Below are positions 1 to 63,698 of a DNA stretch of 63,698 bases, piece after piece. Below the pieces are notes generated by a model. The model searched no databases. It had not been told where the DNA came from and worked only from the letters and a program-made list of their open reading frames with translations. How positions within the stretch are numbered: the first letter of the stretch is position 1; every line of letters begins with the position of its first letter. The position numbers and the translations under genes were made by a program. Source of the DNA: a virus; IMG/VR virus record IMGVR_UViG_3300043783_000152, positions 1 through 63,698 of that record, one strand, 5' to 3'.

Positions 1-342
1 ACCCTTGGCATTTAAATTTTATGACATCGGCCGCCGAAGCGTTCGCGGAACGGATGGTGAAGGTTACACTGGTTGTCGATTCAGTTCCAGTCTGATCGAA
101 GATCGAGGTGGGCGTAGTCAGGTCATGGGCATCGCAGGCCCAGCCGGTCGGCGCAGTCGGCATGGCGAGGATGACCGTCGTCGTTGTAGCACAGTTCCCG
201 GCCGGGACGGCGAATTTACCAGCTGTCGATCCGCCCGTCTGGGTGCCGGCAACGACGACGCAGCTGCCGGTGAGCGTCGGAACCGGCCCGTTGGCGATAA
301 GTTGGCCCGTGAAGACGTTCTGACCGGAAAACGCGTTATTGC
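1..342. repeat. Terminal overlap, left copy
   Basis: Matches 63357-63698 base for base except at six positions (116, 203, 229, 269, 286, 299). It lies inside the 3' part of the tailspike gene. Read as the closure of a circular or circularly permuted genome assembled from two variants. Four differences are silent third-position changes in the tailspike frame. Confidence 0.95.
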
Positions 343-1942
343 CGTTGAGCAGGGGCACGGTGGCACCAGAAGTCCCCGTGTTGGCGGGGCAGGCGGTACC
401 AGCGGTCGAGAGATCGGTACACTGAAGCTGGCCGACTGTGACTGCGCCGCCGGTCGAAACCTGCTTGAGAACCTGGGATGTGCCGCCGGTCGCGGAGAGG
501 TTAGCGTTCGTCCCGCCTTGAGCGAGACCGAGAAGCGTGTCGACGCTTGCCGGAGAATTGCCGCGGCCGGTGAAGGTGCCGGAGTTGCTGACGGTGCCGG
601 ACGTGTTCGAGAGAAACTCAACTCCGGTCAGGTTCGCCACGCCGGTATTGACAAGCCCGTAGGTACCGTTGCTGCCGAGCTTGCCGCCAACCATGTTCAG
701 CATGGTCGTCGCAGCGTTGGTTACTCCGGCCGCGGCGCAAGCATTAGCCGTGACACCGGTCAGGACCGCTTCGGTGTTGTTCGCCGTGAACTGGATGCAG
801 GAATTGGTGCCTGACAGTTCAGTGAAAAGTCCGGTGAGCTGGTGCTGCCCGCCGTAGGTGTCGAAATATCCTTCGACATCGCCGTCGGTGCCCCAGAAGC
901 CGCCGACGATTCTCACCCCGGTTATGGAAACCGTACTATTTCCAAGAAAGGCTGCGCCCTTGCCGACGTTGGCAAAACAGAACGTGTTTGTCCACGTTCC
1001 CATTGTGACGGATATGCCGGAATTCGGTGCCGTCACCGTGACGCAGCGTCCGCCGTTGTTCGCGCTCAGAACTGTGTCGACGTACCACTGGAATTCATTA
1101 TTGATAGTGGTGTATTTGATCGTCCAGCCGTCGCTGATATTGTTGTGGATATACGAATGCCGGAAAATGCCGTAGCCGGTGCTGGATAGGCAGACGCCGA
1201 CGTATTGCTGTTGTACCTCGATGTCGACTAATTGAGGAAGATCGACATAACCGAGGTAGTCGATACCGCAGCCTGCGGACGCGGTCGCCGAGCGCTTCAA
1301 GCCGAGATCGCGGATGATGAGGCCGGGGACGGCCGCCGTCATCTGAATGATGTCGGCCGTGGTCGAGGAACTCGTTAGGAACGACGCTTCGGGGCCGGCT
1401 CCCGCCAAGACCTGATAAGCGAGATTGCCGACCGTGATGGTCGACACCTTGCACCCGGAGCCGCTCGCCGGGATCAGGACGTATTTGTAGGTGTTCAGGA
1501 CGGTCTGGATGGCGGTCGTGTCGTCGGTCGAGCCATCGCACTTCGCGCCGAAGTTCATCACGTTGGCGGGCGCGGCACCGAAATTCTGGACGAAGGCGGT
1601 GGTGGCGACGTTTGTCGTGGAATCGTTCGCCGGTCGCGTCGGCGCCGTGGCACCTCCGTTCAGATTTTGCAGTCCGACCCAATTGTTGGTCCCGGTCGCC
1701 GAGAACCCGCAATCGATGACCGAGATGCTTGTGCCGGTCGCGCTGGCGCACAGCATGTCGTTGATGACGAAGCTGCCGAGAAGGCCCACGCCGCCTGACG
1801 GGGCGCCGCTGTCACCAACTACGCCGTTGGTGATCCAATTAACGCCGTGACCAGGGGTTACAAAACCTGACTGCACAACCGGTTGTTGTGCTGACGCCGG
1901 AGAAGCACCAAGAGCGAACAGGAGTGCGAGAATTTTTTTCAT
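1..1942 (-). CDS. Tailspike-like protein, pectate-lyase fold, with signal peptide; 3' end crosses the contig join
   Basis: The frame opens at ATG 1942 and stays open to base 1. The missing end is at the other edge of the window (stop 63352-63354), giving 648 residues on the circle. Residues 1-18 (MKKILALLFALGASPASA) look like a Sec signal peptide. Near residue 40 is the phage-tail motif GxGVNWxxxGVVGD; near 101-118 the tail-fibre motif PTRPANDSTTNVATTAF; at 130-146 NFGAKCDGSTDDTTAIQ, the entry motif of pectate-lyase-superfamily beta-helices used by tailspikes to bind or cut surface glycans. No catalytic residues were identified. Last gene of the minus-strand virion operon; a terminator follows the stop. 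A signal peptide on a tailspike is unusual. Confidence 0.88.
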   Translation of the reverse strand, partial: MKKILALLFALGASPASAQQPVVQSGFVTPGHGVNWITNGVVGDSGAPSGGVGLLGSFVINDMLCASATGTSISVIDCGFSATGTNNWVGLQNLNGGATAPTRPANDSTTNVATTAFVQNFGAAPANVMNFGAKCDGSTDDTTAIQTVLNTYKYVLIPASGSGCKVSTITVGNLAYQVLAGAGPEASFLTSSSTTADIIQMTAAVPGLIIRDLGLKRSATASAGCGIDYLGYVDLPQLVDIEVQQQYVGVCLSSTGYGIFRHSYIHNNISDGWTIKYTTINNEFQWYVDTVLSANNGGRCVTVTAPNSGISVTMGTWTNTFCFANVGKGAAFLGNSTVSITGVRIVGGFWGTDGDVEGYFDTYGGQHQLTGLFTELSGTNSCIQFTANNTEAVLTGVTANACAAAGVTNAATTMLNMVGGKLGSNGTYGLVNTGVANLTGVEFLSNTSGTVSNSGTFTGRGNSPASVDTLLGLAQGGTNANLSATGGTSQVLKQVSTGGAVTVGQLQCTDLSTAGTACPANTGTSGATVPLLNGNNAFSGQNVFTGQLIANGPVPTLTGSCVVVAGTQTGGSTAGKFAVPAGNCATTTTVILAMPTAPTGWACDAHDLTTPTSIFDQTGTESTTSVTFTIRSANASAADVIKFKCQG

Positions 1943-1946
1943 GCGC

Positions 1947-2432
1947 TCAACTCAAATTATCAATTACGAAGTAGATGTCCGCAGTCGCTGCCGCACCTTG
2001 AGCAACCGAAAGCGAAAACCAGATCGCAAGGAGGCCGCCGATCGCCCCGAGATTCGTCGCTGAGAACCGTGTACCGGATCCAAATGCCGCCAGCGTGGCA
2101 GTCATCAGCCCGGCCGACGTCGTCAGCGCCGAGTACGCCTGCGAGTTCGCCACGATCGGCGTGCCGCCCTTGGAGGCGGCCGGGTAGAACCCGCCTTGCG
2201 CTGTCGTCAGGCTGATCGAGGTGTTGGTAATGATGATATTGGCGATCCGGAAGGCGGTGATGTATTGCGGGATTGCGATCGGCTGATCGGCAGTCGTATT
2301 GAAATTTAGCCCGCGGCCAGAGACGATAAGTCGTCCTGTTGGCATTGCCCCACCATCTCCGATCACACCGTTCGCCAGCCATTGGGCGATGTGATAGGGA
2401 GTCGGAGCGCCGCTTTGCTGGACCGTAGTCAT
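1947..2432 (-). CDS. Small beta-rich virion protein sharing a motif with the tailspike
   Basis: 161 residues from ATG 2432; an in-frame upstream ATG would only lengthen it into the preceding gene. The N-terminus contains HIAQWLANGVIGDGG, which parallels the GHGVNWITNGVVGDSG segment of the adjacent tailspike, so the two probably share an attachment or assembly element. The rest is rich in Ser, Thr, Ala and Gly and ends in alternating hydrophobic strands, as in decoration or fibre proteins. The stop lies 4 bp before the tailspike start. No signal peptide. Function not recognised beyond virion or tail association. Confidence 0.75.
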   Translation of the reverse strand: MTTVQQSGAPTPYHIAQWLANGVIGDGGAMPTGRLIVSGRGLNFNTTADQPIAIPQYITAFRIANIIITNTSISLTTAQGGFYPAASKGGTPIVANSQAYSALTTSAGLMTATLAAFGSGTRFSATNLGAIGGLLAIWFSLSVAQGAAATADIYFVIDNLS

Positions 2433-2433
2433 T

Positions 2434-2682
2434 TTATCTTTCTTTCGGAATCTTCGCCTCTGCTTCGGCAAGCTTCTTTTTCAAGTCGTCGCGTTCCTTC
2501 TTTAGCCCATCAATTTCGGCGAAGAACTGCGTCGCGTAGGCCGATGCCTTCTCGCTGTCGTCGAGGAAGCGGGCGCGCTGCTGCTGGCAAACGCCGAGCT
2601 GGACGGCCGGGTCGAGCGGCGGGAGTTGCTGGGCCAGGGCTGGCGTGTCGAGACAGAGGAAGATCAGGATACGGCTCAGCAT
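2434..2682 (-). CDS. Small secreted-type coiled-coil protein of the tail module
   Basis: 82 residues. Residues 1-17 form a short hydrophobic leader ending ALA before QQLPPL, consistent with Sec cleavage. From residue 43 the chain is charged and heptad-like, rich in Lys and Glu, predicting a coiled coil. The start overlaps the stop of the preceding beta-helix gene, so the two are coupled. It could be a periplasmic accessory, a spanin-like factor or an appendage adaptor. No family recognised. Confidence 0.7.
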   Translation of the reverse strand: MLSRILIFLCLDTPALAQQLPPLDPAVQLGVCQQQRARFLDDSEKASAYATQFFAEIDGLKKERDDLKKKLAEAEAKIPKER

Positions 2683-3974
2683 TGGGTGATGATCCCATTT
2701 TTAACGGCCAGCGATTGTCCGGCGCAAGCTGCAACGCCACCGCTAATCGCATTCGGTATTGAAAACGTGTCGGCCTGTGAATCCGTGACCGTGTTCGCGA
2801 ACAGTGTCCAATTCACTCCGTTTCCGCCTCCGCCCGTGAACGGCTGGCTTTGCGCCGCGGCGGGATTCCAAAAGATGACATTGCCGAAAGCGATGGCGTT
2901 GCCACCGGGTGCGCTGGGTTCGAGATCGATAAAGGGCGTCGATCCGGCCGGCCCCGGCTCGATCAAGTTATTGCTGAAAGTAAATCCGCCGCGTTCGCCG
3001 AAGATGACGGCCCTCTGATCTGCGTTGATCGAATCCGCCGACCAGCGCACTCCATCAACCTTGATGGGCCAGCCTGTGCCGGTTGCCGACGTTTGGAGCA
3101 GGCGTCCTGATCCCTCGAAGTCGCCGCCTATGATATTGATCGTATCGTCGGGTGCGCCAAGATAGAAATCGACAGCATTATTTCCGCCGAGCATGTTGAT
3201 GGCGGCGAACGATCCGCTCGCGGCTCCCAGCGCCGTCGTCACGCAATACTGGCTTACGCCTTTCGCGCCCACGCATTCCGAATGGACAAACAGGTGGGAT
3301 TTCGATTGCGAGTTCTCGATGCTGTATGCGGCCGTGGTGTAGTTGCTGACGACGACGCGCTCGACCAGCGACTCGTCGTTGTTGCCGCCAACTCCGTACC
3401 AGCGCATGCCGATTCCGAGGCCGCCCGGCCGATTGGAATAGATGATAAGGTCGCGGAATACGTTGTTGGTCGTCGTTCCGCTTGACCCAGGAGACTGGCC
3501 GATGCCGCTTGCAAGCGGCGCGGGCGTATCACTCCATATAGAAAAATGCTCAAAGTCTACATTGCGACTGCCAGTCAGTTGAAACATCGCGTCGGTCGCA
3601 TTGCCGGCCCACATGAAGCGTGTTCCGGTCGTCCCGAAGTCCTCTCCGCATCCAAGCCATTTGACCGTGTTCGCGTTGAGGAGGATTTGCCCCGTTACCA
3701 CGTACTGTCCGCACGGGCCGAGGATCGTCGTTCCGCTCTGCGTGATGGTCATTGCGGGAATGGTGCCGGACGGCGGCATGTCGCGCGCGTCGCATATGCC
3801 TCCTACCGATGGCAGCGCAGCCAAACATGCCGCGATCTGGTCGCCTATGGTGTTCCCTTGAAATGCCGAAACAACCAACGGAGGATACGCGCAATAGGCG
3901 TAATTCCATGCCTGCTGACAAGTAAGTGCGTACCCGCAAACGGTTGACAACAGCAGGGCTACGAGTGATTTCAT
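2676..3974 (-). CDS. Beta-helix-like tail protein with signal peptide
   Basis: 432 residues. The ATG at 3974 is preceded by GGAGG and overlaps the upstream stop (ATGA), fixing the start. Residues 1-16 are a hydrophobic leader (MKSLVALLLSTVCGYA). The body has the regular beta-strand and turn pattern, Asn/Gly/Ser rich with repeated GGxxxVxF-like turns, expected of a right-handed parallel beta-helix tailspike. About eight cysteines, mostly in the first 120 residues, suggest disulfides formed outside the cytoplasm, in keeping with the leader. Possibly a second receptor-binding or depolymerase spike; catalytic residues not assigned. Confidence 0.75.
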   Translation of the reverse strand: MKSLVALLLSTVCGYALTCQQAWNYAYCAYPPLVVSAFQGNTIGDQIAACLAALPSVGGICDARDMPPSGTIPAMTITQSGTTILGPCGQYVVTGQILLNANTVKWLGCGEDFGTTGTRFMWAGNATDAMFQLTGSRNVDFEHFSIWSDTPAPLASGIGQSPGSSGTTTNNVFRDLIIYSNRPGGLGIGMRWYGVGGNNDESLVERVVVSNYTTAAYSIENSQSKSHLFVHSECVGAKGVSQYCVTTALGAASGSFAAINMLGGNNAVDFYLGAPDDTINIIGGDFEGSGRLLQTSATGTGWPIKVDGVRWSADSINADQRAVIFGERGGFTFSNNLIEPGPAGSTPFIDLEPSAPGGNAIAFGNVIFWNPAAAQSQPFTGGGGNGVNWTLFANTVTDSQADTFSIPNAISGGVAACAGQSLAVKNGIITQC

Positions 3975-5179
3975 CGGGCCTCCAGGGCGTCGACCCTGGC
4001 CTTGAGAGACCGAATAGCCCCTGCCGAAAAAGCCCACAGTTCATTGTATTTTACCGCATGAGGCGTCGTGCCATCAGCCTCGAACGTAATGAGGTCCGGA
4101 TCGATCTCGCGCACCTGTTCGGCGGTAAAGCCGAAATGGATATCAGCGCCGCCATCGCCCTCACCCGGTCGATAGCGGTATGAGCGTGGCTTGAGGCCAG
4201 CCATCACGCCAAGAGCTGCCGCGTCGGGAATGTCCGTCAAATCAGTCTTGAACCGCGCCGAGGATGCTGCGCAGCCGGTCGACCATACCTGGACAGTGAG
4301 AGCAGTATTCGTGCCGGGAGTGTTGCAGACGGTGTTCGTGCCGGTAGCGGCACTCAAAGTGGCATTGATCACGCCCACATAAAGCGCCCCCCCGGACCCG
4401 CAACCCGTTCCCGAACCTATTTCCACGATACCGGCACTTTGCCTGCACATGGTCGTATCGACTGCGGCCGCGCCCGCCGTGCCGCTGGAGATGAAAAACC
4501 CGCCTCCAGAAGATACAACCAAATTAGCGCCGCCAAGGGCGAAAAAGCCTCCAGTGCTGAAACGGTAGGTTTGAGACCCGCCTGGCGCAAAATCTATAAT
4601 GGTGGTGGAACTAGCATAAATGCCGTTGGTTGTCGACCCGATTGCAACACTTGGCGTAAGCGCGGCGCCAGAAGGCAGTATTATTGGTCCCCCAAATGTC
4701 ACAGCTCCAGTTGCGCCGGATACCTTCGTGAGTCCCGCATCCGATCCAAGCACCCCGCCATTGTTGAACAGCACCTGCGTCGTCGCCCCGCCCGTGATCG
4801 CCGTGGTGCCGATGACTAGAGAGGTCAGATACCCCGGTATCGTCAGCCCGCTCGGCAGCGTCGTCGAAATAGAGGGAACGCCTCCCGCAGAGGTAACTAG
4901 GACTCCAGAATTAGCAGTGGCAAGTTCCTGCACCAGCGTGCCATCGGTATAAAGTAAGTTATTGGCAGTACAGGAAGTGCACGTCGTCGTACCAGGGGTA
5001 ATACCGCCGCCCCCACCGCCCCCCGTTGTCGGCAACGGATTGGCCGCTGAGACTGGGATGCAACTGTTACCCGAGGGGACGCAAGGAAGAACGATCTGCT
5101 GCGCCTGCGCCACTCCTCGGTCAAAAGGATGCGCCAAAAGGCTTGCGGCCAGCAGAGCTAATCCGAGCAGGATACGCAT
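3971..5179 (-). CDS. Tail fibre with C-terminal peptidase S74 (intramolecular chaperone) domain and signal peptide
   Basis: 402 residues. ATG 5179 has GAGG 8 bp upstream. Residues 1-26 look like a signal peptide ending AQA. Then comes a short QQIVLPCVPSGNSC module, a Gly run, and a long low-complexity beta region rich in Thr, Gly and Ser. Residues about 306-402 match peptidase S74: SARFKTD (the S-x-R-x-K element with the cleavage-site Ser and Lys), LKPRSYRY, and GFTAEQVREIDPDL. In known fibres this domain trimerises the protein and then cuts itself off. The stop overlaps the next ATG. A leader on an S74 fibre is atypical. Confidence 0.88.
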   Translation of the reverse strand: MRILLGLALLAASLLAHPFDRGVAQAQQIVLPCVPSGNSCIPVSAANPLPTTGGGGGGGITPGTTTCTSCTANNLLYTDGTLVQELATANSGVLVTSAGGVPSISTTLPSGLTIPGYLTSLVIGTTAITGGATTQVLFNNGGVLGSDAGLTKVSGATGAVTFGGPIILPSGAALTPSVAIGSTTNGIYASSTTIIDFAPGGSQTYRFSTGGFFALGGANLVVSSGGGFFISSGTAGAAAVDTTMCRQSAGIVEIGSGTGCGSGGALYVGVINATLSAATGTNTVCNTPGTNTALTVQVWSTGCAASSARFKTDLTDIPDAAALGVMAGLKPRSYRYRPGEGDGGADIHFGFTAEQVREIDPDLITFEADGTTPHAVKYNELWAFSAGAIRSLKARVDALEAR

Positions 5180-5189
5180 GTCTTTAACC

Positions 5190-5438
5190 TCACTGAATCG
5201 GCAGCGGATGTGTAGCGTCCACCACTTGGCAGAACGGCGAATTAGGAAGCGCATAGCACAGGCGCACTTGCGGCGCCGTCCCGGCCCCGGCACCTCCCGT
5301 CCCTGCTCCGGTTGGCATCTTGTTGGCCGCGGTCGCCACCGTGCAGAACGCGCTGCCGGTGACGTTGAAGCACAGCCGTACCTGCTGCTGGGCGTTCGCC
5401 TGCGAGCAGGCCAGCAGCAATATAATGAGGATTCTCAT
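5190..5438 (-). CDS. Small secreted-type protein with two QVxLC repeats
   Basis: 82 residues. A 16-residue leader (MRILIILLLACSQANA) is followed by two copies of a Cys-containing unit: QVRLCFNVTGSAFCTV and QVRLCYALPNSPFCQV, separated by a Gly/Ala linker. Each copy ends in an Ala-x-x-x-x-Pro segment. The same unit occurs once after the leader of the neighbouring S74 fibre (QIVLPCVPSGNSCIPV). The start overlaps the preceding stop (ATGA). It may be a detached fibre N-terminal domain or an accessory that pairs with it. Family unknown. Confidence 0.72.
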   Translation of the reverse strand: MRILIILLLACSQANAQQQVRLCFNVTGSAFCTVATAANKMPTGAGTGGAGAGTAPQVRLCYALPNSPFCQVVDATHPLPIQ

Positions 5439-5740
5439 TTCCGCCTCACCAGCCAGTTGGCTGCAAGCACGAACGCGGCGAATATCGAGAGTGACACGAT
5501 CTGGGTCGGGTTGGGATCCGGGGTTTTATACCACAACCACCACGTGCCTGTCATGGTCACCAGGGTGAAGAGATTGGCGATGGCAGAGAGCGTGCGCTGA
5601 GACAGCGTCTTCAAGCTCAGCAAGAGGAGATCGAGCCCAGGAGGTGCGGCGTCTTGTCGCTCCTGAGCCCTTGTCGAAGGAGCATCCGTCTCTTCAGGCT
5701 CGTCCTGAATGACTTCCCACTTTCGTGCCGGGTCGACCAT
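5435..5740 (-). CDS. Small membrane protein, two predicted TM segments
   Basis: 101 residues from ATG 5740 with GGAGAA upstream. An acidic, Pro-rich N-terminus (to about residue 35) precedes two hydrophobic stretches, roughly residues 50-70 (through TMTGTWWLWY) and 78-97, joined by a short PDPNPTQ loop. The C-terminus is basic (VRRK). It sits between tail genes and the large internal virion protein. A holin or an inner-membrane partner for injection are both possible; topology alone cannot decide. Confidence 0.7.
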   Translation of the reverse strand: MVDPARKWEVIQDEPEETDAPSTRAQERQDAAPPGLDLLLLSLKTLSQRTLSAIANLFTLVTMTGTWWLWYKTPDPNPTQIVSLSIFAAFVLAANWLVRRK

Positions 5741-5942
5741 CGCGGTTCTCCTGGTTGAATCGATCAAAGTCGAACCCGCCTTCGGCGGGCAAGTCATCCT
5801 TTACTTTAGATTTCAACAGCATCGTATAGTGCGGATTGAGGATTTTCAACGCCTCGCGGCGGTCCTCGGGGGTCGCTCTCGGATCCAGCGCATCTTGGGC
5901 GACGCGTAACGCGAGCTCCTCGATCTTCTCCTTGGCGCTCAT
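5694..5942 (-). CDS. Hypothetical small protein of the virion operon
   Basis: 82 residues, predominantly helical and charged at the N-terminus (MSAKEKIEELALRVAQDALD), with an RATPEDRREALKIL segment in the middle, then a disordered Gly/Arg/Asp-rich tail. The start overlaps the stop of the giant gene upstream (ATGA) and its 3' end overlaps the next start by 47 bp. Not recognised; could be a small structural or chaperone-like factor. Confidence 0.65.
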   Translation of the reverse strand: MSAKEKIEELALRVAQDALDPRATPEDRREALKILNPHYTMLLKSKVKDDLPAEGGFDFDRFNQENRDGRPGTKVGSHSGRA

Positions 5943-8900
5943 TCGTCCCTCAGTCCGTAAATCTTAGAGCCGCCGCGCGGCACCTTGGCCTTGCGCGGCT
6001 CCTCTTTTGCCTCGACCTTCTTCTTGGCTTCGAGCGTTGCTTTGCGCTTCGCGACAGATTCAGCCTTCTTCTTGGCCGCAGCTTCTGCTGCGATTGCTTC
6101 AGCCGTGTTACGCTCCTCGAACGTCTTGACTGTGCCAGCCGTACCGGTCGGTATTTTTCCCCTAGGTACAACTCCCTCGGCGAGTTCGTGTGCATAATGA
6201 CCGAGTCCGAAACCTCCGGCGCCGACAAGTCCCAAGCCGGCGTAAGTTGCGCGATCGCTATAATAATCAACAGCAGATTCGTGTGCCTTGGTTCCGTACG
6301 GTTGCCTTATGTCAATTTCTGCTGGCAACATGCTCATTTCAACTGCAATCGCAGGCGCCCCCAATTGCGTGATCCACGGGTACTTTTCCAGTTTCCCTTC
6401 GCGCTTGGCAAGTTCTGCTGCAGCGGCAGTCAAGCGGTTAACGGCCAGCTGCTGCTCCTCCCGCGTGCCTGTCTTCAGAGCTTGCGCGGCGACCGCGTCG
6501 AGCTTTTCCCAATCCTTCAAGTAGGTATTAAACGCCCACTGCTTGTAAGCCTGCCTGGCGCCAGGGAGGATCGCAGCAGCGGCAATGCCGCCCATGAACA
6601 TGCCCAAATCCGCGTCCGGATGTTTCTCCCGGAAAGGTCGCTCGGCCATACGCTTGTTCTCGGCCGCATTCGCTTTGATCGTCTCTTCCGCTGCGCGCTG
6701 CTCGGCCGCCTTGTGCTCCTCCTCGATCCGCGCCTGTTCTCTTTGCTTGTCTGCCTCGATCTGGGCAAGTTTTGCCTGCAAATCGGCCTGAGTCTGCGCC
6801 GCGGCTTGAGCGGCTTTGGCGTCGCGATCTGCCTTTTCGTCGGCTTCCTTCTTCCGCTGCTCAGCATCCTTGGCCCGGTTCTGCTGTTCCAGCTTGGACT
6901 TCTCCTGCATCATCCGGATGCGTGACTGGTCTTCGGGCGAGAGCTTGGAAGCGCCTTCCGACGTATCCATGAACAGCGATGTCAGGGCGGCGGTGGATGC
7001 AGCTACTGCTTTGGTCAGCATTGGAGCAGCTTGAACCGCGGCGCCAAGCGCTTTTCCTGCGTACGGCATCGCGGACGCGCCGGCCTCTACGGCGGCTTGC
7101 CCGTACTGGCCCTGCGTCAGCGACCGGACAGCGGCACGGCCAGGAATGAGCGCGTCGAACAGCGCGTCGGTGAACGCGCCTTCCTGGCGTCCCTCGGCGG
7201 GCCGGACAGCTTGGCGCTGCCGCTGTGCCGCGACCTCGCGGGCTTGCTGCGCCTGCTGAGCCGGATCGGCGTCAGCCAGGAAATTAGAGGGTTCTTGCGG
7301 CAGAGCGCTCTCGGGTTTCGCCGGTTCATTTGAGGCGTACTGCGCGCCGGGACGAACGGGATCAGGACTCTCATCCGACAGCACCGCGCCGGGCGGCCCC
7401 TGCAACTGTGCGTGCGGTGCTAGTCCGCCTTGAGGTAGCTGGTTACCACCTTCCGAATTTTCCTGGGACGGCGGGAGTCCTTCCGAGCCAGCCTGATACT
7501 GGCTTTCGCCAACCGCCGCCCCAACCGCCGCCCCAACCGCGCCGCCGGCATTCATGGCGCGCTGCACGGCTTCCTTGACGACTTCTCGCGCTTGACTGTC
7601 ACCTTTGAGTCCCTTTTGGACCCACTTCATGAAGGCGACGTTGTTCGAAACCGTGCGGACCAATTTATAATACCCGCCCAGCAAATACCGCCCAGCCGGA
7701 TCGCCGGGGAAGACGCTGAGTGGCCTGGTCACGAATTTAGCAATCCCACCGCCGCCCGCGATCGAAGACCAGGGACGCTCCACCTTGGCAGTTGCCGACA
7801 TGGACAATCCGGCGCCCGCATCAGCGCCCTTGGACGACATAAGATAGGTCATCTCCTTAGCAAGCCGGTGCATGTCCCCCAACGTCGTGCCGGGGAACAT
7901 GATATTTTGCACCTCGGGCGATACCTTCGCCAACCGCGAACCTGGCTCCAGCGTCCCCTGCAGTAGCCGTTGCGCCCACACTTGCCGAAGCATGTTGAAC
8001 TCGGGCGACTTCGGATCGAACCGCCCTGCAGTGGCGAGCAGCAAGTCTTCGTTGTTGAGAATCTTGTTGACCGCTTCAGTCGCGCCGGTCGTCGGATCGT
8101 AGAGGAATCCCAGCGGGTCATTCTTCCGCTCAGCGCGCATTTTTCCCGCTTTTTGCGCGTGTTCTCGCTCGATCCGCTTCATTTCGGTGTTGAGGGTGCG
8201 CAGCGGATCGGCTCTAGCCGCCTCCCTGGCGGCGTCGGCCGCCGCCTGCGCCTGCCCAATAATATCCGTCATCCGGTCACCAGGGCGCGCTGTCAGGGGC
8301 AACCGCCCTTCCAGCATGGCCACGTCCTGCGCCTGCCGTAGAAGCCGTTGCGTGATGTCGCGCCCGTGCACGGCATCAAGCACGCCGGAACGGTGCCGGT
8401 CCAGGACTTGCCGAGTGAACGCACGACCATCAATCTCGCCTTCGACCAGTCCGCGGCTGGAGTTTAGAATTTGCTGCAGATCCGCTGCTTGCACGCCGGC
8501 CCATAAATTGGGGCCGACCATCTCGCGAATCCGGTTGGTCAGGTCAGTATGCCCTTCCTTGACCACGGTATCGAACAGCCGCTGCGGATCGGCAGGTTCG
8601 CCGGATTCGAGCCCGCGCATGACTGCCTTGATCTGGGTGGCTTCGAAGATCGGCATGTTCTCGCGATAGAAGGCATCGGCGCGATCGAGTTGCCGCGCTG
8701 CCGCCTGCAATTCTGGGACAGCGTGAGGATCGTGAAGCGCCTCGTCGACGCGTCGAGCGAAAAACTTGTAGGTGCCATTCTTGATGTCGGAATTAAGCCG
8801 GTAAAAGTCAGCGTTTGAGCGTATCTGCGAGCGCAAATTATGGAGTTGCCCGAATGTTGGAGCCGATGGTTCGCGAATAACCGCGCCTGTTTGGGGGTCA

Positions 8901-10495
8901 TGTTCACCAGCCATAGCACGCAATTGCCGCACCAACGCAGGTTGGTTGCGCTCAAATTCTTCGGGCAATTGCGATGCGAATTGTTCGGCTAACTCCGGCA
9001 AACCCCGCACGTTCGGCAAATGCTCACCGGCAAGCTCGTCGGCCTGATTATACATGACCGTAGCACGTTCCTGCAAACCACGTTTCACTGCCTGAAGGCG
9101 CTCACCGACCGTCGCCCAGAGCTCGCCACTATTATGCCCGGCGCCGGACAGGCGCGCAGCCTGATTGGTCGTCTCCTGGATTTGCTGATAGCCCTGATCG
9201 ATCAAGCGTTGCGCTTCCCGGCGGCTATTCTCGGCGGCGCGATCGATGGCGGCACGGCGCTCTTGAATTTCGGGCATGCCCGCTTGCAAAGCCGCTTTGC
9301 GCTCATCAAGAACGCGTCGCAATTCATCGTCAGCCGCCTTGGATTCGCGAAGCGTACGTGCCAGCAAAGCTTCGCCTGCTTTTTGCGTCGGCACCGCCTC
9401 TTTTGGCGCTGCCAGCGATCCAGCATCCTTGACACCAAATTGGTCAAGGAGGCTCGCGCCGGTTTTTTCGTAATGCTCGGTTGCCGACTGCAAAAGCGGT
9501 TTTTGCGTGTGAAATGCAGGATCGAAAACCTCGACCACGTTCTGGATGTGTGGCGCTTCCTTTGCCCATCCTGACGGTGGGACGAGGACACCTTTTTCGC
9601 GTAGACCGATGGCCGTTTCGAGTCCCTCGGGATCGGCCCCCAGGAACTTGGCGGCAACGCCAGACCCTGCGCCGCTCTTGATAGCTTGTTTTACGCCTCC
9701 CGCGGCCCCGATTGTAGCGGCCATCGAACGACCGGCACCAGCGCCTGCTGCCGCGAAACCGCCGGCTTGAGCAAGATTGAGCGCTTCTTCGCCTCCGGAT
9801 CGGTCATAGACGCCCGCGAGCTGCAAAATAATGTCGTTGAAGCCCTGGCCAAGCGCGCCGCCTAAACCAGCGCCGGCCACGCCGCCGGGCAAAGCGCCCA
9901 CACCCGCGCCGAAGGTAGCCCCACCCGCTGCGCCTAACCCCTCTCCAACCGCGCTGGCGCCCATGGGCGCTGCCGCCCCGGCGATCGTCGACATCGCGCC
10001 TGTGCCGCTCTCCAGCATGTTCTTGGGCCGGCGACGCTTGCCGTCGTCATCGACATAGAAACGTCCCTGCGTATCCTGCTGCACCTTGCCGGGATAGGAG
10101 CGCTCCAGCGCCTTGCGACGCTCGGTGTCGTTGACCGCCATGTGGTACAGAGTCGAAGCGGTGAAATCGACATCCTCGTAAGCGGGCTTGGTGCGGCGGA
10201 TGCCTTCGGGATCGACGTATTCTTTTCCCTCCGGAACGAGATCGTAACTTTCCTCGTCGGTAACAGTCCACGATTTAGTGCGGGCAACACCGTCCGGATC
10301 AATAAATCGCATGCCGGGATTGAGCGCATTATAACCTTCTTCATCCGTGATCTTGATCGGAGGCGCAATCTTCTCTTCCAGCGGCGCTTTTGCACTCGCA
10401 GGCAACGCCCGGCGCATGACCGTGCGCAGGCCGCTGCCGGCCATGGCGTCGGCTTGTTGCTCGGGCGTCTGATCCGGGGCTTGATCCAGTTCCAT
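5939..10495 (-). CDS. Giant internal virion (DNA ejection) protein
   Basis: 1518 residues, the largest protein in the window. The ATG at 10495 overlaps the upstream stop (TGATG); an in-frame GTG at 10522 is a weaker choice. Near the N-terminus two copies of a unit of the form TDEEGYxxLxPGxxFIDPDGxxRTK are visible, a motif seen in phage internal proteins. A Gly/Ala-rich hydrophobic region follows (about residues 170-230), then long helical stretches, an extended coiled coil near residues 1180-1290, and a Gly-rich hydrophobic patch near the C-terminus before a Lys/Ala-rich tail. Size, helicity and position beside another helical virion protein fit ejection proteins of short-tailed phages. No transglycosylase motif seen. 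Confidence 0.75.
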   Translation of the reverse strand: MELDQAPDQTPEQQADAMAGSGLRTVMRRALPASAKAPLEEKIAPPIKITDEEGYNALNPGMRFIDPDGVARTKSWTVTDEESYDLVPEGKEYVDPEGIRRTKPAYEDVDFTASTLYHMAVNDTERRKALERSYPGKVQQDTQGRFYVDDDGKRRRPKNMLESGTGAMSTIAGAAAPMGASAVGEGLGAAGGATFGAGVGALPGGVAGAGLGGALGQGFNDIILQLAGVYDRSGGEEALNLAQAGGFAAAGAGAGRSMAATIGAAGGVKQAIKSGAGSGVAAKFLGADPEGLETAIGLREKGVLVPPSGWAKEAPHIQNVVEVFDPAFHTQKPLLQSATEHYEKTGASLLDQFGVKDAGSLAAPKEAVPTQKAGEALLARTLRESKAADDELRRVLDERKAALQAGMPEIQERRAAIDRAAENSRREAQRLIDQGYQQIQETTNQAARLSGAGHNSGELWATVGERLQAVKRGLQERATVMYNQADELAGEHLPNVRGLPELAEQFASQLPEEFERNQPALVRQLRAMAGEHDPQTGAVIREPSAPTFGQLHNLRSQIRSNADFYRLNSDIKNGTYKFFARRVDEALHDPHAVPELQAAARQLDRADAFYRENMPIFEATQIKAVMRGLESGEPADPQRLFDTVVKEGHTDLTNRIREMVGPNLWAGVQAADLQQILNSSRGLVEGEIDGRAFTRQVLDRHRSGVLDAVHGRDITQRLLRQAQDVAMLEGRLPLTARPGDRMTDIIGQAQAAADAAREAARADPLRTLNTEMKRIEREHAQKAGKMRAERKNDPLGFLYDPTTGATEAVNKILNNEDLLLATAGRFDPKSPEFNMLRQVWAQRLLQGTLEPGSRLAKVSPEVQNIMFPGTTLGDMHRLAKEMTYLMSSKGADAGAGLSMSATAKVERPWSSIAGGGGIAKFVTRPLSVFPGDPAGRYLLGGYYKLVRTVSNNVAFMKWVQKGLKGDSQAREVVKEAVQRAMNAGGAVGAAVGAAVGESQYQAGSEGLPPSQENSEGGNQLPQGGLAPHAQLQGPPGAVLSDESPDPVRPGAQYASNEPAKPESALPQEPSNFLADADPAQQAQQAREVAAQRQRQAVRPAEGRQEGAFTDALFDALIPGRAAVRSLTQGQYGQAAVEAGASAMPYAGKALGAAVQAAPMLTKAVAASTAALTSLFMDTSEGASKLSPEDQSRIRMMQEKSKLEQQNRAKDAEQRKKEADEKADRDAKAAQAAAQTQADLQAKLAQIEADKQREQARIEEEHKAAEQRAAEETIKANAAENKRMAERPFREKHPDADLGMFMGGIAAAAILPGARQAYKQWAFNTYLKDWEKLDAVAAQALKTGTREEQQLAVNRLTAAAAELAKREGKLEKYPWITQLGAPAIAVEMSMLPAEIDIRQPYGTKAHESAVDYYSDRATYAGLGLVGAGGFGLGHYAHELAEGVVPRGKIPTGTAGTVKTFEERNTAEAIAAEAAAKKKAESVAKRKATLEAKKKVEAKEEPRKAKVPRGGSKIYGLRDE

Positions 10496-12252
10496 CAGGG
10501 GCTCGGTGCGTCGTTTGCCCACGGTTTCTTACCGCTGGAGGAAGGCGCGGGCTTGCTTTCAGCAGGATTGGGCGGCGTCCAGGTGCCGCTCAGCTTTGCG
10601 TTGTCCTCGGTGCGCATCCGGTCGTACAGATTTTTCAAGTCGCGCAAAGCGCGGATCGTATTCGGTCCGGTATCGCCAGGACTTGTGCCGCCAACGATGG
10701 AATCGACGCGCTCGGCTTCCTTTTTCAGCTTGCTGTTCGACGAAAACAGCAATTCCTTCGCCCAACCGCGCAATAGTTCGATATCACGCATCATCTGGAC
10801 GCGCTCGGTACTCTTGGCACCAAGAATGTTGCCGACGCGTTCCTCCAACCGCATCACTTTGCCCGCGATGCCGGCCGCACCAGAATGCGTCTCCAACACT
10901 TTCAGCGTCTTGTCGATGATCTCGTCGGAGTGTGCGAATTTGTTGATCCGCGTCTCCAGCTTTTCCTTCTCGTTGCCGGTCAAAGATGTCGTCGAGGCTT
11001 TCAGTCGGCGGTTGCGTTCCTCGATCACCTTGTCGTCCGGCCAATCGGGATGTTCTTTCCGGATCGCTGCGTCCATCGCGACGCGATCAGAATTAACAGA
11101 ACCAGGCCGCGTTCCCGCACCACCGGGCCTTGTCGGCAAATGCTGTCCACGTTTGAATTCCCCAAAGGCCGTGGAAAATTCTTCCGGAGTCGCTTCGGGG
11201 TGCTCGGCGTAATAGCGTTGAATGAACTCTTGATCTGATGTCAGTGGGCGCGAGAGCGTTCCCTTCGAAGCCGCCTGCGCGTCACTGAACGCGCGCGCCT
11301 TCATCACCACGTATTCGGGCGTAGGATGCTCGTCGTCCACACCGGGATGCTCTTGTTGCCAAGCGTCGATCGTCTCGGCGATCATCTTGCGCTTGAAGTC
11401 GTAGGTCTCGAACGCCTCCTTGTGCTTGCGCATCTCCTCCGCGGCCTTGAACTGCGCGGCCTGCGCGTCCAGCACCTCCTTGTCCATGCCGTTTTCCAGC
11501 ATGATCCGCATTTTCTGGTTGTCGAACTGCGCCGCGAGCATCAAGCTTTTCTGCTTCCACAGCCCCATGTCGGTCGTCAGCAGCTTGTTGGCGTCCTCAT
11601 AGAGGTTGCGCTCCATGTCGAAGCGCTTGAGTGCCAGGTCGGAATTGCTTTTCCAAGCGTCGAAAGCCTGCTTGTACGCTTTCTCGTCGGACTGCGCAGT
11701 TGCCTGCATGGCGGCGGCGCCCGCATTCAAGGCGCTGATCATAGGCGTGCGGGTGAACGCGGAAGCAGCCATGGCGAAGATCATGCCGACCGAGCCGAAG
11801 TTCTCCATGGGGCCGCGGATGTATTTGGCTTTCTCCTGCTCGGCGTTCCACGGCCGGAGGGCAGGATCGCGCGCATCGGCCGCCTCCAGGTCGTAGGATT
11901 GCGCCATCTTCTGGCGATCCTGCGCCATCTGGTCTTCCGCCCGCCGATCGAAGTAAGTCTGCGCCTCGCCCTTTGCCGCGGCTTCGCCGGCAAGGCGGCT
12001 CGACACATAATCGGAGGAACCCGGCGCCAGGCCGGTCATGTTGGCGCCGCCGTAGGGCGCGTAGTCGGGAAGGGCGAGACCGGGCGGAGGGGCGGCTTGC
12101 GGTAATGCCGAAGTCGGCGGCACCGTCACGGTATCGCCCGCCGTCAAGTTGCCCTGCGGAATAGTGAACGTCTGAGTCGGCGGATCAGTATCCTCCCGAG
12201 GAGGCCAGTCATCCGGTAAATCAGCTGTTTGTATGCCGGGGCGAAACAACAT
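10495..12252 (-). CDS. Internal virion protein, helical
   Basis: 585 residues. Start and stop are coupled to both neighbours by TGATG overlaps. A Pro-rich N-terminus (residues 1-75) leads into a helical charged body with one hydrophobic Ala/Met-rich stretch around residues 150-190 (GMIFAMAASAF), and a disordered Pro/Ser tail. Placed directly before the giant protein in transcription order, it is most likely a second ejection-type internal protein. No enzymatic motif seen. Confidence 0.65.
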   Translation of the reverse strand: MLFRPGIQTADLPDDWPPREDTDPPTQTFTIPQGNLTAGDTVTVPPTSALPQAAPPPGLALPDYAPYGGANMTGLAPGSSDYVSSRLAGEAAAKGEAQTYFDRRAEDQMAQDRQKMAQSYDLEAADARDPALRPWNAEQEKAKYIRGPMENFGSVGMIFAMAASAFTRTPMISALNAGAAAMQATAQSDEKAYKQAFDAWKSNSDLALKRFDMERNLYEDANKLLTTDMGLWKQKSLMLAAQFDNQKMRIMLENGMDKEVLDAQAAQFKAAEEMRKHKEAFETYDFKRKMIAETIDAWQQEHPGVDDEHPTPEYVVMKARAFSDAQAASKGTLSRPLTSDQEFIQRYYAEHPEATPEEFSTAFGEFKRGQHLPTRPGGAGTRPGSVNSDRVAMDAAIRKEHPDWPDDKVIEERNRRLKASTTSLTGNEKEKLETRINKFAHSDEIIDKTLKVLETHSGAAGIAGKVMRLEERVGNILGAKSTERVQMMRDIELLRGWAKELLFSSNSKLKKEAERVDSIVGGTSPGDTGPNTIRALRDLKNLYDRMRTEDNAKLSGTWTPPNPAESKPAPSSSGKKPWANDAPSP

Positions 12253-13334
12253 CAGGCCAGACTCAACTTAACATTCTGCCCGCCACCCATCCCGCCCCCG
12301 AGCGCCGCGGCGAACGACGAGATCGCCGACATCAAGTCCTTGTTCTGCTGGAGGTCGAGCTGGGTCAGCATCTGATAGAGCTGCGACGACAAACCGGTTT
12401 CTTTCAAGCCGGTATTCATCATCTCGACCTGGACATTCGCCATCGCCGCGATCGCGTTAGTCTGCACATTGTTCAGATCTTGCGCGAGCGCGGAATTCTG
12501 GTTGGGATCGGTCGGCATGCCCTTGGCTGCGTAGCCCGAAACGATACGTGCCTTCTCGGCGGCAACCGCCTGGTCGAGCTGTGCCTGGAGAGCGGGAGGC
12601 AGCTTGCCGGTCTTGAGATAGGACTCCAGCACCTGTCCGGACTGCCCGAGTTGGGCGGCCTGCTGCGCCAGCATCGCCTGATTGGGATCTGTTTGACCCC
12701 GGTTTAGAAGGTTCATGCCAAGACCGGCTCCGGCTGCTGCCACGCCCGCCACCTTGCCGACACCGGGAAGGGTCCACTGCGAGGGGTCTGTCAAGGTCGA
12801 CAGGAAACTGCTGCCGGCGGGGGGAGTTGCAGCGGGAGCTGCAGCGGGAGCTGCACCCCCAGTGCCCGTGATGCCAAACATATCGGCGTCGGTCGTTGCT
12901 TGCCCGAGCGGCGTAGCGCCGCCCGCGGCGCCTCCGCTCGCAGCCAACGGATCGACAGCCGCACCAGCGGCGTCCACCGCAGCCGGACTTCCGATAATGG
13001 AGCTCGCTCCGCCGGCCGCGGCATCGATAGCCTGAATTCCCGGCGCGCCAGCAAAGGCTGACGCATCGGCCGCCCCAGTGAAAGCTGAGGCGTCGGCAGT
13101 GGCTGCACCAACGCCTGCCGCATCAGCCGCGCCGAGCCCCGCGTCCGCCGCACCAAACAGCCCTCCGGCACCGGCCAAGCCGCCCAGCGCCAACCCGCCG
13201 GTCGCCAACGCCGCGGCGCCGCCGAGCGTCTCATAGAGCTCGGACGGATGCGACAGCAGGGATGAGCCGGCGTGGCTCAGGTCCGTGCCCAAATTTGACG
13301 TGTGGCCTTCGAACAGATCAGTTAAGAAGGACAT
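12252..13334 (-). CDS. Ala/Gly-rich virion protein
   Basis: 360 residues from ATG 13334 with AAGGA about 9 bp upstream. The first two thirds are dominated by Ala and Gly (repeated AADAxAFAGA-like strings). Residues about 190-345 form a helical segment rich in Gln, Leu and Met, ending in a Gly patch (ALGGGMGGGQN). Such Ala-rich plus helical proteins are commonly the smallest of the internal virion proteins in short-tailed phages, similar in layout to T7 gp14, but no sequence signature confirms that. Confidence 0.6.
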   Translation of the reverse strand: MSFLTDLFEGHTSNLGTDLSHAGSSLLSHPSELYETLGGAAALATGGLALGGLAGAGGLFGAADAGLGAADAAGVGAATADASAFTGAADASAFAGAPGIQAIDAAAGGASSIIGSPAAVDAAGAAVDPLAASGGAAGGATPLGQATTDADMFGITGTGGAAPAAAPAATPPAGSSFLSTLTDPSQWTLPGVGKVAGVAAAGAGLGMNLLNRGQTDPNQAMLAQQAAQLGQSGQVLESYLKTGKLPPALQAQLDQAVAAEKARIVSGYAAKGMPTDPNQNSALAQDLNNVQTNAIAAMANVQVEMMNTGLKETGLSSQLYQMLTQLDLQQNKDLMSAISSFAAALGGGMGGGQNVKLSLA

Positions 13335-13501
13335 GAATCTGAATCCTTATCATTTTTCAAATCGCAATTGTTTCCAACAAACAGCATGCCGCGACCATTG
13401 CAAACGTCACACAGTCGAAAGATTTCTTGGCCCGCAGCAAAAAACCAAGTTTGCTTTCCGTATCCGAAACAAGTTTCACATACGACCCAGATTTCAGTCA
13501 T
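13322..13501 (-). CDS. Small DnaJ-type zinc-ribbon protein
   Basis: 59 residues, ATG 13501 with GAGG 9 bp upstream, TAA 13322-13324. It contains CETCFGYG (residues 8-15) and CDVCNGRG (31-38), two CxxCxGxG elements as in DnaJ-type zinc ribbons, enough to bind one zinc. The 3' end overlaps the next gene by 13 bp. The paired motif, ribosome binding site and tight fit between neighbours support a real gene. Possible assembly chaperone or nucleic-acid-binding factor. Confidence 0.75.
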   Translation of the reverse strand: MTEIWVVCETCFGYGKQTWFFAAGQEIFRLCDVCNGRGMLFVGNNCDLKNDKDSDSCPS

Positions 13502-13504
13502 GAT

Positions 13505-13978
13505 TCACGGCCTCACATACCGCTGCTGCGTCTCGAACACCCGCCCCACGCGCGCCTTGATCTGGTCGTGAGTGCAGTCGCTGTGCTCCTCGACGTGCAC
13601 CTTCGACACGCCCATCGTCTTCGCCCACTTGACGATCCGATCGTAGAAAAACGAGGCCGCCTGCTGCTGGCCGGCATCGGCTGGATTCTCGACCCAGACG
13701 AACCGTTCCCAGACGATCGGCTCAGCTTCCAGGCCGCCGGATCCCATCGCCTGCGCCAAGGCGACGCCCTTCTCCTGGAACAGGAACAAGAACTCGTTAC
13801 TATAGATGATTCCGCGTAAAAAGCCGATCGCCGAGCGCTCATTGAGATGCGGGTACTCCTTCAGGAAGCGCGGCATGAACCACCGCGCATGTGTGTCGAG
13901 ATCGGGCAACTCGAACCGGCGCACCTCGGCGTAGACGACGGGAGGCGCGGCAACGGGCTTCAGGGCTTCTGCGGGCAT
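13505..13978 (-). CDS. Hypothetical protein, possibly acetyltransferase-like fold
   Basis: 157 residues. The start overlaps the upstream stop (TGATG). The sequence mixes strands and helices in an order reminiscent of GNAT folds: an N-terminal RRFELPDLDTHARWF helix region, a central IIYSNEFLFLFQEKGVALAQA strand pair, and a C-terminal FYDRIVKWAKTMGVSKVHVEE helix-strand. Phages carry such proteins among head and tail genes, sometimes to modify virion or host proteins. The acetyl-CoA motif is not clear, so the call is weak. Confidence 0.5.
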   Translation of the reverse strand: MPAEALKPVAAPPVVYAEVRRFELPDLDTHARWFMPRFLKEYPHLNERSAIGFLRGIIYSNEFLFLFQEKGVALAQAMGSGGLEAEPIVWERFVWVENPADAGQQQAASFFYDRIVKWAKTMGVSKVHVEEHSDCTHDQIKARVGRVFETQQRYVRP

Positions 13979-14343
13979 CAGGACAATCCTAAAAAGGCTG
14001 AGATTCGGTTATGATCGTCGGCGTGAGCCGAGATCCAGTTTTGCACAACCTCGGGGTCTTGCCAATCGATCCCGGTGAGGTCGTAGCTGGCAGGCAGACC
14101 GGCGGCTTGAAACATCTGGTTGTGCATGACCTGATGCAAGTACGGCCAGTTGCCTAGGTTCTCGGGGTCGAAGGGATCGATCAGGTATTCGTTTACCGGC
14201 GTCAGCGTGAACCCCGGCGTCATCGCGACTTGATTTTGCCCGATCACACGGATGATGTCGCGATGCGACGCCTGGTTCGAGAAGCTCCACCGCTGGAAGT
14301 CGGCGGGCGTGTCGGGGACGAAGGTGAGGGTTGCCAAACCCAT
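13978..14343 (-). CDS. Hypothetical virion-module protein
   Basis: 121 residues from ATG 14343, coupled to the preceding small gene by TGATG. It begins MGLATLTFVPDTPADFQRW and ends WISAHADDHNRISAFLGLS, with a conserved-looking His-Asp-Asp-His near the C-terminus. No membrane segment or leader. A longer in-frame reading to 14538 exists but would run across the small gene that starts at 14513. Position between tail hub and internal proteins suggests a minor virion component or assembly factor. Confidence 0.65.
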   Translation of the reverse strand: MGLATLTFVPDTPADFQRWSFSNQASHRDIIRVIGQNQVAMTPGFTLTPVNEYLIDPFDPENLGNWPYLHQVMHNQMFQAAGLPASYDLTGIDWQDPEVVQNWISAHADDHNRISAFLGLS

Positions 14344-14513
14344 CAGGCCGCTTCCGGTGCTCGCCAACCTGCTTTTTCCAATTTCGCGAGCACGGCAGCG
14401 GCAATGCGGAAGTACGATTCTGCAGAATCGACCGAATCTCCGCTTACCTGATTTCGCGCAAATTCCCTCACTAACACCGCTGCAACAGAGCGAAGAGTGC
14501 CTTGATCCGTCAT
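14343..14513 (-). CDS. Small hypothetical protein (56 aa)
   Basis: 56 residues, mostly helical: MTDQGTLRSVAAVLVREFAR then a charged helix ending RAPEAA. The start overlaps the upstream stop (ATGA) and the stop overlaps the next start (TGATG), so it fits exactly into the coupled chain. The helical, Ala-rich sequence and exact coupling argue for a real small gene. Function unknown. Confidence 0.65.
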   Translation of the reverse strand: MTDQGTLRSVAAVLVREFARNQVSGDSVDSAESYFRIAAAVLAKLEKAGWRAPEAA

Positions 14514-16756
14514 CCTCGATACCCCACAATCTTATCATCCATAGTCACAGCAATCAACGCCATGTCGTTGCAATTCGTCTTGATCGTCATCCCCGTCAGG
14601 ATGCCCTGCTGCCCGACTGCCTGCGGCGGAGTCGCCCAATGCCCGGTCGAAGTCGGGCCGGGGATCGTATAGCTTGCCGACGTCGAGACGATGCTGCCGG
14701 CTTGGTTCGGGTCGGCCGACACCGCGTCGATCGACAGGACGATCGACGGCGAAGAGAGCGAATAGTAATTGGCAAGCGCCCAGAAGCGGCCGGGCGCATG
14801 ATTGACCATGTAGCCGCCGGGCTCGGCCCACAGCTTCGACTCCACGACCTTGGTGAAGTTGGTAGACGGGGTCGTGAACAGCGGCGCTACGATCGTGCCG
14901 TCAGTCCCGTAAGCCGTGAAGACAGAATTGAGTTCCTGGCTGCCGATGAAGATCATATTCATGTTCTGCGGCGAAGCAAACCAGCGCTTGCCATCCCACA
15001 TGAACGGCTCGGTCACGGTGGCGCCCGTCAGCGGATTGACGAAAGTTGTCAGCGTCATCCACACTTCACGTTTGAAGATCGTCGCATGCGCCGCGGACAG
15101 GTTAAGGTTGCCGGTGCCCCAGATACCGTCCAGCATGGCGCTGATCTTGGTCGGGCGAGCTCCGGCAACGCCATAAATGCCGACAGAATTGGAAAACAGC
15201 AGATCCTGCCCGTGCAGGATAACCGACCACGGGTAGGGCGTGCCGATCGTCGGGTCGGCATTCTGCTTGGTGAAGGTCGTCGTGGGCGGCGTGCCCGCCG
15301 TCTGGACACCCGAGATGTAGTCGATCGAGGAATCGGCGATCAGATAGAGAAACCCATTCGACTGGATCAGGCGCGTGTAGCCGATCTTGAGGTAGGAGTC
15401 CGCGGACTGTGCCGAGCCGCCGCCCGCGCTGGTGGCGAAGTTGGACGCCGAGCCGGGCGTGGACCAGCTGTAATTGTTCTGGTTGGCAACCCACACGTGG
15501 CCGGAATAGGTTTCGACCGCGTTGCCGCTGACGCCGTAGGGCATGAGCGTGACGGTACCAGCCGCAGATGTTGCGGTGTCGGTAATTACGATGGTCGGCG
15601 TTACGCTGGCGCCGAACTGCCCGCCGGATACGATGCTGACCGAGGTGATCGAACTACCTGCACCGGTCACGCTCGGCGTCAAAACGGGCGATGACTGAAT
15701 ACTGCCGCTCGCGTCAACCACGGACAGAACTGGAAAATTGCTGTAACCGGAACCGCCGGACACGATGGTCGTCGAATTGATGAAATAATAACCGTTGTCG
15801 GTTATCGATACGGTCGGTGCGACGGAATTTCCATACAGGCCGTTGGTCACTTGAATGCTGGAAATCGCCCCAGCCACGACGGATGCCGTGATCTTGAGCG
15901 GCGCGCCGTAAACATTATCCCCGCCCGTTACCACGACTTTTGTGAAATTGGAGTACCCGGAACCGCCGGCAACAAGAGTCGCATAGGCGTCATACTCGTT
16001 GCTGAGCACTCGCACCATGGTAACAGAGATAGAGCCGCCCGAGCCACCAGCATGATGCGCCAAACCGGCAGTAATAGAGGCTCCGGAGCCTGACTGATTG
16101 CCGCCGATGAAGGTAAGCGTCGGCGTATCGGTCGCCAAGTAACCGGAACCGGGGTTAGAGATGCTTACGGAAACGACCGAGCCGTTGCTGATGGACGATG
16201 TGAAGACGGCACCAAAACCGCTGCCGCCGACGAGGCCGATATTCGGGTTCGACACATATCCCGAGCCGCCGCTCGTGAGCACCACTTGAGGGCCGATGCT
16301 GCCAGCACCGTAGGTTACAAGCCCATCCCACAGCCAATAGCCGTTCGCTTGGTTAGCAACAATGATCGCGTATTGCTGCCCCCATTGAGAGAGCCCAATC
16401 GTGAGCTGAGATGGCACCGCGATCGTCCCTGCCGCTAAAATCGTCGTGCCCACCGCAGTGTTCACGTTGACCGCGACGACCGAACCATCGGCTTGGAACA
16501 TGATCGCGTAGGGGGTCGCGCCGATGTTGACGAAGCCGAAGAAAACGATCGTCGTGCCGACCGCGGTGTAGAGCGTGGCACCGACGTCGTATAGAGTGCG
16601 GAGGTTGTGGTGATCTAAGGGGAAGAACCCATCCAGCCATTTTACTTGAGAATCTGGAATTCCTACTCGACTCGTAGACGTATTCATCCCCTCAAATTGT
16701 TCCATGACGAGGGGGCCGGGAGCGGGAGGAACGTAGGGGTTGCCTTGGACGGGCAT
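14510..16756 (-). CDS. Large tail/hub structural protein with GGSGY beta repeats
   Basis: 748 residues. Start chosen at ATG 16756, overlapping the upstream stop; a GTG one codon upstream is equally possible. The N-terminus (EQFEGMNTSTSRVGIPDSQVKW, followed by PLDHHNLRTLYDVG) resembles the opening of short-tailed-phage tail proteins of the tubular or stabilisation type. Residues about 160-420 hold at least five beta units built on GGSGY or GSGY followed by a Pro-x-hydrophobic strand. The C-terminal third is beta-rich and repetitive, ending GMTIKTNCNDMALIAVTMDD. Lies directly after the head-tail adaptor. Confidence 0.75.
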   Translation of the reverse strand: MPVQGNPYVPPAPGPLVMEQFEGMNTSTSRVGIPDSQVKWLDGFFPLDHHNLRTLYDVGATLYTAVGTTIVFFGFVNIGATPYAIMFQADGSVVAVNVNTAVGTTILAAGTIAVPSQLTIGLSQWGQQYAIIVANQANGYWLWDGLVTYGAGSIGPQVVLTSGGSGYVSNPNIGLVGGSGFGAVFTSSISNGSVVSVSISNPGSGYLATDTPTLTFIGGNQSGSGASITAGLAHHAGGSGGSISVTMVRVLSNEYDAYATLVAGGSGYSNFTKVVVTGGDNVYGAPLKITASVVAGAISSIQVTNGLYGNSVAPTVSITDNGYYFINSTTIVSGGSGYSNFPVLSVVDASGSIQSSPVLTPSVTGAGSSITSVSIVSGGQFGASVTPTIVITDTATSAAGTVTLMPYGVSGNAVETYSGHVWVANQNNYSWSTPGSASNFATSAGGGSAQSADSYLKIGYTRLIQSNGFLYLIADSSIDYISGVQTAGTPPTTTFTKQNADPTIGTPYPWSVILHGQDLLFSNSVGIYGVAGARPTKISAMLDGIWGTGNLNLSAAHATIFKREVWMTLTTFVNPLTGATVTEPFMWDGKRWFASPQNMNMIFIGSQELNSVFTAYGTDGTIVAPLFTTPSTNFTKVVESKLWAEPGGYMVNHAPGRFWALANYYSLSSPSIVLSIDAVSADPNQAGSIVSTSASYTIPGPTSTGHWATPPQAVGQQGILTGMTIKTNCNDMALIAVTMDDKIVGYRG

Positions 16757-17694
16757 CACGCGCCCCCGGCGTAGCGACCGTAGGGGTTCACGACTCGACT
16801 GACACGGGCGGCGGCGCTATAACCGAGGCATCGTCGGTTGAACATATCCTCGTAAAATTTCGCGGCATTGAAGTTTTGCAGGCTCAGATAGCATAGGTGA
16901 GCAGCCCAATAGGAAACTGCGTCGTCCCACGGCGCAGGTATAGCTTCGACGCTTAAATCGGTCAGCAAGTCTTGCGGCAAGCAGTATGCGTCCCATTCCA
17001 TTTGATACTGCTGGCTAGGTATGGGGTAGAGATAAAAAGAACCGTTAACCCCCTGGCCGTATTGGGCACACACGCATGGCGTGTATTGCCACTGGGAGGC
17101 CCAGATACGGATGAGCGCCTGATAGTTAGACATGGAGTAACACAATAATGAATATCTAAAGCCGGAATACAAAATAGAAACGCTTTGAATGGCGTAAATA
17201 GACTGCACGCCGGGAAATGGAGATAAATCAACCTGAGTAAAGGGATATACTTCTTGGCCTTGGTTGACTTGATTGAAATACGACAGCACAGGCGTAATCG
17301 ACGCGCCGGTACCTGCACCCGTAATAGAAAACGACGGCTGAAAATATCCCGCGCCGCCATACACCACGTTGACTCCCGTGATGGAGCCGCCACTCACCAC
17401 AGGTGTCACCGATCCTTGGCTTCCATTTGGAAACGGTCCCGCACCCGATGGAAAGTCGGGCGGAGTCAAGGTGATCGTTGTTCCAGAAGTGTACCCCGAA
17501 CCGCCGGAGACCACCGACCCACCAATAACCGCTCCGGTGATCGGCGTTAAAACGCGAATACACTGCGTCCGCAACGCAATTTCTCGCCTTGCTCGATTGA
17601 TGTACCGGATGATGTCTTCGGGGTCCAGCAGGTCTTGCTTCCCGTCGCGCAGGAAGGTTTGAACCTCCTTCATGTAAGTGTTTAGCGTGCCCAT
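16756..17694 (-). CDS. Head-tail adaptor A, with inserted GGSGY beta segment
   Basis: 312 residues from ATG 17694. The helical N-terminus (LNTYMKEVQTFLRD, then EDIIRYINRARREIALRTQCI) has the tYxxxxqxLLxD...dlixYINxAR pattern of phage head-tail adaptors. Residues about 51-140 carry GGSGYTS and YGGAGY beta units that the neighbouring paralogue lacks. The C-terminus (IPAPWDDAVSYWAAHLCYLSLQ, then KFYEDMF) is again helical and matches the paralogue in layout. An HNH gene on the other strand separates the two paralogues. Expected to form part of the ring below the portal. Confidence 0.75.
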   Translation of the reverse strand: MGTLNTYMKEVQTFLRDGKQDLLDPEDIIRYINRARREIALRTQCIRVLTPITGAVIGGSVVSGGSGYTSGTTITLTPPDFPSGAGPFPNGSQGSVTPVVSGGSITGVNVVYGGAGYFQPSFSITGAGTGASITPVLSYFNQVNQGQEVYPFTQVDLSPFPGVQSIYAIQSVSILYSGFRYSLLCYSMSNYQALIRIWASQWQYTPCVCAQYGQGVNGSFYLYPIPSQQYQMEWDAYCLPQDLLTDLSVEAIPAPWDDAVSYWAAHLCYLSLQNFNAAKFYEDMFNRRCLGYSAAARVSRVVNPYGRYAGGA

Positions 17695-17706
17695 GCTGAA
17701 GCACCC

Positions 17707-17735
17707 TTGACAAACGTAGTGCTTCGCACTACACA
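17707..17735 (+). promoter_or_regulatory. Promoter with TGTAGTG-type palindrome, ahead of HNH gene
   Basis: TTGACA (17707-17712), a 17-bp spacer, then TACACA (17730-17735). The palindrome GTAGTG-cttcg-CACTAC (17716-17732) fills the spacer and touches the -10. Transcription would begin at or next to the ATG at 17742, giving a leaderless message. The same palindrome occurs near 30.45, 36.09 and 40.95 kb. A bound protein would block RNA polymerase, hence read as an operator; the -10 match is only moderate. Confidence 0.6.
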
Positions 17736-17741
17736 CATACG

Positions 17742-18380
17742 ATGAAATACCGTAACGATCTCACAGCCGAATACGTCCGCTCGATTCTTACCTACGAACC
17801 CGCCACTGGCGAGTTTACGTGGAAGCACAGAAGCAACTGCCCGCCACAATGGAACACAAAATTCGCAGGAAAAACAGCCGGATGCGCCGGAAAGTCTCGA
17901 TACCGATTCATCGGCATCAACAAAAAACTTTACTTGGCGCATAGGTTGGCATGGCTCTACATCACTGGCGAATGGCCAGATTCTGATATTGATCATAGAG
18001 ACCAAAATTCGTCTAACGATCGTTGGGACAACCTCAGAAAAGCGGCTGTTTGGCAAAACATGGGGAACGCAAAAAAACCAATCTCCAACAAGTCTGGATT
18101 TCGCGGAGCCTTTCAAGTAAAAAACCGTTGGCGCGCAACCATAACGGTGCGCGGTAAACACTATCATCTTGGATACTTTGACACAGCCGAAGAGGCTGCC
18201 GAAGCGTACAAAACGGCTTCGATACAAATGCGTGACGAGTTTTCGGGCGCAAATCATTGTGAACCTCCCCTAGAAAGCCCCAATTTATTTATTGAGGTCG
18301 GGTCGGTCTGCCTCTCGTATAGATATTTGTTGACGTTGGGTGCGCCAGCTTGGTTAGCGCGGTCCACGAACATCTTGTAA
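17742..18380 (+). CDS. HNH homing-type endonuclease with AP2 domain
   Basis: 212 residues, encoded against the surrounding minus-strand operon. Residues about 60-100 hold the HNH core (AHRLAWLYITGEWP, then DIDHRDQNSSNDRWDNLR) and 117-160 an AP2 DNA-binding domain (SGFRGAFQVKNRWRATI, then YHLGYFDTAEEAAEAYK). Family members are mobile, site-specific nickases or nucleases. The last 43 codons run antisense into the adaptor gene at 18254, so the functional protein may effectively end near residue 170. It sits between two paralogous adaptor genes under its own promoter. Related to the HNH/AP2 gene at 38571. Confidence 0.88.
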   Translation: MKYRNDLTAEYVRSILTYEPATGEFTWKHRSNCPPQWNTKFAGKTAGCAGKSRYRFIGINKKLYLAHRLAWLYITGEWPDSDIDHRDQNSSNDRWDNLRKAAVWQNMGNAKKPISNKSGFRGAFQVKNRWRATITVRGKHYHLGYFDTAEEAAEAYKTASIQMRDEFSGANHCEPPLESPNLFIEVGSVCLSYRYLLTLGAPAWLARSTNIL

Positions 18381-19018
18381 AGGTCAAACAGCTTCTGCGC
18401 ATCCTCCATCCGCGCCGAGGTTTGCGAAGAAAGCAAAGCAAGATAACTTGCGAAGTAGGGCACTGCATCCGTGAACAAATACGGTATTGCCTCCACATCC
18501 GTGTCTGCCGCCAGCGCAGCTGGATAGCACGAGCAATCGATCAAGAGGGTGTAGACGAGATCAGGCGGCGGGTCGATGTAAAAGCTGCCCGATACCATGG
18601 ATCCGGTTCCAACTCCGGTGATCGAGCCAGTGCCCGCCGATCCTTGTGAGAACTGACTGAACACCTGCGGCGCACCCGCCTGCGGAACTGGATTATTGAG
18701 GGCGTACAACCAGAACCAAGACCACGGTCGCGGGCGCATCCACTGATAGCCCGACGCCACCGCGTACAGCAACTGCCGGACATTGAGAACGCCGGATAGG
18801 TTGTTGCCGCCCGGTAGCGTGATCGATGAGAAGTTATAGTTGCGCGTCCCGATGACCGTTGAAAGCGTCCCAAGCGCTCTGCAGCACTCGGTTTCGGCGG
18901 CGAGTTGCCCTCTCGCGACGTTGATGTAGGACGTCAAATCGGCCGTCGCATAAAGCGAGGTCGGCGCCGCGGGGTTCTGCAGGAGCTGCTGTGTGCGAGT
19001 CAGATACGTTTGCAGCAA
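18254..19018 (-). CDS. Head-tail adaptor B
   Basis: 254 residues. AAGGAGG (19025-19031) lies 6 bp before a TTG at 19018, which is taken as the start; a GTG at 19039 upstream has no such site. The N-terminus LQTYLTRTQQLLQN, then DLTSYINVARGQLAAETECCRAL, and the C-terminus IPYLFTDAVPYFASYLALLSSQ parallel the adaptor at 16756, so the two are paralogues. It lacks the GGSGY insertion found there. The 3' end overlaps the tail of the plus-strand HNH gene by 127 bp. Confidence 0.78.
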   Translation of the reverse strand: MLQTYLTRTQQLLQNPAAPTSLYATADLTSYINVARGQLAAETECCRALGTLSTVIGTRNYNFSSITLPGGNNLSGVLNVRQLLYAVASGYQWMRPRPWSWFWLYALNNPVPQAGAPQVFSQFSQGSAGTGSITGVGTGSMVSGSFYIDPPPDLVYTLLIDCSCYPAALAADTDVEAIPYLFTDAVPYFASYLALLSSQTSARMEDAQKLFDLYKMFVDRANQAGAPNVNKYLYERQTDPTSINKLGLSRGGSQ

Positions 19019-19042
19019 GGCGTACCTCCTTGCTGGCACGCA

Positions 19043-19291
19043 TCAGATGAGATTGTAATATATCAGGTTGCGGGACGGATCGCTACGGGATGCATCGATC
19101 GTACATTTCCGAATAACACCATCCGACCCTAGGATGTTGATCTGCCTATTTAGCGCCATGTCTTTTTGCTGCGCGCCGTCAGTCGCATTGGTGTCGTCGA
19201 TCTGAACGGCCGGCTGCTGCAAGTTCATCGACGGGTAAGCGGAATTATTGCTCCCCAACCCGGCGACAAACGTGATGCTGAAGGTCGCCAC
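19043..19291 (-). CDS. Small virion-module protein
   Basis: 82 residues from a GTG at 19291, starting 3 bp after the previous stop. Begins ATFSITFVAGLGSNNSAYPS, is polar and beta-leaning, and ends in an IYYNLI strand. No leader, membrane segment or metal motif. Lies between the decoration-like gene and adaptor B. Candidate head-completion or decoration protein; not recognised. Confidence 0.65.
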   Translation of the reverse strand: MATFSITFVAGLGSNNSAYPSMNLQQPAVQIDDTNATDGAQQKDMALNRQINILGSDGVIRKCTIDASRSDPSRNLIYYNLI

Positions 19292-19294
19292 CGA

Positions 19295-20539
19295 TCACAC
19301 CTTGAACGGCTGCATCAACACGAAGTCGGGGCGAGACCCCATGGTCAACGTGACCGATCCGCTGCCGGTCAGCGCGCCCGTGGTGTTGGCTGCGAAGGCG
19401 CCAACCGGCACGCCATAGAACAGCCCGCCGTCATAAATGATGCCGGTCTGCGCGGCGACGACGCCGGCCGTCGCCGTCAACTGTGCCTGAAGCGGCCGCG
19501 GGCGCGCCCAGAGGCCGTAACCGCCGGCACCACCGATGCCGACGCCGCCCGTGATCAGGTAAACCGGAGCATTGGTAATCGTGCCGGTAATCGGGGTCGC
19601 CGGCCCGGCCGACTGAGGATATCCGCCGAAACTCGTAACGCCTGCACCCGTGGCGCCAACGATGGTCGCACCTCCGACGACCGACACGGTCGTAACGGTC
19701 TGGCACATGATCGCCGAGACGGTGCCGTTGGTGCCGGCGCCCGAGAGAGTCAGCGTGATGTTGTTCGGCGTCGAGAGCGGCGCACCGGGATTGGTGCAGA
19801 GCACGCCGCAAATCGAACCGGAGCCCGTGATGCTGAACACGGCAGTCGCGAGCGTGATGCCCGTCGGGATGTTCGGGTCGGTCGGGTTCGGCAGCAGCGC
19901 AACCGAGTACGTCGTGCCCGCCGGATAACCGGCACCGGGATTGGTGAAGGTGAAGCCCGACACCGTTCCGGATGCGATCGTGCAGAAACCGGTCGCCTGA
20001 ACGCCTCCGATGCCGTTCGCGTTGTTGTTCGGGCCGGGGGGCGCCGGCAGGATGGCAATCGGCGCGACGCCATACCCCGCGCCGGCGTTCGCCGTCACGA
20101 TGGTCGCAGTCGTCATGACGAGCTGGCCGCCGACGATCGGCGCCCAAGTCGAGCCGCCACCGCCGGTCACCGCGATCGATGTCGTCGCCTGAACATAAGC
20201 CGAGCCGTAGGCATTCACGATGCCGCCGACCGGGCAACCCGTCATATTGGCGATACGAAACGAAAAACCGTCGCTCTGTACAAAAAGAAGACTGTCTGCT
20301 GACGCCGCAGTCGCGATAATCGACCAGTTACCAGGCGGGGAAACGGGGTCGTCGAACTGGAGCACGCAGTACGATCCGAGCGAAATCAACCAATCGCCGC
20401 GAGGGATCGGAATCTGATCGCCAGCCGCGAGACCAATGTAATTGTTGTTCGCGTCGTAGGGCGCGTTGAACAGCTCTGAAGGATAAAGGTTGGCGGGAAG
20501 CTGCAAACCTACTCCAGGACCTGACATCGGACCGGGCAT
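19295..20539 (-). CDS. Beta-rich virion protein downstream of the capsid gene (decoration or fibre-like)
   Basis: 414 residues from ATG 20539 with GGAG 7 bp upstream. The N-terminal 100 residues are mixed (GDQIPIPRGDWLISLG). From about residue 120 it is Gly, Thr and Ala rich with GAGYGVAPIAILP and NPGAGYPAGTTYS units, the same GxGY beta repeat as in the hub and adaptor A. The C-terminal 100 residues (GGLFYGVPVGAFAANTTG and on to VLMQPFKV) are again a compact beta domain. Directly following the major capsid gene, it is a candidate head-decoration protein. Confidence 0.68.
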   Translation of the reverse strand: MPGPMSGPGVGLQLPANLYPSELFNAPYDANNNYIGLAAGDQIPIPRGDWLISLGSYCVLQFDDPVSPPGNWSIIATAASADSLLFVQSDGFSFRIANMTGCPVGGIVNAYGSAYVQATTSIAVTGGGGSTWAPIVGGQLVMTTATIVTANAGAGYGVAPIAILPAPPGPNNNANGIGGVQATGFCTIASGTVSGFTFTNPGAGYPAGTTYSVALLPNPTDPNIPTGITLATAVFSITGSGSICGVLCTNPGAPLSTPNNITLTLSGAGTNGTVSAIMCQTVTTVSVVGGATIVGATGAGVTSFGGYPQSAGPATPITGTITNAPVYLITGGVGIGGAGGYGLWARPRPLQAQLTATAGVVAAQTGIIYDGGLFYGVPVGAFAANTTGALTGSGSVTLTMGSRPDFVLMQPFKV

Positions 20540-20570
20540 TAGAATACTCCGCTAGACGTTTGATTCGACA

Positions 20571-21614
20571 TCAGAAAGAGTTGTTGCCGATGTTGTAGGC
20601 GATGGCACCCGAACTCGACTTCGCTGAGACGAGATTGTAGCCGACCACGACGACGCCTTGCTGGCCGATCTGCCCCAAGGGGACCAACGAGTAGAACCCG
20701 CTGAAGTCGAACGCAGCATCCTCCGACAGGTACATCGCCGTGTACTTGACATTGGGGAAGAACGCCTGTCCCTGCGGCACGAAATGGTCGGCAAAGATCG
20801 GGACGCCGGATACATTAAGATTCGGAAAGCTGGTCCGGCGGCTGGTGTCCATCGAATAGTTGCCACCCGGATCCACGAACGCGGTTTCGTTCGTGACGAA
20901 GTCCTTGTTCAGAGTCGCAAAGTCGCCGGGATTCATGACCCCATAAGTCGGCGCCTCGCCGCCCGCGCTGTCGGCAATGTTTGCCAGCAGCGTAGCCATC
21001 GTCGCGCGGGTGAAGCCGGACGTCGACACCGTGGAGTAATTGACACCCGCCATATTAATGTACTGGCCCTTGAAGGCCGAGTTGCCAGCAGCGTTGCGGC
21101 TGATACCGCCGTAATTCGGGAAATTGGTCCCGTTGTCAAAAGCATCGAGGAAGCTGTTCGGGAAGAGGGAATTGCTGGAGTTATTGGTGTACAGCAACCG
21201 CGCCATATTCTGGCGCGTCACCGCGTAAACGTCATTCATGCGCGCCTTGAGCAGGCTGATCTCGCGATCAGTCGCTTGAAGCACGGATTCGCCGAAGGGG
21301 AGCGGGACCGGAACGACCCAGTAGGCCAAGTTCCACTGTCCATTTTGCACGCCGGGGGTGACGTTCGGGGAATTGAAGCCGCCGCCGTAGCCGGTGAACT
21401 GGCCTTGGACCATGCTTTGGCCTTGCATGGGTACTGTGATCTGATTCAGTCCACCCGCAGCGCGCTGCGCATTGCCGGTCAGGTAAAATAGTGAAGGCGA
21501 AGCGAAGTATATCTGTACAAAGAGCCTTGGCACAAAAGCACGACGTGTCGCGGCTGTTAGTTCGGTGTATAATGACCCGGCTGGGGGCGCGACACCGATG
21601 CCCGGAAGTGGCAA
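20571..21614 (-). CDS. Major capsid protein
   Basis: 347 residues from a TTG at 21614 with AGGAGG 5 bp upstream. The N-terminus (SLYTELTAATRRAFVPRLF, residues 14-32) leads into a region with LPFGESVLQATDREISLLKA (long-helix like), GVMNPGDFATLNKDF, and a C-terminal YTAMYLSEDAAFDFSGF, followed by LGQIGQQGVVVVGY. This domain order and size (35-40 kDa) fit HK97-fold capsid proteins of short-tailed phages. It follows the scaffold gene, with an HNH gene inserted between. Residues 14-38 are echoed in the small Tat-like protein at 41432. Confidence 0.82.
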   Translation of the reverse strand: MPLPGIGVAPPAGSLYTELTAATRRAFVPRLFVQIYFASPSLFYLTGNAQRAAGGLNQITVPMQGQSMVQGQFTGYGGGFNSPNVTPGVQNGQWNLAYWVVPVPLPFGESVLQATDREISLLKARMNDVYAVTRQNMARLLYTNNSSNSLFPNSFLDAFDNGTNFPNYGGISRNAAGNSAFKGQYINMAGVNYSTVSTSGFTRATMATLLANIADSAGGEAPTYGVMNPGDFATLNKDFVTNETAFVDPGGNYSMDTSRRTSFPNLNVSGVPIFADHFVPQGQAFFPNVKYTAMYLSEDAAFDFSGFYSLVPLGQIGQQGVVVVGYNLVSAKSSSGAIAYNIGNNSF

Positions 21615-21627
21615 TCTAGCCTCCTAT

Positions 21628-22323
21628 TTAAGTTATTCCGGCACAACCAGAAACGTACGCAGATTCCGTTTCTGAAATGTGCAAGATTGCCGGAGGGACA
21701 GCGGATGTCGAACCCTCTGATTTCACAGGCTGAATCTCGAACCCTCGCTCGCGAGCGTATTCGGGATAATTCTTAAGTACCTCGATCGCCCACGCCACTT
21801 GATCGGAAACTCGCTGCCCTTTGCCGTGATTCGCGGCCCAAAGTTCCAAATTTTCTAGCCTGTTATCCAACTTCAGGCCGTTAATATGGTGAACGGTTTC
21901 TTCGGAACGCAGCAAGCGCCCAATATGCGCTTCCATCACGAGCCGATGCTCAGGAACGTAGCGCCCGCCGCGCTTCAACAAGCGATAACCGCACTTATCA
22001 ATTCGTCCGACACCGAAATCTTTTCTTCGAAACTGCGCCTTGGCCGAACAGCTAATCGAACAGAACTTAGTTTTATAGTTGAAAATGCCAAACGAACCCT
22101 TTGCGTTCTTATAACCTTTTCGTTCAGTCAGCTTACCGCAATGAGCACAGTTAAAAGTCGGAATCGGAATCTTCCTGTGCACGTTAAAACACTCGGAAGA
22201 ACAATACTTTCGGACCTTGCCTTGACGCGCTTCATAAGCTTTCGCCTGCGCGCCGTTAACTGAGAATTCTTGCTGGCAATTCATACAGGTCAGCGTAACT
22301 CGTTCGAGCGTCATCCGCGTCAT
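21628..22323 (-). CDS. HNH endonuclease with zinc-finger N-terminus, between scaffold and capsid genes
   Basis: 231 residues from ATG 22323 with AGGAG upstream. The N-terminal half holds three Cys pairs ([20 protein letters not shown]) and FCSISC, zinc-binding elements. Residues about 115-165 contain [13 protein letters not shown], then [20 protein letters not shown], the HNH core with catalytic His. These proteins cut DNA and spread into intron-less sites next to conserved genes. Here it sits between scaffold (stop 22398) and capsid (start 21614), a typical free-standing location. The tail after residue 165 is unassigned. Confidence 0.88.
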
Positions 22324-22397
22324 GAGAAGACTCCTATGGAAAACGGGTTTAACCGTCCCCACACTAGGCTGCTCATATGTCGAACGCAAGCACATTG

Positions 22398-23000
22398 TTA
22401 CCGCCTCGCCCCCAGCACCGAACCCCTGACTTCCGCAATCGCCTCGCCGGCCATCTTGCGAAGCAACCCTTCATTCTCGCCCTTTGCCTCGATCAGCTTC
22501 TTGAGATCGACATCGCCGTCAGTGAGCGAATCCTGGAAATTCCATGCGCCGTTCCCGCCGGGCGTAACCGGTTCCGCGGCCGGAGGCATCTGGCTCTCGA
22601 TCCACGTCGCCGCGATGGCAACGTCGAGAATCCCCTTTTCCTCCATGACCGCCTTGACCTTGGCGATCCCGTCATCCGTCCACCTGGCGCGCTTCAGCTT
22701 GTCGAAGCCTTCCGCCTGCTCGCGCCGGATATCGTCCAGCTTGGAATTCTTCTCGCGCTCGGCTTCGGCATCCGCGCGCGCCTTGCGCTCCTCGGCGAGT
22801 TCGCGCTCCAGCTTGGAAAACCGATCCTCGGTCGGATCGGGACGTTCAAGCTCCTTGACCGCGGGATCTTCCGGATGGACGTCCTTGAGCGCCTCAAGCA
22901 GCTTGCGCTTGGCGCTCGGCGACTTGAGCATGGCGCCAACGGTCTCACCCGTCCGGCGCAGCCGCAGCAACTCGGTTTCGTCGATCTCGACTTGCGGCAC
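22398..23000 (-). CDS. Scaffold protein
   Basis: 200 residues from GTG 23000, which follows the previous stop directly (TAAGTG). Highly charged with a long Glu/Arg/Lys coiled coil at about residues 50-110 ([20 protein letters not shown]), an acidic middle and a basic end (LGARR). Size, charge pattern and position immediately upstream of the capsid gene fit a procapsid scaffold that is lost or cut during maturation. No protease motif seen. Confidence 0.75.
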
Positions 23001-23180
23001 TTACTTGGTCCCGATGCTGGTGCCGGCATTCGGCACGTGGCTGATGGTGAGCGCGCCCGACTTCATCTGCGCCGGCAAGTGGTTTTTGCGACCCTGGATG
23101 TCGTCCTGCTCCATCCCGACGCGCACGATCTGCTCGTCAGAAGTCGGGATCGATTTAGCGGGATTGTGGAAGAGGTCCAT
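23001..23180 (-). CDS. Small head-module protein (59 aa)
   Basis: 59 residues, ATG 23180 to TAA 23001-23003, with AAAGGA upstream. Starts MDLFHNPAKSIPTSDEQIVR and ends HVPNAGTSIGTK; polar, no membrane or metal motif. The TAA abuts the scaffold GTG, indicating coupling. Function unknown; its place between scaffold and other small head genes suggests an assembly role. Confidence 0.7.
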   Translation of the reverse strand: MDLFHNPAKSIPTSDEQIVRVGMEQDDIQGRKNHLPAQMKSGALTISHVPNAGTSIGTK

Positions 23181-23192
23181 CGGCTGAATCCT

Positions 23193-23705
23193 TTACATCG
23201 GGATCGGCGGCTTTTGCGCCGCGGGACTGACGGGAGGCGGAACGGCCGGTTTCGGCGCGGGCGGTGCAGGCGTCGTTTCAGTCCTTGGGTAAAACGGCGC
23301 TTTCGGCGCCTCTACCTTGGCCGGCTCAACCGAAACCGGCTCGATCGGCTTCGGAACCTTGTAAGGAGCCGCTCCAACCGCGCCCTCGCAGGCGCGAACT
23401 CGCCCTTCCAGCTCCGTCAGCTTCTCGGCATGCTCGTGCGGCAGCTTGGTCGCATCGTTGACCGACCGGCGAAACTCAACGCCGTCAGTCGTCAGCGCCG
23501 CAACATTACCCTCGATAACCGTGAGCCGGTCGGCATTGATTCGCGCCTGCGAAAGCGCCTTGAGCTGCGAATACTCCGCATGACTCATTCGATTGCGAAG
23601 ATCTTCAAGCCCGGCAGCCAGGACGCGCGCATCAATGCTGTGCGTGATATCGGCGTCCGGAGATTTCAACTGCGCGATCAAGGTGTCGAGATCGGTGACG
23701 GGCAT
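23193..23705 (-). CDS. Hypothetical head-module protein with Pro-rich tail
   Basis: 170 residues. Residues 1-110 are helical with coiled-coil tendency (MPVTDLDTLIAQLKSPDADI, LPHEHAEKLTELEGRVRACE). Residues 111-170 are a Pro/Ala/Lys linker rich in PAPPAPKPAVPPP, likely disordered. Lies between portal and scaffold in transcription order. Could be a small structural or scaffolding accessory. Confidence 0.65.
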   Translation of the reverse strand: MPVTDLDTLIAQLKSPDADITHSIDARVLAAGLEDLRNRMSHAEYSQLKALSQARINADRLTVIEGNVAALTTDGVEFRRSVNDATKLPHEHAEKLTELEGRVRACEGAVGAAPYKVPKPIEPVSVEPAKVEAPKAPFYPRTETTPAPPAPKPAVPPPVSPAAQKPPIPM

Positions 23706-23717
23706 GAGCCAGGCTCC

Positions 23718-23906
23718 TCAATAACCGTGCCCGCGACGCGGGCGAATGACGTTGACGACGCTCTGAGCATCATCGGCTCGATCAGCGTAGCGCTCCTGCA
23801 GCGTCTGCGAGACGCGCACGGGCGCATCGCTGGATTCGAAACGCGGCATCGCGCGCTTGACATGCGCGTTGCCCGGCATCGGCGTCTTGTCTTCAAAAAG
23901 GTTCAT
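23718..23906 (-). CDS. Small basic head-module protein (62 aa)
   Basis: 62 residues from ATG 23906, which overlaps the preceding stop (ATGA). Basic and polar: MNLFEDKTPMPGNAHVKRAM at the start, SVVNVIRPRRGHGY at the end. No metal or membrane motif. Position in a tightly coupled chain between portal and scaffold supports a real gene. Function unknown. Confidence 0.65.
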   Translation of the reverse strand: MNLFEDKTPMPGNAHVKRAMPRFESSDAPVRVSQTLQERYADRADDAQSVVNVIRPRRGHGY

Positions 23907-24310
23907 GCAGCCATCCCCATGCCGGGCGGCATGCCTTGGCCACCGCCAGGCAGCTGCCCGCCCTGTTGGCCTTGCGGCTGCTGCAGCGTCTTATTGGTCT
24001 GCGCAGCCTGCGCGTTCTTCATGGCCATCTGATCGATCGCATTGCGCTCGGACGCCTGCGTGTTCGACCCCGCCGGAACGTGCTTCAGTCCCATTTCAAT
24101 CATTTTGTTGATGGTCTTGCCGAGGTCGGTCGCGCCGGCCATCGGCAAGAGATCCATCAGGTTTTTGATCACTAAGCCCAGCCGCTGCATGGCAGCCGCC
24201 TCGTACCCCTTATTAGGAGTCGGACCCGTTGCCGGGCTGACGCCCATCGGAGGCGATTGCGTCTGTTGTGGCCGGGGAAGCCCCGACCCTGCAGGAACGG
24301 GCTCGGGCAT
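23903..24310 (-). CDS. Hypothetical head-module protein, Pro/Gln/Gly-rich
   Basis: 135 residues from ATG 24310 with AAGGG upstream. Low-complexity Pro/Gly/Gln ends flank a helical core (AAAMQRLGLVIKNLMDLLPM, then DLGKTINKMIEMGLKHV). Small proteins of this build often lie between portal and scaffold in short-tailed phages. It is the first gene of the minus-strand block left of the divergent cassette, so a promoter should lie in 24311-24483, but none with good -35 and -10 boxes was seen. Confidence 0.65.
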   Translation of the reverse strand: MPEPVPAGSGLPRPQQTQSPPMGVSPATGPTPNKGYEAAAMQRLGLVIKNLMDLLPMAGATDLGKTINKMIEMGLKHVPAGSNTQASERNAIDQMAMKNAQAAQTNKTLQQPQGQQGGQLPGGGQGMPPGMGMAA

Positions 24311-24483
24311 TAGTGGCGGCCCTTGCGCCCTCGCCGACGATTGCGGATCATTGAAGATCTCCTAGTGTGAGGGGTTGGTCCAAAACAGATGGAGTATCCG
24401 ACGCTTGGCGAGATCGACCTACGTGGTTTGATAAGACCGCAGAGGGTTGCAACAGGCCGTAAAAGCGGGTAGGTTCAGCCAAC

Positions 24484-24684
24484 ATGGTCGATGTCCTGTC
24501 GAAACGGTGGCTTACACCCAAACAAATCTGCGCCGACATGGGCGTGCATTACGACGCCTTCAGGCGCATCCTGCGCCGCGGCGACGGCCCTCAATTCAAG
24601 CGCTACGGAGCGCGCTACCTGATCCGGAAGGACTGGTACGAGAAGTGGATCGAAACAAACGAGGATAAAAAATGTTCAGTCTGA
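24484..24684 (+). CDS. Small helix-turn-helix protein (excisionase/MerR-type)
   Basis: 66 residues. The pattern KRWLTPKQICADMGVHYDAF, then RILRRGDGPQFKRYGARYLI matches the short wing-containing HTH of excisionase and MerR-like domains: a recognition helix followed by a basic wing and YLIRKDWYEKWI. Probably binds DNA as a regulator or recombination directionality factor. Transcribed opposite to everything around it, in one unit with the next gene. A TTGGCG box with TTGATA 17 bp downstream (24401-24430) is a possible but weak promoter. Confidence 0.72.
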   Translation: MVDVLSKRWLTPKQICADMGVHYDAFRRILRRGDGPQFKRYGARYLIRKDWYEKWIETNEDKKCSV

Positions 24685-25052
24685 CAATCGTTTTCGGACC
24701 CGGCCCGATGGTGTGGACGTTGATGTTCAAGACGGAAGACAAAGCCCGACTCAACGTCAGTACGCTGAATCAAAGTCCTTTGGGGCAAGTAACCCGATTC
24801 GTCGACGATTTCGGTCAAGAATGCGATATTATTACCGATGAATTAAAAGGCTGGATGCTCGAAGACATGGAACAATCCAAGCTCGCCCACATCGAACGCG
24901 CCCTGCATCAAGCGCGCACGCAAGCAAAAGGCGCGGAGATCGCCGACAGCGATCCGGTGCTGGCGCAAGCGCGCCGCCGCGCGCAAGGCGGGATGCCGAT
25001 CATGCAACCTATGCCGACGGGATTTTCGCCTAACGGGAGGTTTCCAAGTTGA
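24672..25052 (+). CDS. Hypothetical protein of the plus-strand cassette
   Basis: 126 residues from ATG 24672 with GAGG 8 bp upstream, overlapping the HTH gene by 13 bp. N-terminal half is beta-leaning (MVWTLMFKTEDKARLNVSTL); residues 70-105 form a charged helix rich in Ala/Gln (EDMEQSKLAHIERALHQART); the tail is Gly/Pro/Met rich. No catalytic motif. Ends 52 bp before the convergent portal stop. Co-transcription with an HTH gene inside an otherwise minus-strand late region suggests a lysogeny, exclusion or regulatory role. Confidence 0.62.
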   Translation: MFSLTIVFGPGPMVWTLMFKTEDKARLNVSTLNQSPLGQVTRFVDDFGQECDIITDELKGWMLEDMEQSKLAHIERALHQARTQAKGAEIADSDPVLAQARRRAQGGMPIMQPMPTGFSPNGRFPS

Positions 25053-25103
25053 ACCCACCTTGCGGAACCTCCGATAAATATGGTTGGTCCTGCTGCGGCT
25101 TTC

Positions 25104-26849
25104 CTAACGCCTGCCGCCGCCAAGCGTCTTCGCCAACACCTTCTCGGCCGCCTCCGGATTCTCCTGCATCAACTGCCGGATCATCGCCTGCTTGTTCTTA
25201 TCCGCCTCGCGGTTCTGAGCCAGGGCGTCCTCCCGATTAGGGAACGGCATGTTGTTGAGCACGTATTCGGTTTGCACCAGCCCTTTTGCATGAGCGGCCA
25301 AGATCAGCTGCGCATTCTCGTCGCTGAAGATCGGGCTGGACGAATGTGAATCGACGGTGACACGCCAATCGTCAGGCAAATCCGTAAGCTTGAACTCGGT
25401 CTGCCGCACATCCTGGATGGTGTCGGCCTTCGTCCAATAGGTCGAATCGTCCTTGGCCTCCTTGATCTCCATCGTGAGATCGGCGGCAACCGCACAGTTA
25501 CGCTCGGCGATCAGGGCGCGATCGCGCAACGTGGGCGAAGCCGTCTTCATCAACGTACCCGCGTGCGAGCCCGCTCGGACCCCCTGCTCCCCCTGCCCCT
25601 GCATGATCGGCGGAAAACCCGAGTTGATATCCATCTGCTCGATTACGAACTTGATCACGGGAAGCAGGTCGGACGAGAACGGTGGAGTCAGATCCTCAAC
25701 CTTCATGTTGGGGTCGCTGCTGCCGAAACCGGCCATCCGCAGCTGCCCATAAAGCTCGTCGGTAATCCGGTTCTCACCGGTGAAGAACAGAATCCGGTCG
25801 ACCTGCAGACCGATCAGCCGCCGCATGTCGTCCAGAAGGCCAGCAAGAAACGACTGCGGTTCGGCCAGATTGACCAACTCGCTCTTGCCCCAGAACCAGC
25901 CGCTGGTCTCGTTGACTTGAATCGACCTGATCGGCTGCTGATGAGAGAGAAGCCCGAGCAAATTCGAGTGCTTCAGCACCTTGCCATCCATCACGGGCGG
26001 CGAAACCAGAATATCGGGCTCGATCAGCTGCAGCGTGACATAGTCATCATGCCCCTGAATCCAAAGTTCGTGCATCGTGCACGTCTCTGCGGCGATCTGC
26101 GGCCCCATGATCTGGAAGCTGCCGCCGCTCGATACGTTCACCATGCCGCCTGGCAGAGTCCCCGAGAAACCGTTGGGGTTTTGCGTCTGAATCTGGTTGG
26201 TCGACAGCACCTGATGAAAAAACGACTGGTTGGCATCGTGACTCTGCCCCGGCGCCGCGTGCGCTCGAATACGCTCGAACAGCTTCTCAGCTTTCGGAAG
26301 GTGCCAGATGCGCCGCCACACCTCTGGAAGCGTCAATGCAACCGTTTCGCAAGTAGCAATCTGCCGCGAAATGTCAGTCTCAGCCTCATTGTAGACGCCG
26401 AAATTCCAAGGCATGACTAGGCGCGCGTACTGCCGATAAGTTTCATCCGACCCCTCGGACTGCGGCCACTGCTTGACGCCGCACCACCCGTACTTGAGAC
26501 TCTCGAATACGCCCCGTCCATACAAAATATCGGTCGATGTCCGATCCCATTGACGTGTGAGCTGCATTGCCGCGACGCGCGCCCGATCCAAATCCTGCCT
26601 CGGGTGCATGCGGTCGTAATCGATCGTGAATTTCAACTCGACGGGAGAGAAAATGTGAGCGGCGATCCGGGAAAGATGGGGGTCGATCTTGTTGATCAGC
26701 GCCTTGTTGCCGTCATAGCGGCCGGTCTCGGCGATCTGATTGAGGCTCATGTAATAAGCGGACCGTGAAGCCGACGACACCCGGCACTGCTCGACCATGT
26801 CGCGGGCGAATTGGAGAAGCTTGTTGTAGTCGGTGGGGACCGTTATCAC
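25104..26849 (-). CDS. Portal protein
   Basis: 581 residues from GTG 26849. Helical N-terminus with YYMSLNQIAETGRYDGNKAL and SRIAAHIFSPVELKFTIDYD, a central wing with WNFGVYNEAETDI, and a helical stretch SFLAGLLDDMRRLIGLQVDR with GFPPIMQGQGEQGVRAGSHA, where phage portals commonly have the stem and crown elements. The C-terminus is acidic then basic (EAAEKVLAKTLGGGRR). Next to the terminase group, as usual. Forms the dodecameric DNA gate at one capsid vertex. Confidence 0.82.
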   Translation of the reverse strand: MITVPTDYNKLLQFARDMVEQCRVSSASRSAYYMSLNQIAETGRYDGNKALINKIDPHLSRIAAHIFSPVELKFTIDYDRMHPRQDLDRARVAAMQLTRQWDRTSTDILYGRGVFESLKYGWCGVKQWPQSEGSDETYRQYARLVMPWNFGVYNEAETDISRQIATCETVALTLPEVWRRIWHLPKAEKLFERIRAHAAPGQSHDANQSFFHQVLSTNQIQTQNPNGFSGTLPGGMVNVSSGGSFQIMGPQIAAETCTMHELWIQGHDDYVTLQLIEPDILVSPPVMDGKVLKHSNLLGLLSHQQPIRSIQVNETSGWFWGKSELVNLAEPQSFLAGLLDDMRRLIGLQVDRILFFTGENRITDELYGQLRMAGFGSSDPNMKVEDLTPPFSSDLLPVIKFVIEQMDINSGFPPIMQGQGEQGVRAGSHAGTLMKTASPTLRDRALIAERNCAVAADLTMEIKEAKDDSTYWTKADTIQDVRQTEFKLTDLPDDWRVTVDSHSSSPIFSDENAQLILAAHAKGLVQTEYVLNNMPFPNREDALAQNREADKNKQAMIRQLMQENPEAAEKVLAKTLGGGRR

Positions 26850-27424
26850 CGAAGGTAACCCTTGCTCATGTACGATGCCTGCAACACGGCGTCCGCCTTT
26901 TCCGCATGCGCAGATGTCAAAGCCGTTCCCACCTGTGCGCCCCGGCGCGGCAAAATCGACCCGGGGACGCCTTGAGCGATGTGTCCCGTAGCGGCACCAG
27001 CCGCATACTCCATCGCGATCGAATTATGATCCGAACCAAAGCCGACATGCGCATTGGGATTTCTCGCCCGCATGGCATCCATGTGCCTGGTCAGGTCGTT
27101 AACCACCGGCATGGCAGCGATCTCGCCCTGCTTCATATTGTCGCGGAGATTGGTGATCTTGAGGTCGGCCATGTCAGAAGCGTCGCAACCCGCCATCTCG
27201 GCGGCCTGATAAACCCGCTCCTGGGACGCCTTCTCCACCGCCTTGTAGACGCCGTCCGAGCAACGCGTCGAGAAGCTCAGGATATTTGGCATGACGACGT
27301 CATCGTCAGCGCGATCGTGCCCTACATAGGCCCCGCATTGCGGGCAATCGGACGGATACGCCTCGGTCTCGGCGAGCCACCGGAACTTGGTCCGGCAAGC
27401 AGGGCAACGGATGACGACGGCCAT
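26846..27424 (-). CDS. Zinc-ribbon protein of the portal operon
   Basis: 192 residues from ATG 27424, preceded by GGAG. Residues 7-10 and 27-30 form a CxxC...CxxC ribbon (CPACRTKF, CPQCGAYV). The remainder is Ala-rich and helical with a Met/His segment and a C-terminal SAHAEKADAVLQASYMSKGY. The stop overlaps the portal start. Conserved position between terminase and portal hints at a packaging or assembly role. Confidence 0.7.
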   Translation of the reverse strand: MAVVIRCPACRTKFRWLAETEAYPSDCPQCGAYVGHDRADDDVVMPNILSFSTRCSDGVYKAVEKASQERVYQAAEMAGCDASDMADLKITNLRDNMKQGEIAAMPVVNDLTRHMDAMRARNPNAHVGFGSDHNSIAMEYAAGAATGHIAQGVPGSILPRRGAQVGTALTSAHAEKADAVLQASYMSKGYLR

Positions 27425-27564
27425 CAAGACTCCATAATGGTTGAGCGGATCGGCGGCATTGTGACGGTAAAGAACCCCACGTATGAGGGTCGGCCCCGCA
27501 TCCCGCCTTCCGTTGTCGGACCTCCGCTCTGGCCCTCGTTATGCGGCCGACTAATCGTATCCAT
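27424..27564 (-). CDS. Small hypothetical protein (46 aa)
   Basis: 46 residues from ATG 27564 to TGA 27424-27426, which overlaps the start of the zinc-ribbon gene (TGATG). Begins MDTISRPHNEGQSGGPTTEG, ends in a hydrophobic VGFFTVTMPPIRSTIMES. It overlaps the upstream gene by 14 bp. No clear ribosome binding site, so translation would depend on coupling. Without it there would be a 126-bp gap in a chain that otherwise has none. Confidence 0.5.
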   Translation of the reverse strand: MDTISRPHNEGQSGGPTTEGGMRGRPSYVGFFTVTMPPIRSTIMES

Positions 27565-27712
27565 AGAGGTCAGGAAGCGCCGCCAAGCGCTCTTCTTCAA
27601 GCCTAGCTGCCTCTACGGCAACATCGTACTCTTCCTTGGTAAGGAACTTACCAGAATAGCCGAAAAAATAACCGGTAACCGTCGCGGAAGGCGATTCAGG
27701 CGTGTCGTCCAT
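27551..27712 (-). CDS. Small acidic protein after terminase (53 aa)
   Basis: 53 residues from ATG 27712, overlapping the terminase stop (TGATG). Acidic and helical with MDDTPESPSATVTGYFFGYS, then KEEYDVAVEAARLEEERLAA. No motif of known function. Coupling to the terminase gene makes a real gene likely. Confidence 0.6.
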   Translation of the reverse strand: MDDTPESPSATVTGYFFGYSGKFLTKEEYDVAVEAARLEEERLAALPDLYGYD

Positions 27713-29643
27713 CAGTACCTCCGACCTGTGCCGTAGCGCCAAGCATTGCGAGTGGCGACAACTGCATCTCGGCGCCGCCCCGCCTGCTTGGCTGCAAAAA
27801 ACGTCTCCAAGCTATTCTGGTTGAAAAGCGTCACCTGGTCAACTATCGACAGCCGCTGCCGGGATTCCTCCGCGGCGCGGGTGCGCCGCTCGCCGATCAG
27901 CCCCTGGCGAATCTTGGTCATCCAATAATAATTGGCAAGCGCCATTGCAACCGCCCGGTCGTCACGCATCGACGCCGGCGCCCCGATCGAATCGCCCTCC
28001 CGCGAGATCGACCGCATCTCCTCGATCAGATCCATGGACCGGATGCGCAGCTTACCATTGGACGCAATGTCGCGCAGCTGCTCCATGATCGTGATCTTCA
28101 AACGGGTATTCGTAAGCCAGTGATAATTATACCCCGGCCCCATCGAATCCGGGCGGGTGTAAATATAAGTCTTGACGTTCTGAAACAGATTCATGAGGCC
28201 GCGTTCTTCCAGCGGCTTCTGAATGTAAGTCGCGTTCTCGATATAGAACTTCAAAGACTTGATTTCGTTGTAGACGGCGGTGCCGGGACCGTTGAGTTCG
28301 AGGATGTATCGGATAACGGCTCTAGGACTAGCGCCGTACCATCCCAAGATAGCCGCCAAGGTCCATGCAAGATGACGTGTTGTTTGAAGAGGCCAAGCAT
28401 ATTCGGCGACTTGGTCAACTCCGTCAGCATAGCATCTAAGAATTTGGATTGAGGAATTGCAGTTGTTTTCGTTTTCTCCGTAGGCGGGATCGACTCCTGC
28501 GACATAGACGCCCTCCGGGGCTGGTTCTTCCCACACCTTCAACTCGGTCGACCGGGGATTCTCCGACCGGTAAATTTTCATGTCGGCGAATTCTTCGCCA
28601 GCCAGGAACATAAAAGACTTGAACTTGCGACTGACATGCTTGTTCGTCATATCGGTCAAGTCGGCGCCGGCAAAAAATACCGATCCCGTCTGCTGCCAAG
28701 CCTCCTCTTCCGTCCAGGCCTGCTCGGCAAGCATGATCGTGTCGTCTTCTTCAACGGCCGAGTCGTTCTCGGCGTTCACCTCGGGATTCACCTTCTTGCG
28801 AATCCAAGCCAGCTGCTCGGGCGTTATGACGTGGCCGTACTGGTCCCTCACTGCCTTGATCCGAACCGCCTCTTCCATCGTCGGTGGGGCGAGTCCATAC
28901 AATTGAAAATCAGCATGCTCTTGGGGGATACTCTGGCTAGGCTTAGAAAACCAACCGAGAAAGAGACACTTGCAATGATGGGGGTCGGCCTTCGCTTTAT
29001 CCCACATCGTTTTCCACATATTGTAACCGCGGGCGGTCGACTCGTAAATGTAAAGCCGATCCGGATGCTCGTCGGAAAACGACTGTTCCAGAGCTTTTAT
29101 GCCAGTAGGATTTTCGTACGAGCAAAGCTCGCTGAGATGCGCGACGGTCAAACCCTCGGAGCGGCCCAGCGTACCGCTGGACTTGCTCTCCTTGACGCCG
29201 GCCGACATGAAGAGGATCACCGACTCGTTCATCAGGGTCAGGCTCTCGCGATTGCCCGACCCGGTCCCCTGAACTTCCGGAAAGCGCAGGCTGCGCGGCA
29301 AGTTCTTTATGAGCGTGACGAGCTCCTTGCGCGCGCTCTCCTTGTGGGGACTTGTGTCGAAGATCAAGGCACCTTTGAGACCGTCGTGGATGCCGACGTA
29401 GAACGCGATCAAGGCGCGAACGATCGTAGAAATGCCAAGCTGCCGGCTCTTGAGGCAATAAATGTGATGGATGTCCGCTTCCAGCGCGTCAAAGACGGCT
29501 GTTATGAACTGCATCTGCCCGTCGTAGAGATGCTCGCCGAGGCAAATGCGTCCCTTGTCTTTTGAATTTATATAGCAACGGGCCAGGAAGGCGTAAAACG
29601 CCGCCTCGACACGATCCCTTTTCGCTTCGCTCCAGCCTGCCAT
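27712..29643 (-). CDS. Terminase large subunit
   Basis: 643 residues. Residues 64-73 (LKSRQLGIST) are a Walker A variant typical of terminases; 165-172 (LTVAHLSE) fit Walker B with the catalytic Glu; 382-393 (AGVDPAYGENEN) start the RNase H-fold nuclease with Asp385; a later RDDRAVAMALANYYW carries further acidic residues. Powers ATP-driven DNA packaging and cuts the concatemer. Length is normal. The 5' end overlaps the preceding gene by 76 bp, so the ATG at 29643 could be questioned, but the Walker spacing supports it. Confidence 0.92.
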   Translation of the reverse strand: MAGWSEAKRDRVEAAFYAFLARCYINSKDKGRICLGEHLYDGQMQFITAVFDALEADIHHIYCLKSRQLGISTIVRALIAFYVGIHDGLKGALIFDTSPHKESARKELVTLIKNLPRSLRFPEVQGTGSGNRESLTLMNESVILFMSAGVKESKSSGTLGRSEGLTVAHLSELCSYENPTGIKALEQSFSDEHPDRLYIYESTARGYNMWKTMWDKAKADPHHCKCLFLGWFSKPSQSIPQEHADFQLYGLAPPTMEEAVRIKAVRDQYGHVITPEQLAWIRKKVNPEVNAENDSAVEEDDTIMLAEQAWTEEEAWQQTGSVFFAGADLTDMTNKHVSRKFKSFMFLAGEEFADMKIYRSENPRSTELKVWEEPAPEGVYVAGVDPAYGENENNCNSSIQILRCYADGVDQVAEYAWPLQTTRHLAWTLAAILGWYGASPRAVIRYILELNGPGTAVYNEIKSLKFYIENATYIQKPLEERGLMNLFQNVKTYIYTRPDSMGPGYNYHWLTNTRLKITIMEQLRDIASNGKLRIRSMDLIEEMRSISREGDSIGAPASMRDDRAVAMALANYYWMTKIRQGLIGERRTRAAEESRQRLSIVDQVTLFNQNSLETFFAAKQAGRRRDAVVATRNAWRYGTGRRY

Positions 29644-30155
29644 GGCGACAGGCTAGCGCTAAAAAGCTGCTTACGCAAGTATGCCCGTTCCGCTATGCGG
29701 CGGCGACGCTTAACATTTTCCTGCTCGCGCTGTCCAGCCGCTACTCGATCCATACGACCGGTGCGGCCCGCTACGGTATAAACTCCCGGCTCATGCCGCA
29801 TGCAAAAACCGTTTTCGTACTTGGCTTCGTGCGAACAAGGTCCGTATGCCGTGACTTCTCGGCACCAAACACGCAAAGAATTATTAATGCGAATACGTTT
29901 CAAATCTTTATTTAGCTGAACAGCCAACCAAACATTAAAATTAAACTGGTTATCCTCAACCCAATAGAGGCGCTCATCTCGTCGACGCAACCACATCGCA
30001 AAACGCTCTTGACAACCGCCGCATATGCTTTTTATCCAATCCGACGAAATCCACGGCGGTCTTCTGCGACTACGCATCCCAGAAGACCACCATGCTAAAT
30101 AAGGTTGCAAATCGGGACATAAATCCCGCCCGCAAACAGGACAATGCGTCCTCAT
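29568..30155 (-). CDS. Cys-rich hypothetical protein upstream of terminase
   Basis: 195 residues. Residues 5-8 (CPVC) and 45-48 (CGGC) form a likely zinc ribbon; a further CREVTAYGPCSHEAKYENGF, then CMRHEPGVYTV lies mid-protein, as in gene families with Cys/His zinc sites. The C-terminal 55 residues are very basic and overlap the terminase start in another frame. Starts by ATGA overlap with the next gene upstream. May bind nucleic acid; a role in packaging is inferred only from position. Confidence 0.62.
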   Translation of the reverse strand: MRTHCPVCGRDLCPDLQPYLAWWSSGMRSRRRPPWISSDWIKSICGGCQERFAMWLRRRDERLYWVEDNQFNFNVWLAVQLNKDLKRIRINNSLRVWCREVTAYGPCSHEAKYENGFCMRHEPGVYTVAGRTGRMDRVAAGQREQENVKRRRRIAERAYLRKQLFSASLSPWQAGAKRKGIVSRRRFTPSWPVAI

Positions 30156-30415
30156 TTCAACAGCAAGCCGGCCTGCTGAGAATGGGTGCTGGAAAATTTC
30201 AAGGTTTCCAGCTGCGTCTCTACGCTCTTGAGAATGACGTCCGCCATACGAGACGCGGCTTTGGCGTTATCCGCAGTAGTGTTGCCAGACCGCAAACTGT
30301 CCCACTCGTCGAACAGCGCCGAACGGATGCCGTCGAACGAACGCTGTACGCGCGGCATCGGAACAGTCTCCAATTTCGTTACGATGTTTTCGGATTTCTG
30401 AACTCTGGCGGCCAT
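30152..30415 (-). CDS. Small helical protein at head of the terminase operon (possible TerS)
   Basis: 87 residues from ATG 30415 with GGAGA 8 bp upstream and a promoter/operator just before it. Helical throughout: RVQRSFDGIRSALFDEWDSL and DNAKAASRMADVILKSVETQ. Size and place immediately upstream of the large terminase are compatible with a small terminase subunit, but no DNA-binding motif is clear. First gene of the packaging operon. Confidence 0.6.
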   Translation of the reverse strand: MAARVQKSENIVTKLETVPMPRVQRSFDGIRSALFDEWDSLRSGNTTADNAKAASRMADVILKSVETQLETLKFSSTHSQQAGLLLK

Positions 30416-30444
30416 TTTATCGTCTCCAATGGGTTGTTAACATC

Positions 30445-30477
30445 ATGTAGTGTATAGCACTACATCTGCTTTGTCAA
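30445..30477 (-). promoter_or_regulatory. Promoter with perfect ATGTAGTG palindrome, packaging operon
   Basis: On the minus strand: TTGACA (30472-30477), exact 17-bp spacer, TACACT (30449-30454). The palindrome ATGTAGTG-N5-CACTACAT (30445-30465, 8-bp arms, no mismatch) covers the -10 and half the spacer, so a bound regulator would block transcription. Predicted start near 30442, 27 bp ahead of the 87-residue gene. This is the best copy of the motif and gives the model for the others. Confidence 0.78.
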
Positions 30478-30743
30478 CGCCCCCAATGCTGTTGCTTCTG
30501 CTGCGCCGCCCGCAACTCCTCCAGCTGTATCTCCAGCTTGCTTTTTATGGTCCCATAAAATTGGGCTACGTCCCCCTTCGCATCGATCAGCAGGAACTCG
30601 ATCGGCTCAGTACCGCCGGGCGGGACGATCACGCAGGCGCCGCCAAACTCTTGAGGGTTGCGCTCGATCCGTTCCGCCATGACGCGGAAGCGCTCCGCGA
30701 TCTTTTTTTCAGGGCGCTCGACAAGGGGGTGGCCGTCGTTCAT
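30474..30743 (-). CDS. Hypothetical small protein
   Basis: 89 residues from ATG 30743, overlapping the preceding stop (ATGA). Helical N-terminus (ERPEKKIAERFRVMAERIER), a beta segment GGACVIVPPGGTEPIEFLLI, then a Gln-rich helix KSKLEIQLEELRAAQQ. A longer in-frame start exists but lacks support. Last gene before the packaging promoter. Not recognised. Confidence 0.65.
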   Translation of the reverse strand: MNDGHPLVERPEKKIAERFRVMAERIERNPQEFGGACVIVPPGGTEPIEFLLIDAKGDVAQFYGTIKSKLEIQLEELRAAQQKQQHWGR

Positions 30744-31060
30744 TTGGGGGGTTCCGGCAAAGGCATCCAATGAGTCAATTCTTTTCCGTGAATTTCCTCG
30801 AAATCACCATCAGGATACTCTTGCCAATTATGCTGTTCTGGGTTGTACCAAACTAGGAAAACATCCCCACACCAATAGGCTATGAACACAGTCCCGTCCT
30901 GCGGAGCCGTCTCAATCGGTTGCCATGCACTCATCGGATATCCTCTCCAACCTTTTCCGCCTTTTGCTACGCGCTCGCGGATGAACGCGTAGGCGAATTC
31001 GATGTTCTTTCGGTGATCGTCAGACCAATCGTAGTCATCGGTATCGTCCAAAGTGCTCAT
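30740..31060 (-). CDS. DUF551-domain protein with extra N-terminal segment
   Basis: 106 residues from ATG 31060. The last 64 residues begin MSAWQPIETAPQDGTVFIAY and end LTHWMPLPEPP, the signature of DUF551 proteins common in phages and of unknown function. An internal ATG at 30934 has GAGAGGAT upstream and could make the DUF551 part alone. The first 42 residues (DDTDDYDWSDDHRKNIEFAY) are acidic and helical. Either a fusion or a gene with two starts. Confidence 0.72.
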   Translation of the reverse strand: MSTLDDTDDYDWSDDHRKNIEFAYAFIRERVAKGGKGWRGYPMSAWQPIETAPQDGTVFIAYWCGDVFLVWYNPEQHNWQEYPDGDFEEIHGKELTHWMPLPEPPK

Positions 31061-31172
31061 TGGGCTTAGCAAATTCACCAAAATACCGCAATGCTGCTTC
31101 GTCGTAGACTCTGGCTGCCGCTACTTTATCCTCATACCGAACATATACTTTCAACTTCGCTTGCGTCAACAT
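31035..31172 (-). pseudogene. AP2-domain remnant of an HNH/AP2 endonuclease (45 aa)
   Basis: 45 residues from ATG 31172 to TGA 31035-31037. The segment KVYVRYEDKVAAARVYDEAA, followed by LRYFGEFAKPN, matches the C-terminal strand and helix of the AP2 domain that ends HNH/AP2 homing endonucleases (compare FDTAEEAAEAYK in the gene at 17742). No HNH core precedes it. It overlaps the DUF551 start by 26 bp. Probably what is left after decay of an inserted endonuclease; translation is possible but unproven. Confidence 0.55.
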
Positions 31173-31174
31173 GA

Positions 31175-31390
31175 CTATCTGTACGAGTGCGAAAAATAAG
31201 GCTTAATCTCGTCATTGATCATCTGCCCGACTGACGGCGCGTTGGCAAGCCTCTGGGCGACATCCTCGGGGACGCCTTGGTAAGCAGAGACTTTACCGCT
31301 CTTGGACCACGTCACGAGAAGCTCACCGCTGTCCGAATCGTAGCCGACTTCGGAAACGACAGAGGAAAAGACGGATTGGGACCAGCTCAT
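31175..31390 (-). CDS. KTSC-domain protein
   Basis: 71 residues from ATG 31390, two bases after the preceding stop. VVSEVGYDSDSGELLVTWSK, GKVSAYQGVPEDVAQRLANA and YFSHSYR fit the KTSC domain (a short beta-rich domain often ending in a Tyr-Arg motif), known from phage and plasmid proteins and of unclear function. The natural length of the domain is about 60 residues, so this is the domain alone. Confidence 0.75.
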   Translation of the reverse strand: MSWSQSVFSSVVSEVGYDSDSGELLVTWSKSGKVSAYQGVPEDVAQRLANAPSVGQMINDEIKPYFSHSYR

Positions 31391-31391
31391 A

Positions 31392-31550
31392 TCAGTCCCA
31401 ATCATGCCAAACTGAAGGCGTCCCCGGTTTATTATGATCGACATCGTCGAGCCAAAGATACATCGACTGCGGCATCTTAGGGCCGTTTGTCGGAACGCCC
31501 CATCGACGCCGCGCTCGCCTAGCACGCCACCAATTTACTAACCACTTCAT
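31392..31550 (-). CDS. Small basic Trp-rich protein (52 aa)
   Basis: 52 residues from ATG 31550 with AAGGAG 8 bp upstream and an ATGA overlap with the preceding gene. Starts MKWLVNWWRARRARRRWGVP and ends PSVWHDWD, with seven Trp residues. The first half is strongly cationic. Strong translation signals make it a real gene. Function unknown. Confidence 0.7.
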   Translation of the reverse strand: MKWLVNWWRARRARRRWGVPTNGPKMPQSMYLWLDDVDHNKPGTPSVWHDWD

Positions 31551-31876
31551 TTCAACTTCTCCTTCTTCAAGGCGTCGAGCATGATGTCCCTCACGATCGG
31601 AAACAGGGTGTCGTCATCATCCTCAATCGTCTCGTCCGCAAACGCCAGGAACGGGATCTTCATGACCTTGTTGTCCGGCAGCGGCTTCTGCTCGGCATCG
31701 GCCCGGCACAGGATGATCCGGCGGCGGTTAGTCTCGTGCGGTCCGAGAGTCCAGAACTCTCCGCTGCATTCGTGCTGATAAGCGTTGCGAATGTGATAAA
31801 AGCGATCAGGATAGCGCCGGAAATAAGTGCCGTCGGCGCGCTCCCACAGCTTCTCAAGGGCTTTGCGGTCGGTCAT
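31547..31876 (-). CDS. Hypothetical acidic protein
   Basis: 109 residues, both ends coupled by ATGA. Contains FRRYPDRFYHIRNAYQHECS, NRRRIILCRADAEQKPLPDN and an acidic run FADETIEDDDDTLFP. Aromatic and charged, probably globular. Not recognised. Lies after a DUF1643 gene in a chain of small accessory genes. Confidence 0.65.
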   Translation of the reverse strand: MTDRKALEKLWERADGTYFRRYPDRFYHIRNAYQHECSGEFWTLGPHETNRRRIILCRADAEQKPLPDNKVMKIPFLAFADETIEDDDDTLFPIVRDIMLDALKKEKLK

Positions 31877-32358
31877 GGATAAACTTCCAACTTCGTTCCA
31901 CTCTTAATGTAGAGCGGGTGTTTCGGCGAGCCATCCCTGGTCTTGCCAAAACAATACATCGCGGGCCTGACGGCACGGATCGCATTTCGAATGTCGATTG
32001 ACGCCTCGCGAGCCATTGGATGTGCGCCCCAAGCACAGATCGCCACGTCACACCGCCCAATAGCAGAGCGAACGATCGACTCGTTTTGCGGCCCGACAGG
32101 ATCATCAATATCTAGCAGTCGCTTCGAATCGGTCGATCTAAACGCAAACACGTTTACAACTTCAAAGCTACCGTAACCGAGTCCCCTCAACAGCCTAGTA
32201 AGCGAACGTATTGTAGCATCGTCGACTGTAGCATCAGCCGTCGACGGATTCAACATTATTACAAGCGCTCGACAGCTTCCATAATCCCACACACGTCGCA
32301 GCAAATAGCGATACTTCCCACAATCGGAAATAAATGCGTCTCGATCTAAATAGTTCAC
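31873..32358 (-). CDS. DUF1643 protein
   Basis: 161 residues; start taken as GTG 32358, which overlaps the FkbM stop (GTGA). ALVIMLNPSTADATVDDATI, GYGSFEVVNVFAFRSTD and CDVAICAWGAHP are hallmarks of the DUF1643 family, found in bacteria and phages and of unknown biochemistry. Cytosolic, alpha/beta. Linked here to a glycan gene cassette, though no mechanistic link is known. Confidence 0.85.
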   Translation of the reverse strand: MNYLDRDAFISDCGKYRYLLRRVWDYGSCRALVIMLNPSTADATVDDATIRSLTRLLRGLGYGSFEVVNVFAFRSTDSKRLLDIDDPVGPQNESIVRSAIGRCDVAICAWGAHPMAREASIDIRNAIRAVRPAMYCFGKTRDGSPKHPLYIKSGTKLEVYP

Positions 32359-33401
32359 GACAACGGTTGCTCCCAAGCCTCATGTACCCGCTCGACCGTC
32401 GAGAACAGCACGTTAAAGTTCTCGACTTCCGGCACCAACAAGCGCTCCCGATCGACAGGAACCGGCCGGCCGCCGTCCTGCCTGAGCTCGAACGTCGTGT
32501 AGCCCTTACCCGCCATGTAGTCACGCAAGTCCATCTGAGACGCTCCAAACCGGTCGAGCGCGGGCAGGTTCATCTCGCAGCAAACGAAATCGATTCCTCG
32601 CGTCAGCAACTGCCCCGCGCCGATCAAGGCGTGCAGCTCGGCGCCTTCGATGTCCAGCTTCAGCAGCCGCGGCTTCTGGTCGTAAGCAAGACACCACTTG
32701 TCGAGAGTCAACCCGCCGACCGGCGTCCGGTTCAAGGTTCCCTGCAACGGGGCCAGGCTGCTCATGCCGGTATCCGCCGGCTGGTGAAGCATGACCTGGG
32801 TATCCTCGCTCCACAAGGCGCGATTGATGACCGTGACGTTCTCGGCGTGGCTGCACTCCACGTTGATGCGCAGCTTCTTGAAATTGACCGTTGACGGCTC
32901 GAACGCCTCGACATGACCTTCTGAGCCTGTCGAAGAATCGCCGACCAGGCGAGACATCACCATCGTGAAAAAACCAATATTAGCGCCTCCGTCAATGGCA
33001 AAATCGCCCGGACGCAGAACACGCCGCATGAGATGAACGGTCTCCGGCTCGCAGGCACCATTATGTTCAAGAAAGCGCTTCGTCACGACATCGGCAATGA
33101 AACCGGGATCGTACACCAAGTCGAACACGATCTCGCGACCGAGTACAGTCATGTGTACGTGCAGATCGGTACTTTCCCGGCGACGAGCTTGCAGTGCCTT
33201 GGCGAAGGCTCCGTCGCGTTCTTTTTCCTCGGCGCTCAACTCCACGTATCCTTTTGCCGTGATCACGTAATTGCTAGCGCTGATAGCCTTCATAAGCCTG
33301 CGCTCAGTCAGCGCCAGTAACGGTTCCTTCCACCGGCCAATCGGGGCCATCGACTCGCCTTGCGCCGCGATCATCAGCACGGTCATCTCGTCGTCGGTCA
33401 T
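32355..33401 (-). CDS. FkbM-type SAM methyltransferase with N-terminal winged-helix-like region
   Basis: 348 residues from ATG 33401 with GAGG upstream. Residues 137-144 (DGGANIGF) form the SAM-binding loop, and 250-255 (DIEGAE) the FkbM signature; the order and spacing fit the family, which usually O-methylates sugars or polyketides. The first 60 residues (LTERRLMKAISASNYVITAK) look like a winged helix, unusual for the family. It lies beside a TPR glycosyltransferase, so methylation of a glycan made or altered by this cassette is the likely job. Confidence 0.85.
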   Translation of the reverse strand: MTDDEMTVLMIAAQGESMAPIGRWKEPLLALTERRLMKAISASNYVITAKGYVELSAEEKERDGAFAKALQARRRESTDLHVHMTVLGREIVFDLVYDPGFIADVVTKRFLEHNGACEPETVHLMRRVLRPGDFAIDGGANIGFFTMVMSRLVGDSSTGSEGHVEAFEPSTVNFKKLRINVECSHAENVTVINRALWSEDTQVMLHQPADTGMSSLAPLQGTLNRTPVGGLTLDKWCLAYDQKPRLLKLDIEGAELHALIGAGQLLTRGIDFVCCEMNLPALDRFGASQMDLRDYMAGKGYTTFELRQDGGRPVPVDRERLLVPEVENFNVLFSTVERVHEAWEQPLS

Positions 33402-33594
33402 TGGCAAGAACCTCTTCCATCAAGCGAATACCGTTTTCTATGTTCGACGTAGATAACGCTTCATATAACGATAGTTTTTTGGCGGCCAGAAACATGAGTT
33501 CCCGATCATCAGCCGCCTGCTGGTCGTAATAATTCTGGCGAACCCGCTGATCAAGCTCTAGCGCTCTTTTTTCCAACCTGTCGATCAAGTTCAT
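33304..33594 (-). CDS. Hypothetical helical protein, overlaps FkbM gene
   Basis: 96 residues from ATG 33594 with GGAGG 5 bp upstream. Helical and charged for residues 1-65 (MNLIDRLEKRALELDQRVRQ), after which the frame runs 98 bp into the FkbM gene and becomes Arg/Asp rich. The overlap may be extended by a recent lost stop, or the C-terminus may be tolerated. A 14-bp duplication just upstream has moved the previous gene's stop into this gene. Function unknown. Confidence 0.6.
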   Translation of the reverse strand: MNLIDRLEKRALELDQRVRQNYYDQQAADDRELMFLAAKKLSLYEALSTSNIENGIRLMEEVLANDRRRDDRADDRGARRVDGPDWPVEGTVTGAD

Positions 33595-35050
33595 TACTTC
33601 CTCCGTTTCTTTTTCTCCGTTTCTTTTTCTCCGTAACTGTCATGCCCAAGCGCTTCATATTTTCCACAGTACGATCGAACCCCTCAACTCTCGCCTGAAG
33701 CGCTAGTGAGATGTCGTTAAAAACGGGCGCCCAGCGCGAGTCTTCGCCCTGATTGAACACACGGTGATTCGACCATACCTGATCCCGGCCATTCGTGCCC
33801 AGACGATAGTCCTTGCCCAGTCGGCTGTAGGGCACCCAGCACTCGGTCCCCGTCAAAACGCAGATGTGGGCGAGGGCCGATTCGCAGCAGATCACCAGGT
33901 CGAGTTGCTTGAGGACGGAGATGGTATCGACGACGTCTCGGATGTAAGGAGAAAGGTCTCGCACGAGGGGAAGACCGTGATTGTCATACAAGCGCTGGGA
34001 TTCAGGCCCAATTTGGAGAGCATATAGCTGAATACCTGGGATTCGGTATAAGTCAAAGAATTGCTCGACGGGGATTGACCGATGCGAATTGATGTCATTG
34101 AACGGGCTCCCTGCCCAGGCGATGCCGATATGCAGCTTGCGATCCGTAACCTTCCAATTCAGCGGGAGCTGGACGACCGGATACGAGATATGCGGTGCTT
34201 GTCGGATTTCTTCGGTCGATAGCCCGAGCGCGGTAGGGAGGCTGACGAAGGTCGTCCAGCAGTCCGCTTCGGGGAAGGGGGCGGGCTTGGGGACGATGTT
34301 GATGTTGGGGATACCGACGAAAGCGTGCATGAAAAGGCGTACAAGTTCTGGCTGAACCATAAGATGCAAGTATTTTGCCCGTTTCGCAGCTCCTGGGATA
34401 AAACGCGCAAAGCTGATGGTGTCGCCGAGACCCTGATCAGCATCGACGTAGACCGTTTTTTCACTTTCGCCCTCCCATTGTGCATAAGGCAGATTCAGAT
34501 ACGACTTCAGTTTGTACCTGAAACGTACCTCGAACCGTTTGAAGCCTTCATCCAGCTTCCGAGCTTGGAGCAACGCGAACGCATAAGCGAGTTCGACGAT
34601 CGGATCGGACGGCATCAAGTCCCACGCGCGCTGCGCCGCCTCCAGCGCTTCGCCAACCCTGTTCTGGATCGTCTTAATTTGGGAAATGTGAACCCAGCCA
34701 TACTGGAGGTTGGGATCGACCTTCAAACCCTCCTCGGTCACGCAGAGAGCCTCTCGCGACTGCCCAAGACCGTGAAGCCGATAACCTATGTTGACCAGCG
34801 CTTTAGCCTTGGTGCCATCATCCAGGCCGCACTCCAAGGCACGGCGCCAGCAGGCGATCGCGGACGGGATCGCGTTGAGATCGGAATGGTTGCAGCCGGC
34901 CTGGTAAAACGCCTGCCCCCAGGTCGGATCCGCATTGCAGGCGGACGAGAACAAATGGAGCGCGTGCTCCAGATGCTTGGGATCATCCTTGTTGTTGCTG
35001 GACGCAACCGCCTGGTTGTAAAAAAGCGTCGCTTGCTGACGGTCACCCAT
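33551..35050 (-). CDS. TPR-containing glycosyltransferase (GT-B, heptosyltransferase-like)
   Basis: 499 residues. Residues 1-165 are TPR-like helices (ALVNIGYRLHGLGQSREAL). Residues about 190-450 form a glycosyltransferase region with DADQGLGD (203-210), HIGIAWAGSPFND (307-319) and DLVICCESALAHI (384-396), motifs of TPR glycosyltransferases related to the heptosyltransferase family. Predicted to transfer a nucleotide sugar to a protein or glycan. The last 14 residues result from a 14-bp tandem repeat that removes a natural TAATG junction. The start overlaps the previous stop (TAATG). Confidence 0.82.
   Translation of the reverse strand: MGDRQQATLFYNQAVASSNNKDDPKHLEHALHLFSSACNADPTWGQAFYQAGCNHSDLNAIPSAIACWRRALECGLDDGTKAKALVNIGYRLHGLGQSREALCVTEEGLKVDPNLQYGWVHISQIKTIQNRVGEALEAAQRAWDLMPSDPIVELAYAFALLQARKLDEGFKRFEVRFRYKLKSYLNLPYAQWEGESEKTVYVDADQGLGDTISFARFIPGAAKRAKYLHLMVQPELVRLFMHAFVGIPNINIVPKPAPFPEADCWTTFVSLPTALGLSTEEIRQAPHISYPVVQLPLNWKVTDRKLHIGIAWAGSPFNDINSHRSIPVEQFFDLYRIPGIQLYALQIGPESQRLYDNHGLPLVRDLSPYIRDVVDTISVLKQLDLVICCESALAHICVLTGTECWVPYSRLGKDYRLGTNGRDQVWSNHRVFNQGEDSRWAPVFNDISLALQARVEGFDRTVENMKRLGMTVTEKKKRRKRNGGSNELDRQVGKKSARA
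33601..33628. repeat. Two tandem copies of a 14-bp unit at a gene end
   Basis: CTCCGTTTCTTTTT twice in a row, followed by CTCCG. On the coding (minus) strand the unit is CGGAGAAAAAGAAA. Since 14 is not a multiple of three, copy number sets the reading frame: with one copy the glycosyltransferase would end at TAA 33594-33596 (in the present numbering), forming TAATG with the next start. Confidence 0.9.
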
Positions 35051-35187
35051 TACTCCGAATCCTCGTCTTCCTCTTCAAGCGATATCGTCTGTAATTCAAA
35101 AGCTCTCACGATGTCGTCTACGGAAACACCTGCCTTACGAGCCTCATTAACAAGATCAGCAAGCTTCCCCTCAAAATCACACTTCAT
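35050..35187 (-). CDS. Small acidic protein (45 aa)
   Basis: 45 residues from ATG 35187 to TAA 35050-35052. It overlaps the recombinase stop (ATGA) and the glycosyltransferase start (TAATG), filling the gap exactly. Helical DLVNEARKAGVSVDDIVRAF, then an acidic ISLEEEDEDSE tail. Layout resembles small phage regulators or antirepressors, but nothing specific can be named. Confidence 0.65.
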   Translation of the reverse strand: MKCDFEGKLADLVNEARKAGVSVDDIVRAFELQTISLEEEDEDSE

Positions 35188-35894
35188 GCCGCGACTCCTC
35201 GTTTCAACATCCGCCACACCGCCAGGGCCGTATACGGCTTGCCGTCTCGCCCCAGCATACCCTCATGCGACATCAGCTCGGCGATGCGCGTCGGACCTCT
35301 GGCGCGCGCCTGGTCCCGGAACCAGCGAGCCGCTCGCGCATGCTCCTCCTCGGCTTCGTTCCGCACGAGGACGGACCTGGTGCCCTCTCCGACCTTGCGC
35401 CAGCCGTACGGGACCGGGCCGCCCGTGTGCCCGCCACGCTCGCGCTTGGCGCGCTTGCCGTCGGCGATGCGCTCGCGGATACGTTCGCGCTCCAACTGGG
35501 CGAATGCCGACATGACCGTAAATATCACTTGCGCAATCGCCGACTCCGCAACCGGCTCGGCGCCGAGATCGAGAAGAATCAAACCGATCTTCTGTTTCTT
35601 GAACCGCTCGATCATCACGCAAGCATCGGCGGCAGAACGGAACATGCGGTCCAACTTAGCCGCAATCAGCACATCTCCCGGCTTCGCAGCCGCAAGCAAC
35701 TCCTTGCCGGCAGGGCGCTCGTGAAGGGGAATGGAACCGGAGACGCCGGCATCGGTGTAGGTTTGAAAATCGTACTTGCCGGCCGAGCCGCGCAGTCCGG
35801 CAATCGCCTTGCATTTCGCCAATTGCTCCGCGATCGTGGTCTTGTCGGGACCAGCCTGCTTGAGCGTGGAGGTGCGGGCGTAGGCGAAGATCAC
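35184..35894 (-). CDS. Small serine recombinase (resolvase/invertase type)
   Basis: 236 residues from GTG 35894, overlapping the previous stop (GTGA). AYARTSTLKQ at residues 4-13 contains the catalytic Ser9; AAKLDRMFRSAADA and LERERIRERIADGKRAK are the conserved Arg-bearing helices of the catalytic domain and its E helix. The C-terminus (PYTALAVWRMLKRG) fits the short HTH. It is too small for a large serine integrase, so it may be a resolvase or invertase for plasmid-like or phase-variable DNA. No paired crossover sites were found by eye. Confidence 0.88.
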   Translation of the reverse strand: MIFAYARTSTLKQAGPDKTTIAEQLAKCKAIAGLRGSAGKYDFQTYTDAGVSGSIPLHERPAGKELLAAAKPGDVLIAAKLDRMFRSAADACVMIERFKKQKIGLILLDLGAEPVAESAIAQVIFTVMSAFAQLERERIRERIADGKRAKRERGGHTGGPVPYGWRKVGEGTRSVLVRNEAEEEHARAARWFRDQARARGPTRIAELMSHEGMLGRDGKPYTALAVWRMLKRGVAA

Positions 35895-36067
35895 TCAAAC
35901 CTCCCCATTTTTGCAGCCGTGTAAAACTCTCCAACCATAAACAGAATCCGCTTCCCATCATCGCGCAACAGAGTCAAAAAAGGCGTGCTGTCCGGCAATT
36001 CGCGCTTCGATGTTTTATCAAGAATCCCGACAGTGAGATGGATCAACGACTGCATTAAAATATTCAC
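35891..36067 (-). CDS. Hypothetical small protein
   Basis: 58 residues if translation starts at GTG 36067, which has GGAGG 5 bp upstream; an ATG at 36079 adds four residues (MEGV) but lies only a few bases after the predicted transcription start. Contains LIHLTVGILDKTSKRELPDS and KRILFMVGEFYTAAKM. Coupled to the recombinase start. Controlled by the palindrome promoter at 36081-36120. Confidence 0.62.
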   Translation of the reverse strand: MNILMQSLIHLTVGILDKTSKRELPDSTPFLTLLRDDGKRILFMVGEFYTAAKMGRFE

Positions 36068-36080
36068 GACTCCCTCCATT

Positions 36081-36120
36081 TGTAGTGTTATTCACTACAC
36101 TTCTTTTTTGCCTCCGTCAA
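36081..36120 (-). promoter_or_regulatory. Promoter/operator, TGTAGTG palindrome overlapping the epimerase stop
   Basis: TGTAGTG-ttatt-CACTACA (36081-36099, perfect 7-bp arms). On the minus strand TTGACG (36115-36120) lies 17 bp before TAGTGA (36092-36097), so the left arm overlaps the -10. The -10 is weak. The palindrome contains the epimerase stop codon. Drives the small gene and recombinase downstream. Confidence 0.6.
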
Positions 36121-37098
36121 GTGTTTAGCAACCCGCCTGATCCCCTCTTCCAAGGTGATCCTGGGCTTGTAGAACTGGCTCAGTTTGTAGGTATCGGCGA
36201 CGCGGTAGAAGACGCCTTCAGGCTTGGTTTTGTCGCAGACGACGTCTTCATAAGAAGTCGGGCGAACTTCAGCAAGCGCCATCTCGGCCAATTCTCGGAA
36301 CGATACCGCAATTCCGGTTCCAAGATTAAGCGTACCGCCAGGCTTCAAAACGTCCTTGGTCTGCATGACCGCTTCGACGATGTCATCGATGTGAATGAAG
36401 TCGCGACATTGTTCCCCGGAACCCCAAATCGTGATCGGGTTCTCTCGATTGACGACGCGGCGGATGATCGACGGGAAGGGGTAGTCGAAGGACTGATCCT
36501 CGCCGTAGCCGGAGAAGGGGCGATAAATCAGAACGTCGGCGCCGTACTGCTTGACTGCGAGATGCGCTAGATACTCGCCCGTCAGCTTGGCCCATCCATA
36601 CGTGACATCCGGGCGGCCGAACTTGGTGGCGCCTTGGGTCACGAGCGACTCGGCGAGCTTGATGTACTGCAGGCGCTGCTGCAACTCGACGGGATAGACG
36701 GCGGAGGACGAGAAGTAGAGCACCTTCGGTTTTCGATCTGGACCGACGGCAGAAGGTCTAGCGCCAACTACCCAACGAAAAAACGCGGCGTCGATCTCCA
36801 GGTCGACAGCAACATCAAGTGGGGCATTGTCGATCTTCAACCGGCCGCCAACGATCGCAGCGCAATGAATGATCAAATCGTACTCGTCGGGATGATCCAT
36901 CGCCACGACACCGTCGCGAACATCCCACATTCGGCGAAAACGAACAGAATGCGGCACCACTGGGTCATGCCATCTATGCAAAAGTTCTCCAGCACTCATG
37001 TTGTCGAGCGCGACGACTTCCCAGCCATCACGGACGAGGCGACGGGTGAAAGCGCGCCCGACAAAGCCGGCAGCGCCAGTGATGAGAACGCGTTTCAT
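36088..37098 (-). CDS. NAD-dependent sugar epimerase/dehydratase (SDR family)
   Basis: 336 residues from ATG 37098, overlapping the preceding stop. The Rossmann loop GAAGFVG is at residues 8-14, followed by DNMSAG, the catalytic SSSAVYP strand and YGWAKLTGE with the Tyr-x-x-x-Lys pair; YRPFSGYGEDQSF and the C-terminal substrate region match UDP-glucose 4-epimerase and GDP-sugar dehydrogenase relatives. Would interconvert nucleotide sugars for the adjacent glycosyltransferases. Length is normal. Confidence 0.88.
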   Translation of the reverse strand: MKRVLITGAAGFVGRAFTRRLVRDGWEVVALDNMSAGELLHRWHDPVVPHSVRFRRMWDVRDGVVAMDHPDEYDLIIHCAAIVGGRLKIDNAPLDVAVDLEIDAAFFRWVVGARPSAVGPDRKPKVLYFSSSAVYPVELQQRLQYIKLAESLVTQGATKFGRPDVTYGWAKLTGEYLAHLAVKQYGADVLIYRPFSGYGEDQSFDYPFPSIIRRVVNRENPITIWGSGEQCRDFIHIDDIVEAVMQTKDVLKPGGTLNLGTGIAVSFRELAEMALAEVRPTSYEDVVCDKTKPEGVFYRVADTYKLSQFYKPRITLEEGIRRVAKHLTEAKKKCSE

Positions 37099-37328
37099 TG
37101 AAGCCCTTCCATAATATATTCGTCCTGCATCTCTTTTACCTGCTTTGGACTCAAATTTTGCGCCTTGAGATGCCGTTGCTGTGCATCCCACACCCATGAC
37201 AAGGCAGCTATGTATAAAGTCGCGTACCAACTCTCCATACTTCCGCCGCCTAGACGACTGCCGCGAAGAGATGCTTCGCACATCCTTAAATGATCACGCG
37301 CAATCCATAATTCGTCGGTAACATGCAT
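37095..37328 (-). CDS. Hypothetical helical protein
   Basis: 77 residues from ATG 37328. MHVTDELWIARDHLRMCEAS and WYATLYIAALSWVWDAQQRH suggest two helices, the second aromatic and amphipathic. The C-terminus is charged (KQVKEMQDEYIMEGLQ). The stop overlaps the epimerase start (ATGA). Not recognised. Confidence 0.65.
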   Translation of the reverse strand: MHVTDELWIARDHLRMCEASLRGSRLGGGSMESWYATLYIAALSWVWDAQQRHLKAQNLSPKQVKEMQDEYIMEGLQ

Positions 37329-37329
37329 G

Positions 37330-38574
37330 CTACACCTGCCACAGCTTCGAATAATCGAACTTCCACCCGCCAACGGTCGGCTGCGGCTCCTGGAACTGCA
37401 TCCCGTACAGGAGCGCGGAACCCGAGAGGACGGTCAACCGCAACAGGCGCCAGGACACGCCTGTCGGGGCGACCACCTGTGTGACCTGGTTGGACGCCTC
37501 AGGGAGAAGGGTCGGCCGCACCACATAGCCCGACTTCGTATCCTCGATCTGAATCTGGCCACCCTTCTCGCCGCCCATCACCATGAAGCGGGCGGTGCCG
37601 GAAGCGCAGCATTCGAAGCCGGCCTGGGGGAAACCGCGCGCCGCGAAGCCTCCGAGGCCGGGGGACCATTTGAGGCGCCAGTCGCCGCTCCAGAAGGCGC
37701 CGCGCAAGGAATCCAATTGATGTGCGAAAATAATTTCCGTTCCATCATCGCCCCGGAAGCGGACGGGCGGAATGCCGATATCCAAGTGATTCTCCCGAAT
37801 AAGCGAAGTCATCGTTGCAAAACGGTCGAAAGCGTCGTCGTTCCTCCTGTCCTCGACGGGGGCATCCGCGAGCTTGAGGCCCTGGTCAGCGAGCGAAGGC
37901 TTCTGGCCGATCATCTCGACGGGCGACGGTACCAACGCAAGCGACGCAAGACCGTTCGAAGCCAGAACCGCATCATTGCCCCAATCCGGAGTCGTCCAGT
38001 GATCATTTGTCCTGAAAGCCCAGTAAGAGCCGATGTCGATCCCGGAAAGCCGGGCGAACGTGCGGCGGTTCTCGGTCGTCCAGTGCGTGCGGAAATGCCT
38101 GAGCGTCAGCTCGGCGGCCTGGCGCGTCATAATTTGCATGCCCCAGCCGAGGTTGTGCATAAGAGCATACCCATCTCGTTGCACAAGAATACGATCGGTA
38201 TACGCCCTCGCGGAAACCGCTCCCACAGAAAGACCGTCGGCTTTGCCGCGCTTGAACAGGGCCATTGCCGGTCCGAACCAATCGGGATGAAGAAGGACGT
38301 CATTTTCGACAAGTCCGACATGCGTGTAGTCTCCCTTGAGCATTTCGGTCAGCGCGTAGACGACGGCGGTATCGGCGCCGCCTTTGATGTTTACTCCAAC
38401 TTGTACGCCAGGGTTTCTACGCGAAACGGTATCGATCAAATCAATAGCCTGCGGAGTGTCGCTGCCATCGATCCAGAAAAGGTCGAACTTGTCGGGCTGC
38501 AGCAACGGGACGATCGTGCGCTTGGACAGGTCGACGCGATCTTTTGTGAGGAAGGCGATTGCGATTTTGTTCAT
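37330..38574 (-). CDS. Glycosyltransferase (GT-A, family-2-like) with C-terminal beta domain
   Basis: 414 residues. The N-terminal half resembles GT-A glycosyltransferases: IAIAFLTKDRVDLSKRTI, DLFWIDGSDTPQ, and VENDVLLHPDWF with a DxD-like acidic pair around residue 90. Residues about 270-414 form a beta-rich domain ending TVGGWKFDYSKLW, possibly carbohydrate-binding. Follows an HNH gene whose stop overlaps this start. A member of the sugar cassette, probably adding a sugar to a surface or virion glycan. Confidence 0.75.
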   Translation of the reverse strand: MNKIAIAFLTKDRVDLSKRTIVPLLQPDKFDLFWIDGSDTPQAIDLIDTVSRRNPGVQVGVNIKGGADTAVVYALTEMLKGDYTHVGLVENDVLLHPDWFGPAMALFKRGKADGLSVGAVSARAYTDRILVQRDGYALMHNLGWGMQIMTRQAAELTLRHFRTHWTTENRRTFARLSGIDIGSYWAFRTNDHWTTPDWGNDAVLASNGLASLALVPSPVEMIGQKPSLADQGLKLADAPVEDRRNDDAFDRFATMTSLIRENHLDIGIPPVRFRGDDGTEIIFAHQLDSLRGAFWSGDWRLKWSPGLGGFAARGFPQAGFECCASGTARFMVMGGEKGGQIQIEDTKSGYVVRPTLLPEASNQVTQVVAPTGVSWRLLRLTVLSGSALLYGMQFQEPQPTVGGWKFDYSKLWQV

Positions 38575-39056
38575 GCAGAGGCCCTCGCGAATTCCTTATA
38601 CAGTTTCTTTGCTCGGCGCACATAAGCCTTGTGCGCTTCTTCCTGCGTATTAAATGTCCCCAAATGAAGCTTGATGCCATGCTTCTGAATCTGCGCCGTC
38701 CACTTGCCGGTCCGGACGCGCGTCGCTCCCTTCAATCCGGCTCGCGGGCGAGAATTGCCTTGGTTCTGCGTAACAGTCGCAAGGCGCAAATTGCACCAAC
38801 GATTATCGTCTTTGATTCTGTTTTTATGGTCAATATCTTCCGCAGGCCATTCACCGGTCATATACAACCACGCCAGCCGGTGTTCTGCACGCTGGCAACC
38901 GCCAACGTGAATACGTCTATACCCGTCATGGTTGCGCGAACCAGCGCGCTTACCAACTCTATGTCGACGCGCTTTTATCCACGTGAATAACCCTGTTTCC
39001 GGGTCATATAAAATAACTCCTAGCAATTCATCATGGTCGAAATCATCCTGCATCAC
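38571..39056 (-). CDS. HNH/AP2 homing-type endonuclease inside the glycan cassette
   Basis: 161 residues. HNH core EHRLAWLYMTGEWP, then DIDHKNRIKDDNRWCNLRLA (about 58-98), and AP2-like domain LKGATRVRTGKWTAQI, LHLGTFNTQEEAHKAYV (108-148), very similar in order to the gene at 17742. Both ends overlap neighbouring genes by ATGA, so the insertion has joined the coupled chain. Likely cuts a related phage lacking it. Confidence 0.88.
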   Translation of the reverse strand: MMQDDFDHDELLGVILYDPETGLFTWIKARRHRVGKRAGSRNHDGYRRIHVGGCQRAEHRLAWLYMTGEWPAEDIDHKNRIKDDNRWCNLRLATVTQNQGNSRPRAGLKGATRVRTGKWTAQIQKHGIKLHLGTFNTQEEAHKAYVRRAKKLYKEFARASA

Positions 39057-40114
39057 AGCACCCCCTCACAATCTTGTAACCAAGCAAGCCACAGTTCCCG
39101 CGTACCCGCTGGAATAAACTTTGGTAAATTAGTCGCCATTACTCGTAACATTCCAATAACATCAGTCTGACCTAAGAACCCGTCAAGCCAAGCCGCGAAA
39201 TCCAAAATATGTTCAGAAGCCCATTGCTCATCAGCAAGGTCTTTCAACAAATTATGAGGATTCCGCTGCTGTAGAACGAACGGCTGCCCGAAATGTATGT
39301 GGTAGCCATGCTCTCGCATTATCCGCTGCGCAACAAGTCCCGCGTATATGTCATCTCCGCGCTTATACGCGGGCACCATGAGAAAGCAGGGAGCAAGTTC
39401 GCGGACAAAGGCGATGTTCTGCGAATTGAGCGGCGCCCAGGTTTCCCCCGGATCGGTTACGATGCCGGCACGCAGGAGTTCGCTGACCTGATGGACCTCG
39501 GGGTGCTGCGAGATGCGGTCGACCGCCGAGGTGTCGGGATCCCCGAGGATCATGCCTTGGGCGATGCCGATCTTGGCGCCGGTGACGGGCTTAAACCGAA
39601 CTTCGTCCCGGTCCAATTCTTGAGGAAAGCCGCGCTGCACCACCTTTGGAAAGCACAGCGACGCAGGATCAAACCATCTGCCGTAATGAGGACGAGCCAT
39701 CACGCCGTTGAAGAATGGAGCGCCGTTGATATCCTCTCGACGGCGATACCAACGCGCGCCGTGTCCCGGCGGGTGATACCATAGCTTTTTGAAATACTGC
39801 GCATAACCGTCAATCGGAATATTATCATCGTCACACGAAATCAAAATTTCTGCACCCCATTTGAGAGCTTCGAGGAGGGCAATGTTGCGGCGGGCAATCG
39901 TGTTCCAACCGATGAAATCGGAGCACCTCCATTCAGGGCTTCCGATGCAACAAAAAAACGAATTCGGAATATGTTTAGCAAGATATTCTTCAATCTCAGT
40001 CGGCCGCTTCGACTTTTCAACCGCGACAAAGAAGCGGACGTCCGGATCGTGCGCGCGGTAGAGCGAGAGGACCGTAGGGATATTGATCGTTGTGAGAATC
40101 AGCGCGACGCGCAT
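39053..40114 (-). CDS. Glycosyltransferase of the STELLO/RGP type
   Basis: 353 residues from ATG 40114, overlapping the preceding stop (TGATG). LILTTINIPTVLSLYRAHDP, ISCDDDNIPIDG with a metal-binding DDD, and a long C-terminal region with FLMVPAYKRGDDIYAGLVAQ, then MREHGYHIHFGQP fit the STELLO / reversibly-glycosylated-polypeptide fold. Related proteins act on nucleotide-sugar substrates. Fourth sugar gene of the cassette. Exact donor and acceptor not readable. Confidence 0.72.
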   Translation of the reverse strand: MRVALILTTINIPTVLSLYRAHDPDVRFFVAVEKSKRPTEIEEYLAKHIPNSFFCCIGSPEWRCSDFIGWNTIARRNIALLEALKWGAEILISCDDDNIPIDGYAQYFKKLWYHPPGHGARWYRRREDINGAPFFNGVMARPHYGRWFDPASLCFPKVVQRGFPQELDRDEVRFKPVTGAKIGIAQGMILGDPDTSAVDRISQHPEVHQVSELLRAGIVTDPGETWAPLNSQNIAFVRELAPCFLMVPAYKRGDDIYAGLVAQRIMREHGYHIHFGQPFVLQQRNPHNLLKDLADEQWASEHILDFAAWLDGFLGQTDVIGMLRVMATNLPKFIPAGTRELWLAWLQDCEGVL

Positions 40115-40338
40115 CAATGTTCTCCCCACACTTCGATCTCGCCAACCTGCTCGATCTTATCCGCCACTTCTGCAAAGAACGGATCGCGCGCCGCGACGGC
40201 CATCGCGCGGAGAATTGGAATGTGATTCGCGGTAAGCGCGTGACCGCACGCCTCCAAAACGGCGGCTAGAGAATCCGAGCGACCGCCCTCGAAATACTTC
40301 GTCCCTTTGATCGGGCGCCAGCAAACTGCCACGGACAT
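40114..40338 (-). CDS. Hypothetical small protein
   Basis: 74 residues from ATG 40338 with AGGA 7 bp upstream. Starts MSVAVCWRPIKGTKYFEGGR and has two amphipathic helices ending VADKIEQVGEIEVWGEH. Layout resembles small phage proteins of unknown role. Coupled to the glycosyltransferase. Confidence 0.65.
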   Translation of the reverse strand: MSVAVCWRPIKGTKYFEGGRSDSLAAVLEACGHALTANHIPILRAMAVAARDPFFAEVADKIEQVGEIEVWGEH

Positions 40339-40340
40339 GG

Positions 40341-40604
40341 TTAATCCTGCATCTTGAAGATCGTCGACTGCATCAATCCGAGCGAAAGCAAGCCGCACGG
40401 CGTGGCTTGCCAGAAGTGACCCTTGCGCTGGCCGTCCACAACCTCGCTGTACGCAACTACGAGGAGATCAGGATTGCATTTGCCGCTGTCAATATCCCGC
40501 AGCAGCTTCAGCAAGACATCACGCGGCATCCAAGCCTTGCCGTCAAGATCACGTTCGGCCTTAATCTCACTAAGAGAAACCGGATGGTCGCTGAAGTCGG
40601 TCAT
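40341..40604 (-). CDS. Hypothetical protein
   Basis: 87 residues, overlapping the RHH gene's stop by ATGA. PRDVLLKLLRDIDSGKCNPD and VVDGQRKGHFWQATPCGLLS suggest a small alpha/beta fold. No known motif. Co-transcribed with the RHH regulator. Confidence 0.65.
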   Translation of the reverse strand: MTDFSDHPVSLSEIKAERDLDGKAWMPRDVLLKLLRDIDSGKCNPDLLVVAYSEVVDGQRKGHFWQATPCGLLSLGLMQSTIFKMQD

Positions 40605-40831
40605 TCCATCGCTCCAATAAACGGTTTGCCGTCTTCAGACCGGGCAGGCTCGGAAGACGTGTGAGCTTCCTGTCGAGTTGATGCTGGCTTATCCTGCGCT
40701 TCCAACCACTGCTTGATGATCATCTGGATCAGACCGGCGAGCGAGAGCTGCCACTTGGAAGCCAGCTTGCGCAGGCGCTTCTTGTCGGGGACCGACAACC
40801 GGATGCTGGTCGGATATTCGGGATGCCTCAT
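40601..40831 (-). CDS. Ribbon-helix-helix regulator (candidate controller of the TGTAGTG sites)
   Basis: 76 residues. EYPTSIRLSVPDKKRLRKLA, followed by SKWQLSLAGLIQMIIKQWLE, has the beta strand with alternating polar residues and two helices of an RHH (Arc/MetJ) DNA-binding dimer; the rest is a disordered tail. RHH dimers bind short palindromes. Its own upstream region carries the palindrome GTAGTG-N5-CACTAC at 40942-40958, so autoregulation and control of the other three copies is a plausible inference. A terminator hairpin stands between the palindrome and this gene. Confidence 0.75.
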   Translation of the reverse strand: MRHPEYPTSIRLSVPDKKRLRKLASKWQLSLAGLIQMIIKQWLEAQDKPASTRQEAHTSSEPARSEDGKPFIGAME

Positions 40832-40862
40832 TGAGAATTAGCCCTGAACAATTTGCACCAGT

Positions 40863-40911
40863 AAAAGAGGCGGACGCCGCGGGAGGCACCGGGGTGTGAA
40901 GCGTCCGCCTC
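40863..40911 (-). terminator. Rho-independent terminator or attenuator
   Basis: On the minus strand GAGGCGGACGC (40901-40911) pairs perfectly with GCGTCCGCCTC (40867-40877), 11 bp, with a 23-base loop that contains a smaller stem, and is followed by TTTTAC. It lies after the GcrA stop and 32 bp before the RHH start. It can end GcrA transcription, or attenuate transcripts from a promoter at the 40942-40968 palindrome. Confidence 0.75.
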
Positions 40912-40941
40912 CTGGCGCCTTGGAGGTCGCCGGGAAGGAAC

Positions 40942-40968
40942 GTAGTGCAGTTCACTACATCGTGTCAA
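40942..40968 (-). promoter_or_regulatory. TGTAGTG-type operator with TTGACA box, ahead of the RHH gene
   Basis: GTAGTG-cagtt-CACTAC (40942-40958, 6-bp arms; seventh pair is a mismatch) with TTGACA (40963-40968) four bases upstream on the minus strand. The -10 at 17-bp spacing (CTACGT) is poor, so promoter strength is doubtful. It overlaps the last codons of the GcrA gene. Confidence 0.5.
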
Positions 40969-41444
40969 GAGCCCCTGGCGGGGTGGAAGCATACCCGCGC
41001 GTGCGCCGCGCAGTAGGGAAGCGGGAATTGCCTGATGGCGCCGCAAAAGAAAAAGCCTTTCTCGCGCGGATCGCCAATTCCGAATTTACAGTGCTCGCGC
41101 CCAACCGTGAAGATCGTCTTGCGCTGCCGCTTGGGGATGTCCTGGTCGGCGGGATCGCCGGGCGGATTGCCTTGCGGGTTGACAACAGGTCCGTCGACAA
41201 TCCTGGAGATGCGCGAGCGGTTCTTGGCGCCGGGATTCTTGATGCGAGGATCCTTGCGAGGTAAGCGCCCGCCGAGGCGCGGATGGACCGCGCGCTGCAA
41301 ACCAAGACGATGCGCCTTGCCCATGATCGCGGAGCGGGTCAGCGCGAGCTCGGAGGCTATCTGGTAGAAAGACAGGCCGTCGGCGAAGAGCGACTTGAGT
41401 TTCTCGACGCGGTCGGGGGTCCAGTCGGAATTTACGGTTCCCAT
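40965..41444 (-). CDS. gcrA: GcrA-family cell-cycle regulator
   Basis: 159 residues. The N-terminal HTH (TPDRVEKLKSLFADGLSFYQ, then TRSAIMGKAHRLGLQ) and C-terminal zinc-like box (REHCKFGIGDP, FFFCGA, YCAAHARVCF) match GcrA over its full length. GcrA is known from Alphaproteobacteria and their phages, where it works with sigma70 at methylated GANTC promoters. Its presence suggests the phage re-times host transcription. It begins inside the end of the Tat-like gene, so the two are co-transcribed. Confidence 0.9.
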   Translation of the reverse strand: MGTVNSDWTPDRVEKLKSLFADGLSFYQIASELALTRSAIMGKAHRLGLQRAVHPRLGGRLPRKDPRIKNPGAKNRSRISRIVDGPVVNPQGNPPGDPADQDIPKRQRKTIFTVGREHCKFGIGDPREKGFFFCGAIRQFPLPYCAAHARVCFHPARGS

Positions 41445-41701
41445 CGTTCATCCAGATACTTAAGTTGCCACGCCCATAGGTCGGCACGATAGACTGAGAC
41501 GAAAAGCCGAGGCACGAAAGCCTGACGAGTCAAGGCGGTCAAATCACCATACAGGCTGTCGGTGAACTGCTTACGCGCCAGCGTATCCAAATCCTCCACC
41601 GTCGGTAGCGCTTTAATCGGCATGATCGACGTCGCCCGAACGATGGCGGGCGCCGCGACCAGCGAAATCAGGCCGGTAATGAGAGAGCGGCGATTCAACA
41701 T
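41432..41701 (-). CDS. Tat-leader-like protein carrying a fragment of the capsid N-terminus
   Basis: 89 residues. Residues 1-23 (LNRRSLITGLISLVAAPAIV) form a twin-Arg signal-like leader. Residues 49-73 (SLYGDLTALTRQAFVPRLFV and the next five residues) repeat the major capsid N-terminus (14-38) with about 18 of 25 positions identical. The chain then diverges. It may be a small virion or immunity factor, or a recombination relic. The Tat-like leader is unusual for a phage protein. The start overlaps the methyltransferase stop. Confidence 0.72.
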   Translation of the reverse strand: MLNRRSLITGLISLVAAPAIVRATSIMPIKALPTVEDLDTLARKQFTDSLYGDLTALTRQAFVPRLFVSVYRADLWAWQLKYLDERWEP

Positions 41702-42672
41702 TCCAGGTACGCCTTTATGAATTCGGCCGCGACTTGCGGGACGATGGCATTTCCGTAGGCGCGCAGCTTAGATGCTCGGCGCTGTACCCCATGAGCCAGC
41801 GGGAATGATCCGGGCTCAACTGGCCGCGCTTTTCCGTCTGTGCAGGGGAACCAGTCGCAATCGCTCCATGGACTTGATCCTCCAGACGCGCTCGACCGTC
41901 CTCCGCCCGCTTCGGCGAGCCGTGACCGCCGTTGTGCGTCACGCGGGGCGTCGCCCAACTCGCCAACTGATGCGCCTGTTCGCTCAGCGGCTTCCCGCGC
42001 GTCTGTTCCGCTCTCACCTGATGGAAGGCTTCCGAACCCTCGTTGCTCTTGAAGTCGCGGGCTGAAGGCGTTGCCCAAGTCGCCAGCAGGGCGAAGTCCT
42101 GCAGGTTCGATCCGTGGCGCGTCTCGCCCGCCGCCCGCTTCGCCTGGCCGCCCCTGTCCGCATCGTGAACCGTCGCGGTCGGCCACGAACCACAGTCGCT
42201 GCCGGATGTGCGGAGCGCCGACGCCCGCAGCGCAGAGATCGGCCGACCCAACGGCGTAATCCGCGCTTTCCAGGTCAGCTTGAACAAGGTCGAACCACGC
42301 AAGGCCGGGCTTCGATGCAACCTGCTCGCCAAGGATAATTGGAGGCTCGCACTGCTCGATGAGATGGAACCAGAAGGGCCAGAGGTGCCGCTCGTCAGCA
42401 AACCCGAGAGACTTGCCTGCCGCGGAGAAAGGCTGGCAAGGACAGCTTCCCGTCCAAACCGGGCGGTCAGTTGGCCAACCTGCTGTTGCAAGGGCGAGGG
42501 GCCATCCGCCAATGCCGGCGAAGAAATGGCACTGGGTGAAGGGGACGAGGTCGGCGGGTTTGACATCTTGGATCGGGCGCTCGTCGACGGTTCCAGGGGG
42601 AATTAATTGTTTCTGAATTAAATTTCGCAGCCATTGGGCGGCGTAGGGGTCAATCTCATTATAGAAATTCAT
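41695..42672 (-). CDS. C5 cytosine DNA methyltransferase
   Basis: 325 residues, overlapping the HNH stop (ATGA). Motif I FFAGIGGW (50-57), catalytic motif IV PCQPFS (78-83), an EQV variant of motif VI (116-118), QRLWFVADR (about 158-166) and the C-terminal LRAYGNAIVPQVAAEFI are in the proper order. Adds methyl groups to cytosine, as protection or as a marker. The target-recognition region (about 166-300) is Gly/Arg/Ala rich and shares its DNA with a second reading frame. Confidence 0.92.
   Translation of the reverse strand: MNFYNEIDPYAAQWLRNLIQKQLIPPGTVDERPIQDVKPADLVPFTQCHFFAGIGGWPLALATAGWPTDRPVWTGSCPCQPFSAAGKSLGFADERHLWPFWFHLIEQCEPPIILGEQVASKPGLAWFDLVQADLESADYAVGSADLCAAGVGAPHIRQRLWFVADRDGSRCGQGRPGEAGGGRDAPRIEPAGLRPAGDLGNAFSPRLQEQRGFGSLPSGESGTDAREAAERTGASVGELGDAPRDAQRRSRLAEAGGGRSSASGGSSPWSDCDWFPCTDGKARPVEPGSFPLAHGVQRRASKLRAYGNAIVPQVAAEFIKAYLEC
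41715..42566 (-). CDS. Overlapping reading frame fully inside the methyltransferase gene
   Basis: 283 residues, same strand, different frame, entirely within the methyltransferase gene. Instead of noise it shows SRGSTLFKLTWKARITPLG-like text, LRTSGSDCGSWPTATVHDAD, LLATWATPSARDFKSNEGSE, LASWATPRVTHNGGHGSP and SPDHSRWLMGYSAEHLSCAP, phrases recurring in phage-encoded proteins next to such methyltransferases. The WPT/WAT and RWLMG phrases look selected. Function unknown; translation not proven, and no ribosome binding site was established. Confidence 0.6.
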   Translation of the reverse strand: MSNPPTSSPSPSAISSPALADGPSPLQQQVGQLTARFGREAVLASLSPRQASLSGLLTSGTSGPSGSISSSSASLQLSLASRLHRSPALRGSTLFKLTWKARITPLGRPISALRASALRTSGSDCGSWPTATVHDADRGGQAKRAAGETRHGSNLQDFALLATWATPSARDFKSNEGSEAFHQVRAEQTRGKPLSEQAHQLASWATPRVTHNGGHGSPKRAEDGRARLEDQVHGAIATGSPAQTEKRGQLSPDHSRWLMGYSAEHLSCAPTEMPSSRKSRPNS

Positions 42673-43091
42673 CCCCCAACTCGCTTACGCTTTTTATATG
42701 CCTTTACATGCATTCGAACACAAGCACGACACGCTCTATAACCATTTACGGTTATCCGTAAATTAGTACCTTCCAAAGGGTGTCCTCGCATACAAACATC
42801 TTTTCTAGCGTTAATCCCCATTACAGTCTCACTGAGTCTGATGTTCTCGCGGTGAGTAATAAGTTGCAAGTGTTCTGGATTCACGCACGCTCGATTGTGG
42901 CATTTGTGATCTATCTCGCGATCAGCAGGTATCTCCCCGCAATACATACGGTAGGAAATACGATGTGCCTGTTCAGACCTGAAACCGTTCCACATGACTC
43001 CATAGCCGGTCGGTTGTCTATACGCGGTCCATTCCCAGCATCCGGCCAACGTGATTCTAAACTTAACTAAGAAGCGTTCTTCAAGTGACAT
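42669..43091 (-). CDS. HNH endonuclease ahead of the methyltransferase
   Basis: 140 residues. GCWEWTAYRQPTGYGVM, HRISYRMYCGEIPADREIDH and CHNRACVNPEHLQLITHREN give the HNH core with the C..C-VNP-x-H zinc/His pattern; CMRGHPLEGTNL and CRACVRMHVK follow. Free-standing homing-type enzyme. Transcribed from the promoter at 43098-43126 with almost no 5' leader, and coupled to the methyltransferase, which may also depend on it for transcription. Confidence 0.88.
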   Translation of the reverse strand: MSLEERFLVKFRITLAGCWEWTAYRQPTGYGVMWNGFRSEQAHRISYRMYCGEIPADREIDHKCHNRACVNPEHLQLITHRENIRLSETVMGINARKDVCMRGHPLEGTNLRITVNGYRACRACVRMHVKAYKKRKRVGG

Positions 43092-43567
43092 GCCTGCATA
43101 TTACGCCTAAATCGACCCGCTGTCAAGCACAAGTCCTCCGAGGGGGACACACTACAAATTTTTTGGAAAAATTCCGGGGTGGTGGAGCGTTGAAGCACCT
43201 CCGAATCCTCTTGAGCCGGGTCCATTGCCTCGCGCAACGGTTGAAGTAGTGGCGGTTGCGCAGCTACATTTTGTCGCATTGTCGCACTTACCCTATTACC
43301 GCTTACCTAAGTTACCGAACGGTCAGTAGTGCATGGTCGGCAAGCACACCTTATTACCTCCGCGCCCCACATCGCACGCCGCTCGCAAGGCGTTTCGTTG
43401 TAATGATTGAGGAATTTTCCCGCTTCATTTCTCAATTGTAACTGAGAAATTAGGTTGTAGTGCGCGTGATGCAACTAATCGGGGGTTTGAGGAGCGATTC
43501 GCCGGTTGAGCGGCGCCTGGTCGAAGGGGGAGGTGCGCCGGCTGACAAGCTGAGGTAGGGTGCGAGA
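43092..43567. other. Intergenic control region between divergent genes
   Basis: 476 bp with no convincing gene. Holds the promoter at 43098-43126; TGTAGTG-type half sites at 43150-43156 and 43456-43462; a hairpin AATTTTTT-GG-AAAAATT near 43157; four TTACC boxes 7-9 bp apart (43288, 43296, 43303, 43312) next to a GTCGCA direct repeat; and a perfect inverted repeat ATTTCTCA-N8-TGAGAAAT (43427-43450). Likely a divergent control region. Confidence 0.65.
43098..43126 (-). promoter_or_regulatory. Strong promoter for the HNH/methyltransferase/GcrA operon
   Basis: CTTGACA with TTGACA at 43121-43126, a 17-bp spacer and TAATAT at 43098-43103. Transcription would begin at about 43091, exactly the A of the HNH start codon, so the message would be leaderless. 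A half palindrome (CACTACA, 43150-43156) lies 23 bp upstream. Confidence 0.72.
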
Positions 43568-44011
43568 ATGGAGCTAAATGCCGAATCAGAATTTGCCCTT
43601 GCCGCACGCGAGAATCGCCCCCGAAAGCACGGCGATTCGCTCCCGAGGCGACGGATAACACCAGGTCTCGACGCTGCGATTAAGATGCTTCGCGCGGCAC
43701 CCATTACGCGTCAGCAGTTGCTTGACCTGTTTGACAATCGCGCGTCGTTCGCCTGCGTTCGAGCGTGGCGCTATGGCTGGGGCGCAGCTCCAGAATGGGC
43801 CGTCGAATTGATTCGCAGCAAGCTGCGGGCGCAAGCCGCGGAACTCGAAAAAATCGCTGCAGCTATCGTCGAGCGCAAAAACCAAACCGAAAAGCGCCAA
43901 GCTCACTGGCGAGCATGGCGAGCCCGTCAAGCGGAGGAACGCGAGGCAAAGAAAAAGGCCGCTGAATTAGCGGCCATGCACAATCCAAATCAAAAAGGCA
44001 TGAAACTGTGA
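43568..44011 (+). CDS. Possible DNA-binding protein
   Basis: 147 residues from ATG 43568. A central block APITRQQLLDLFDNRASFAC, then VRAWRYGWGAAPEWAVELIR resembles small phage HTH proteins (turn followed by a WAxxL helix); the C-terminal half is a highly charged helix. Ribosome binding is weak (AGGTAGGG). A terminator for the opposite strand (43947-43975) lies inside its 3' end, which lowers confidence. Could be the plus-strand partner of the divergent region. Confidence 0.45.
   Translation: MELNAESEFALAARENRPRKHGDSLPRRRITPGLDAAIKMLRAAPITRQQLLDLFDNRASFACVRAWRYGWGAAPEWAVELIRSKLRAQAAELEKIAAAIVERKNQTEKRQAHWRAWRARQAEEREAKKKAAELAAMHNPNQKGMKL
43947..43975 (-). terminator. Rho-independent terminator after the 83-residue gene
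   Basis: On the minus strand GGCCGCT-AATTC-AGCGGCC (43957-43975) is followed by TTTTTCTTT. It lies 37 bp after the stop at 44012. The stem closely resembles that of the terminator at 44361-44391 with the arms reversed. Confidence 0.8.
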
Positions 44012-44263
44012 TCATGGAAAGTGCCCAAGACAAGCATCACCGCCAACGTGATGTTTTTTACAAAACGGGCACCAAGGCTCTTTCGCGAGTCGCTCAATTT
44101 CCTTTTCTGCTTTAGCGAGCTGTGCGCGCAGCCTTTCCACTTCCTCTCTCGCCTGCTGAAGCGTTGGCTTTGCGCTCCAGTCCCATTTAGTTCGCAGCAT
44201 CTCGACAATGCCGCCAAGTTGGCGAAGGGCTTCCTTTGCGATGGTAGCTTTCCGAAGGGCCAT
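44012..44263 (-). CDS. Small zinc-finger coiled-coil protein
   Basis: 83 residues from ATG 44263 with GGGAGA 6 bp upstream. Helical KATIAKEALRQLGGIVEMLR and a coiled coil QQAREEVERLRAQLAKAEKE, then a C-terminal CPFCKKHHVGGDACLGHFP zinc finger (C..C..H..C). Own promoter (44332-44361) and terminator. Probably a nucleic-acid-binding or adaptor protein. Confidence 0.75.
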   Translation of the reverse strand: MALRKATIAKEALRQLGGIVEMLRTKWDWSAKPTLQQAREEVERLRAQLAKAEKEIERLAKEPWCPFCKKHHVGGDACLGHFP

Positions 44264-44331
44264 TTTCGTCTCCCATGTATTTCCAACGTGTCATTTCCCT
44301 TACTCCCCTTCCAAGGTGTTCAACCGCAATT

Positions 44332-44361
44332 ATTAAAGCACGGCTTCGACGCGCCCGTCAA
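44332..44361 (-). promoter_or_regulatory. Promoter for the 83-residue gene
   Basis: On the minus strand CTTGACG with TTGACG at 44356-44361, an 18-bp spacer, and TTTAAT at 44332-44337. It starts inside the T-run of the terminator of the preceding unit, a compact terminator-promoter join. Confidence 0.58.
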
Positions 44362-44391
44362 GAAAAAAGAGCGGCCGAATTGGCCGCTCTT
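44361..44391 (-). terminator. Strong terminator after the DUF932 operon
   Basis: AAGAGCGGCC-AATTC-GGCCGCTCTT on the minus strand (10-bp perfect stem, arms 44367-44376 and 44382-44391) followed by TTTT (44363-44366) continuous with the stem's T end. Lies directly after the stop at 44398. Confidence 0.88.
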
Positions 44392-44397
44392 GCACGA

Positions 44398-44700
44398 TTA
44401 AAACTCAATCTCGGCATAGGCCGGTGCCGGGCTTGGTGCCTGAGGGGGTGCGCTAGGCCGCGTCACAGTCGCCCCGCCGATCGGCCCCTCATGCTTCGCG
44501 GCAACAGGCGGCGGCACATAAACCGGCGCATCGATCAAGCGCATCGGGCGCCACGATACGGTGCGCAGCACCTCCCCGTTTTTCATCCGATCCAGGATTG
44601 CAACGGCCGTTGCAATCATCCCCTCGGGAGTCGACAAATCGTCCGATTGCTCCAGCCAAGGCGAATCGAGCAATACGCGAGTCAGATTTCCCCAATTCAT
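44398..44700 (-). CDS. Hypothetical Pro-rich protein
   Basis: 100 residues from ATG 44700 with GGGGA 6 bp upstream. Helical MNWGNLTRVLLDSPWLEQSD, then GMIATAVAILDRMKNGEVLR, followed by a Pro-rich tail (PVYVPPPVAAKHEG, APPQAPSPAPAYAEIEF). Follows DUF932 on the same transcript and is ended by a terminator. Not recognised. Confidence 0.65.
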   Translation of the reverse strand: MNWGNLTRVLLDSPWLEQSDDLSTPEGMIATAVAILDRMKNGEVLRTVSWRPMRLIDAPVYVPPPVAAKHEGPIGGATVTRPSAPPQAPSPAPAYAEIEF

Positions 44701-44772
44701 GATTAATCCCCGTGCATGCAGCAAGATCGCTGCGGAGTGCGCCCGTCGCACGCGGGCGCTAACCGCAACGGA

Positions 44773-45810
44773 CTACGCTGCAACCAGCTCCGCAACACGC
44801 GGCATGAGCAGATTCATTGCCTTACCCTTCAACGCGTCGCCCGAACCGAAATTGGCGGACGTGAATTGCTTCTCGCCATGGTCACCGTTGATCGAAACGC
44901 GCTCGTGATCAACGTACCTGGTCACAGCCTGCAAAGCCGTCCACACATCGATTGCGTCGCCCTGCTTGGCCTCACGTTCGCGCCGCGTCGTATTGAACGC
45001 TTGCGAAATGGCGCGGAACTGATTCATTTTCCGCGTGCTGATATCTTCCTGCTTTTCTTCGGGCTTGATATCCAAACAAGCCTTGAAGAAAGCGGAAACA
45101 TCCGCGGCCGTCATGGTCACCTGTGCCATGGCGTCACCGACCTTCTTGAACTGAGCGATTGACTGCGCAAGACCGGCGAGTTCAGCGCCGACGGCCTTGG
45201 CGTCGAATTTCGTATTGTGCCGCGTCCGCACCACTGCGTTATGCTTGTCGCTGTGCGCACACCGCAGCGTGTTGTTGCACACGACTCGCGTCGTGGTCAT
45301 TTGGTTGATCGTCGCGCCAGAACCATCAAACGTGGTCGACATCAGTACGCGAGCGGTGTGCGCATCACCGGCCACCACGAGCGGCTCTTTCCATGTCGCC
45401 GTTGCCCAGATGACCGAACCGCCTTTGAGCGAGCCGGCCACGTCCAGCGCGAAACGATCGTCAACCGCAATGTACTGGTCAAACCACGCAAGGAGTTCGG
45501 CGGGCTGCACCGCTTGGTACACGTCAGTCACGCAATTATCCCCCAGCATGGCGCCGTTGTCGCTACGCACCATAAAGGAACGGTCACGAGCCGCAGCCAA
45601 GTCCTTAGTAAGAAAAACGCCCCCAAGAGACTTCAGATCCATGAGTGCCGGCACCTTGATCGCGGTCCAATCAAGGCCTGCGGCCTTGGCCCATTGCTCG
45701 ATCGTCATCCCCTCTTTCATCTCTTGCCCCAAGCGGTGCCACACGTCATTCCGATTACCCATGAAGGCGATATTCGCGCGGCCGTTGGTCATGTCGATTT
45801 CGTGTGCCAT
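44773..45810 (-). CDS. DUF932 / phage-plasmid-like protein (TIGR03299 type)
   Basis: 345 residues from ATG 45810 with GGAAGGA upstream. VWHRLGQEMKEGMTIEQWAK, DNGAMLGDNCVTDVYQAVQP, VVCNNTLRCAH and LMSTTFDGSGATINQM are hallmarks of DUF932. Members are common on phages and plasmids, with a suggested role around replication or recombination, but the mechanism is unknown. First gene of a short operon with its own promoter carrying a GANTC site. Confidence 0.88.
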   Translation of the reverse strand: MAHEIDMTNGRANIAFMGNRNDVWHRLGQEMKEGMTIEQWAKAAGLDWTAIKVPALMDLKSLGGVFLTKDLAAARDRSFMVRSDNGAMLGDNCVTDVYQAVQPAELLAWFDQYIAVDDRFALDVAGSLKGGSVIWATATWKEPLVVAGDAHTARVLMSTTFDGSGATINQMTTTRVVCNNTLRCAHSDKHNAVVRTRHNTKFDAKAVGAELAGLAQSIAQFKKVGDAMAQVTMTAADVSAFFKACLDIKPEEKQEDISTRKMNQFRAISQAFNTTRREREAKQGDAIDVWTALQAVTRYVDHERVSINGDHGEKQFTSANFGSGDALKGKAMNLLMPRVAELVAA

Positions 45811-45852
45811 CTGATTTAATCCTTCCGAAAGCGCCTTGATCAGCGCAACAAT

Positions 45853-45881
45853 TATTAAACACGATTTAAAACGGGAGTCAA
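45853..45881 (-). promoter_or_regulatory. Promoter of DUF932 operon with GANTC at the -35
   Basis: TTGACT (45876-45881), 17-bp spacer, TTAATA (45853-45858; TAATAA at 18 bp is an alternative). GAGTC (45875-45879, a GANTC site) overlaps the -35. In Caulobacter GANTC methylation and GcrA affect such promoters, and this phage encodes GcrA. Confidence 0.68.
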
Positions 45882-46241
45882 ACGGATTTTTTCTGCGCTC
45901 ATTTCATCAAAAAAAGGTATTGGAGCACCTAAGCACCTATAGGAAAACCTGATTTTTCCTATTGTAAAACTGCATATGTTAACACATAAAGTTGCAAAAA
46001 GCACCCAGATTTGCGCAACTTTGTTTCAAAAGAGGTAATAAGCTACCCAAGTTCAACCTTCAGACGCGGAACCACGTAACAGCCAACCAAAACACTGATT
46101 TCGTTTTTATTCCACAATGATTTCAATGCTGTAACGGCGCGCACACCGCGTTACACCGCTCCCCTACACCTGTAAGATTCTGGAATATAATCCTATGTAT
46201 TAATAATACACTCCTATTCTCCAACTAGTCTTACTTATTGG

Positions 46242-46320
46242 TGTTACTCCTGTTACAGATGTTACCAAATTGAAAACGCAAATAAATTTTGGTAACACCG
46301 CGGCGTTACGCCATGTTACC
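46242..46320. repeat. TGTTAC iterons and GGTAACA inverted repeat
   Basis: TGTTACTCC, TGTTACAGA and TGTTACCAA begin at 46242, 46251 and 46260, exactly 9 bp apart. GGTAACA (46291-46297) and TGTTACC (46314-46320) form a perfect inverted repeat spanning 30 bp, with CGTTACG in between. Further GTTAC/GTAAC copies flank the block. Tandem iterons like these usually bind an initiator or repressor. Confidence 0.82.
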
Positions 46321-46442
46321 GTTTTGATCAATTATTTCAGGCTGAAATATTTCGTGATTATTAAACGGATTCAGATTCTGCTAATCAAAATCGCACCCTG
46401 ATAAAGCCGGTGATGCCAACCCTGCGACTTTGGATAACTACT

Positions 46443-46748
46443 ATGGAAACCGCAATCGCTACCGTTGTGCACGAAGCACAACGAGACGAGGGACCAGCTC
46501 CGCATATCCAACCGGAGGTCGATCGAGGCGGCAAAGGCAGCGGAAGCGGCGGTCCGCCCGATCTACATCCCTTTATCCAAGGCCTGTTGCAGGAATTACC
46601 GCCAGCCGGCGAAGTCTGGTCTGAACCGGAGCGCCAGCTTTGGCTTGCTACGGCCGCCAGTATTTTCAGGATGATTTACAAGGGAGGCCGCGGTCCAGAT
46701 GAGACGCTCAACGCATCGCTGATCGCCCGTGGTCGATTGGTGACCTGA
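46443..46748 (+). CDS. Conserved hypothetical protein
   Basis: 101 residues from ATG 46443 (GTG 46410 is an alternative). The C-terminus (LHPFIQGLLQELPPAGEVWS, QLWLATAASIFRMIYKGG) is a phrase seen in many phage small proteins. The N-terminal 35 residues are polar. It lies alone beyond the control region, transcribed away from it. Function unknown. Confidence 0.72.
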   Translation: METAIATVVHEAQRDEGPAPHIQPEVDRGGKGSGSGGPPDLHPFIQGLLQELPPAGEVWSEPERQLWLATAASIFRMIYKGGRGPDETLNASLIARGRLVT

Positions 46749-46837
46749 TTGATGCGACGGCGCCAGATCGGCGGCGGCGGTTCCAAGTAATCGAGGGCGG
46801 TCGTGGTCGCGATCTTTGTGCCTGGCGAATCGAAGGG

Positions 46838-46857
46838 CTTGCCCCCCATGGGGCAAG
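46838..46857. terminator. 8-bp hairpin between convergent genes
   Basis: CTTGCCCC-CCAT-GGGGCAAG, perfect 8-bp stem. No T-run on either side, so termination would not be of the classical kind. Located between the plus-strand gene ending at 46748 and the minus-strand prim-pol gene ending at 46985. Confidence 0.4.
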
Positions 46858-46984
46858 TCTGCTAGGAATCTGCCCGTTTACGCGGGAGGTATGTCAATGA
46901 GAAAGTCAACAGACACCATCTAGCGCCCCTTGCGAATGCAAGCCCGCATCGCCATGAGCGATGCGGGCAGCCCCGCGGTATTCA

Positions 46985-49282
46985 TCATGCCTGCCGTGTA
47001 GCCGTGTTGCGCTCTGCGCAAGCACCAGCGCTCTTGACATACCCCCTGTGGGGTACGCCCTCGATCCTGAACAGTTTGCATTCCCAGCCAAGTCGCCGCA
47101 TCGCGTACGCCAAGCGCTTTGCGGCAATGTCGCTTTGCCGATCGGCCGGTATCCCCAGGACGTCGCTCATCAACACGCGTGAAGGCACCCGCCATTCGTC
47201 GCCTTCGACCAGCTGGACCCGCTTGGCCCAAGTCGTCCGCTCCAGATTTTCCAGTTGATCGTCCCAAGGATCGTGCGCCCGTCTGCTTTCCTGGAGCGCC
47301 GCGGCAGACCCCCATAACGCTTCTGGGAGCACTAGGGACGCGCCCCGCTCCGCGAGCACGGCTTCGGCCCACAGCTGATCCCGATCGCGCCGTAGCGCCT
47401 CCAGATCGACGTGGCGGCACTCCACCGGCCAAAAGCGCCGATTCCCCGTTTGCGACTTCAGATAGGACTTATCGTTGGTTGTGCCAAAAAATATGCACCT
47501 CCTTGGGATGTCGACGCGCTTGCGCCCGTAAGCAGGCCTGGCCCTGTCGATGGTGCGAGAAGCAAACGCCTTGACCTTCTCGACTTCCGCATGGCCGTGG
47601 CCCGCGAGATCCGCAATTTCATACAACCACACGCCTTGGATCACTTCCTGTTGCTCTTTATCGCGCAGTCCTAAAATTAATTGGTCGCTGAAATTGTCGC
47701 TTCCCGCCAAGATTTCGATCGCTGAGCTTTTTCCTTTTCCCTCAACGCCCTCCAGGACGATGATCTGGTCGAATTTACATCCCGGTTGGAGTATGCGCCG
47801 GACCGCGGCTATCAGGCTCAGGCGCGACACGGCCCGATTGAAAGAATTCTCGTCCGCGCCGAGGTAGCGGCACAGCCACGTGTCCAGTCTGGGCGTACGA
47901 TCCCATTGTAATGATTCGAAATAATTCTTTATGGGGTGGTGCCGGTGCGCAATGCACTCTTGCACGGCTGCCTCGAACGTCGCGGTGGTGGGCGGATCGA
48001 ACCCGTATTCGTGCTCGATCAGAGAGCGCAGCGCAAAAACTGCGTTGTCGGTCAATTCGCCTGCCCACTGCCCGAGCGGCTGCCCCCCTATTCGCATACG
48101 GTCGTGAAATTCGTCGTCTTCCGCCGTGATTCCGAGGTGCCGCATGGCGATGCGCACGTTCCGGCAGGTCACCTTGACCTTCCCCCCGTCGGTCACGTCC
48201 GGGAAGTGGATGGCCGTCTCCCGGAAACTGGCGGGCAGTGCGGATGCGTGCCCGTTCATCCCGTGCGGCGTTTCGGCCCCCGCTCCGTTCAAGAGCGGGG
48301 GCCTCGTCTCATCGGGGTGTGCGGCACCGGCGTCAAATTGCATCACCTCCCTTCTGAAACCGTGCTCCCTTGCGATCGCAAACAGCGTCCCGAGCCCCAC
48401 GCCTCCCCCCGCTTTGAACGTCGTCCATTTGTACGCTGTCTCGGTCTGGCCGCGGTACTTGTCGCCCCCCTTGGAGCTCCATTGGTCCCACCGCGCCAGC
48501 GCGCCGCTGTCCCCCGTGGCGTGCAGCGCCATGCCGACGCGGATCCATGTGTCCATCTTGCAGTCGGCCGGGATGCGCGCCAGCGCGCGGTCGACCTCAG
48601 CCCAGTCAGGGGCATCTAGACAGCCTGCCAAGCGTGCCGTAAAGTTGTTGTGGCCCCCGGCCACGCCTTCCGGCCGGGATCCGGTTTCCCTGTTGTCCCC
48701 TCCTGGCGTGGCGCCTGTCCGGTTGCCACGCCCCTTTTTCTCCAGCGACCAGGCGACGAGCGCAGCCGGCGCGTCAGCAATTTGTAGCTGTCCTTCTGAC
48801 GTCCAGGGCGGCACATCCCAGCTGTAGACGTGCCCGCTGACGTGTGGCGAGGGCGGCAGGACGCAGTAGCCACCCGCGCCTCGCGTATCGAGCTTCCGAT
48901 CGGGATCCGACCGCGTGCCTCCCTGCCCCCGAAAGAAGACGTGCACGCCTCGCGCCGTCCGGCTGCGCGCGGTGGGAGGCAGGGGCCCAGCCACCGTGCG
49001 CAGCGCCAGAATGCCTTCCGCCGCGTCGCCATCCGCGACCAGCAGGCCGGACGGGCCCGTCGCGCAGCCGATGCCCGCGTTGGGCCACTTCGTCCAATAC
49101 GCGCGCACCGTCTCGACGTCGCACGTCGCGCCGGCCTTCCATTTTATCCTCGGGTGCTTGCCTGGTACGCGGCAGTCTGGGCGCCCGCAACCACACTTGC
49201 CGTCGAATCGAATCGAATGAATGGGAAAAATAAACCAGTTGAGGGCGGCGTACCTTAACGCGGCTTCTAGCATCGCGCTCAT
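46985..49282 (-). CDS. Primase-polymerase/helicase fusion (Prim-Pol plus VirE/VapE-like ATPase)
   Basis: 765 residues; the ATG at 49282 with AAGGGG 7 bp upstream is preferred to more distant in-frame starts. N-terminus AALRYAALNWFIFPIHSI, GKHPRIKWK and a VADGD acidic pair near residue 87 mark bifunctional primase-polymerase; PriCT-like text follows. Residues about 512-519 (GVEGKGKS) are a Walker A, then a VapE/VirE-type SF3-like ATPase with RCIFFGTTNDKSYLKSQTGN and NRRFWPVECRHVD. Primes and unwinds DNA for phage replication. Transcribed opposite to the replication operon at 49.5 kb. Confidence 0.88.
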   Translation of the reverse strand: MSAMLEAALRYAALNWFIFPIHSIRFDGKCGCGRPDCRVPGKHPRIKWKAGATCDVETVRAYWTKWPNAGIGCATGPSGLLVADGDAAEGILALRTVAGPLPPTARSRTARGVHVFFRGQGGTRSDPDRKLDTRGAGGYCVLPPSPHVSGHVYSWDVPPWTSEGQLQIADAPAALVAWSLEKKGRGNRTGATPGGDNRETGSRPEGVAGGHNNFTARLAGCLDAPDWAEVDRALARIPADCKMDTWIRVGMALHATGDSGALARWDQWSSKGGDKYRGQTETAYKWTTFKAGGGVGLGTLFAIAREHGFRREVMQFDAGAAHPDETRPPLLNGAGAETPHGMNGHASALPASFRETAIHFPDVTDGGKVKVTCRNVRIAMRHLGITAEDDEFHDRMRIGGQPLGQWAGELTDNAVFALRSLIEHEYGFDPPTTATFEAAVQECIAHRHHPIKNYFESLQWDRTPRLDTWLCRYLGADENSFNRAVSRLSLIAAVRRILQPGCKFDQIIVLEGVEGKGKSSAIEILAGSDNFSDQLILGLRDKEQQEVIQGVWLYEIADLAGHGHAEVEKVKAFASRTIDRARPAYGRKRVDIPRRCIFFGTTNDKSYLKSQTGNRRFWPVECRHVDLEALRRDRDQLWAEAVLAERGASLVLPEALWGSAAALQESRRAHDPWDDQLENLERTTWAKRVQLVEGDEWRVPSRVLMSDVLGIPADRQSDIAAKRLAYAMRRLGWECKLFRIEGVPHRGYVKSAGACAERNTATRQA

Positions 49283-49509
49283 TTTAACCCCTTGCATTTT
49301 GCCGCCGCCCGGCATAAAACAGGAGTCGGCGGCTTCGGTCGCTGGATTCACGTTCCTCCCCGAGACCACTTTACCCTGGCAAGGCTTCAACCCTTTGCCG
49401 GGGCTTTTCTTTTCCGCGCGCCTCCCAACGGGGCAGACGCCGGGCGGGGCGGCGAGTGTCCTCCCGGCCACGCCCGCGCGTCAAGCCCCAACTTTCACTA
49501 CAATTTCGC

Positions 49510-49538
49510 TTGACTTGGCCGTTTTGGCGGATTAATTA
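49510..49538 (+). promoter_or_regulatory. Promoter of the replication operon
   Basis: TTGACT (49510-49515), exact 17-bp spacer, TAATTA (49533-49538). CACTACA (49496-49502) sits just upstream. ACAATTTC (49500-49507) is inverted at 49541-49548 and CCGTTTT (49519-49525) at 49549-49555, flanking the core. Predicted start near 49545, 20 bp ahead of the gene at 49565. No full TGTAGTG palindrome here. Confidence 0.65.
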
Positions 49539-49564
49539 TTGAAATTGTAAAAACGGAGGGGAAC

Positions 49565-50365
49565 ATGCTCGCATTCGTCAACACGACCGTCACCAAGCCC
49601 GCCATTCTCAAACAGCTGGAAGCACACGCCAAGGCTGATCAATTTGTCAAAGGCAGATATTGGGAAGACGGAAAGGGGTGTGCGATCGGCTGTACGATCC
49701 ATTCCGGCAATCATGTCGAGTACGAAAAGCGCTTTGGTATCCCCCAAATGTTGGCGCATTTGGAGGATTGCATTTTTGAAGGGCTTCCGAACGGCTGCGC
49801 AAAAAAATGGCCTATCCAGTTTATGTCTGCCGTACAGCCCGGCGCTGACTTGTCGCTCGTAGGTTGGCAATTTCTGCATTGGTTGCTGACCGACGACCAA
49901 GTTAATCCCGGTATTAACCATCCGCTTGTATCCGATGCAATAAAAAAATGCGCCGCTGTATTGGAACTGCGAGCGAAAGGACTTGATTCGGGCGCCGCGT
50001 GGAGCGCCGCGTGGAGCGCCGCGTGGAGCGCCGCGTGGAGCGCCGAGAGCGCCGAGAGCGCCGAGAGCGCCGCGAGGAGCGCCGCGAGGAGCGCCGCCGA
50101 GAGCGCCGCGAGGAGCGCCGCCGAGAGCGCCGCCGAGAGCGCCGCCGAGAGCGCCGCCGAGAGCGCCGCGTGGAGCGCCGCGTGGAGCGCCGAGAGCGCC
50201 GCGAGGAGCGCCGCGAGGAGCGCCGCGAGGAGCGCCGCGTGGAGCGCCGAGAGCGCCGAGAGCGCCGCCGAGAGCGCCGAGAGCGCCGCGAGGAGCGCTG
50301 CGTATATCCTCATGGCTCATAAGTTGATTGAGCTGATCAAAGCCGCGCCAAGGGGGACGCCATGA
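49565..50365 (+). CDS. Phage protein with long SAAx/SAE repeat tract
   Basis: 266 residues from ATG 49565 with GGAGGGG upstream. Residues 1-142 form a globular domain seen in phage proteins: KQLEAHAKADQFVKGRYWED, GCAIGCTIHSGNHVEYEKRF, GIPQMLAHLEDCIFEGLPNG and LSLVGWQFLHWLLTDDQV. Residues 144-246 are built only from SAA[WER] and SAE units. A short hydrophobic end follows (LMAHKLIELIKAA). Repeat units are 9 or 12 bp, so length can change in frame. Function unknown; first gene of the replication operon. Confidence 0.82.
   Translation: MLAFVNTTVTKPAILKQLEAHAKADQFVKGRYWEDGKGCAIGCTIHSGNHVEYEKRFGIPQMLAHLEDCIFEGLPNGCAKKWPIQFMSAVQPGADLSLVGWQFLHWLLTDDQVNPGINHPLVSDAIKKCAAVLELRAKGLDSGAAWSAAWSAAWSAAWSAESAESAESAARSAARSAAESAARSAAESAAESAAESAAESAAWSAAWSAESAARSAARSAARSAAWSAESAESAAESAESAARSAAYILMAHKLIELIKAAPRGTP
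49994..50302. repeat. 9/12-bp low-complexity repeat array
   Basis: About 309 bp of AGCGCCGCG[TA]GG and AGCGCCGAG or AGCGCCGCCGAG units. Coding on the plus strand for Ser-Ala-Ala-x. The DNA composition keeps every one of the six frames open here, so the opposite-strand and shifted open frames are artefacts. Slippage should give length variants. Confidence 0.9.
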
Positions 50366-50532
50366 ACCTTCACACTCTCGGATTTCTGTCTTCCTTGGCC
50401 TTCATCGCCAGTTCCGTCTCCTGGTTCATTTATTTCGAATTGGAACGGCGCCATGAGAAGCGCCGCCAGGAACGCATACGGCAGGGTCGCGAGCTCACGC
50501 GCAAGATGCGCAAATTGATGAGGCCGTTCTGA
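50362..50532 (+). CDS. Small single-pass membrane protein (56 aa)
   Basis: 56 residues; ATG 50362 overlaps the preceding stop (ATGA), stop overlaps the next start (TGATG). Hydrophobic LGFLSSLAFIASSVSWFIYF (about residues 6-25), then a strongly basic helix RRHEKRRQERIRQGRELTRK. Likely inserted in the inner membrane with the basic tail inside. Confidence 0.68.
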   Translation: MNLHTLGFLSSLAFIASSVSWFIYFELERRHEKRRQERIRQGRELTRKMRKLMRPF

Positions 50533-50699
50533 TGAAACGATGCCCTGAATGCGACTTGGAAATGGAACATCAGGAAGCCGAGCCTGACGTCGGGGTCAAC
50601 GGCGGCTGGTACTGCTCGCACTGCGACATTTCGTACCCTGATGATTGGGACGACGACATTACTTGGGACGAGATTACTTGGGACGAAGATACATGCTGA
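50532..50699 (+). CDS. Small zinc-ribbon protein with acidic tail (55 aa)
   Basis: 55 residues, coupled on both sides. CPECDLEM and CSHCDISY give a CxxC-x(n)-CxxC ribbon; the C-terminal DDWDDDITWDEITWDEDT tail is acidic. Probably binds zinc and a partner protein or nucleic acid. Confidence 0.7.
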   Translation: MKRCPECDLEMEHQEAEPDVGVNGGWYCSHCDISYPDDWDDDITWDEITWDEDTC

Positions 50700-50773
50700 C
50701 TTGGATCCTGATCCATCTCGCCCTCGCCGCAATCCCCCCGCTCGTTGCGGGCCTCTGGTGTTATTTTAGATGA
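50693..50773 (+). CDS. Tiny membrane peptide (26 aa)
   Basis: 26 residues (MLTWILIHLALAAIPPLVAG, then LWCYFR): one hydrophobic segment and a terminal Arg. ATG 50693 lies inside the end of the zinc-ribbon gene and TGA 50771-50773 overlaps the next ATG (ATGA). Whether it is translated is uncertain, but it continues the coupled chain. Confidence 0.5.
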   Translation: MLTWILIHLALAAIPPLVAGLWCYFR

Positions 50774-51060
50774 AACCGGCCTGCTGCCCCACTTGCCACC
50801 AGCTGATCCCGCCCGACAATCCGTTCTCGGCGCGGTCGGTAAAGAGCCGCATCTACGCCTATGTCTGCAAGCATCCCGAGGGCGTGACGGGCGATCAGAT
50901 CAGGGAACACGTTTATGCAGACGACCCGGACGGCGGGGCCGAGTCGATCTCGATCATCAACGTGCACGTCCACCAGATGAACAAGGTCCTGGGCGCTCAG
51001 GGGATCAAGATTTGGAGCGGGCAGGGCCGGTGGAGCAATTACAAGGTGGTGCCGGTATGA
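50770..51060 (+). CDS. Small winged-helix DNA-binding protein
   Basis: 96 residues. A CCPTCHQL zinc-like start, then a wing-helix core GVTGDQIREHVYADDPDGGA, followed by ESISIINVHVHQMNKVLGAQ and IWSGQGRWSNYKVV, matching the C-terminal DNA-binding domain of OmpR/PhoB-type regulators as found alone in phages. Candidate operon regulator. The stop overlaps the polymerase start. Confidence 0.74.
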   Translation: MKPACCPTCHQLIPPDNPFSARSVKSRIYAYVCKHPEGVTGDQIREHVYADDPDGGAESISIINVHVHQMNKVLGAQGIKIWSGQGRWSNYKVVPV

Positions 51061-52931
51061 GGATAATTTGTGGAGATTATGAAACTTTTTTCAGCGATGA
51101 GTTTACTTTGTCTAAATTGAGCACGGAACAATATGTGCGTGATCCGCGTTTCGAAATACACGGCATTGCTGTAAAGTGGGGGCCGGAACATGCGGCGCGT
51201 TGGTATACCAGAGAACAATGGAAATTCGTAGCAGCTCAAGAGGATTGGTCAGATGTTTTTATGATTCACCATCATCATAATTTTGATGGTTTAATAAATA
51301 GTCATCATTATGACATAAGACCGAAGATGCTAGGTTGCACGATGTCCATGGCGCGACTTCTGCATCCAATACATCAATCGGTCTCCCTAGACAATGTGCG
51401 CAAACTTTACAAAATGCCGCCTAAGACTACTCCTTACGCGATATTTAAAGGCAAACATTGGCATGAGCTGACTCAACGAGAACAAACCTTGGTTGCAGAA
51501 GGCGCTTGTGACGAAGTCGAATCAATTTGGAGATTATTCGGAATACTGATAAAAGATTTTCCAAAAGAGGAGCTATACGTTATAGATTCACTAGTTAGAA
51601 TGTTTGTGGAACCTGTTTTGCGGGCAGATTTTGACATGCTAGCGACGGTCTGGGAATCAGAAGCCAAGGCTAAACAAGCGCGTTTTGCATGTCTTAAAAT
51701 TGAAGAAAAAGATGTGCAAAGCACTGCAAAGTTCCAAGCGCTCCTCGAAGCTGAGGGCGTCGAGATCGGCTACAAGGAAAACCCGAAAGGCGAGATGATC
51801 CCCGCCTTCGCCAAGTCCGACGATTTCATGCAGGAGCTGCTCGAACATGACGACGATCGCATCCGCGCGCTTGCCGAAGCCCGCATCGGCGCCAAGTCGA
51901 CTTTGCTCCAGACGCGCGCCGAGACCCTCGGTAACATGGCTAACCGAGGACCTATGTGCGTTTATCTGCGCTACTGTGGCGCTGCTACCCTCCGGCCTAC
52001 GGGAGGCGATGGCGCGAACTGGCTCAACTTCAAGCGTGGTTCCGCTATCCGACGTTCGATTTTGGCGCCGAAAGGATATCTGTTAGGGCCGGTCGATGCC
52101 TCGCAGGTTGAATTCAGGTTCGCGATGAAGCTGGCGGGGCAAGACGACGTGGTAGAGCGGCTTCGTCGCGGTGAGGATCCCTATATACCCTTGGCCTGCG
52201 AGTTTTACGGCGAAGAAATTTACAAGCCCGGCAAGGACGACCCTCGCAAACTGGAAATGGAGCAAAAAAGAGGATGCTCGAAACAAGCGAATCTCATGTG
52301 TATTTTTGGGGCGGGTGCCAAACAGTTCCAGAAGACGGCTAAGGCCGGCTTGTACGGTCCTCCGGTCGACATGAGCCTGGAAGAAGCTGACCGCTTCGTG
52401 ACAATTTTCCGTGACAGTCATCCGGCTGTTTGCGCTCCTAACACGGGGTACTGGGCGCAGTGCGGAAGGATCATTTCGCGCCTCGCGGGCGGCCCGCCGA
52501 TGGACTGGGGGCCATTCTTAGTGAAGGATCACAAGTTAATTCTTCCGTCAGGGCAAGCCATGCTGTACGATACCCTCGAATTCCATCGCCCCGGTCCCGA
52601 CGAGGACTGCCGCGACTTCGAGCGCAACGGCTACTGGCGGATGAAGGTCAAGCGCGGCTGGAAAAAGATGTGGCCCTCCAAGTTGTGTCAGAACATCATG
52701 GAATTCGTATCGCGCGTGCACGTCAGCCAGGCCATGATCCGGATCAAGCGGCAGTACGGGATCAGGACGTTGAACTGGCCCTACGACGAGCTCCTGCTGT
52801 TGATCCCCGACGACTCCAAGGCCGAGGAGACATTAGAATTGTGCCGGCTGGAAATGTGCCGGGCACCGGTATGGCTCCCTAACATTCCTCTTGATGCCGA
52901 AAGTTCGCTCAATGTTAGATATTCGAAGTAG
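51057..52931 (+). CDS. DNA polymerase I-type (family A) with 3'-5' exonuclease
   Basis: 624 residues from ATG 51057. DYETF at residues 7-11 begins the exonuclease. Motif A is DASQVEFRF with Asp347; motif B KRGCSKQANLMCIFGAGA; motif C YDELLL with Asp577 (576-578 YDE instead of HDE). Replicates the phage genome. The first ~220 codons are visibly more AT-rich than the rest, while neighbouring genes are GC-rich, so the exonuclease part looks acquired or exchanged. An HNH gene overlaps its 3' end. Confidence 0.9.
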   Translation: MRIICGDYETFFSDEFTLSKLSTEQYVRDPRFEIHGIAVKWGPEHAARWYTREQWKFVAAQEDWSDVFMIHHHHNFDGLINSHHYDIRPKMLGCTMSMARLLHPIHQSVSLDNVRKLYKMPPKTTPYAIFKGKHWHELTQREQTLVAEGACDEVESIWRLFGILIKDFPKEELYVIDSLVRMFVEPVLRADFDMLATVWESEAKAKQARFACLKIEEKDVQSTAKFQALLEAEGVEIGYKENPKGEMIPAFAKSDDFMQELLEHDDDRIRALAEARIGAKSTLLQTRAETLGNMANRGPMCVYLRYCGAATLRPTGGDGANWLNFKRGSAIRRSILAPKGYLLGPVDASQVEFRFAMKLAGQDDVVERLRRGEDPYIPLACEFYGEEIYKPGKDDPRKLEMEQKRGCSKQANLMCIFGAGAKQFQKTAKAGLYGPPVDMSLEEADRFVTIFRDSHPAVCAPNTGYWAQCGRIISRLAGGPPMDWGPFLVKDHKLILPSGQAMLYDTLEFHRPGPDEDCRDFERNGYWRMKVKRGWKKMWPSKLCQNIMEFVSRVHVSQAMIRIKRQYGIRTLNWPYDELLLLIPDDSKAEETLELCRLEMCRAPVWLPNIPLDAESSLNVRYSK

Positions 52932-53376
52932 AATAGAAAGCAGGTTTATACCTGAACCGAATTGCGGATGCTATTTGTGGACAGGGGCGCTGAGCGGAAA
53001 TGGATATGCGATGCTGTGCATGTACGAAAACGGTAAAAAAGTACTTCGTCGCGCGCATCGACTTTACTATGAATTGGAAAAAGGGCCTATTCCGAAAGGC
53101 TTGACTTTAGACCATCTTTGTCGCGTTCGCTGTTGCGTGAATCCCGATCACTTAGAGCCGGTCACACCGGTTGAAAATGTCATGCGCGGAGAAAGCTTTT
53201 TCGCCAAACAGGCGAGGCGCACGCATTGCCCACAGGGACACGAGTACATCGGGCGAAACCTTATGATTACGAGGCGCGGTGAACGAAAGTGTCGCGCGTG
53301 CGACTTGGAGCGTGTCAGAGTTTATACGGCAAAAAACAGGGAAGCGATTAACGCGCGCCGAAGAGGTAAAAAATGA
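52912..53376 (+). CDS. HNH endonuclease following DNA polymerase
   Basis: 154 residues from ATG 52912 (an upstream in-frame ATG at 52891 is less likely). PNCGCYLWTGALSGNGYAML, AHRLYYELEKGPIPKGLTLD, HLCRVRCCVNPDHLEPVTPV form the HNH core (same type as the gene at 42669), then CPQGHEYIG and CRACDLERV. It overlaps the polymerase end by 20 bp and the next gene by 4 bp. Likely a mobile passenger that exploits the polymerase gene. Confidence 0.88.
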   Translation: MLDIRSRIESRFIPEPNCGCYLWTGALSGNGYAMLCMYENGKKVLRRAHRLYYELEKGPIPKGLTLDHLCRVRCCVNPDHLEPVTPVENVMRGESFFAKQARRTHCPQGHEYIGRNLMITRRGERKCRACDLERVRVYTAKNREAINARRRGKK

Positions 53377-54086
53377 ACTACGACCCAGGTCCCATCCCTG
53401 CCATCCTCGACCGCACGCGGCTCGTGTATTCGTACAGTAATTTGAACTGCTACGAGAACGTCTGTCCTTATCAGTTCTACGAACGCTACATCAAGAAGTC
53501 GATCCCGTTCGTCGAGACCGAGGCGATGCGTTACGGCACCAAGGTGCACGAGGCGTTGGAGCACCGGATCGCGCACAATAAGCCGCTGCATCCCGACTTC
53601 GCACGATGGGAGCCGTTCGCGAAACCGTTCGACGCTTTTCACGATGGTGGAGAGCAGGCTATTTGCGTCGAGCTTAAACTCGGCATCACTGCCACGGGAT
53701 TGCGATGCGACTTCTTCGATCATGCCAACGTGTGGCTGCGCGGCAAGCTTGACGTGGTTGTGGTGAACGGCAATACGGCGTACCTAGCGGACTGGAAGAC
53801 CGGAGGCAGCAAGTACGAAGACCGTTTCGAGCTGGATGTCGGCGCCCTCATGTTGCACGCGGCAAAACCGAGCTTGGAAAAAATCGCAGGCAACTATGTT
53901 TGGTTGAAAGAAAACCGCCTCGGCGAGATGTACGACCTCTCCGATACGAGGCATGCATGGACCAAGGTAACGGGAATCATCAAGCGGATCGAGCGCGATC
54001 GGAAAACGGGGCAGTTTGAGAAACGACCTGGTCCTCTTTGCGGATTTTGCGACGTCAAGCATTGCGAGCACAACAAGAAGAGGTAA
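53373..54086 (+). CDS. PD-(D/E)XK nuclease (RecB/Cas4-like)
   Basis: 237 residues. VYSYSNLNCYENVCPYQFYE, AMRYGTKVHEALEHRI, WLRGKLDVVVVNGNTAYLAD and WKTGGSKYEDRFELDVGALM fit the PD-(D/E)XK core: GKLD, AYLADWKT (D-x-K), then the helix. The C-terminus has GPLCGFCDVKHCEH, four Cys/His that could hold an Fe-S cluster as in Cas4/AddB-like nucleases. A replication or recombination exonuclease. Confidence 0.85.
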   Translation: MNYDPGPIPAILDRTRLVYSYSNLNCYENVCPYQFYERYIKKSIPFVETEAMRYGTKVHEALEHRIAHNKPLHPDFARWEPFAKPFDAFHDGGEQAICVELKLGITATGLRCDFFDHANVWLRGKLDVVVVNGNTAYLADWKTGGSKYEDRFELDVGALMLHAAKPSLEKIAGNYVWLKENRLGEMYDLSDTRHAWTKVTGIIKRIERDRKTGQFEKRPGPLCGFCDVKHCEHNKKR

Positions 54087-54090
54087 TTTC

Positions 54091-54294
54091 GTGGCTACCG
54101 ATCAAGAAACCGTCGATGCAAATTCGACGCTAGGATTGAAGCGAAACATGCTCAGCCGCTATGCGAAGAAGTGGCATCTGCGTGAAAATTATAAGATGAC
54201 ACAGCAGGAGCGCGATGCGTTGCTTGACGAGTTGTACGGACCGAAAGAGCTTTTCGTGCTGGAGTGCTGGAGTGCTGGCATTGAGAACCCCTGA
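54091..54294 (+). CDS. Small helical protein (67 aa)
   Basis: 67 residues from GTG 54091 with GAGG 6-7 bp upstream. ANSTLGLKRNMLSRYAKKWH, then MTQQERDALLDELYGPKELF. Small, basic then acidic, in the replication operon between two nuclease genes. No family recognised. Overlaps the VRR-NUC gene by 23 bp. Confidence 0.65.
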   Translation: MATDQETVDANSTLGLKRNMLSRYAKKWHLRENYKMTQQERDALLDELYGPKELFVLECWSAGIENP

Positions 54295-54640
54295 AGCGTG
54301 GGAAAAACAGGACATCTGGCGCTACCTCGATTCGCTGCCCAATTGCTGGTACGTCAAACCAATGACGTTCGGCTACGGCAAGTCGGGCGTCCCGGATATC
54401 CTTGCCTGCTTGGATGGCAAGTTCGTCTCGATTGAGGTCAAGCGCCACGGGAAGGGCGCGACCGCAACGCAAAAGCGGCGGATGGCAGAGGTCGCGGCTG
54501 CAGGCGGAACAGCGTTTTGGGGGACGGCGGATAAGGTGATTGCGGATTTAAGCAGCTATTTGAAACCGCCTCGGAACGACTTAGCGAAGCAGGTTGCGAC
54601 GTTGGGTGTTGATAGCTTATTGCCGGATTGGAAGCCTTGA
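54272..54640 (+). CDS. VRR-NUC nuclease
   Basis: 122 residues from GTG 54272 (TTG 54281 possible). GKSGVPDILACLDGKFVSIE, VKRHGKGATATQKRRMAEVA and AGGTAFWGTADKVIADLSSY carry the VRR-NUC motif GxPD-x-ExK (D and E-x-K). Structure-selective nuclease domain found alone in phages. Coupled to the helicase start. Confidence 0.85.
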   Translation: MLALRTPEAWEKQDIWRYLDSLPNCWYVKPMTFGYGKSGVPDILACLDGKFVSIEVKRHGKGATATQKRRMAEVAAAGGTAFWGTADKVIADLSSYLKPPRNDLAKQVATLGVDSLLPDWKP

Positions 54641-56244
54641 ACTTTTTCTTCGACCAGCCGCGCAATTTGCTCGTCTACGAGACGCCATCTCCTTTGCACG
54701 TCGCGCAGTTGCTGCAGAGTTTGCCGGAGGCCAAGCAGATAAACGGGGCTTACGTTGCCGTGCCGGCGACGTTGAAAAACAGCCAGGTACTGCGTTGGAT
54801 GCAATATCCGGTAGTTCCTGTTATAGGGACGCGTAATTACGATTTTCCGATTGAACCTGGCCGCAAGCCACTAGAACATCAGATTGTGATGTGCAATTTC
54901 CAGCTATTGCACCCGCGCTGTTTCAATCTAAGCGATCCCGGAACCATGAAAACACTACCCGCGCTGTGGGCTGCCGATCATTTGATGTTGCAGAATCCCG
55001 GCTGGCGTACGCTTATTGTGGCGCCGTTGAACGTGATAGAAAGCGTATGGGCAAAGGCCATCTTTGCCATTTTTCTGGGGCGACGCTCTTTTGAGCTGCT
55101 CCACGGGACTGCTGAGAAGCGACGTGCTTTGCTCGCTAAGAAGCCGGATTTTGCTTTGATTAACGTGGATGGCGTTGGGATCGGGGCACACACGCGAAAG
55201 AAGTTCGAGCTAGACGGGTTTTCGAAAGATTTGGCCGAGGACGAGGCAATCAAGATCGTCGTCATGGACGAAGCCGATGCCTACTGCGATGCGCAAACCA
55301 AGCGACATCGGGTCGCGCGACTGGCCATCGGAAGGCGACCGTACACGTGGATGCTTACCGGCACGCCAACTGCCCAAAAACCGACGGATGCCTACGGACT
55401 TGCTAAGTTCCTCAACAACGCCCAAGGAAAGAGTTTCAGGCAGTTCCGCGAAGAGACTATGATTCAGGTTTCCAATTTCAAATGGATCCCGCGCAAAGAT
55501 GGTTACGACACAGCCTTCAGACTTCTTGCGCCAGCTATCCGATACGATATTAGAGATGTCTGGAAAGATGCACCTGAATTTACCGTGCAGCAACGCACAG
55601 TATCTCTCACTGAGGAGCAAAAGAAAAAACTAGCAGAGTTGAAGCGCGATATGCAGGTTACCATGCAGAGTGGTAAAGTCATTGACAGCATAAATGAGGC
55701 GGCAGCACGGCAAAAATTCCTACAAATTTGTCTTGGCATGGTTTACGACGATGGACATCACGCTCATAAAGTTGATGCAGCACCTCGTTACGAGGAAGTC
55801 GAAAGAATTATCAACTCGACCTCAAGAAAGGTATTGATCTTTTCGCCGCTGACGAGTATTATAGATTTTCTAAAAACGACCTTGGGGAAGAAGTGGAAAT
55901 GCGGCGTTATTAACGGTGCGGTCAATGTCAGCGACCGTCCGGTAATCATTCAGGCTTTCGCCGACGATCCGGAGTTCAAGATCATGATCGTAGATGCGCA
56001 GTCTGTCAGCCATGGGATTAATGACTTCGTTGTCGCGGATACGGTAATATGGATAACTGCCGTGGACAAAACGCGCTTCTATATCCAGGGGAACCGTCGC
56101 GCGCATAGACCTGGACAGTCTTGGCCGGTCACGGCTTACCAGTTGGTTGCTACCAAAGCCGAAATCGAGATGTTCCACCGGTTGGAAACCAACACTTCGA
56201 TGCAGGGAGTTCTGCTTGATGCGGTGCGCAGGGGCGAGTTATGA
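54628..56244 (+). CDS. SNF2-family DEAD-box helicase/translocase
   Basis: 538 residues from TTG 54628, which overlaps the VRR-NUC stop. SDPGTMKT (Walker A variant), MDEADAY (DEAD at 214-217), LTGTPTAQKP, ILIFSP-like strand, and RRAHRPGQ (490-497) are ordered as in SNF2 helicases. Together with VRR-NUC it forms the known phage pair. Remodels or unwinds DNA for replication or recombination. Confidence 0.9.
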   Translation: MEALNFFFDQPRNLLVYETPSPLHVAQLLQSLPEAKQINGAYVAVPATLKNSQVLRWMQYPVVPVIGTRNYDFPIEPGRKPLEHQIVMCNFQLLHPRCFNLSDPGTMKTLPALWAADHLMLQNPGWRTLIVAPLNVIESVWAKAIFAIFLGRRSFELLHGTAEKRRALLAKKPDFALINVDGVGIGAHTRKKFELDGFSKDLAEDEAIKIVVMDEADAYCDAQTKRHRVARLAIGRRPYTWMLTGTPTAQKPTDAYGLAKFLNNAQGKSFRQFREETMIQVSNFKWIPRKDGYDTAFRLLAPAIRYDIRDVWKDAPEFTVQQRTVSLTEEQKKKLAELKRDMQVTMQSGKVIDSINEAAARQKFLQICLGMVYDDGHHAHKVDAAPRYEEVERIINSTSRKVLIFSPLTSIIDFLKTTLGKKWKCGVINGAVNVSDRPVIIQAFADDPEFKIMIVDAQSVSHGINDFVVADTVIWITAVDKTRFYIQGNRRAHRPGQSWPVTAYQLVATKAEIEMFHRLETNTSMQGVLLDAVRRGEL

Positions 56245-56702
56245 TTCCCATTAAGCCTACCGCCGAAGAACTGATCGCCGAGCACTTCGATCTCCAGGAC
56301 AAGATCAAGGAGGCGAACAAGCGTGTCGCTGAATTGCTCGCGCCTCACAAGGCGCGCCTGGAGGCGATCGAAGCCGAGCTGCACGCCATGCTCAATGCGC
56401 TCGGAACCGGCGACAAGGCTAATTTGTCGACCGATGCGGGAACGGCTTATCTGTCACATCTATTAAACGTCAGCGTCGACCCCGAGGCGCCGGCCTATAC
56501 CAACGCGTCGGGAGAAAATCAGGTCGGCCGCATGGCTCTGCTTGACTTTGCGCTCGAAAATTGGAATGAAATCGGCGCAGACCTTTTGCTGGTGCAGCCG
56601 CAAAAAGATGCCGTCCGTAAATGGATGGACGAGCACAACGGACAGCCCCCGCCAGGGCTTAAAGTGGGATACTTTACTCGCGTGAATGTCCGCCGGAGCT
56701 AG
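56241..56702 (+). CDS. Conserved phage protein of recombination module
   Basis: 153 residues. A coiled-coil N-terminus (LQDKIKEANKRVAELLAPHK), then SVDPEAPAY, MALLDFALENWNEIGADLLL and APQKDAV-type text (QPQKDAVRKWMDEHNGQPPP, GLKVGYFTRVNVRRS) that recurs in phage replication operons near ssDNA-binding genes. Start overlaps the helicase stop (ATGA). Biochemistry unknown. Confidence 0.75.
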   Translation: MIPIKPTAEELIAEHFDLQDKIKEANKRVAELLAPHKARLEAIEAELHAMLNALGTGDKANLSTDAGTAYLSHLLNVSVDPEAPAYTNASGENQVGRMALLDFALENWNEIGADLLLVQPQKDAVRKWMDEHNGQPPPGLKVGYFTRVNVRRS

Positions 56703-56704
56703 TC

Positions 56705-56815
56705 ATGATCGACCTCTGCGAGACTTTGAAAGCGAAGGATGCGCGCCTCGCGTCGCTCGCACAGACCCATTACGAGGATGCCGCCATGTGGGCGGTCAAG
56801 GCCGCGACGGCCTGA
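56705..56815 (+). CDS. Tiny protein (36 aa)
   Basis: 36 residues (MIDLCETLKAKDARLASLAQ, then THYEDAAMWAVKAATA). A small helical phage protein seen in this neighbourhood. No strong ribosome binding site, 2 bp after the previous stop, so coupling is likely. Followed by AAGGAG for the next gene. Confidence 0.62.
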   Translation: MIDLCETLKAKDARLASLAQTHYEDAAMWAVKAATA

Positions 56816-56828
56816 AGGAGCAACCAAA

Positions 56829-57878
56829 ATGCAATTACCCGATTACCTCCAAAATTCGAACCTGCCGGACTTCACCGATCGCCTGGGTGCCAATCTCGGT
56901 ACCGGGACGCCTCCCTACGTGTCGATTCAAGGCCAGCGCTTCACCTTGATCGACTCGGTCGGCGATACCGAACCCGTGGTGACCGTCGACCCGAAAACGG
57001 GGGTGCCGTATCTCGACTGCGTCATTATCGACGCCGGAGATCACCCCTCCAAGATTTATTTTGGACATGCGTTCGATCCCGGCGCGCAGTCATACAGCCC
57101 GCCCAAATGCTGGTCGGACAATGGCGTGGCCCCGAGCGTCAACTGCAGCGAGCCGCAAGCTGTTTCCTGCGCGGCAGATCCTACCGGCGTCCACGGCTGT
57201 AAGCTAGCGGTGTGGGGCTCGGCGACATCCAAGGTCACCGGGAAAGGCGTCCCCGCATGCGGAAAGTACCAGAAGCTGGCGCTCCTGATTCCCGGCGACG
57301 ATGTCGAATTTCTGCTGCGGGTGCCGCCCAATTCTCTGGAAAATTTGCGGGCTTACAACAACAAGTTCAAGGGGCACGCGTTCACGGTGCGAGACGTCGT
57401 CACGCGTATCTCATTCGAAGCAGGCGGCATCGGCACGCTTACGTTCTCCGGGCTGGGCTTCATTGACGAAGCGACCGCCAAGCAGCGCAACGAGGTGCTG
57501 ATCGCCAAGAAGACGGACGCCCTGGTCGGCCGGGGCGACAAGCCGCGCGTTTTGGCGATTGCTGTGCAGTCCACGGGAGACCAATCCCCTTTGGCGCTGG
57601 GCGCCCCCCCTGCTCATATTGCGTCGTCACCCGCGTCTGTACCTGTGGAGACAGCTAGCCCTTTAGCTGCGCTGCGACTACCGCCTGCCCCGGCCTCCAC
57701 CGGGCGCCGCCGCGGACGTCCGCCCAAGGAAGCCGCGCCGGCCGCTGAAACCGCTCCAGTCGCCCCGTTCAGGCAGCCCGCCGAAGGCGGACAAGCGCCT
57801 AATGGCCAGTTCGGCATGGCGCCCGCGGTTGCCCCAAATCAGCAGTTGGAGGCTGCAATCAAATCGGTGTTTGGTTGA
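56829..57878 (+). CDS. Conserved phage protein, candidate ssDNA-binding protein
   Basis: 349 residues; ATG 56829 with AAGGAG 8 bp upstream. Beta-rich N-terminal two thirds (YVSIQGQRFTLIDSVGDTEP, DVEFLLRVPPNSLENLRAYN, VRDVVTRISFEAGGIGTLTF), with a few Cys, then a basic, Pro/Ala-rich tail (TGRRRGRPPKEAAPAAE) ending in QQLEAAIKSVFG. A beta-fold plus disordered tail and an acidic/aromatic end are typical of phage ssDNA-binding proteins, though no family could be fixed. Confidence 0.62.
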   Translation: MQLPDYLQNSNLPDFTDRLGANLGTGTPPYVSIQGQRFTLIDSVGDTEPVVTVDPKTGVPYLDCVIIDAGDHPSKIYFGHAFDPGAQSYSPPKCWSDNGVAPSVNCSEPQAVSCAADPTGVHGCKLAVWGSATSKVTGKGVPACGKYQKLALLIPGDDVEFLLRVPPNSLENLRAYNNKFKGHAFTVRDVVTRISFEAGGIGTLTFSGLGFIDEATAKQRNEVLIAKKTDALVGRGDKPRVLAIAVQSTGDQSPLALGAPPAHIASSPASVPVETASPLAALRLPPAPASTGRRRGRPPKEAAPAAETAPVAPFRQPAEGGQAPNGQFGMAPAVAPNQQLEAAIKSVFG

Positions 57879-57963
57879 GGACCTCGCAGATAGCGGGCTG
57901 CGGAAGCAAGGCCCACCGCTGATACCGGTGAGCCTCTCGCCGCCAGGGAACGCAAGGAGAGGG

Positions 57964-58305
57964 ATGATGGTCAACTATCACACGGATCATAAGGATGACG
58001 AGATCGAATGCCTCCGCGCCGAACTCGCCGATATGCGCGAGACCGCTGAGAATTGGGAAATAAAGGCAAAGCAGACCGACATCAAGCTTGCCGCATGGCA
58101 GCACGCCCGGCAGGACGTGGAGAGGATGCAGGAGGCGATCTTGAGCATGATCCCGTCCTTGGATCGGCTGATTACCGATTACCAGTGCGTGCCCGACGCA
58201 TCAGACGGTGACGGGCAGAGCGTGTTCGATGACGCCCGCACGGCCCTCGCGAAAGCCCGCGCCGCCCTCCAGGGCGCTACCGGCACGCCAAAACCTGAAA
58301 AGTGA
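57964..58305 (+). CDS. Hypothetical coiled-coil protein
   Basis: 113 residues from ATG 57964 (a second Met follows) with AAGGAGA upstream. EIECLRAELADMRETAENWE, IKAKQTDIKLAAWQHARQDV is a long coiled coil; the rest is acidic and helical. End of the replication operon; it converges with the minus-strand lysis genes and overlaps one by 29 bp. Not recognised. Confidence 0.68.
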   Translation: MMVNYHTDHKDDEIECLRAELADMRETAENWEIKAKQTDIKLAAWQHARQDVERMQEAILSMIPSLDRLITDYQCVPDASDGDGQSVFDDARTALAKARAALQGATGTPKPEK

Positions 58306-58417
58306 GGAACGCGGTTGCGAGGCCAAGCCCGAGGCACATCGAGAACACGGCTACCCTTTGGCGCCATGTCAGCGCCCAATAAGGTTGCGGGCGTCCTTGA
58401 TGAACGATGCGAGCCAT
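58277..58417 (-). CDS. Small membrane protein overlapping two genes (46 aa)
   Basis: 46 residues from ATG 58417 with GGAG 10 bp upstream. MARIVHQGRPQPYWALTWRQ, then a hydrophobic VAVFSMCLGLGLATAFLTFQ and LACR. One transmembrane segment. Overlaps the 3' end of the 103-residue gene upstream and 29 bp of the convergent coiled-coil gene. A nested small membrane gene is typical of spanin outer subunits or holins, but it lacks a lipobox. Moderate to low confidence. Confidence 0.5.
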   Translation of the reverse strand: MARIVHQGRPQPYWALTWRQRVAVFSMCLGLGLATAFLTFQVLACR

Positions 58418-58680
58418 CCTAGAAACACTCCAGCGGCCACTACCAGGGCAAAGGCAGTCGTCCCGCGGACGATCAAATTGTCGAACGCCTTCTCCAGCGC
58501 GTCCTGGCGCTGCCTGAGCTTTTCATTTTCGTCTTCCGTTTTGTGCACCTTTTTGATCAGGTGCTCCATGTCGCGAGTGATCAGGGCCAGTTGGGTCTCT
58601 GGCGTGTGTCCTGCGACGAGGTAAGCGCCTCGCCTTGCTTGTTCTTCTACCTCGCGCCGGTCGTCACTGGTGTGAGCCAC
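58369..58680 (-). CDS. Coiled-coil plus TM protein, spanin- or holin-like
   Basis: 103 residues from GTG 58680. A helical coiled coil (ITRDMEHLIKKVHKTEDENE, KLRQRQDALEKAFDNLIVRG) then a C-terminal hydrophobic segment (TAFALVVAAGVFLGWLASFI) and a short basic end. Topology suggests a C-terminally anchored lysis factor. The ribosome binding site is weak. Confidence 0.65.
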   Translation of the reverse strand: MAHTSDDRREVEEQARRGAYLVAGHTPETQLALITRDMEHLIKKVHKTEDENEKLRQRQDALEKAFDNLIVRGTTAFALVVAAGVFLGWLASFIKDARNLIGR

Positions 58681-58722
58681 TTTACATTTCGCGTTTTATT
58701 TCCGGCCGTTTGGATTGCGGCA

Positions 58723-58962
58723 CTATTGGACCTTGAGTGTCTGCTCCGGCACCGTAATGGTTTGCTCGGGAATGTTCTTGGCCTTCTCTTCGTTCACGCC
58801 AGCCGCGTGCGCGGACTCTTTGGTCGCCAATAAAAGTTGATCCATTCGGCTGTTGATGGAAAGGTGAACTTCCTGAATTTTACGGCTGTTTCGGAATCCC
58901 ATGAATACGCCGCCGAGAGCAGCGACAGCGGTGATAAGGCTAGCTATATCGGCGAAGGTCAT
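58723..58962 (-). CDS. Small membrane protein, coiled coil (79 aa)
   Basis: 79 residues from ATG 58962. Hydrophobic MTFADIASLITAVAALGGVF at the N-terminus, then a helix ending with VPEQTLKVQ. Similar outline to phage holin-associated or Rz-like proteins. Overlap with a longer in-frame reading upstream is rejected because that part is Cys/Ser rich and lacks a start signal. Confidence 0.65.
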   Translation of the reverse strand: MTFADIASLITAVAALGGVFMGFRNSRKIQEVHLSINSRMDQLLLATKESAHAAGVNEEKAKNIPEQTITVPEQTLKVQ

Positions 58963-58972
58963 CCGTCGCCGC

Positions 58973-59137
58973 TCAGTGCACCACGAAACCAAAGTCGTGC
59001 CAACCGAGGAGGAACAGCAGGACGAATAACAGCAGACTCCCGCCCCAGGCGTACGTCGCACCAGGTCCCCAGGTAGTCCAACCCCAGAAGATAACCCACA
59101 GGATCATGAGCATCCAGAAAACCATTCCGATCGGCAT
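58973..59137 (-). CDS. Small double-TM protein, holin candidate (54 aa)
   Basis: 54 residues from ATG 59137 with AAGGAG 7 bp upstream. Two hydrophobic stretches (VFWMLMILWVIFWGW and AWGGSLLLFVLLFLLGW) with few charges and a short turn between. Size and topology fit small holins. Lies in the lysis module. Confidence 0.7.
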   Translation of the reverse strand: MPIGMVFWMLMILWVIFWGWTTWGPGATYAWGGSLLLFVLLFLLGWHDFGFVVH

Positions 59138-59138
59138 T

Positions 59139-59300
59139 TTAGCTCCTTTCAGGCGTTGGGTGCGCGCGTTTCTTGCGCGCCGGTGTGCGCTTCGACCGCT
59201 TCGCATTGTTGTACGCGAGCCGGCACGTCCCACTGCAGAACCTGGCCGTCGACATCACACGCCGGACAACTTCCGCGCCGCAGTGGGGACACTTCTTCAT
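59139..59300 (-). CDS. Small zinc-finger protein (53 aa)
   Basis: 53 residues from ATG 59300 to TAA 59139-59141. CPHCGAEVVRR and FCSGTCRLAYNN give a C-x2-C-x(n)-C-x3-C zinc site; the C-terminus is very basic (AKRSKRTPARKKRAHPTPER). The stop lies only 1 bp from the next start. May bind nucleic acid. Confidence 0.7.
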   Translation of the reverse strand: MKKCPHCGAEVVRRVMSTARFCSGTCRLAYNNAKRSKRTPARKKRAHPTPERS

Positions 59301-59307
59301 TAGGCGA

Positions 59308-59751
59308 CTACTGGGCAAATACCGCTGTCAAGTCGGCGATGGGTGATGGAGGCGACAGCGTCGACGCGACCGTGAGGCTGGCGACATTGCTTGGTCCGGA
59401 TACGTTTCCTTGAGTGTCGGTCACGGTTGCCGTGTAGTTGTGAAATCCGACGGTGAACGTGCCGCTCAGGATGAAGCTGGTCGCAGCTCCGGGGATCGTG
59501 GCAACCTTTTCACTCGCCGGGTCGGCGGTCGAGACGTCAAAGATATCGACGTGATCGATGTCGGTCGTGGCCAACGGCGATCCATCCACGCGAGTCGTCG
59601 GAAGAGTCCAATTAAGGGTTACGGTAGACATGGTGTTGCTCCTTTTGAAGGCCGCCGTGAGGTTCTTTATAGCACTTGGAGAGTGCCTGCGTCGGAGGAG
59701 GGCGATCAGCTCCTCGATCAGTTCAATCAGTTCTTGGACGGTCAAGGTCAT
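59308..59751 (-). CDS. FN3/Ig-like domain protein with possible second start
   Basis: 147 residues from ATG 59751, one base after the sedolisin stop. Residues 1-40 are helical (MTLTVQELIELIEELIALLR). Residues 41-147 form an Ig/FN3-like beta domain: VTLNWTLPTTRVDGSPLATT, GFHNYTATVTDTQGNVSGPS. An AAGGAG site 7 bp before an internal ATG at 59631 could make the beta domain alone. Such domains sit on virion or secreted proteins and bind surfaces. Confidence 0.7.
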   Translation of the reverse strand: MTLTVQELIELIEELIALLRRRHSPSAIKNLTAAFKRSNTMSTVTLNWTLPTTRVDGSPLATTDIDHVDIFDVSTADPASEKVATIPGAATSFILSGTFTVGFHNYTATVTDTQGNVSGPSNVASLTVASTLSPPSPIADLTAVFAQ

Positions 59752-59752
59752 C

Positions 59753-61135
59753 CTACCTACGTCCGCCGCCGCGCGGATCGTTGCCGCCGGGTCTTCCCGG
59801 CTGCGGACGAGGTTGCGGACCGCCTTGTGGCGGCTCTGGGCGTGGTTCAGGCCGCTGCGGAAGATCCGGCGGCCGCGGCGGCGCAGGACGCGCTTGTGCG
59901 CTGCCAGCTACCCAGGCCGCTACCGCCGCCTCGTAGGCCGCCAGCGCAGTGCCGAGCGCTGCGTATGCCGCGTCGACAGCGGCATGGCTAGGAGGTACGC
60001 CTGGAGCAGGAGGCGGTGTGGTTACCGGCGGCGGTGTCGTCCCCGGCGGATTCGTAGCGATTCCGGACAGCATCGTCGCGACGGCCGATCCGATCGGGGA
60101 GCCCATGCCCGTACACGGGTCCGGTCCAGGTCCGGCATTGTAAGAACCGTTTCCGCCCGAAGTGATATCCGTGAAAGCGCTCGGCGCGAGGTAGAACTTG
60201 GGCGCGATCGAGCCCAGTCTCACCCCGCAAGCGGCGACCAGGCCGGCCCACAGCGGCGCCGCAGCACTCGTGCCGCCGACAACCGTAGCTGACCCCTGGC
60301 AGAATATCTCGATACCAGTGTTTGGGTCGGCGCAGCTCGCGACATCCGGAACCATGCGGCCGAGGCCGGACGGCGCGGCGGGAACTCCCTTTTGCCATGA
60401 TTGGATCGGGAAGACTTTGCTGAATCCGCCTCCGGTCCCCTCGCCGTCATTGTTGCCCGGATTGTTGTTCCAGACGATTTCACTGCCCACTGTCAGTGTC
60501 GTCCCGCCACAGCCGACCACGCTTGGGCAGCTCGCCGGACAATCCACAGCCGCCTTGCGCGCACCGTCGTCACTGTCGTTGTCGCCGGATGCTGCAAAGG
60601 GGACCGTCCCAGCCGCCACCGCGGCGAGCGCAGCCGCCTGCATGTCGAGGCACGACCCGGCGCCGGAACCCGAGTTCCAGTCCGCCTCGTTGGCGCCCCA
60701 TGACATCGAGAATACAGAGCAGCCGTCTTTCGTCGCTGCACGCAGGGCAGTTGCGATGTCTTGCGCCCAGTAGACGCGAATGGCGGCAGTTCGTCCCGTA
60801 GCGACATAATACGCTGCGGCGGCCACTTGAATGTCCAAGGCGACTTCGAAATCGTCGTCGCTGCCGGGCGTATTGGTCGTCCCGTCAACCGAGATGTCGG
60901 TGATGCTTGGAACCGGCTGTCCGATCGAGGCGAAGAACGACGTCATGTCCGACGCCGTCCAGCCGCCGCCCATCTCCAGGATGCCAATTACGCCCCCGCC
61001 TGCTTGATTGGTCGGGAACCTGTACCGCGCGGCAAGAGCCGGCATGGTCCACGGCGCCTCCGTGGCATGCGCACCGTCGCCCGGGTGCTTTATGTAGGCG
61101 TGAATGGCTGGAACTGTTCTTGCTGGTGCTGTCAT
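59753..61135 (-). CDS. Sedolisin (S53) serine peptidase without prodomain
   Basis: 460 residues. The sedolisin set is complete: Glu97 and Asp101 in DFEVALDIQ, Asp185 in ASGDND, and Ser290 in GGTSAAAPLW, with SFSMSWG-type and calcium-site text (SGGNGSYNAGPGPDPCTGMG). Residues 1-40 are short; no prodomain or signal peptide. The last 110 residues are Pro/Ala/Gln rich and disordered. S53 peptidases are rare in phages; the target could be a virion protein, host surface protein or cell-wall link. Lies between the FN3 gene and the endolysin. Confidence 0.88.
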   Translation of the reverse strand: MTAPARTVPAIHAYIKHPGDGAHATEAPWTMPALAARYRFPTNQAGGGVIGILEMGGGWTASDMTSFFASIGQPVPSITDISVDGTTNTPGSDDDFEVALDIQVAAAAYYVATGRTAAIRVYWAQDIATALRAATKDGCSVFSMSWGANEADWNSGSGAGSCLDMQAAALAAVAAGTVPFAASGDNDSDDGARKAAVDCPASCPSVVGCGGTTLTVGSEIVWNNNPGNNDGEGTGGGFSKVFPIQSWQKGVPAAPSGLGRMVPDVASCADPNTGIEIFCQGSATVVGGTSAAAPLWAGLVAACGVRLGSIAPKFYLAPSAFTDITSGGNGSYNAGPGPDPCTGMGSPIGSAVATMLSGIATNPPGTTPPPVTTPPPAPGVPPSHAAVDAAYAALGTALAAYEAAVAAWVAGSAQARPAPPRPPDLPQRPEPRPEPPQGGPQPRPQPGRPGGNDPRGGGRR

Positions 61136-61145
61136 GGTTTTGGCC

Positions 61146-62414
61146 TCATACTTTTAGCATTTGAAAATGCATCGCGTCGATGTAGGCGGGCGACCAGTCG
61201 CCGCCCCAGGTCCAGCCTTCGCCCTTGAACGCCTGGACGATGAGGCTGTCCTCCTTGAACTTGGTTTTGCTGAGCGGCGCGTGTTGCGGATTGGCCGCCG
61301 CGTTGAAGTCTAGCGCGGCTCCATAAGCGTGTTGTGACGGCGTACCGGTTCCGGCGATATCCCGGTCGTTGAACGAGCCGTCGAATATATCGTAGCCGAA
61401 CGCGGCGACCTGTGCTTGGTTCTTGCCGCACTGCTCCCAGATGTAGTTTAGGATTCTAGTCAGGCTTGTAGCGCACTTCGTGTGGATCGTGATCGTCTGC
61501 GTGTGCGTACCCTCGACGGTAAGCAGCCACGGGCACGTCACCTTTACGAGTCCGGTCCCCGGCGCCCCGAAGAACGATGCCGCCTGTGACTGCGGCGGCC
61601 AGGTGTTGTGCTGCAGAACCGTCCCGCCGGCTACCGGCGCTGGCGCCGATGGCTGCGACACCGGCACTGCTGGTGCCGGGTTGCCCTTGTCGAGTACCGA
61701 TACGAAATCCCACGACGTAATGTCCTTGATGGCGTCGAGATTGCCGGTCTTGCCGAGCGCCTTCCATGCTCCGGGCGTGATGTCGAGTCCGGCGAGATTT
61801 GTATGACGGCCAGTCGTGTCGGTTCCGCTCTCGGCCTGGGGACGGGCACCGTGATCCCAATAGGGGTCGTGGGTGTTCCACGGCCCGACATCGACGATGG
61901 GGCAGTCGACGGTCTTGCCGCGGAAGAAGACGCGGATGACCGGGGGAGTTCCGGGGAAGTGGTAGGGGAGGGCTGCGCCGGGGTTGTCGCTTTCGATGTA
62001 CTTGCTGGGGTAGTGCTCTGGATAGTAGGCGGACTCTTTTGAGACTTCGCTGTCTCCGACCCCTGCGAAGCTGGATGTGGTGATGTTGGTAAATCGAGGA
62101 AGGCCGGCAGCGAGGGATGGGATTGGTGCTGGCGGGACAACCACGGGGGGCGGGAGTGGTGGGGCGGGGAGAACAACGACTGGAGGTATGACGGCGGGTG
62201 GGGCCGCGGGAGCGGGACCGACGGGCGGTTGAACAGCGACAGGACCAGGAGAGACTGGAACAGGCCCAGCGGGAGGGATAGCAACAGGAGGGCTGACGGG
62301 TTGCGCACGGCTGCTCCTCGCCAACAGGCTGATCAGATATCCCACGAACAGCTTGTCCGCGCCCATGCTCACGAGAAGGGCGAGAAGCATGATTTGCGTG
62401 GGATCGAGGTTCAT
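61146..62414 (-). CDS. Endolysin with N-terminal anchor, barwin-like and M15 peptidase domains
   Basis: 422 residues. Hydrophobic residues 5-32 form a signal anchor; 38-105 are a Pro-rich linker. Residues about 105-245 (PIVDVGPWNTHDPYW, then TNLAGLDITPGAWKALGKTG) look like a double-psi beta-barrel of the RlpA/barwin type. Residues about 295-422 are an M15 Zn peptidase with SQHAYGAALD and DAMHF, ligands His362, Asp369 and His416. The pair would cut glycan and peptide parts of the wall. The two active modules in one chain are uncommon. Confidence 0.85.
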   Translation of the reverse strand: MNLDPTQIMLLALLVSMGADKLFVGYLISLLARSSRAQPVSPPVAIPPAGPVPVSPGPVAVQPPVGPAPAAPPAVIPPVVVLPAPPLPPPVVVPPAPIPSLAAGLPRFTNITTSSFAGVGDSEVSKESAYYPEHYPSKYIESDNPGAALPYHFPGTPPVIRVFFRGKTVDCPIVDVGPWNTHDPYWDHGARPQAESGTDTTGRHTNLAGLDITPGAWKALGKTGNLDAIKDITSWDFVSVLDKGNPAPAVPVSQPSAPAPVAGGTVLQHNTWPPQSQAASFFGAPGTGLVKVTCPWLLTVEGTHTQTITIHTKCATSLTRILNYIWEQCGKNQAQVAAFGYDIFDGSFNDRDIAGTGTPSQHAYGAALDFNAAANPQHAPLSKTKFKEDSLIVQAFKGEGWTWGGDWSPAYIDAMHFQMLKV

Positions 62415-62605
62415 CGGAGTCTCCCGCCGAGAAGCGCGGCCGCCACAACAGACATACCGTGACCCATCGTTAAGGCATCTTGGAACGCAAGCTTCTGCCG
62501 ACGTTCCGCCCTCTCGGCATCAAGGCGATCTCTCCATGAAACCACCTTCGGAGGCTTGCGCCGCCAGTGTCGTTTCGTTTTCTTGAGGTGAAGCCACTTC
62601 TTCAT
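62411..62605 (-). CDS. Small basic protein (64 aa)
   Basis: 64 residues. Very basic start MKKWLHLKKTKRHWRRKPPK, then SWRDRLDAERAERRQKLAFQ, and a hydrophobic GHGMSVVAAALLGGRLR end. Overlaps the endolysin start by 4 bp. May be a lysis accessory or cationic DNA-binding protein. Confidence 0.6.
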   Translation of the reverse strand: MKKWLHLKKTKRHWRRKPPKVVSWRDRLDAERAERRQKLAFQDALTMGHGMSVVAAALLGGRLR

Positions 62606-62850
62606 GAAGTGAACTTCGGCGACGAAGAGATCGGAAGCCCGGCGACGTTCACGTTCCCAGCCTTTACGTTGGCCAGGAGCTGCCCAAGCTGCACCCCGAG
62701 ATCAGGCAGCGCGACCGGAGTCGGACCGGCTTGCAGTGCGGCCTCGACGTCCTTGATGAACGCCTGTACGGTTGGCGCGTCCTGCTGAATCATGTTGATC
62801 AGCGCAGGAAGGTATTTCGTGGCGACGAGAAGCAGAGCTGTCCAGTTCAT
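62602..62850 (-). CDS. Small hypothetical protein of the lysis module
   Basis: 82 residues from ATG 62850 with AAAGGCGG upstream. Hydrophobic WTALLLVATKYLPALINMIQ at the N-terminus, then helical DAPTVQAFIKDVEAALQAG and a disordered end. A single N-terminal hydrophobic segment suggests a membrane-anchored accessory of lysis. Confidence 0.65.
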   Translation of the reverse strand: MNWTALLLVATKYLPALINMIQQDAPTVQAFIKDVEAALQAGPTPVALPDLGVQLGQLLANVKAGNVNVAGLPISSSPKFTS

Positions 62851-62853
62851 TTT

Positions 62854-63189
62854 TTACCGCCTTTGCTGTTGTGAGGCGCCGGTGGAAAGTGCGAAGGGAG
62901 GCCCGACCGGCTGCACGGTCGGAATGCTGCGATCGGCGGCGAGCGCCAGCAACTGAGGCGACGCCTCCGGCGAGATTCTGATCGGCTCGACGCCGGTAAT
63001 GACTGATGCCGTCTGGACGACCTTGCTGTCCCGGTGGATGAACAGGCCCCAGAGATAGGGAACCGCTATGCCCGCCACGCTAATGATTGTTTGAGCCGCG
63101 TTTCCAGTGATCAATCCATCTGTCGCCGAAGCCGTGGCAGCAGCGCCGATCGTGGTAGTCAAAAAACTGATCCAGGTATTCGGGTTCAT
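62854..63189 (-). CDS. Holin-like membrane protein
   Basis: 111 residues from ATG 63189 with AAGGA 9 bp upstream. Residues 5-22 (TWISFLTTTIGAAATASA) and 28-50 (GNAAQTIISVAGIAVPYLWG, then LFIHRD) are two hydrophobic segments joined by a short turn, followed by a polar, disordered tail. This matches small phage holins that open the inner membrane for the endolysin. First gene of the lysis unit beyond the terminator. Confidence 0.72.
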   Translation of the reverse strand: MNPNTWISFLTTTIGAAATASATDGLITGNAAQTIISVAGIAVPYLWGLFIHRDSKVVQTASVITGVEPIRISPEASPQLLALAADRSIPTVQPVGPPFALSTGASQQQRR

Positions 63190-63325
63190 TTCTGTTTGTC
63201 CTTTTTGTCAGCTCCTTGAGAGGCAAATGATCCACATAAAAACGATGCCGCGAGAGACTATTCCATAAAGTTGCTTTGCGCCAGCGATATGCACGTTTTC
63301 TCGGCCAACGGCTGTACGGACCAAC

Positions 63326-63347
63326 AAAAAGGCGTCGCAAGCGACGC
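63326..63347 (-). terminator. Rho-independent terminator of the virion operon
   Basis: On the minus strand GCGTCGC-TT-GCGACGC (stem 63332-63347, effectively 6 bp with a tetraloop) followed by CTTTTTG. It lies 5 bp after the tailspike stop (63352-63354) and separates the virion operon from the lysis unit. Confidence 0.82.
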
Positions 63348-63351
63348 ATCT

Positions 63352-63698
63352 TTAGTACCCTTGGCATTTAAATTTTATGACATCGGCCGCCGAAGCGTTC
63401 GCGGAACGGATGGTGAAGGTTACACTGGTTGTCGATTCAGTTCCAGTCTGATCGAAGATCGAGGTGGGCGTCGTCAGGTCATGGGCATCGCAGGCCCAGC
63501 CGGTCGGCGCAGTCGGCATGGCGAGGATGACCGTCGTCGTTGTAGCACAGTTCCCGGCTGGGACGGCGAATTTACCAGCTGTCGGTCCGCCCGTCTGGGT
63601 GCCGGCAACGACGACGCAGCTGCCAGTGAGCGTCGGAACCGTCCCGTTGGCGATGAGTTGGCCCGTGAAGACGTTCTGACCGGAAAACGCGTTATTGC
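63352..63698 (-). CDS. Tailspike C-terminus, right copy (rest of the gene is at the left edge)
   Basis: Encodes the last 114-115 codons of the tailspike and the stop TAA (63352-63354), ending VIKFKCQGY. It enters from the right edge and continues at the left edge of the window on the circle. Compared with the left copy it has six base changes: four silent third-position ones, and two first-position ones giving Ser to Pro and Pro to Thr. Confidence 0.88.
   Translation of the reverse strand, partial: NNAFSGQNVFTGQLIANGTVPTLTGSCVVVAGTQTGGPTAGKFAVPAGNCATTTTVILAMPTAPTGWACDAHDLTTPTSIFDQTGTESTTSVTFTIRSANASAADVIKFKCQGY
63357..63698. repeat. Terminal overlap, right copy
   Basis: 342 bp identical to 1-342 apart from six substitutions (63472, 63559, 63585, 63625, 63642, 63655), about 98.2 % identity with no gaps. 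Five of the six lie in the last 140 bases. Best read as assembly closure across two natural variants. Confidence 0.95.

Follow-up and report, generated by a model that had tools for sequence, protein, structure and literature searches.

The window, which is the whole 63,698-nucleotide stretch of the IMG/VR virus record IMGVR_UViG_3300043783_000152, contains a C5 methyltransferase gene on its minus strand (frame A), inside which a second frame of the same strand, shifted by +1, stays open (frame B). The earlier note had reported this second frame as 852 bp long and lying wholly within the methyltransferase gene, and the re-examination agreed, with 283 aa encoded from an ATG of its own. The features of the locus are the following:

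41695-42672, minus strand: frame A, C5 methyltransferase, proposed alpha subunit (325 aa)
41715-42566, minus strand: frame B, nested +1 frame with its own ATG, proposed beta subunit (283 aa)
42564-42590, minus strand: start region of B, with the ATG at 42566-42564 and an upstream site reading CGCCC
42502-42534, minus strand: motif I of A (QCHFFAGIGGW), from alignment A1, aligned to M.HhaI
42424-42441, minus strand: motif IV of A, catalytic PCQPFS, from alignment A1, aligned to M.HhaI
42196-42210, minus strand: motif VIII region of A (HIRQR), from alignment A1, aligned to M.HhaI
41826-42194, minus strand: target-recognition region in frame B, placed by rates and by modules common to single-frame phage enzymes
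41833-42156, minus strand: passenger stretch of A from motif VIII to motif X, with low pLDDT and a neutral rate
41769-41825, minus strand: motif IX in frame B (GQLSPDHSRWLMGYSAEHL), for which canonical motif IX was the best profile match
41722-41766, minus strand: motif X in frame A (LRAYGNAIVPQVAAE), from alignment A1, with helix 312-324 confident in the model

Motif IV of A was invariant across alignment A1, save for F82, which was nearly invariant. Overall, motifs I-VIII and X were found in A, and motif IX was found in B and was absent from A. The order on the DNA (I-VIII, target domain, IX, X) was that of an ordinary C5 methyltransferase, with the target domain and motif IX one base over, and motif X of A adjoined motif IX of B directly downstream. 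A therefore lacked the canonical single-chain layout, in which the target domain and motif IX share the frame of motifs I-VIII and X, and the pair also departed from the M.AquI-type split, in which motifs IX and X both lie in the second chain, as motif X was in A. The description of A as carrying the normal methyltransferase motifs held for I, IV, VIII and X and was incomplete beyond them: with motif IX located in B, A falls short of a complete normal methylase.

Pfam PF00145 matched A only over residues 74-168. In PHROGs, A was assigned to phrog_363 (E 1.4e-80) and B to phrog_1008 (E 5e-27) and phrog_31772 (E 6e-18), each of the three being labelled DNA methyltransferase; the last two were also found for all B relatives tested (149/149), among which no convincing Pfam family was detected. 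Searches of the B sequence against PDB and Pfam likewise gave no convincing match. For A, AF2 modelled most of residues 1-172 and the final helix 312-324 with confidence; residues 186-264 had pLDDT values below 50 and were predicted to be unstructured, and the model matched M.HaeIII (E 4.5e-8) and M.HhaI (E 1.5e-7). B modelled alone gave a poor AF2 structure (mean pLDDT 64) with no significant Foldseek match in PDB; such a model might be expected if B folds only with its partner, and it was not counted as evidence.

Directly upstream of the methylase, an HNH endonuclease gene (42669-43091, minus strand; Pfam HNH_3, phrog_826) was present, with its stop codon and the start of the methylase sharing the sequence ATGA (42672-42669), which may couple their translation. 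Two genes downstream of the methylase, a GcrA homologue was encoded (40965-41444, minus strand; Pfam PF07750, E 1.1e-29). GcrA of Caulobacter is a cell-cycle regulator that responds to DNA methylation. The window also carried a phage replication primase-helicase of 828 aa (46985-49471, minus strand) with Prim-Pol, PriCT-2 and VapE-like parts.

Conservation and constraint of the two frames

Taken by itself, the open B frame of the window was only weakly unusual, since an equally long open +1 frame arose in 15 of 500 synonymous shuffles of A. Among non-redundant loci, B was open in 63 of 63, with 199 stops observed in the +1 frame vs 402 expected, and the +2 frame of the same loci showed no stop deficit (1186 vs 998 expected). 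Loci fetched through A alone (L004-L083 and L093-L172, n = 160) all kept B over at least 85% of the B profile (160/160); they comprised many Proteobacteria as well as records labelled Planctomycetota, Verrucomicrobiota, Acidobacteria, Nitrospira and Leptospiraceae. When these 160 were taken together with the other loci, the register was +1 and B was kept in 252/252, and homologues of A with a B frame broken by stops were sought among them without any being found.

A low-GC group of 80 viral loci (GC 0.29-0.55) was retrieved with a distant low-GC B sequence, which served as search bait only. Each of the 80 had an A-type ORF, the register being that of the window, and 17 of 10,000 shuffles attained the observed open length in these relatives. 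An open B frame arising by chance was rejected for the family, while chance could still account for the window taken alone. In four loci (L105, L186, L210 and L211) A was interrupted and B intact, through sequencing errors or real decay; they were excluded as evidence because sequencing errors may be involved. In canonical C5 methylases (L407-L486), the +1 open frames were longer than in synonymous shuffles (167 vs 109 codons).

Since B is shifted by +1, the third positions of A are the second positions of B, and the first positions of A are the third positions of B. The comparison of rates in each frame across homologues, which the earlier note had proposed as a check, was run on pairwise nucleotide alignments, replacing a first estimate on a gappy global alignment. 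It covered 104 high-GC and 29 low-GC pairs, which were disjoint, though not fully independent, and 35 canonical C5-methylase pairs as a control, replacing a first single-frame control of 5 pairs. Segment boundaries were set by motif patterns, and each change was classed by its effect in both frames, giving dNN/dSN for A and dNN/dNS for B.

Up to motif IV, the third positions of A were the fastest in the high-GC group (0.347 vs 0.098 for first positions). From motif VIII to motif X this order was reversed, with 0.302 for first and 0.152 for third positions in the 104 high-GC pairs, and 0.335 and 0.141, respectively, in the 29 low-GC pairs. Over the same stretch, the A ratio was 0.96 (0.89-1.03) in the high-GC and 1.19 (1.00-1.39) in the low-GC group, and the B ratio was 0.40 (0.34-0.46) and 0.34 (0.28-0.43), respectively: between motifs VIII and X, A was neutral and B constrained in both independent groups. 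Before motif IV, the A ratio was 0.18 and 0.19 (high-GC and low-GC), and that of B was 0.98 (high-GC) and 0.78 (0.60-0.99; low-GC). In the target stretch of the control, the ratios were 0.51 for A and 0.63 for B, with the third position fastest, and around motif X the B ratio was 0.98 in the control vs 0.54 and 0.41 in the nested groups. As the control reached B ratios of 0.63-0.98 without a second gene, only values well below that range are informative. The 27 codons preceding GN overlap motif IX of B, and the four-fold sites of A within them diverged by 0.076 and 0.062 in the two nested groups vs 0.567 in the control.

In the catalytic core, the level of constraint in the control was similar to that of the nested genes, with little extra constraint from B, and the canonical C5 methylases (L407-L486) had reduced four-fold divergence there. 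The conservation of B over motifs IV-VIII was dropped as evidence, since the same echo is seen in single-frame enzymes and the canonical control had similarly reduced four-fold rates in that region. Accordingly, the recurring phrases quoted earlier from the second frame were all present, but those over motifs IV-VIII partly echo the catalytic residues of A, as seen from single-frame genes, whose +1 frame is also matched by the N-terminal half of the B profile. The independent signal for B is located after motif VIII.

Content and initiation of frame B

The C-terminus of B in the window is GQLSPDHSRWLMGY, and low-GC relatives have QLNPLFVEEMMGFP there; canonical motif IX was the best match of this C-terminus in every profile comparison, with modest E values (0.0054, 0.018 and 0.1). 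The target-recognition modules of frame B were WPTATVHD, WATPSARD and SWATP. Counterparts were found in phage enzymes encoded by a single ORF, including Mycobacterium phage Moonbeam gp69 (PCQPFS, HQRER, LLPTPSAADGGGG, LLSTPQARDYKG, LHPAFPEWMMGWP, IGNGVVPQQ), in which LHPAFPEWMMGWP is the in-frame counterpart of the window motif IX, and Gordonia phage JKSyngboy gp4 (PCQPFS, HRRER, LSPVFVEWMMGLP, LGNGVVP). These two share the target-region modules, motif IX and the motif order with the nested genes, and differ in that a single frame and a single chain contain every motif. At the profile level, the part of B from about 162-170 to 278 matched the ORF of the catalytic domain in six single-frame loci, and it matched a separate downstream ORF in Phanphagia (gp65/gp66), Camperdownii (gp76/gp75) and others. 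The single-frame relatives provide the strongest evidence for equating the C-terminal part of B with this methylase family's target region and motif IX.

Residue 1 of B was an ATG in 163 of 230 distinct high-GC relatives. Among the 164 high-GC sequences with a start codon, 77% had AGGAG or GGAG 20 to 5 bases upstream of the B start, with a consensus AGGAG at -13 to -9; the same motifs preceded 2.8% of the other ATGs of the same genes, and GGAGG a further 0.8%. The Arg codon within the AGGAG site was AGG in 49% of cases vs 9% overall. In the window and in the relative L005, the ATG was present and the AGGAG site at the B start was absent.

The proposal that both frames are under selection, one gene making two proteins, is supported by the substitution patterns, by the conserved internal ribosome-binding site of most high-GC relatives, and by loci with A never being found without B. 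The variant in which the second frame limits the evolution of A's target domain was borne out as far as selection in B is concerned and had to be recast otherwise, as the target domain appears to be B itself, with A evolving neutrally over it.

In GenBank, both frames were annotated in some records (e.g. Escherichia phage K1ind2 and Paenibacillus phage Genki), and many records named a single frame of the pair. In Komagataeibacter phage phiKX2 (L366:1473-3120), the long A frame (549 codons) and the full B frame were both unannotated, the only annotated features of this stretch being small unrelated ORFs and, in frame B, a hypothetical protein of 609 bases.

A candidate two-subunit enzyme and the alternatives

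The constraint pattern, the placement of the motifs, the fixed register and the homology of the C-terminal part of B to single-frame enzymes point to a two-subunit cytosine-C5 DNA methyltransferase encoded in two overlapping frames, a reading to which we give a probability of roughly 0.85. The alpha subunit (frame A) would provide the cofactor-binding and catalytic domain with motifs I-VIII as well as the C-terminal motif X helix, and its unstructured linker from VIII to X would have little function of its own and be mainly kept open. The beta subunit (frame B) would be begun at the internal ATG and would consist of a loosely constrained N-terminal tail followed by the target-recognition region and motif IX. 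In this phage, B would be translated and the two chains would assemble into one active enzyme.

Programmed frameshifting, from A to B after motif VIII and back before motif X, would instead yield a single chain, which fits both the motif order on the DNA and the existence of single-frame sister enzymes. It would require two shifts in one gene and would not need A to be open through the target region nor B to be open upstream, and both are; moreover, the conserved AGGAG and ATG indicate a separate initiation of B. Frameshifting is the best placed of the alternatives and nevertheless improbable. Slightly less credit is given to B being a real protein other than a methyltransferase subunit, such as an inhibitor or an unrelated overprinted protein. 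The lack of a Pfam family and of a structural match would suit such a protein, but both motif IX and a folded target domain are missing from A and are provided by B where they would be expected, and the same sequences form part of the enzyme in single-frame and split relatives. An untranslated B, open by chance, base composition or codon use and echoing A in its phrases, is the least probable reading, since the shuffles of the window, the echo of A's catalytic motifs in the N-terminal half and the somewhat long +1 frames of canonical genes, which all lean towards it, are outweighed by the retention of B in every locus, the rarity of equally open shuffles in low-GC relatives, and the neutrality of A exactly where B is constrained, a pattern absent in the canonical control.

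Overlapping genes are usually viewed as two functions in one stretch; in the two-subunit reading, two frames share one enzyme, and constraint passes from A to B and back to A along the DNA. If this reading is true, many annotated phage C5 methylases miss a subunit, frame A recoded or synthesised alone is expected to be inactive, and predictions of specificity should be based on frame B.

Known systems and spread of the nested arrangement

The small chain of M.EcoHK31I is coded inside the gene of the large chain, in another frame. The two polypeptides of this enzyme (YGGCCR) are a large one with motifs I-VIII and X and a smaller one with motif IX (PMC3404938), and because this layout has been reported, the window gene is of a known kind. 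The likeness, drawn by layout alone, lies in motif IX being in the second chain, motifs I-VIII and X in the large one, and the second chain in a different frame nested within the first gene; the predicted target domain of M.EcoHK31I is in its large chain (PMC3404938), whereas here it is coded and constrained in B. M.AquI (CYCGRG) likewise consists of two chains, the division falling near the variable region, with motifs IX and X in the second (PMC3404938), unlike the present case, in which A retains motif X and the whole of B is nested. In the ShiLan element, too, a phage methylase gene codes for a second protein out of frame, but this is an HNH endonuclease brought in by homing insertion (PMC11855218), whereas B is a proposed part of the methylase without insertion. 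No overlapping beta subunit of phage methylases was found in the open-licence literature, in which only mentions of EcoHK31I were met. These sources do not cover how far the family extends, its persistence in several phyla, its probably single origin or the assignment of the target domain to beta.

In the catalytic-domain tree, the nested genes formed one side of a branch with a support of only 80/51, and the single-frame and split actinophage enzymes formed the sister group (support 100/99). The nested arrangement appears ancient and widespread, with annotations mostly showing one protein, and a single origin of this layout would be the simplest reading, with modest support. With A as a neutral passenger over the target domain, this domain would be free to change in B. 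A large, ancient phage and prophage family of apparently single origin, in which the enzyme is permanently divided, specificity evolving in B and catalysis being preserved in A, is accordingly conceivable as a wider picture, to which we give somewhat less than even odds. Since single-frame sister enzymes exist, the nested family offers a clean test case for the origin of same-strand overlaps.

Within the actinophage group, the tree indicated that split pairs arose repeatedly. In four mycobacteriophage loci (L368, L372, L400 and L401), the methylase was encoded as two partly overlapping ORFs, with the target region and motifs IX and X in the second; the Phanphagia pair gp65/gp66 (L368) looks more AquI-like than the nested genes, and the four splits apparently represent several events within one clade.
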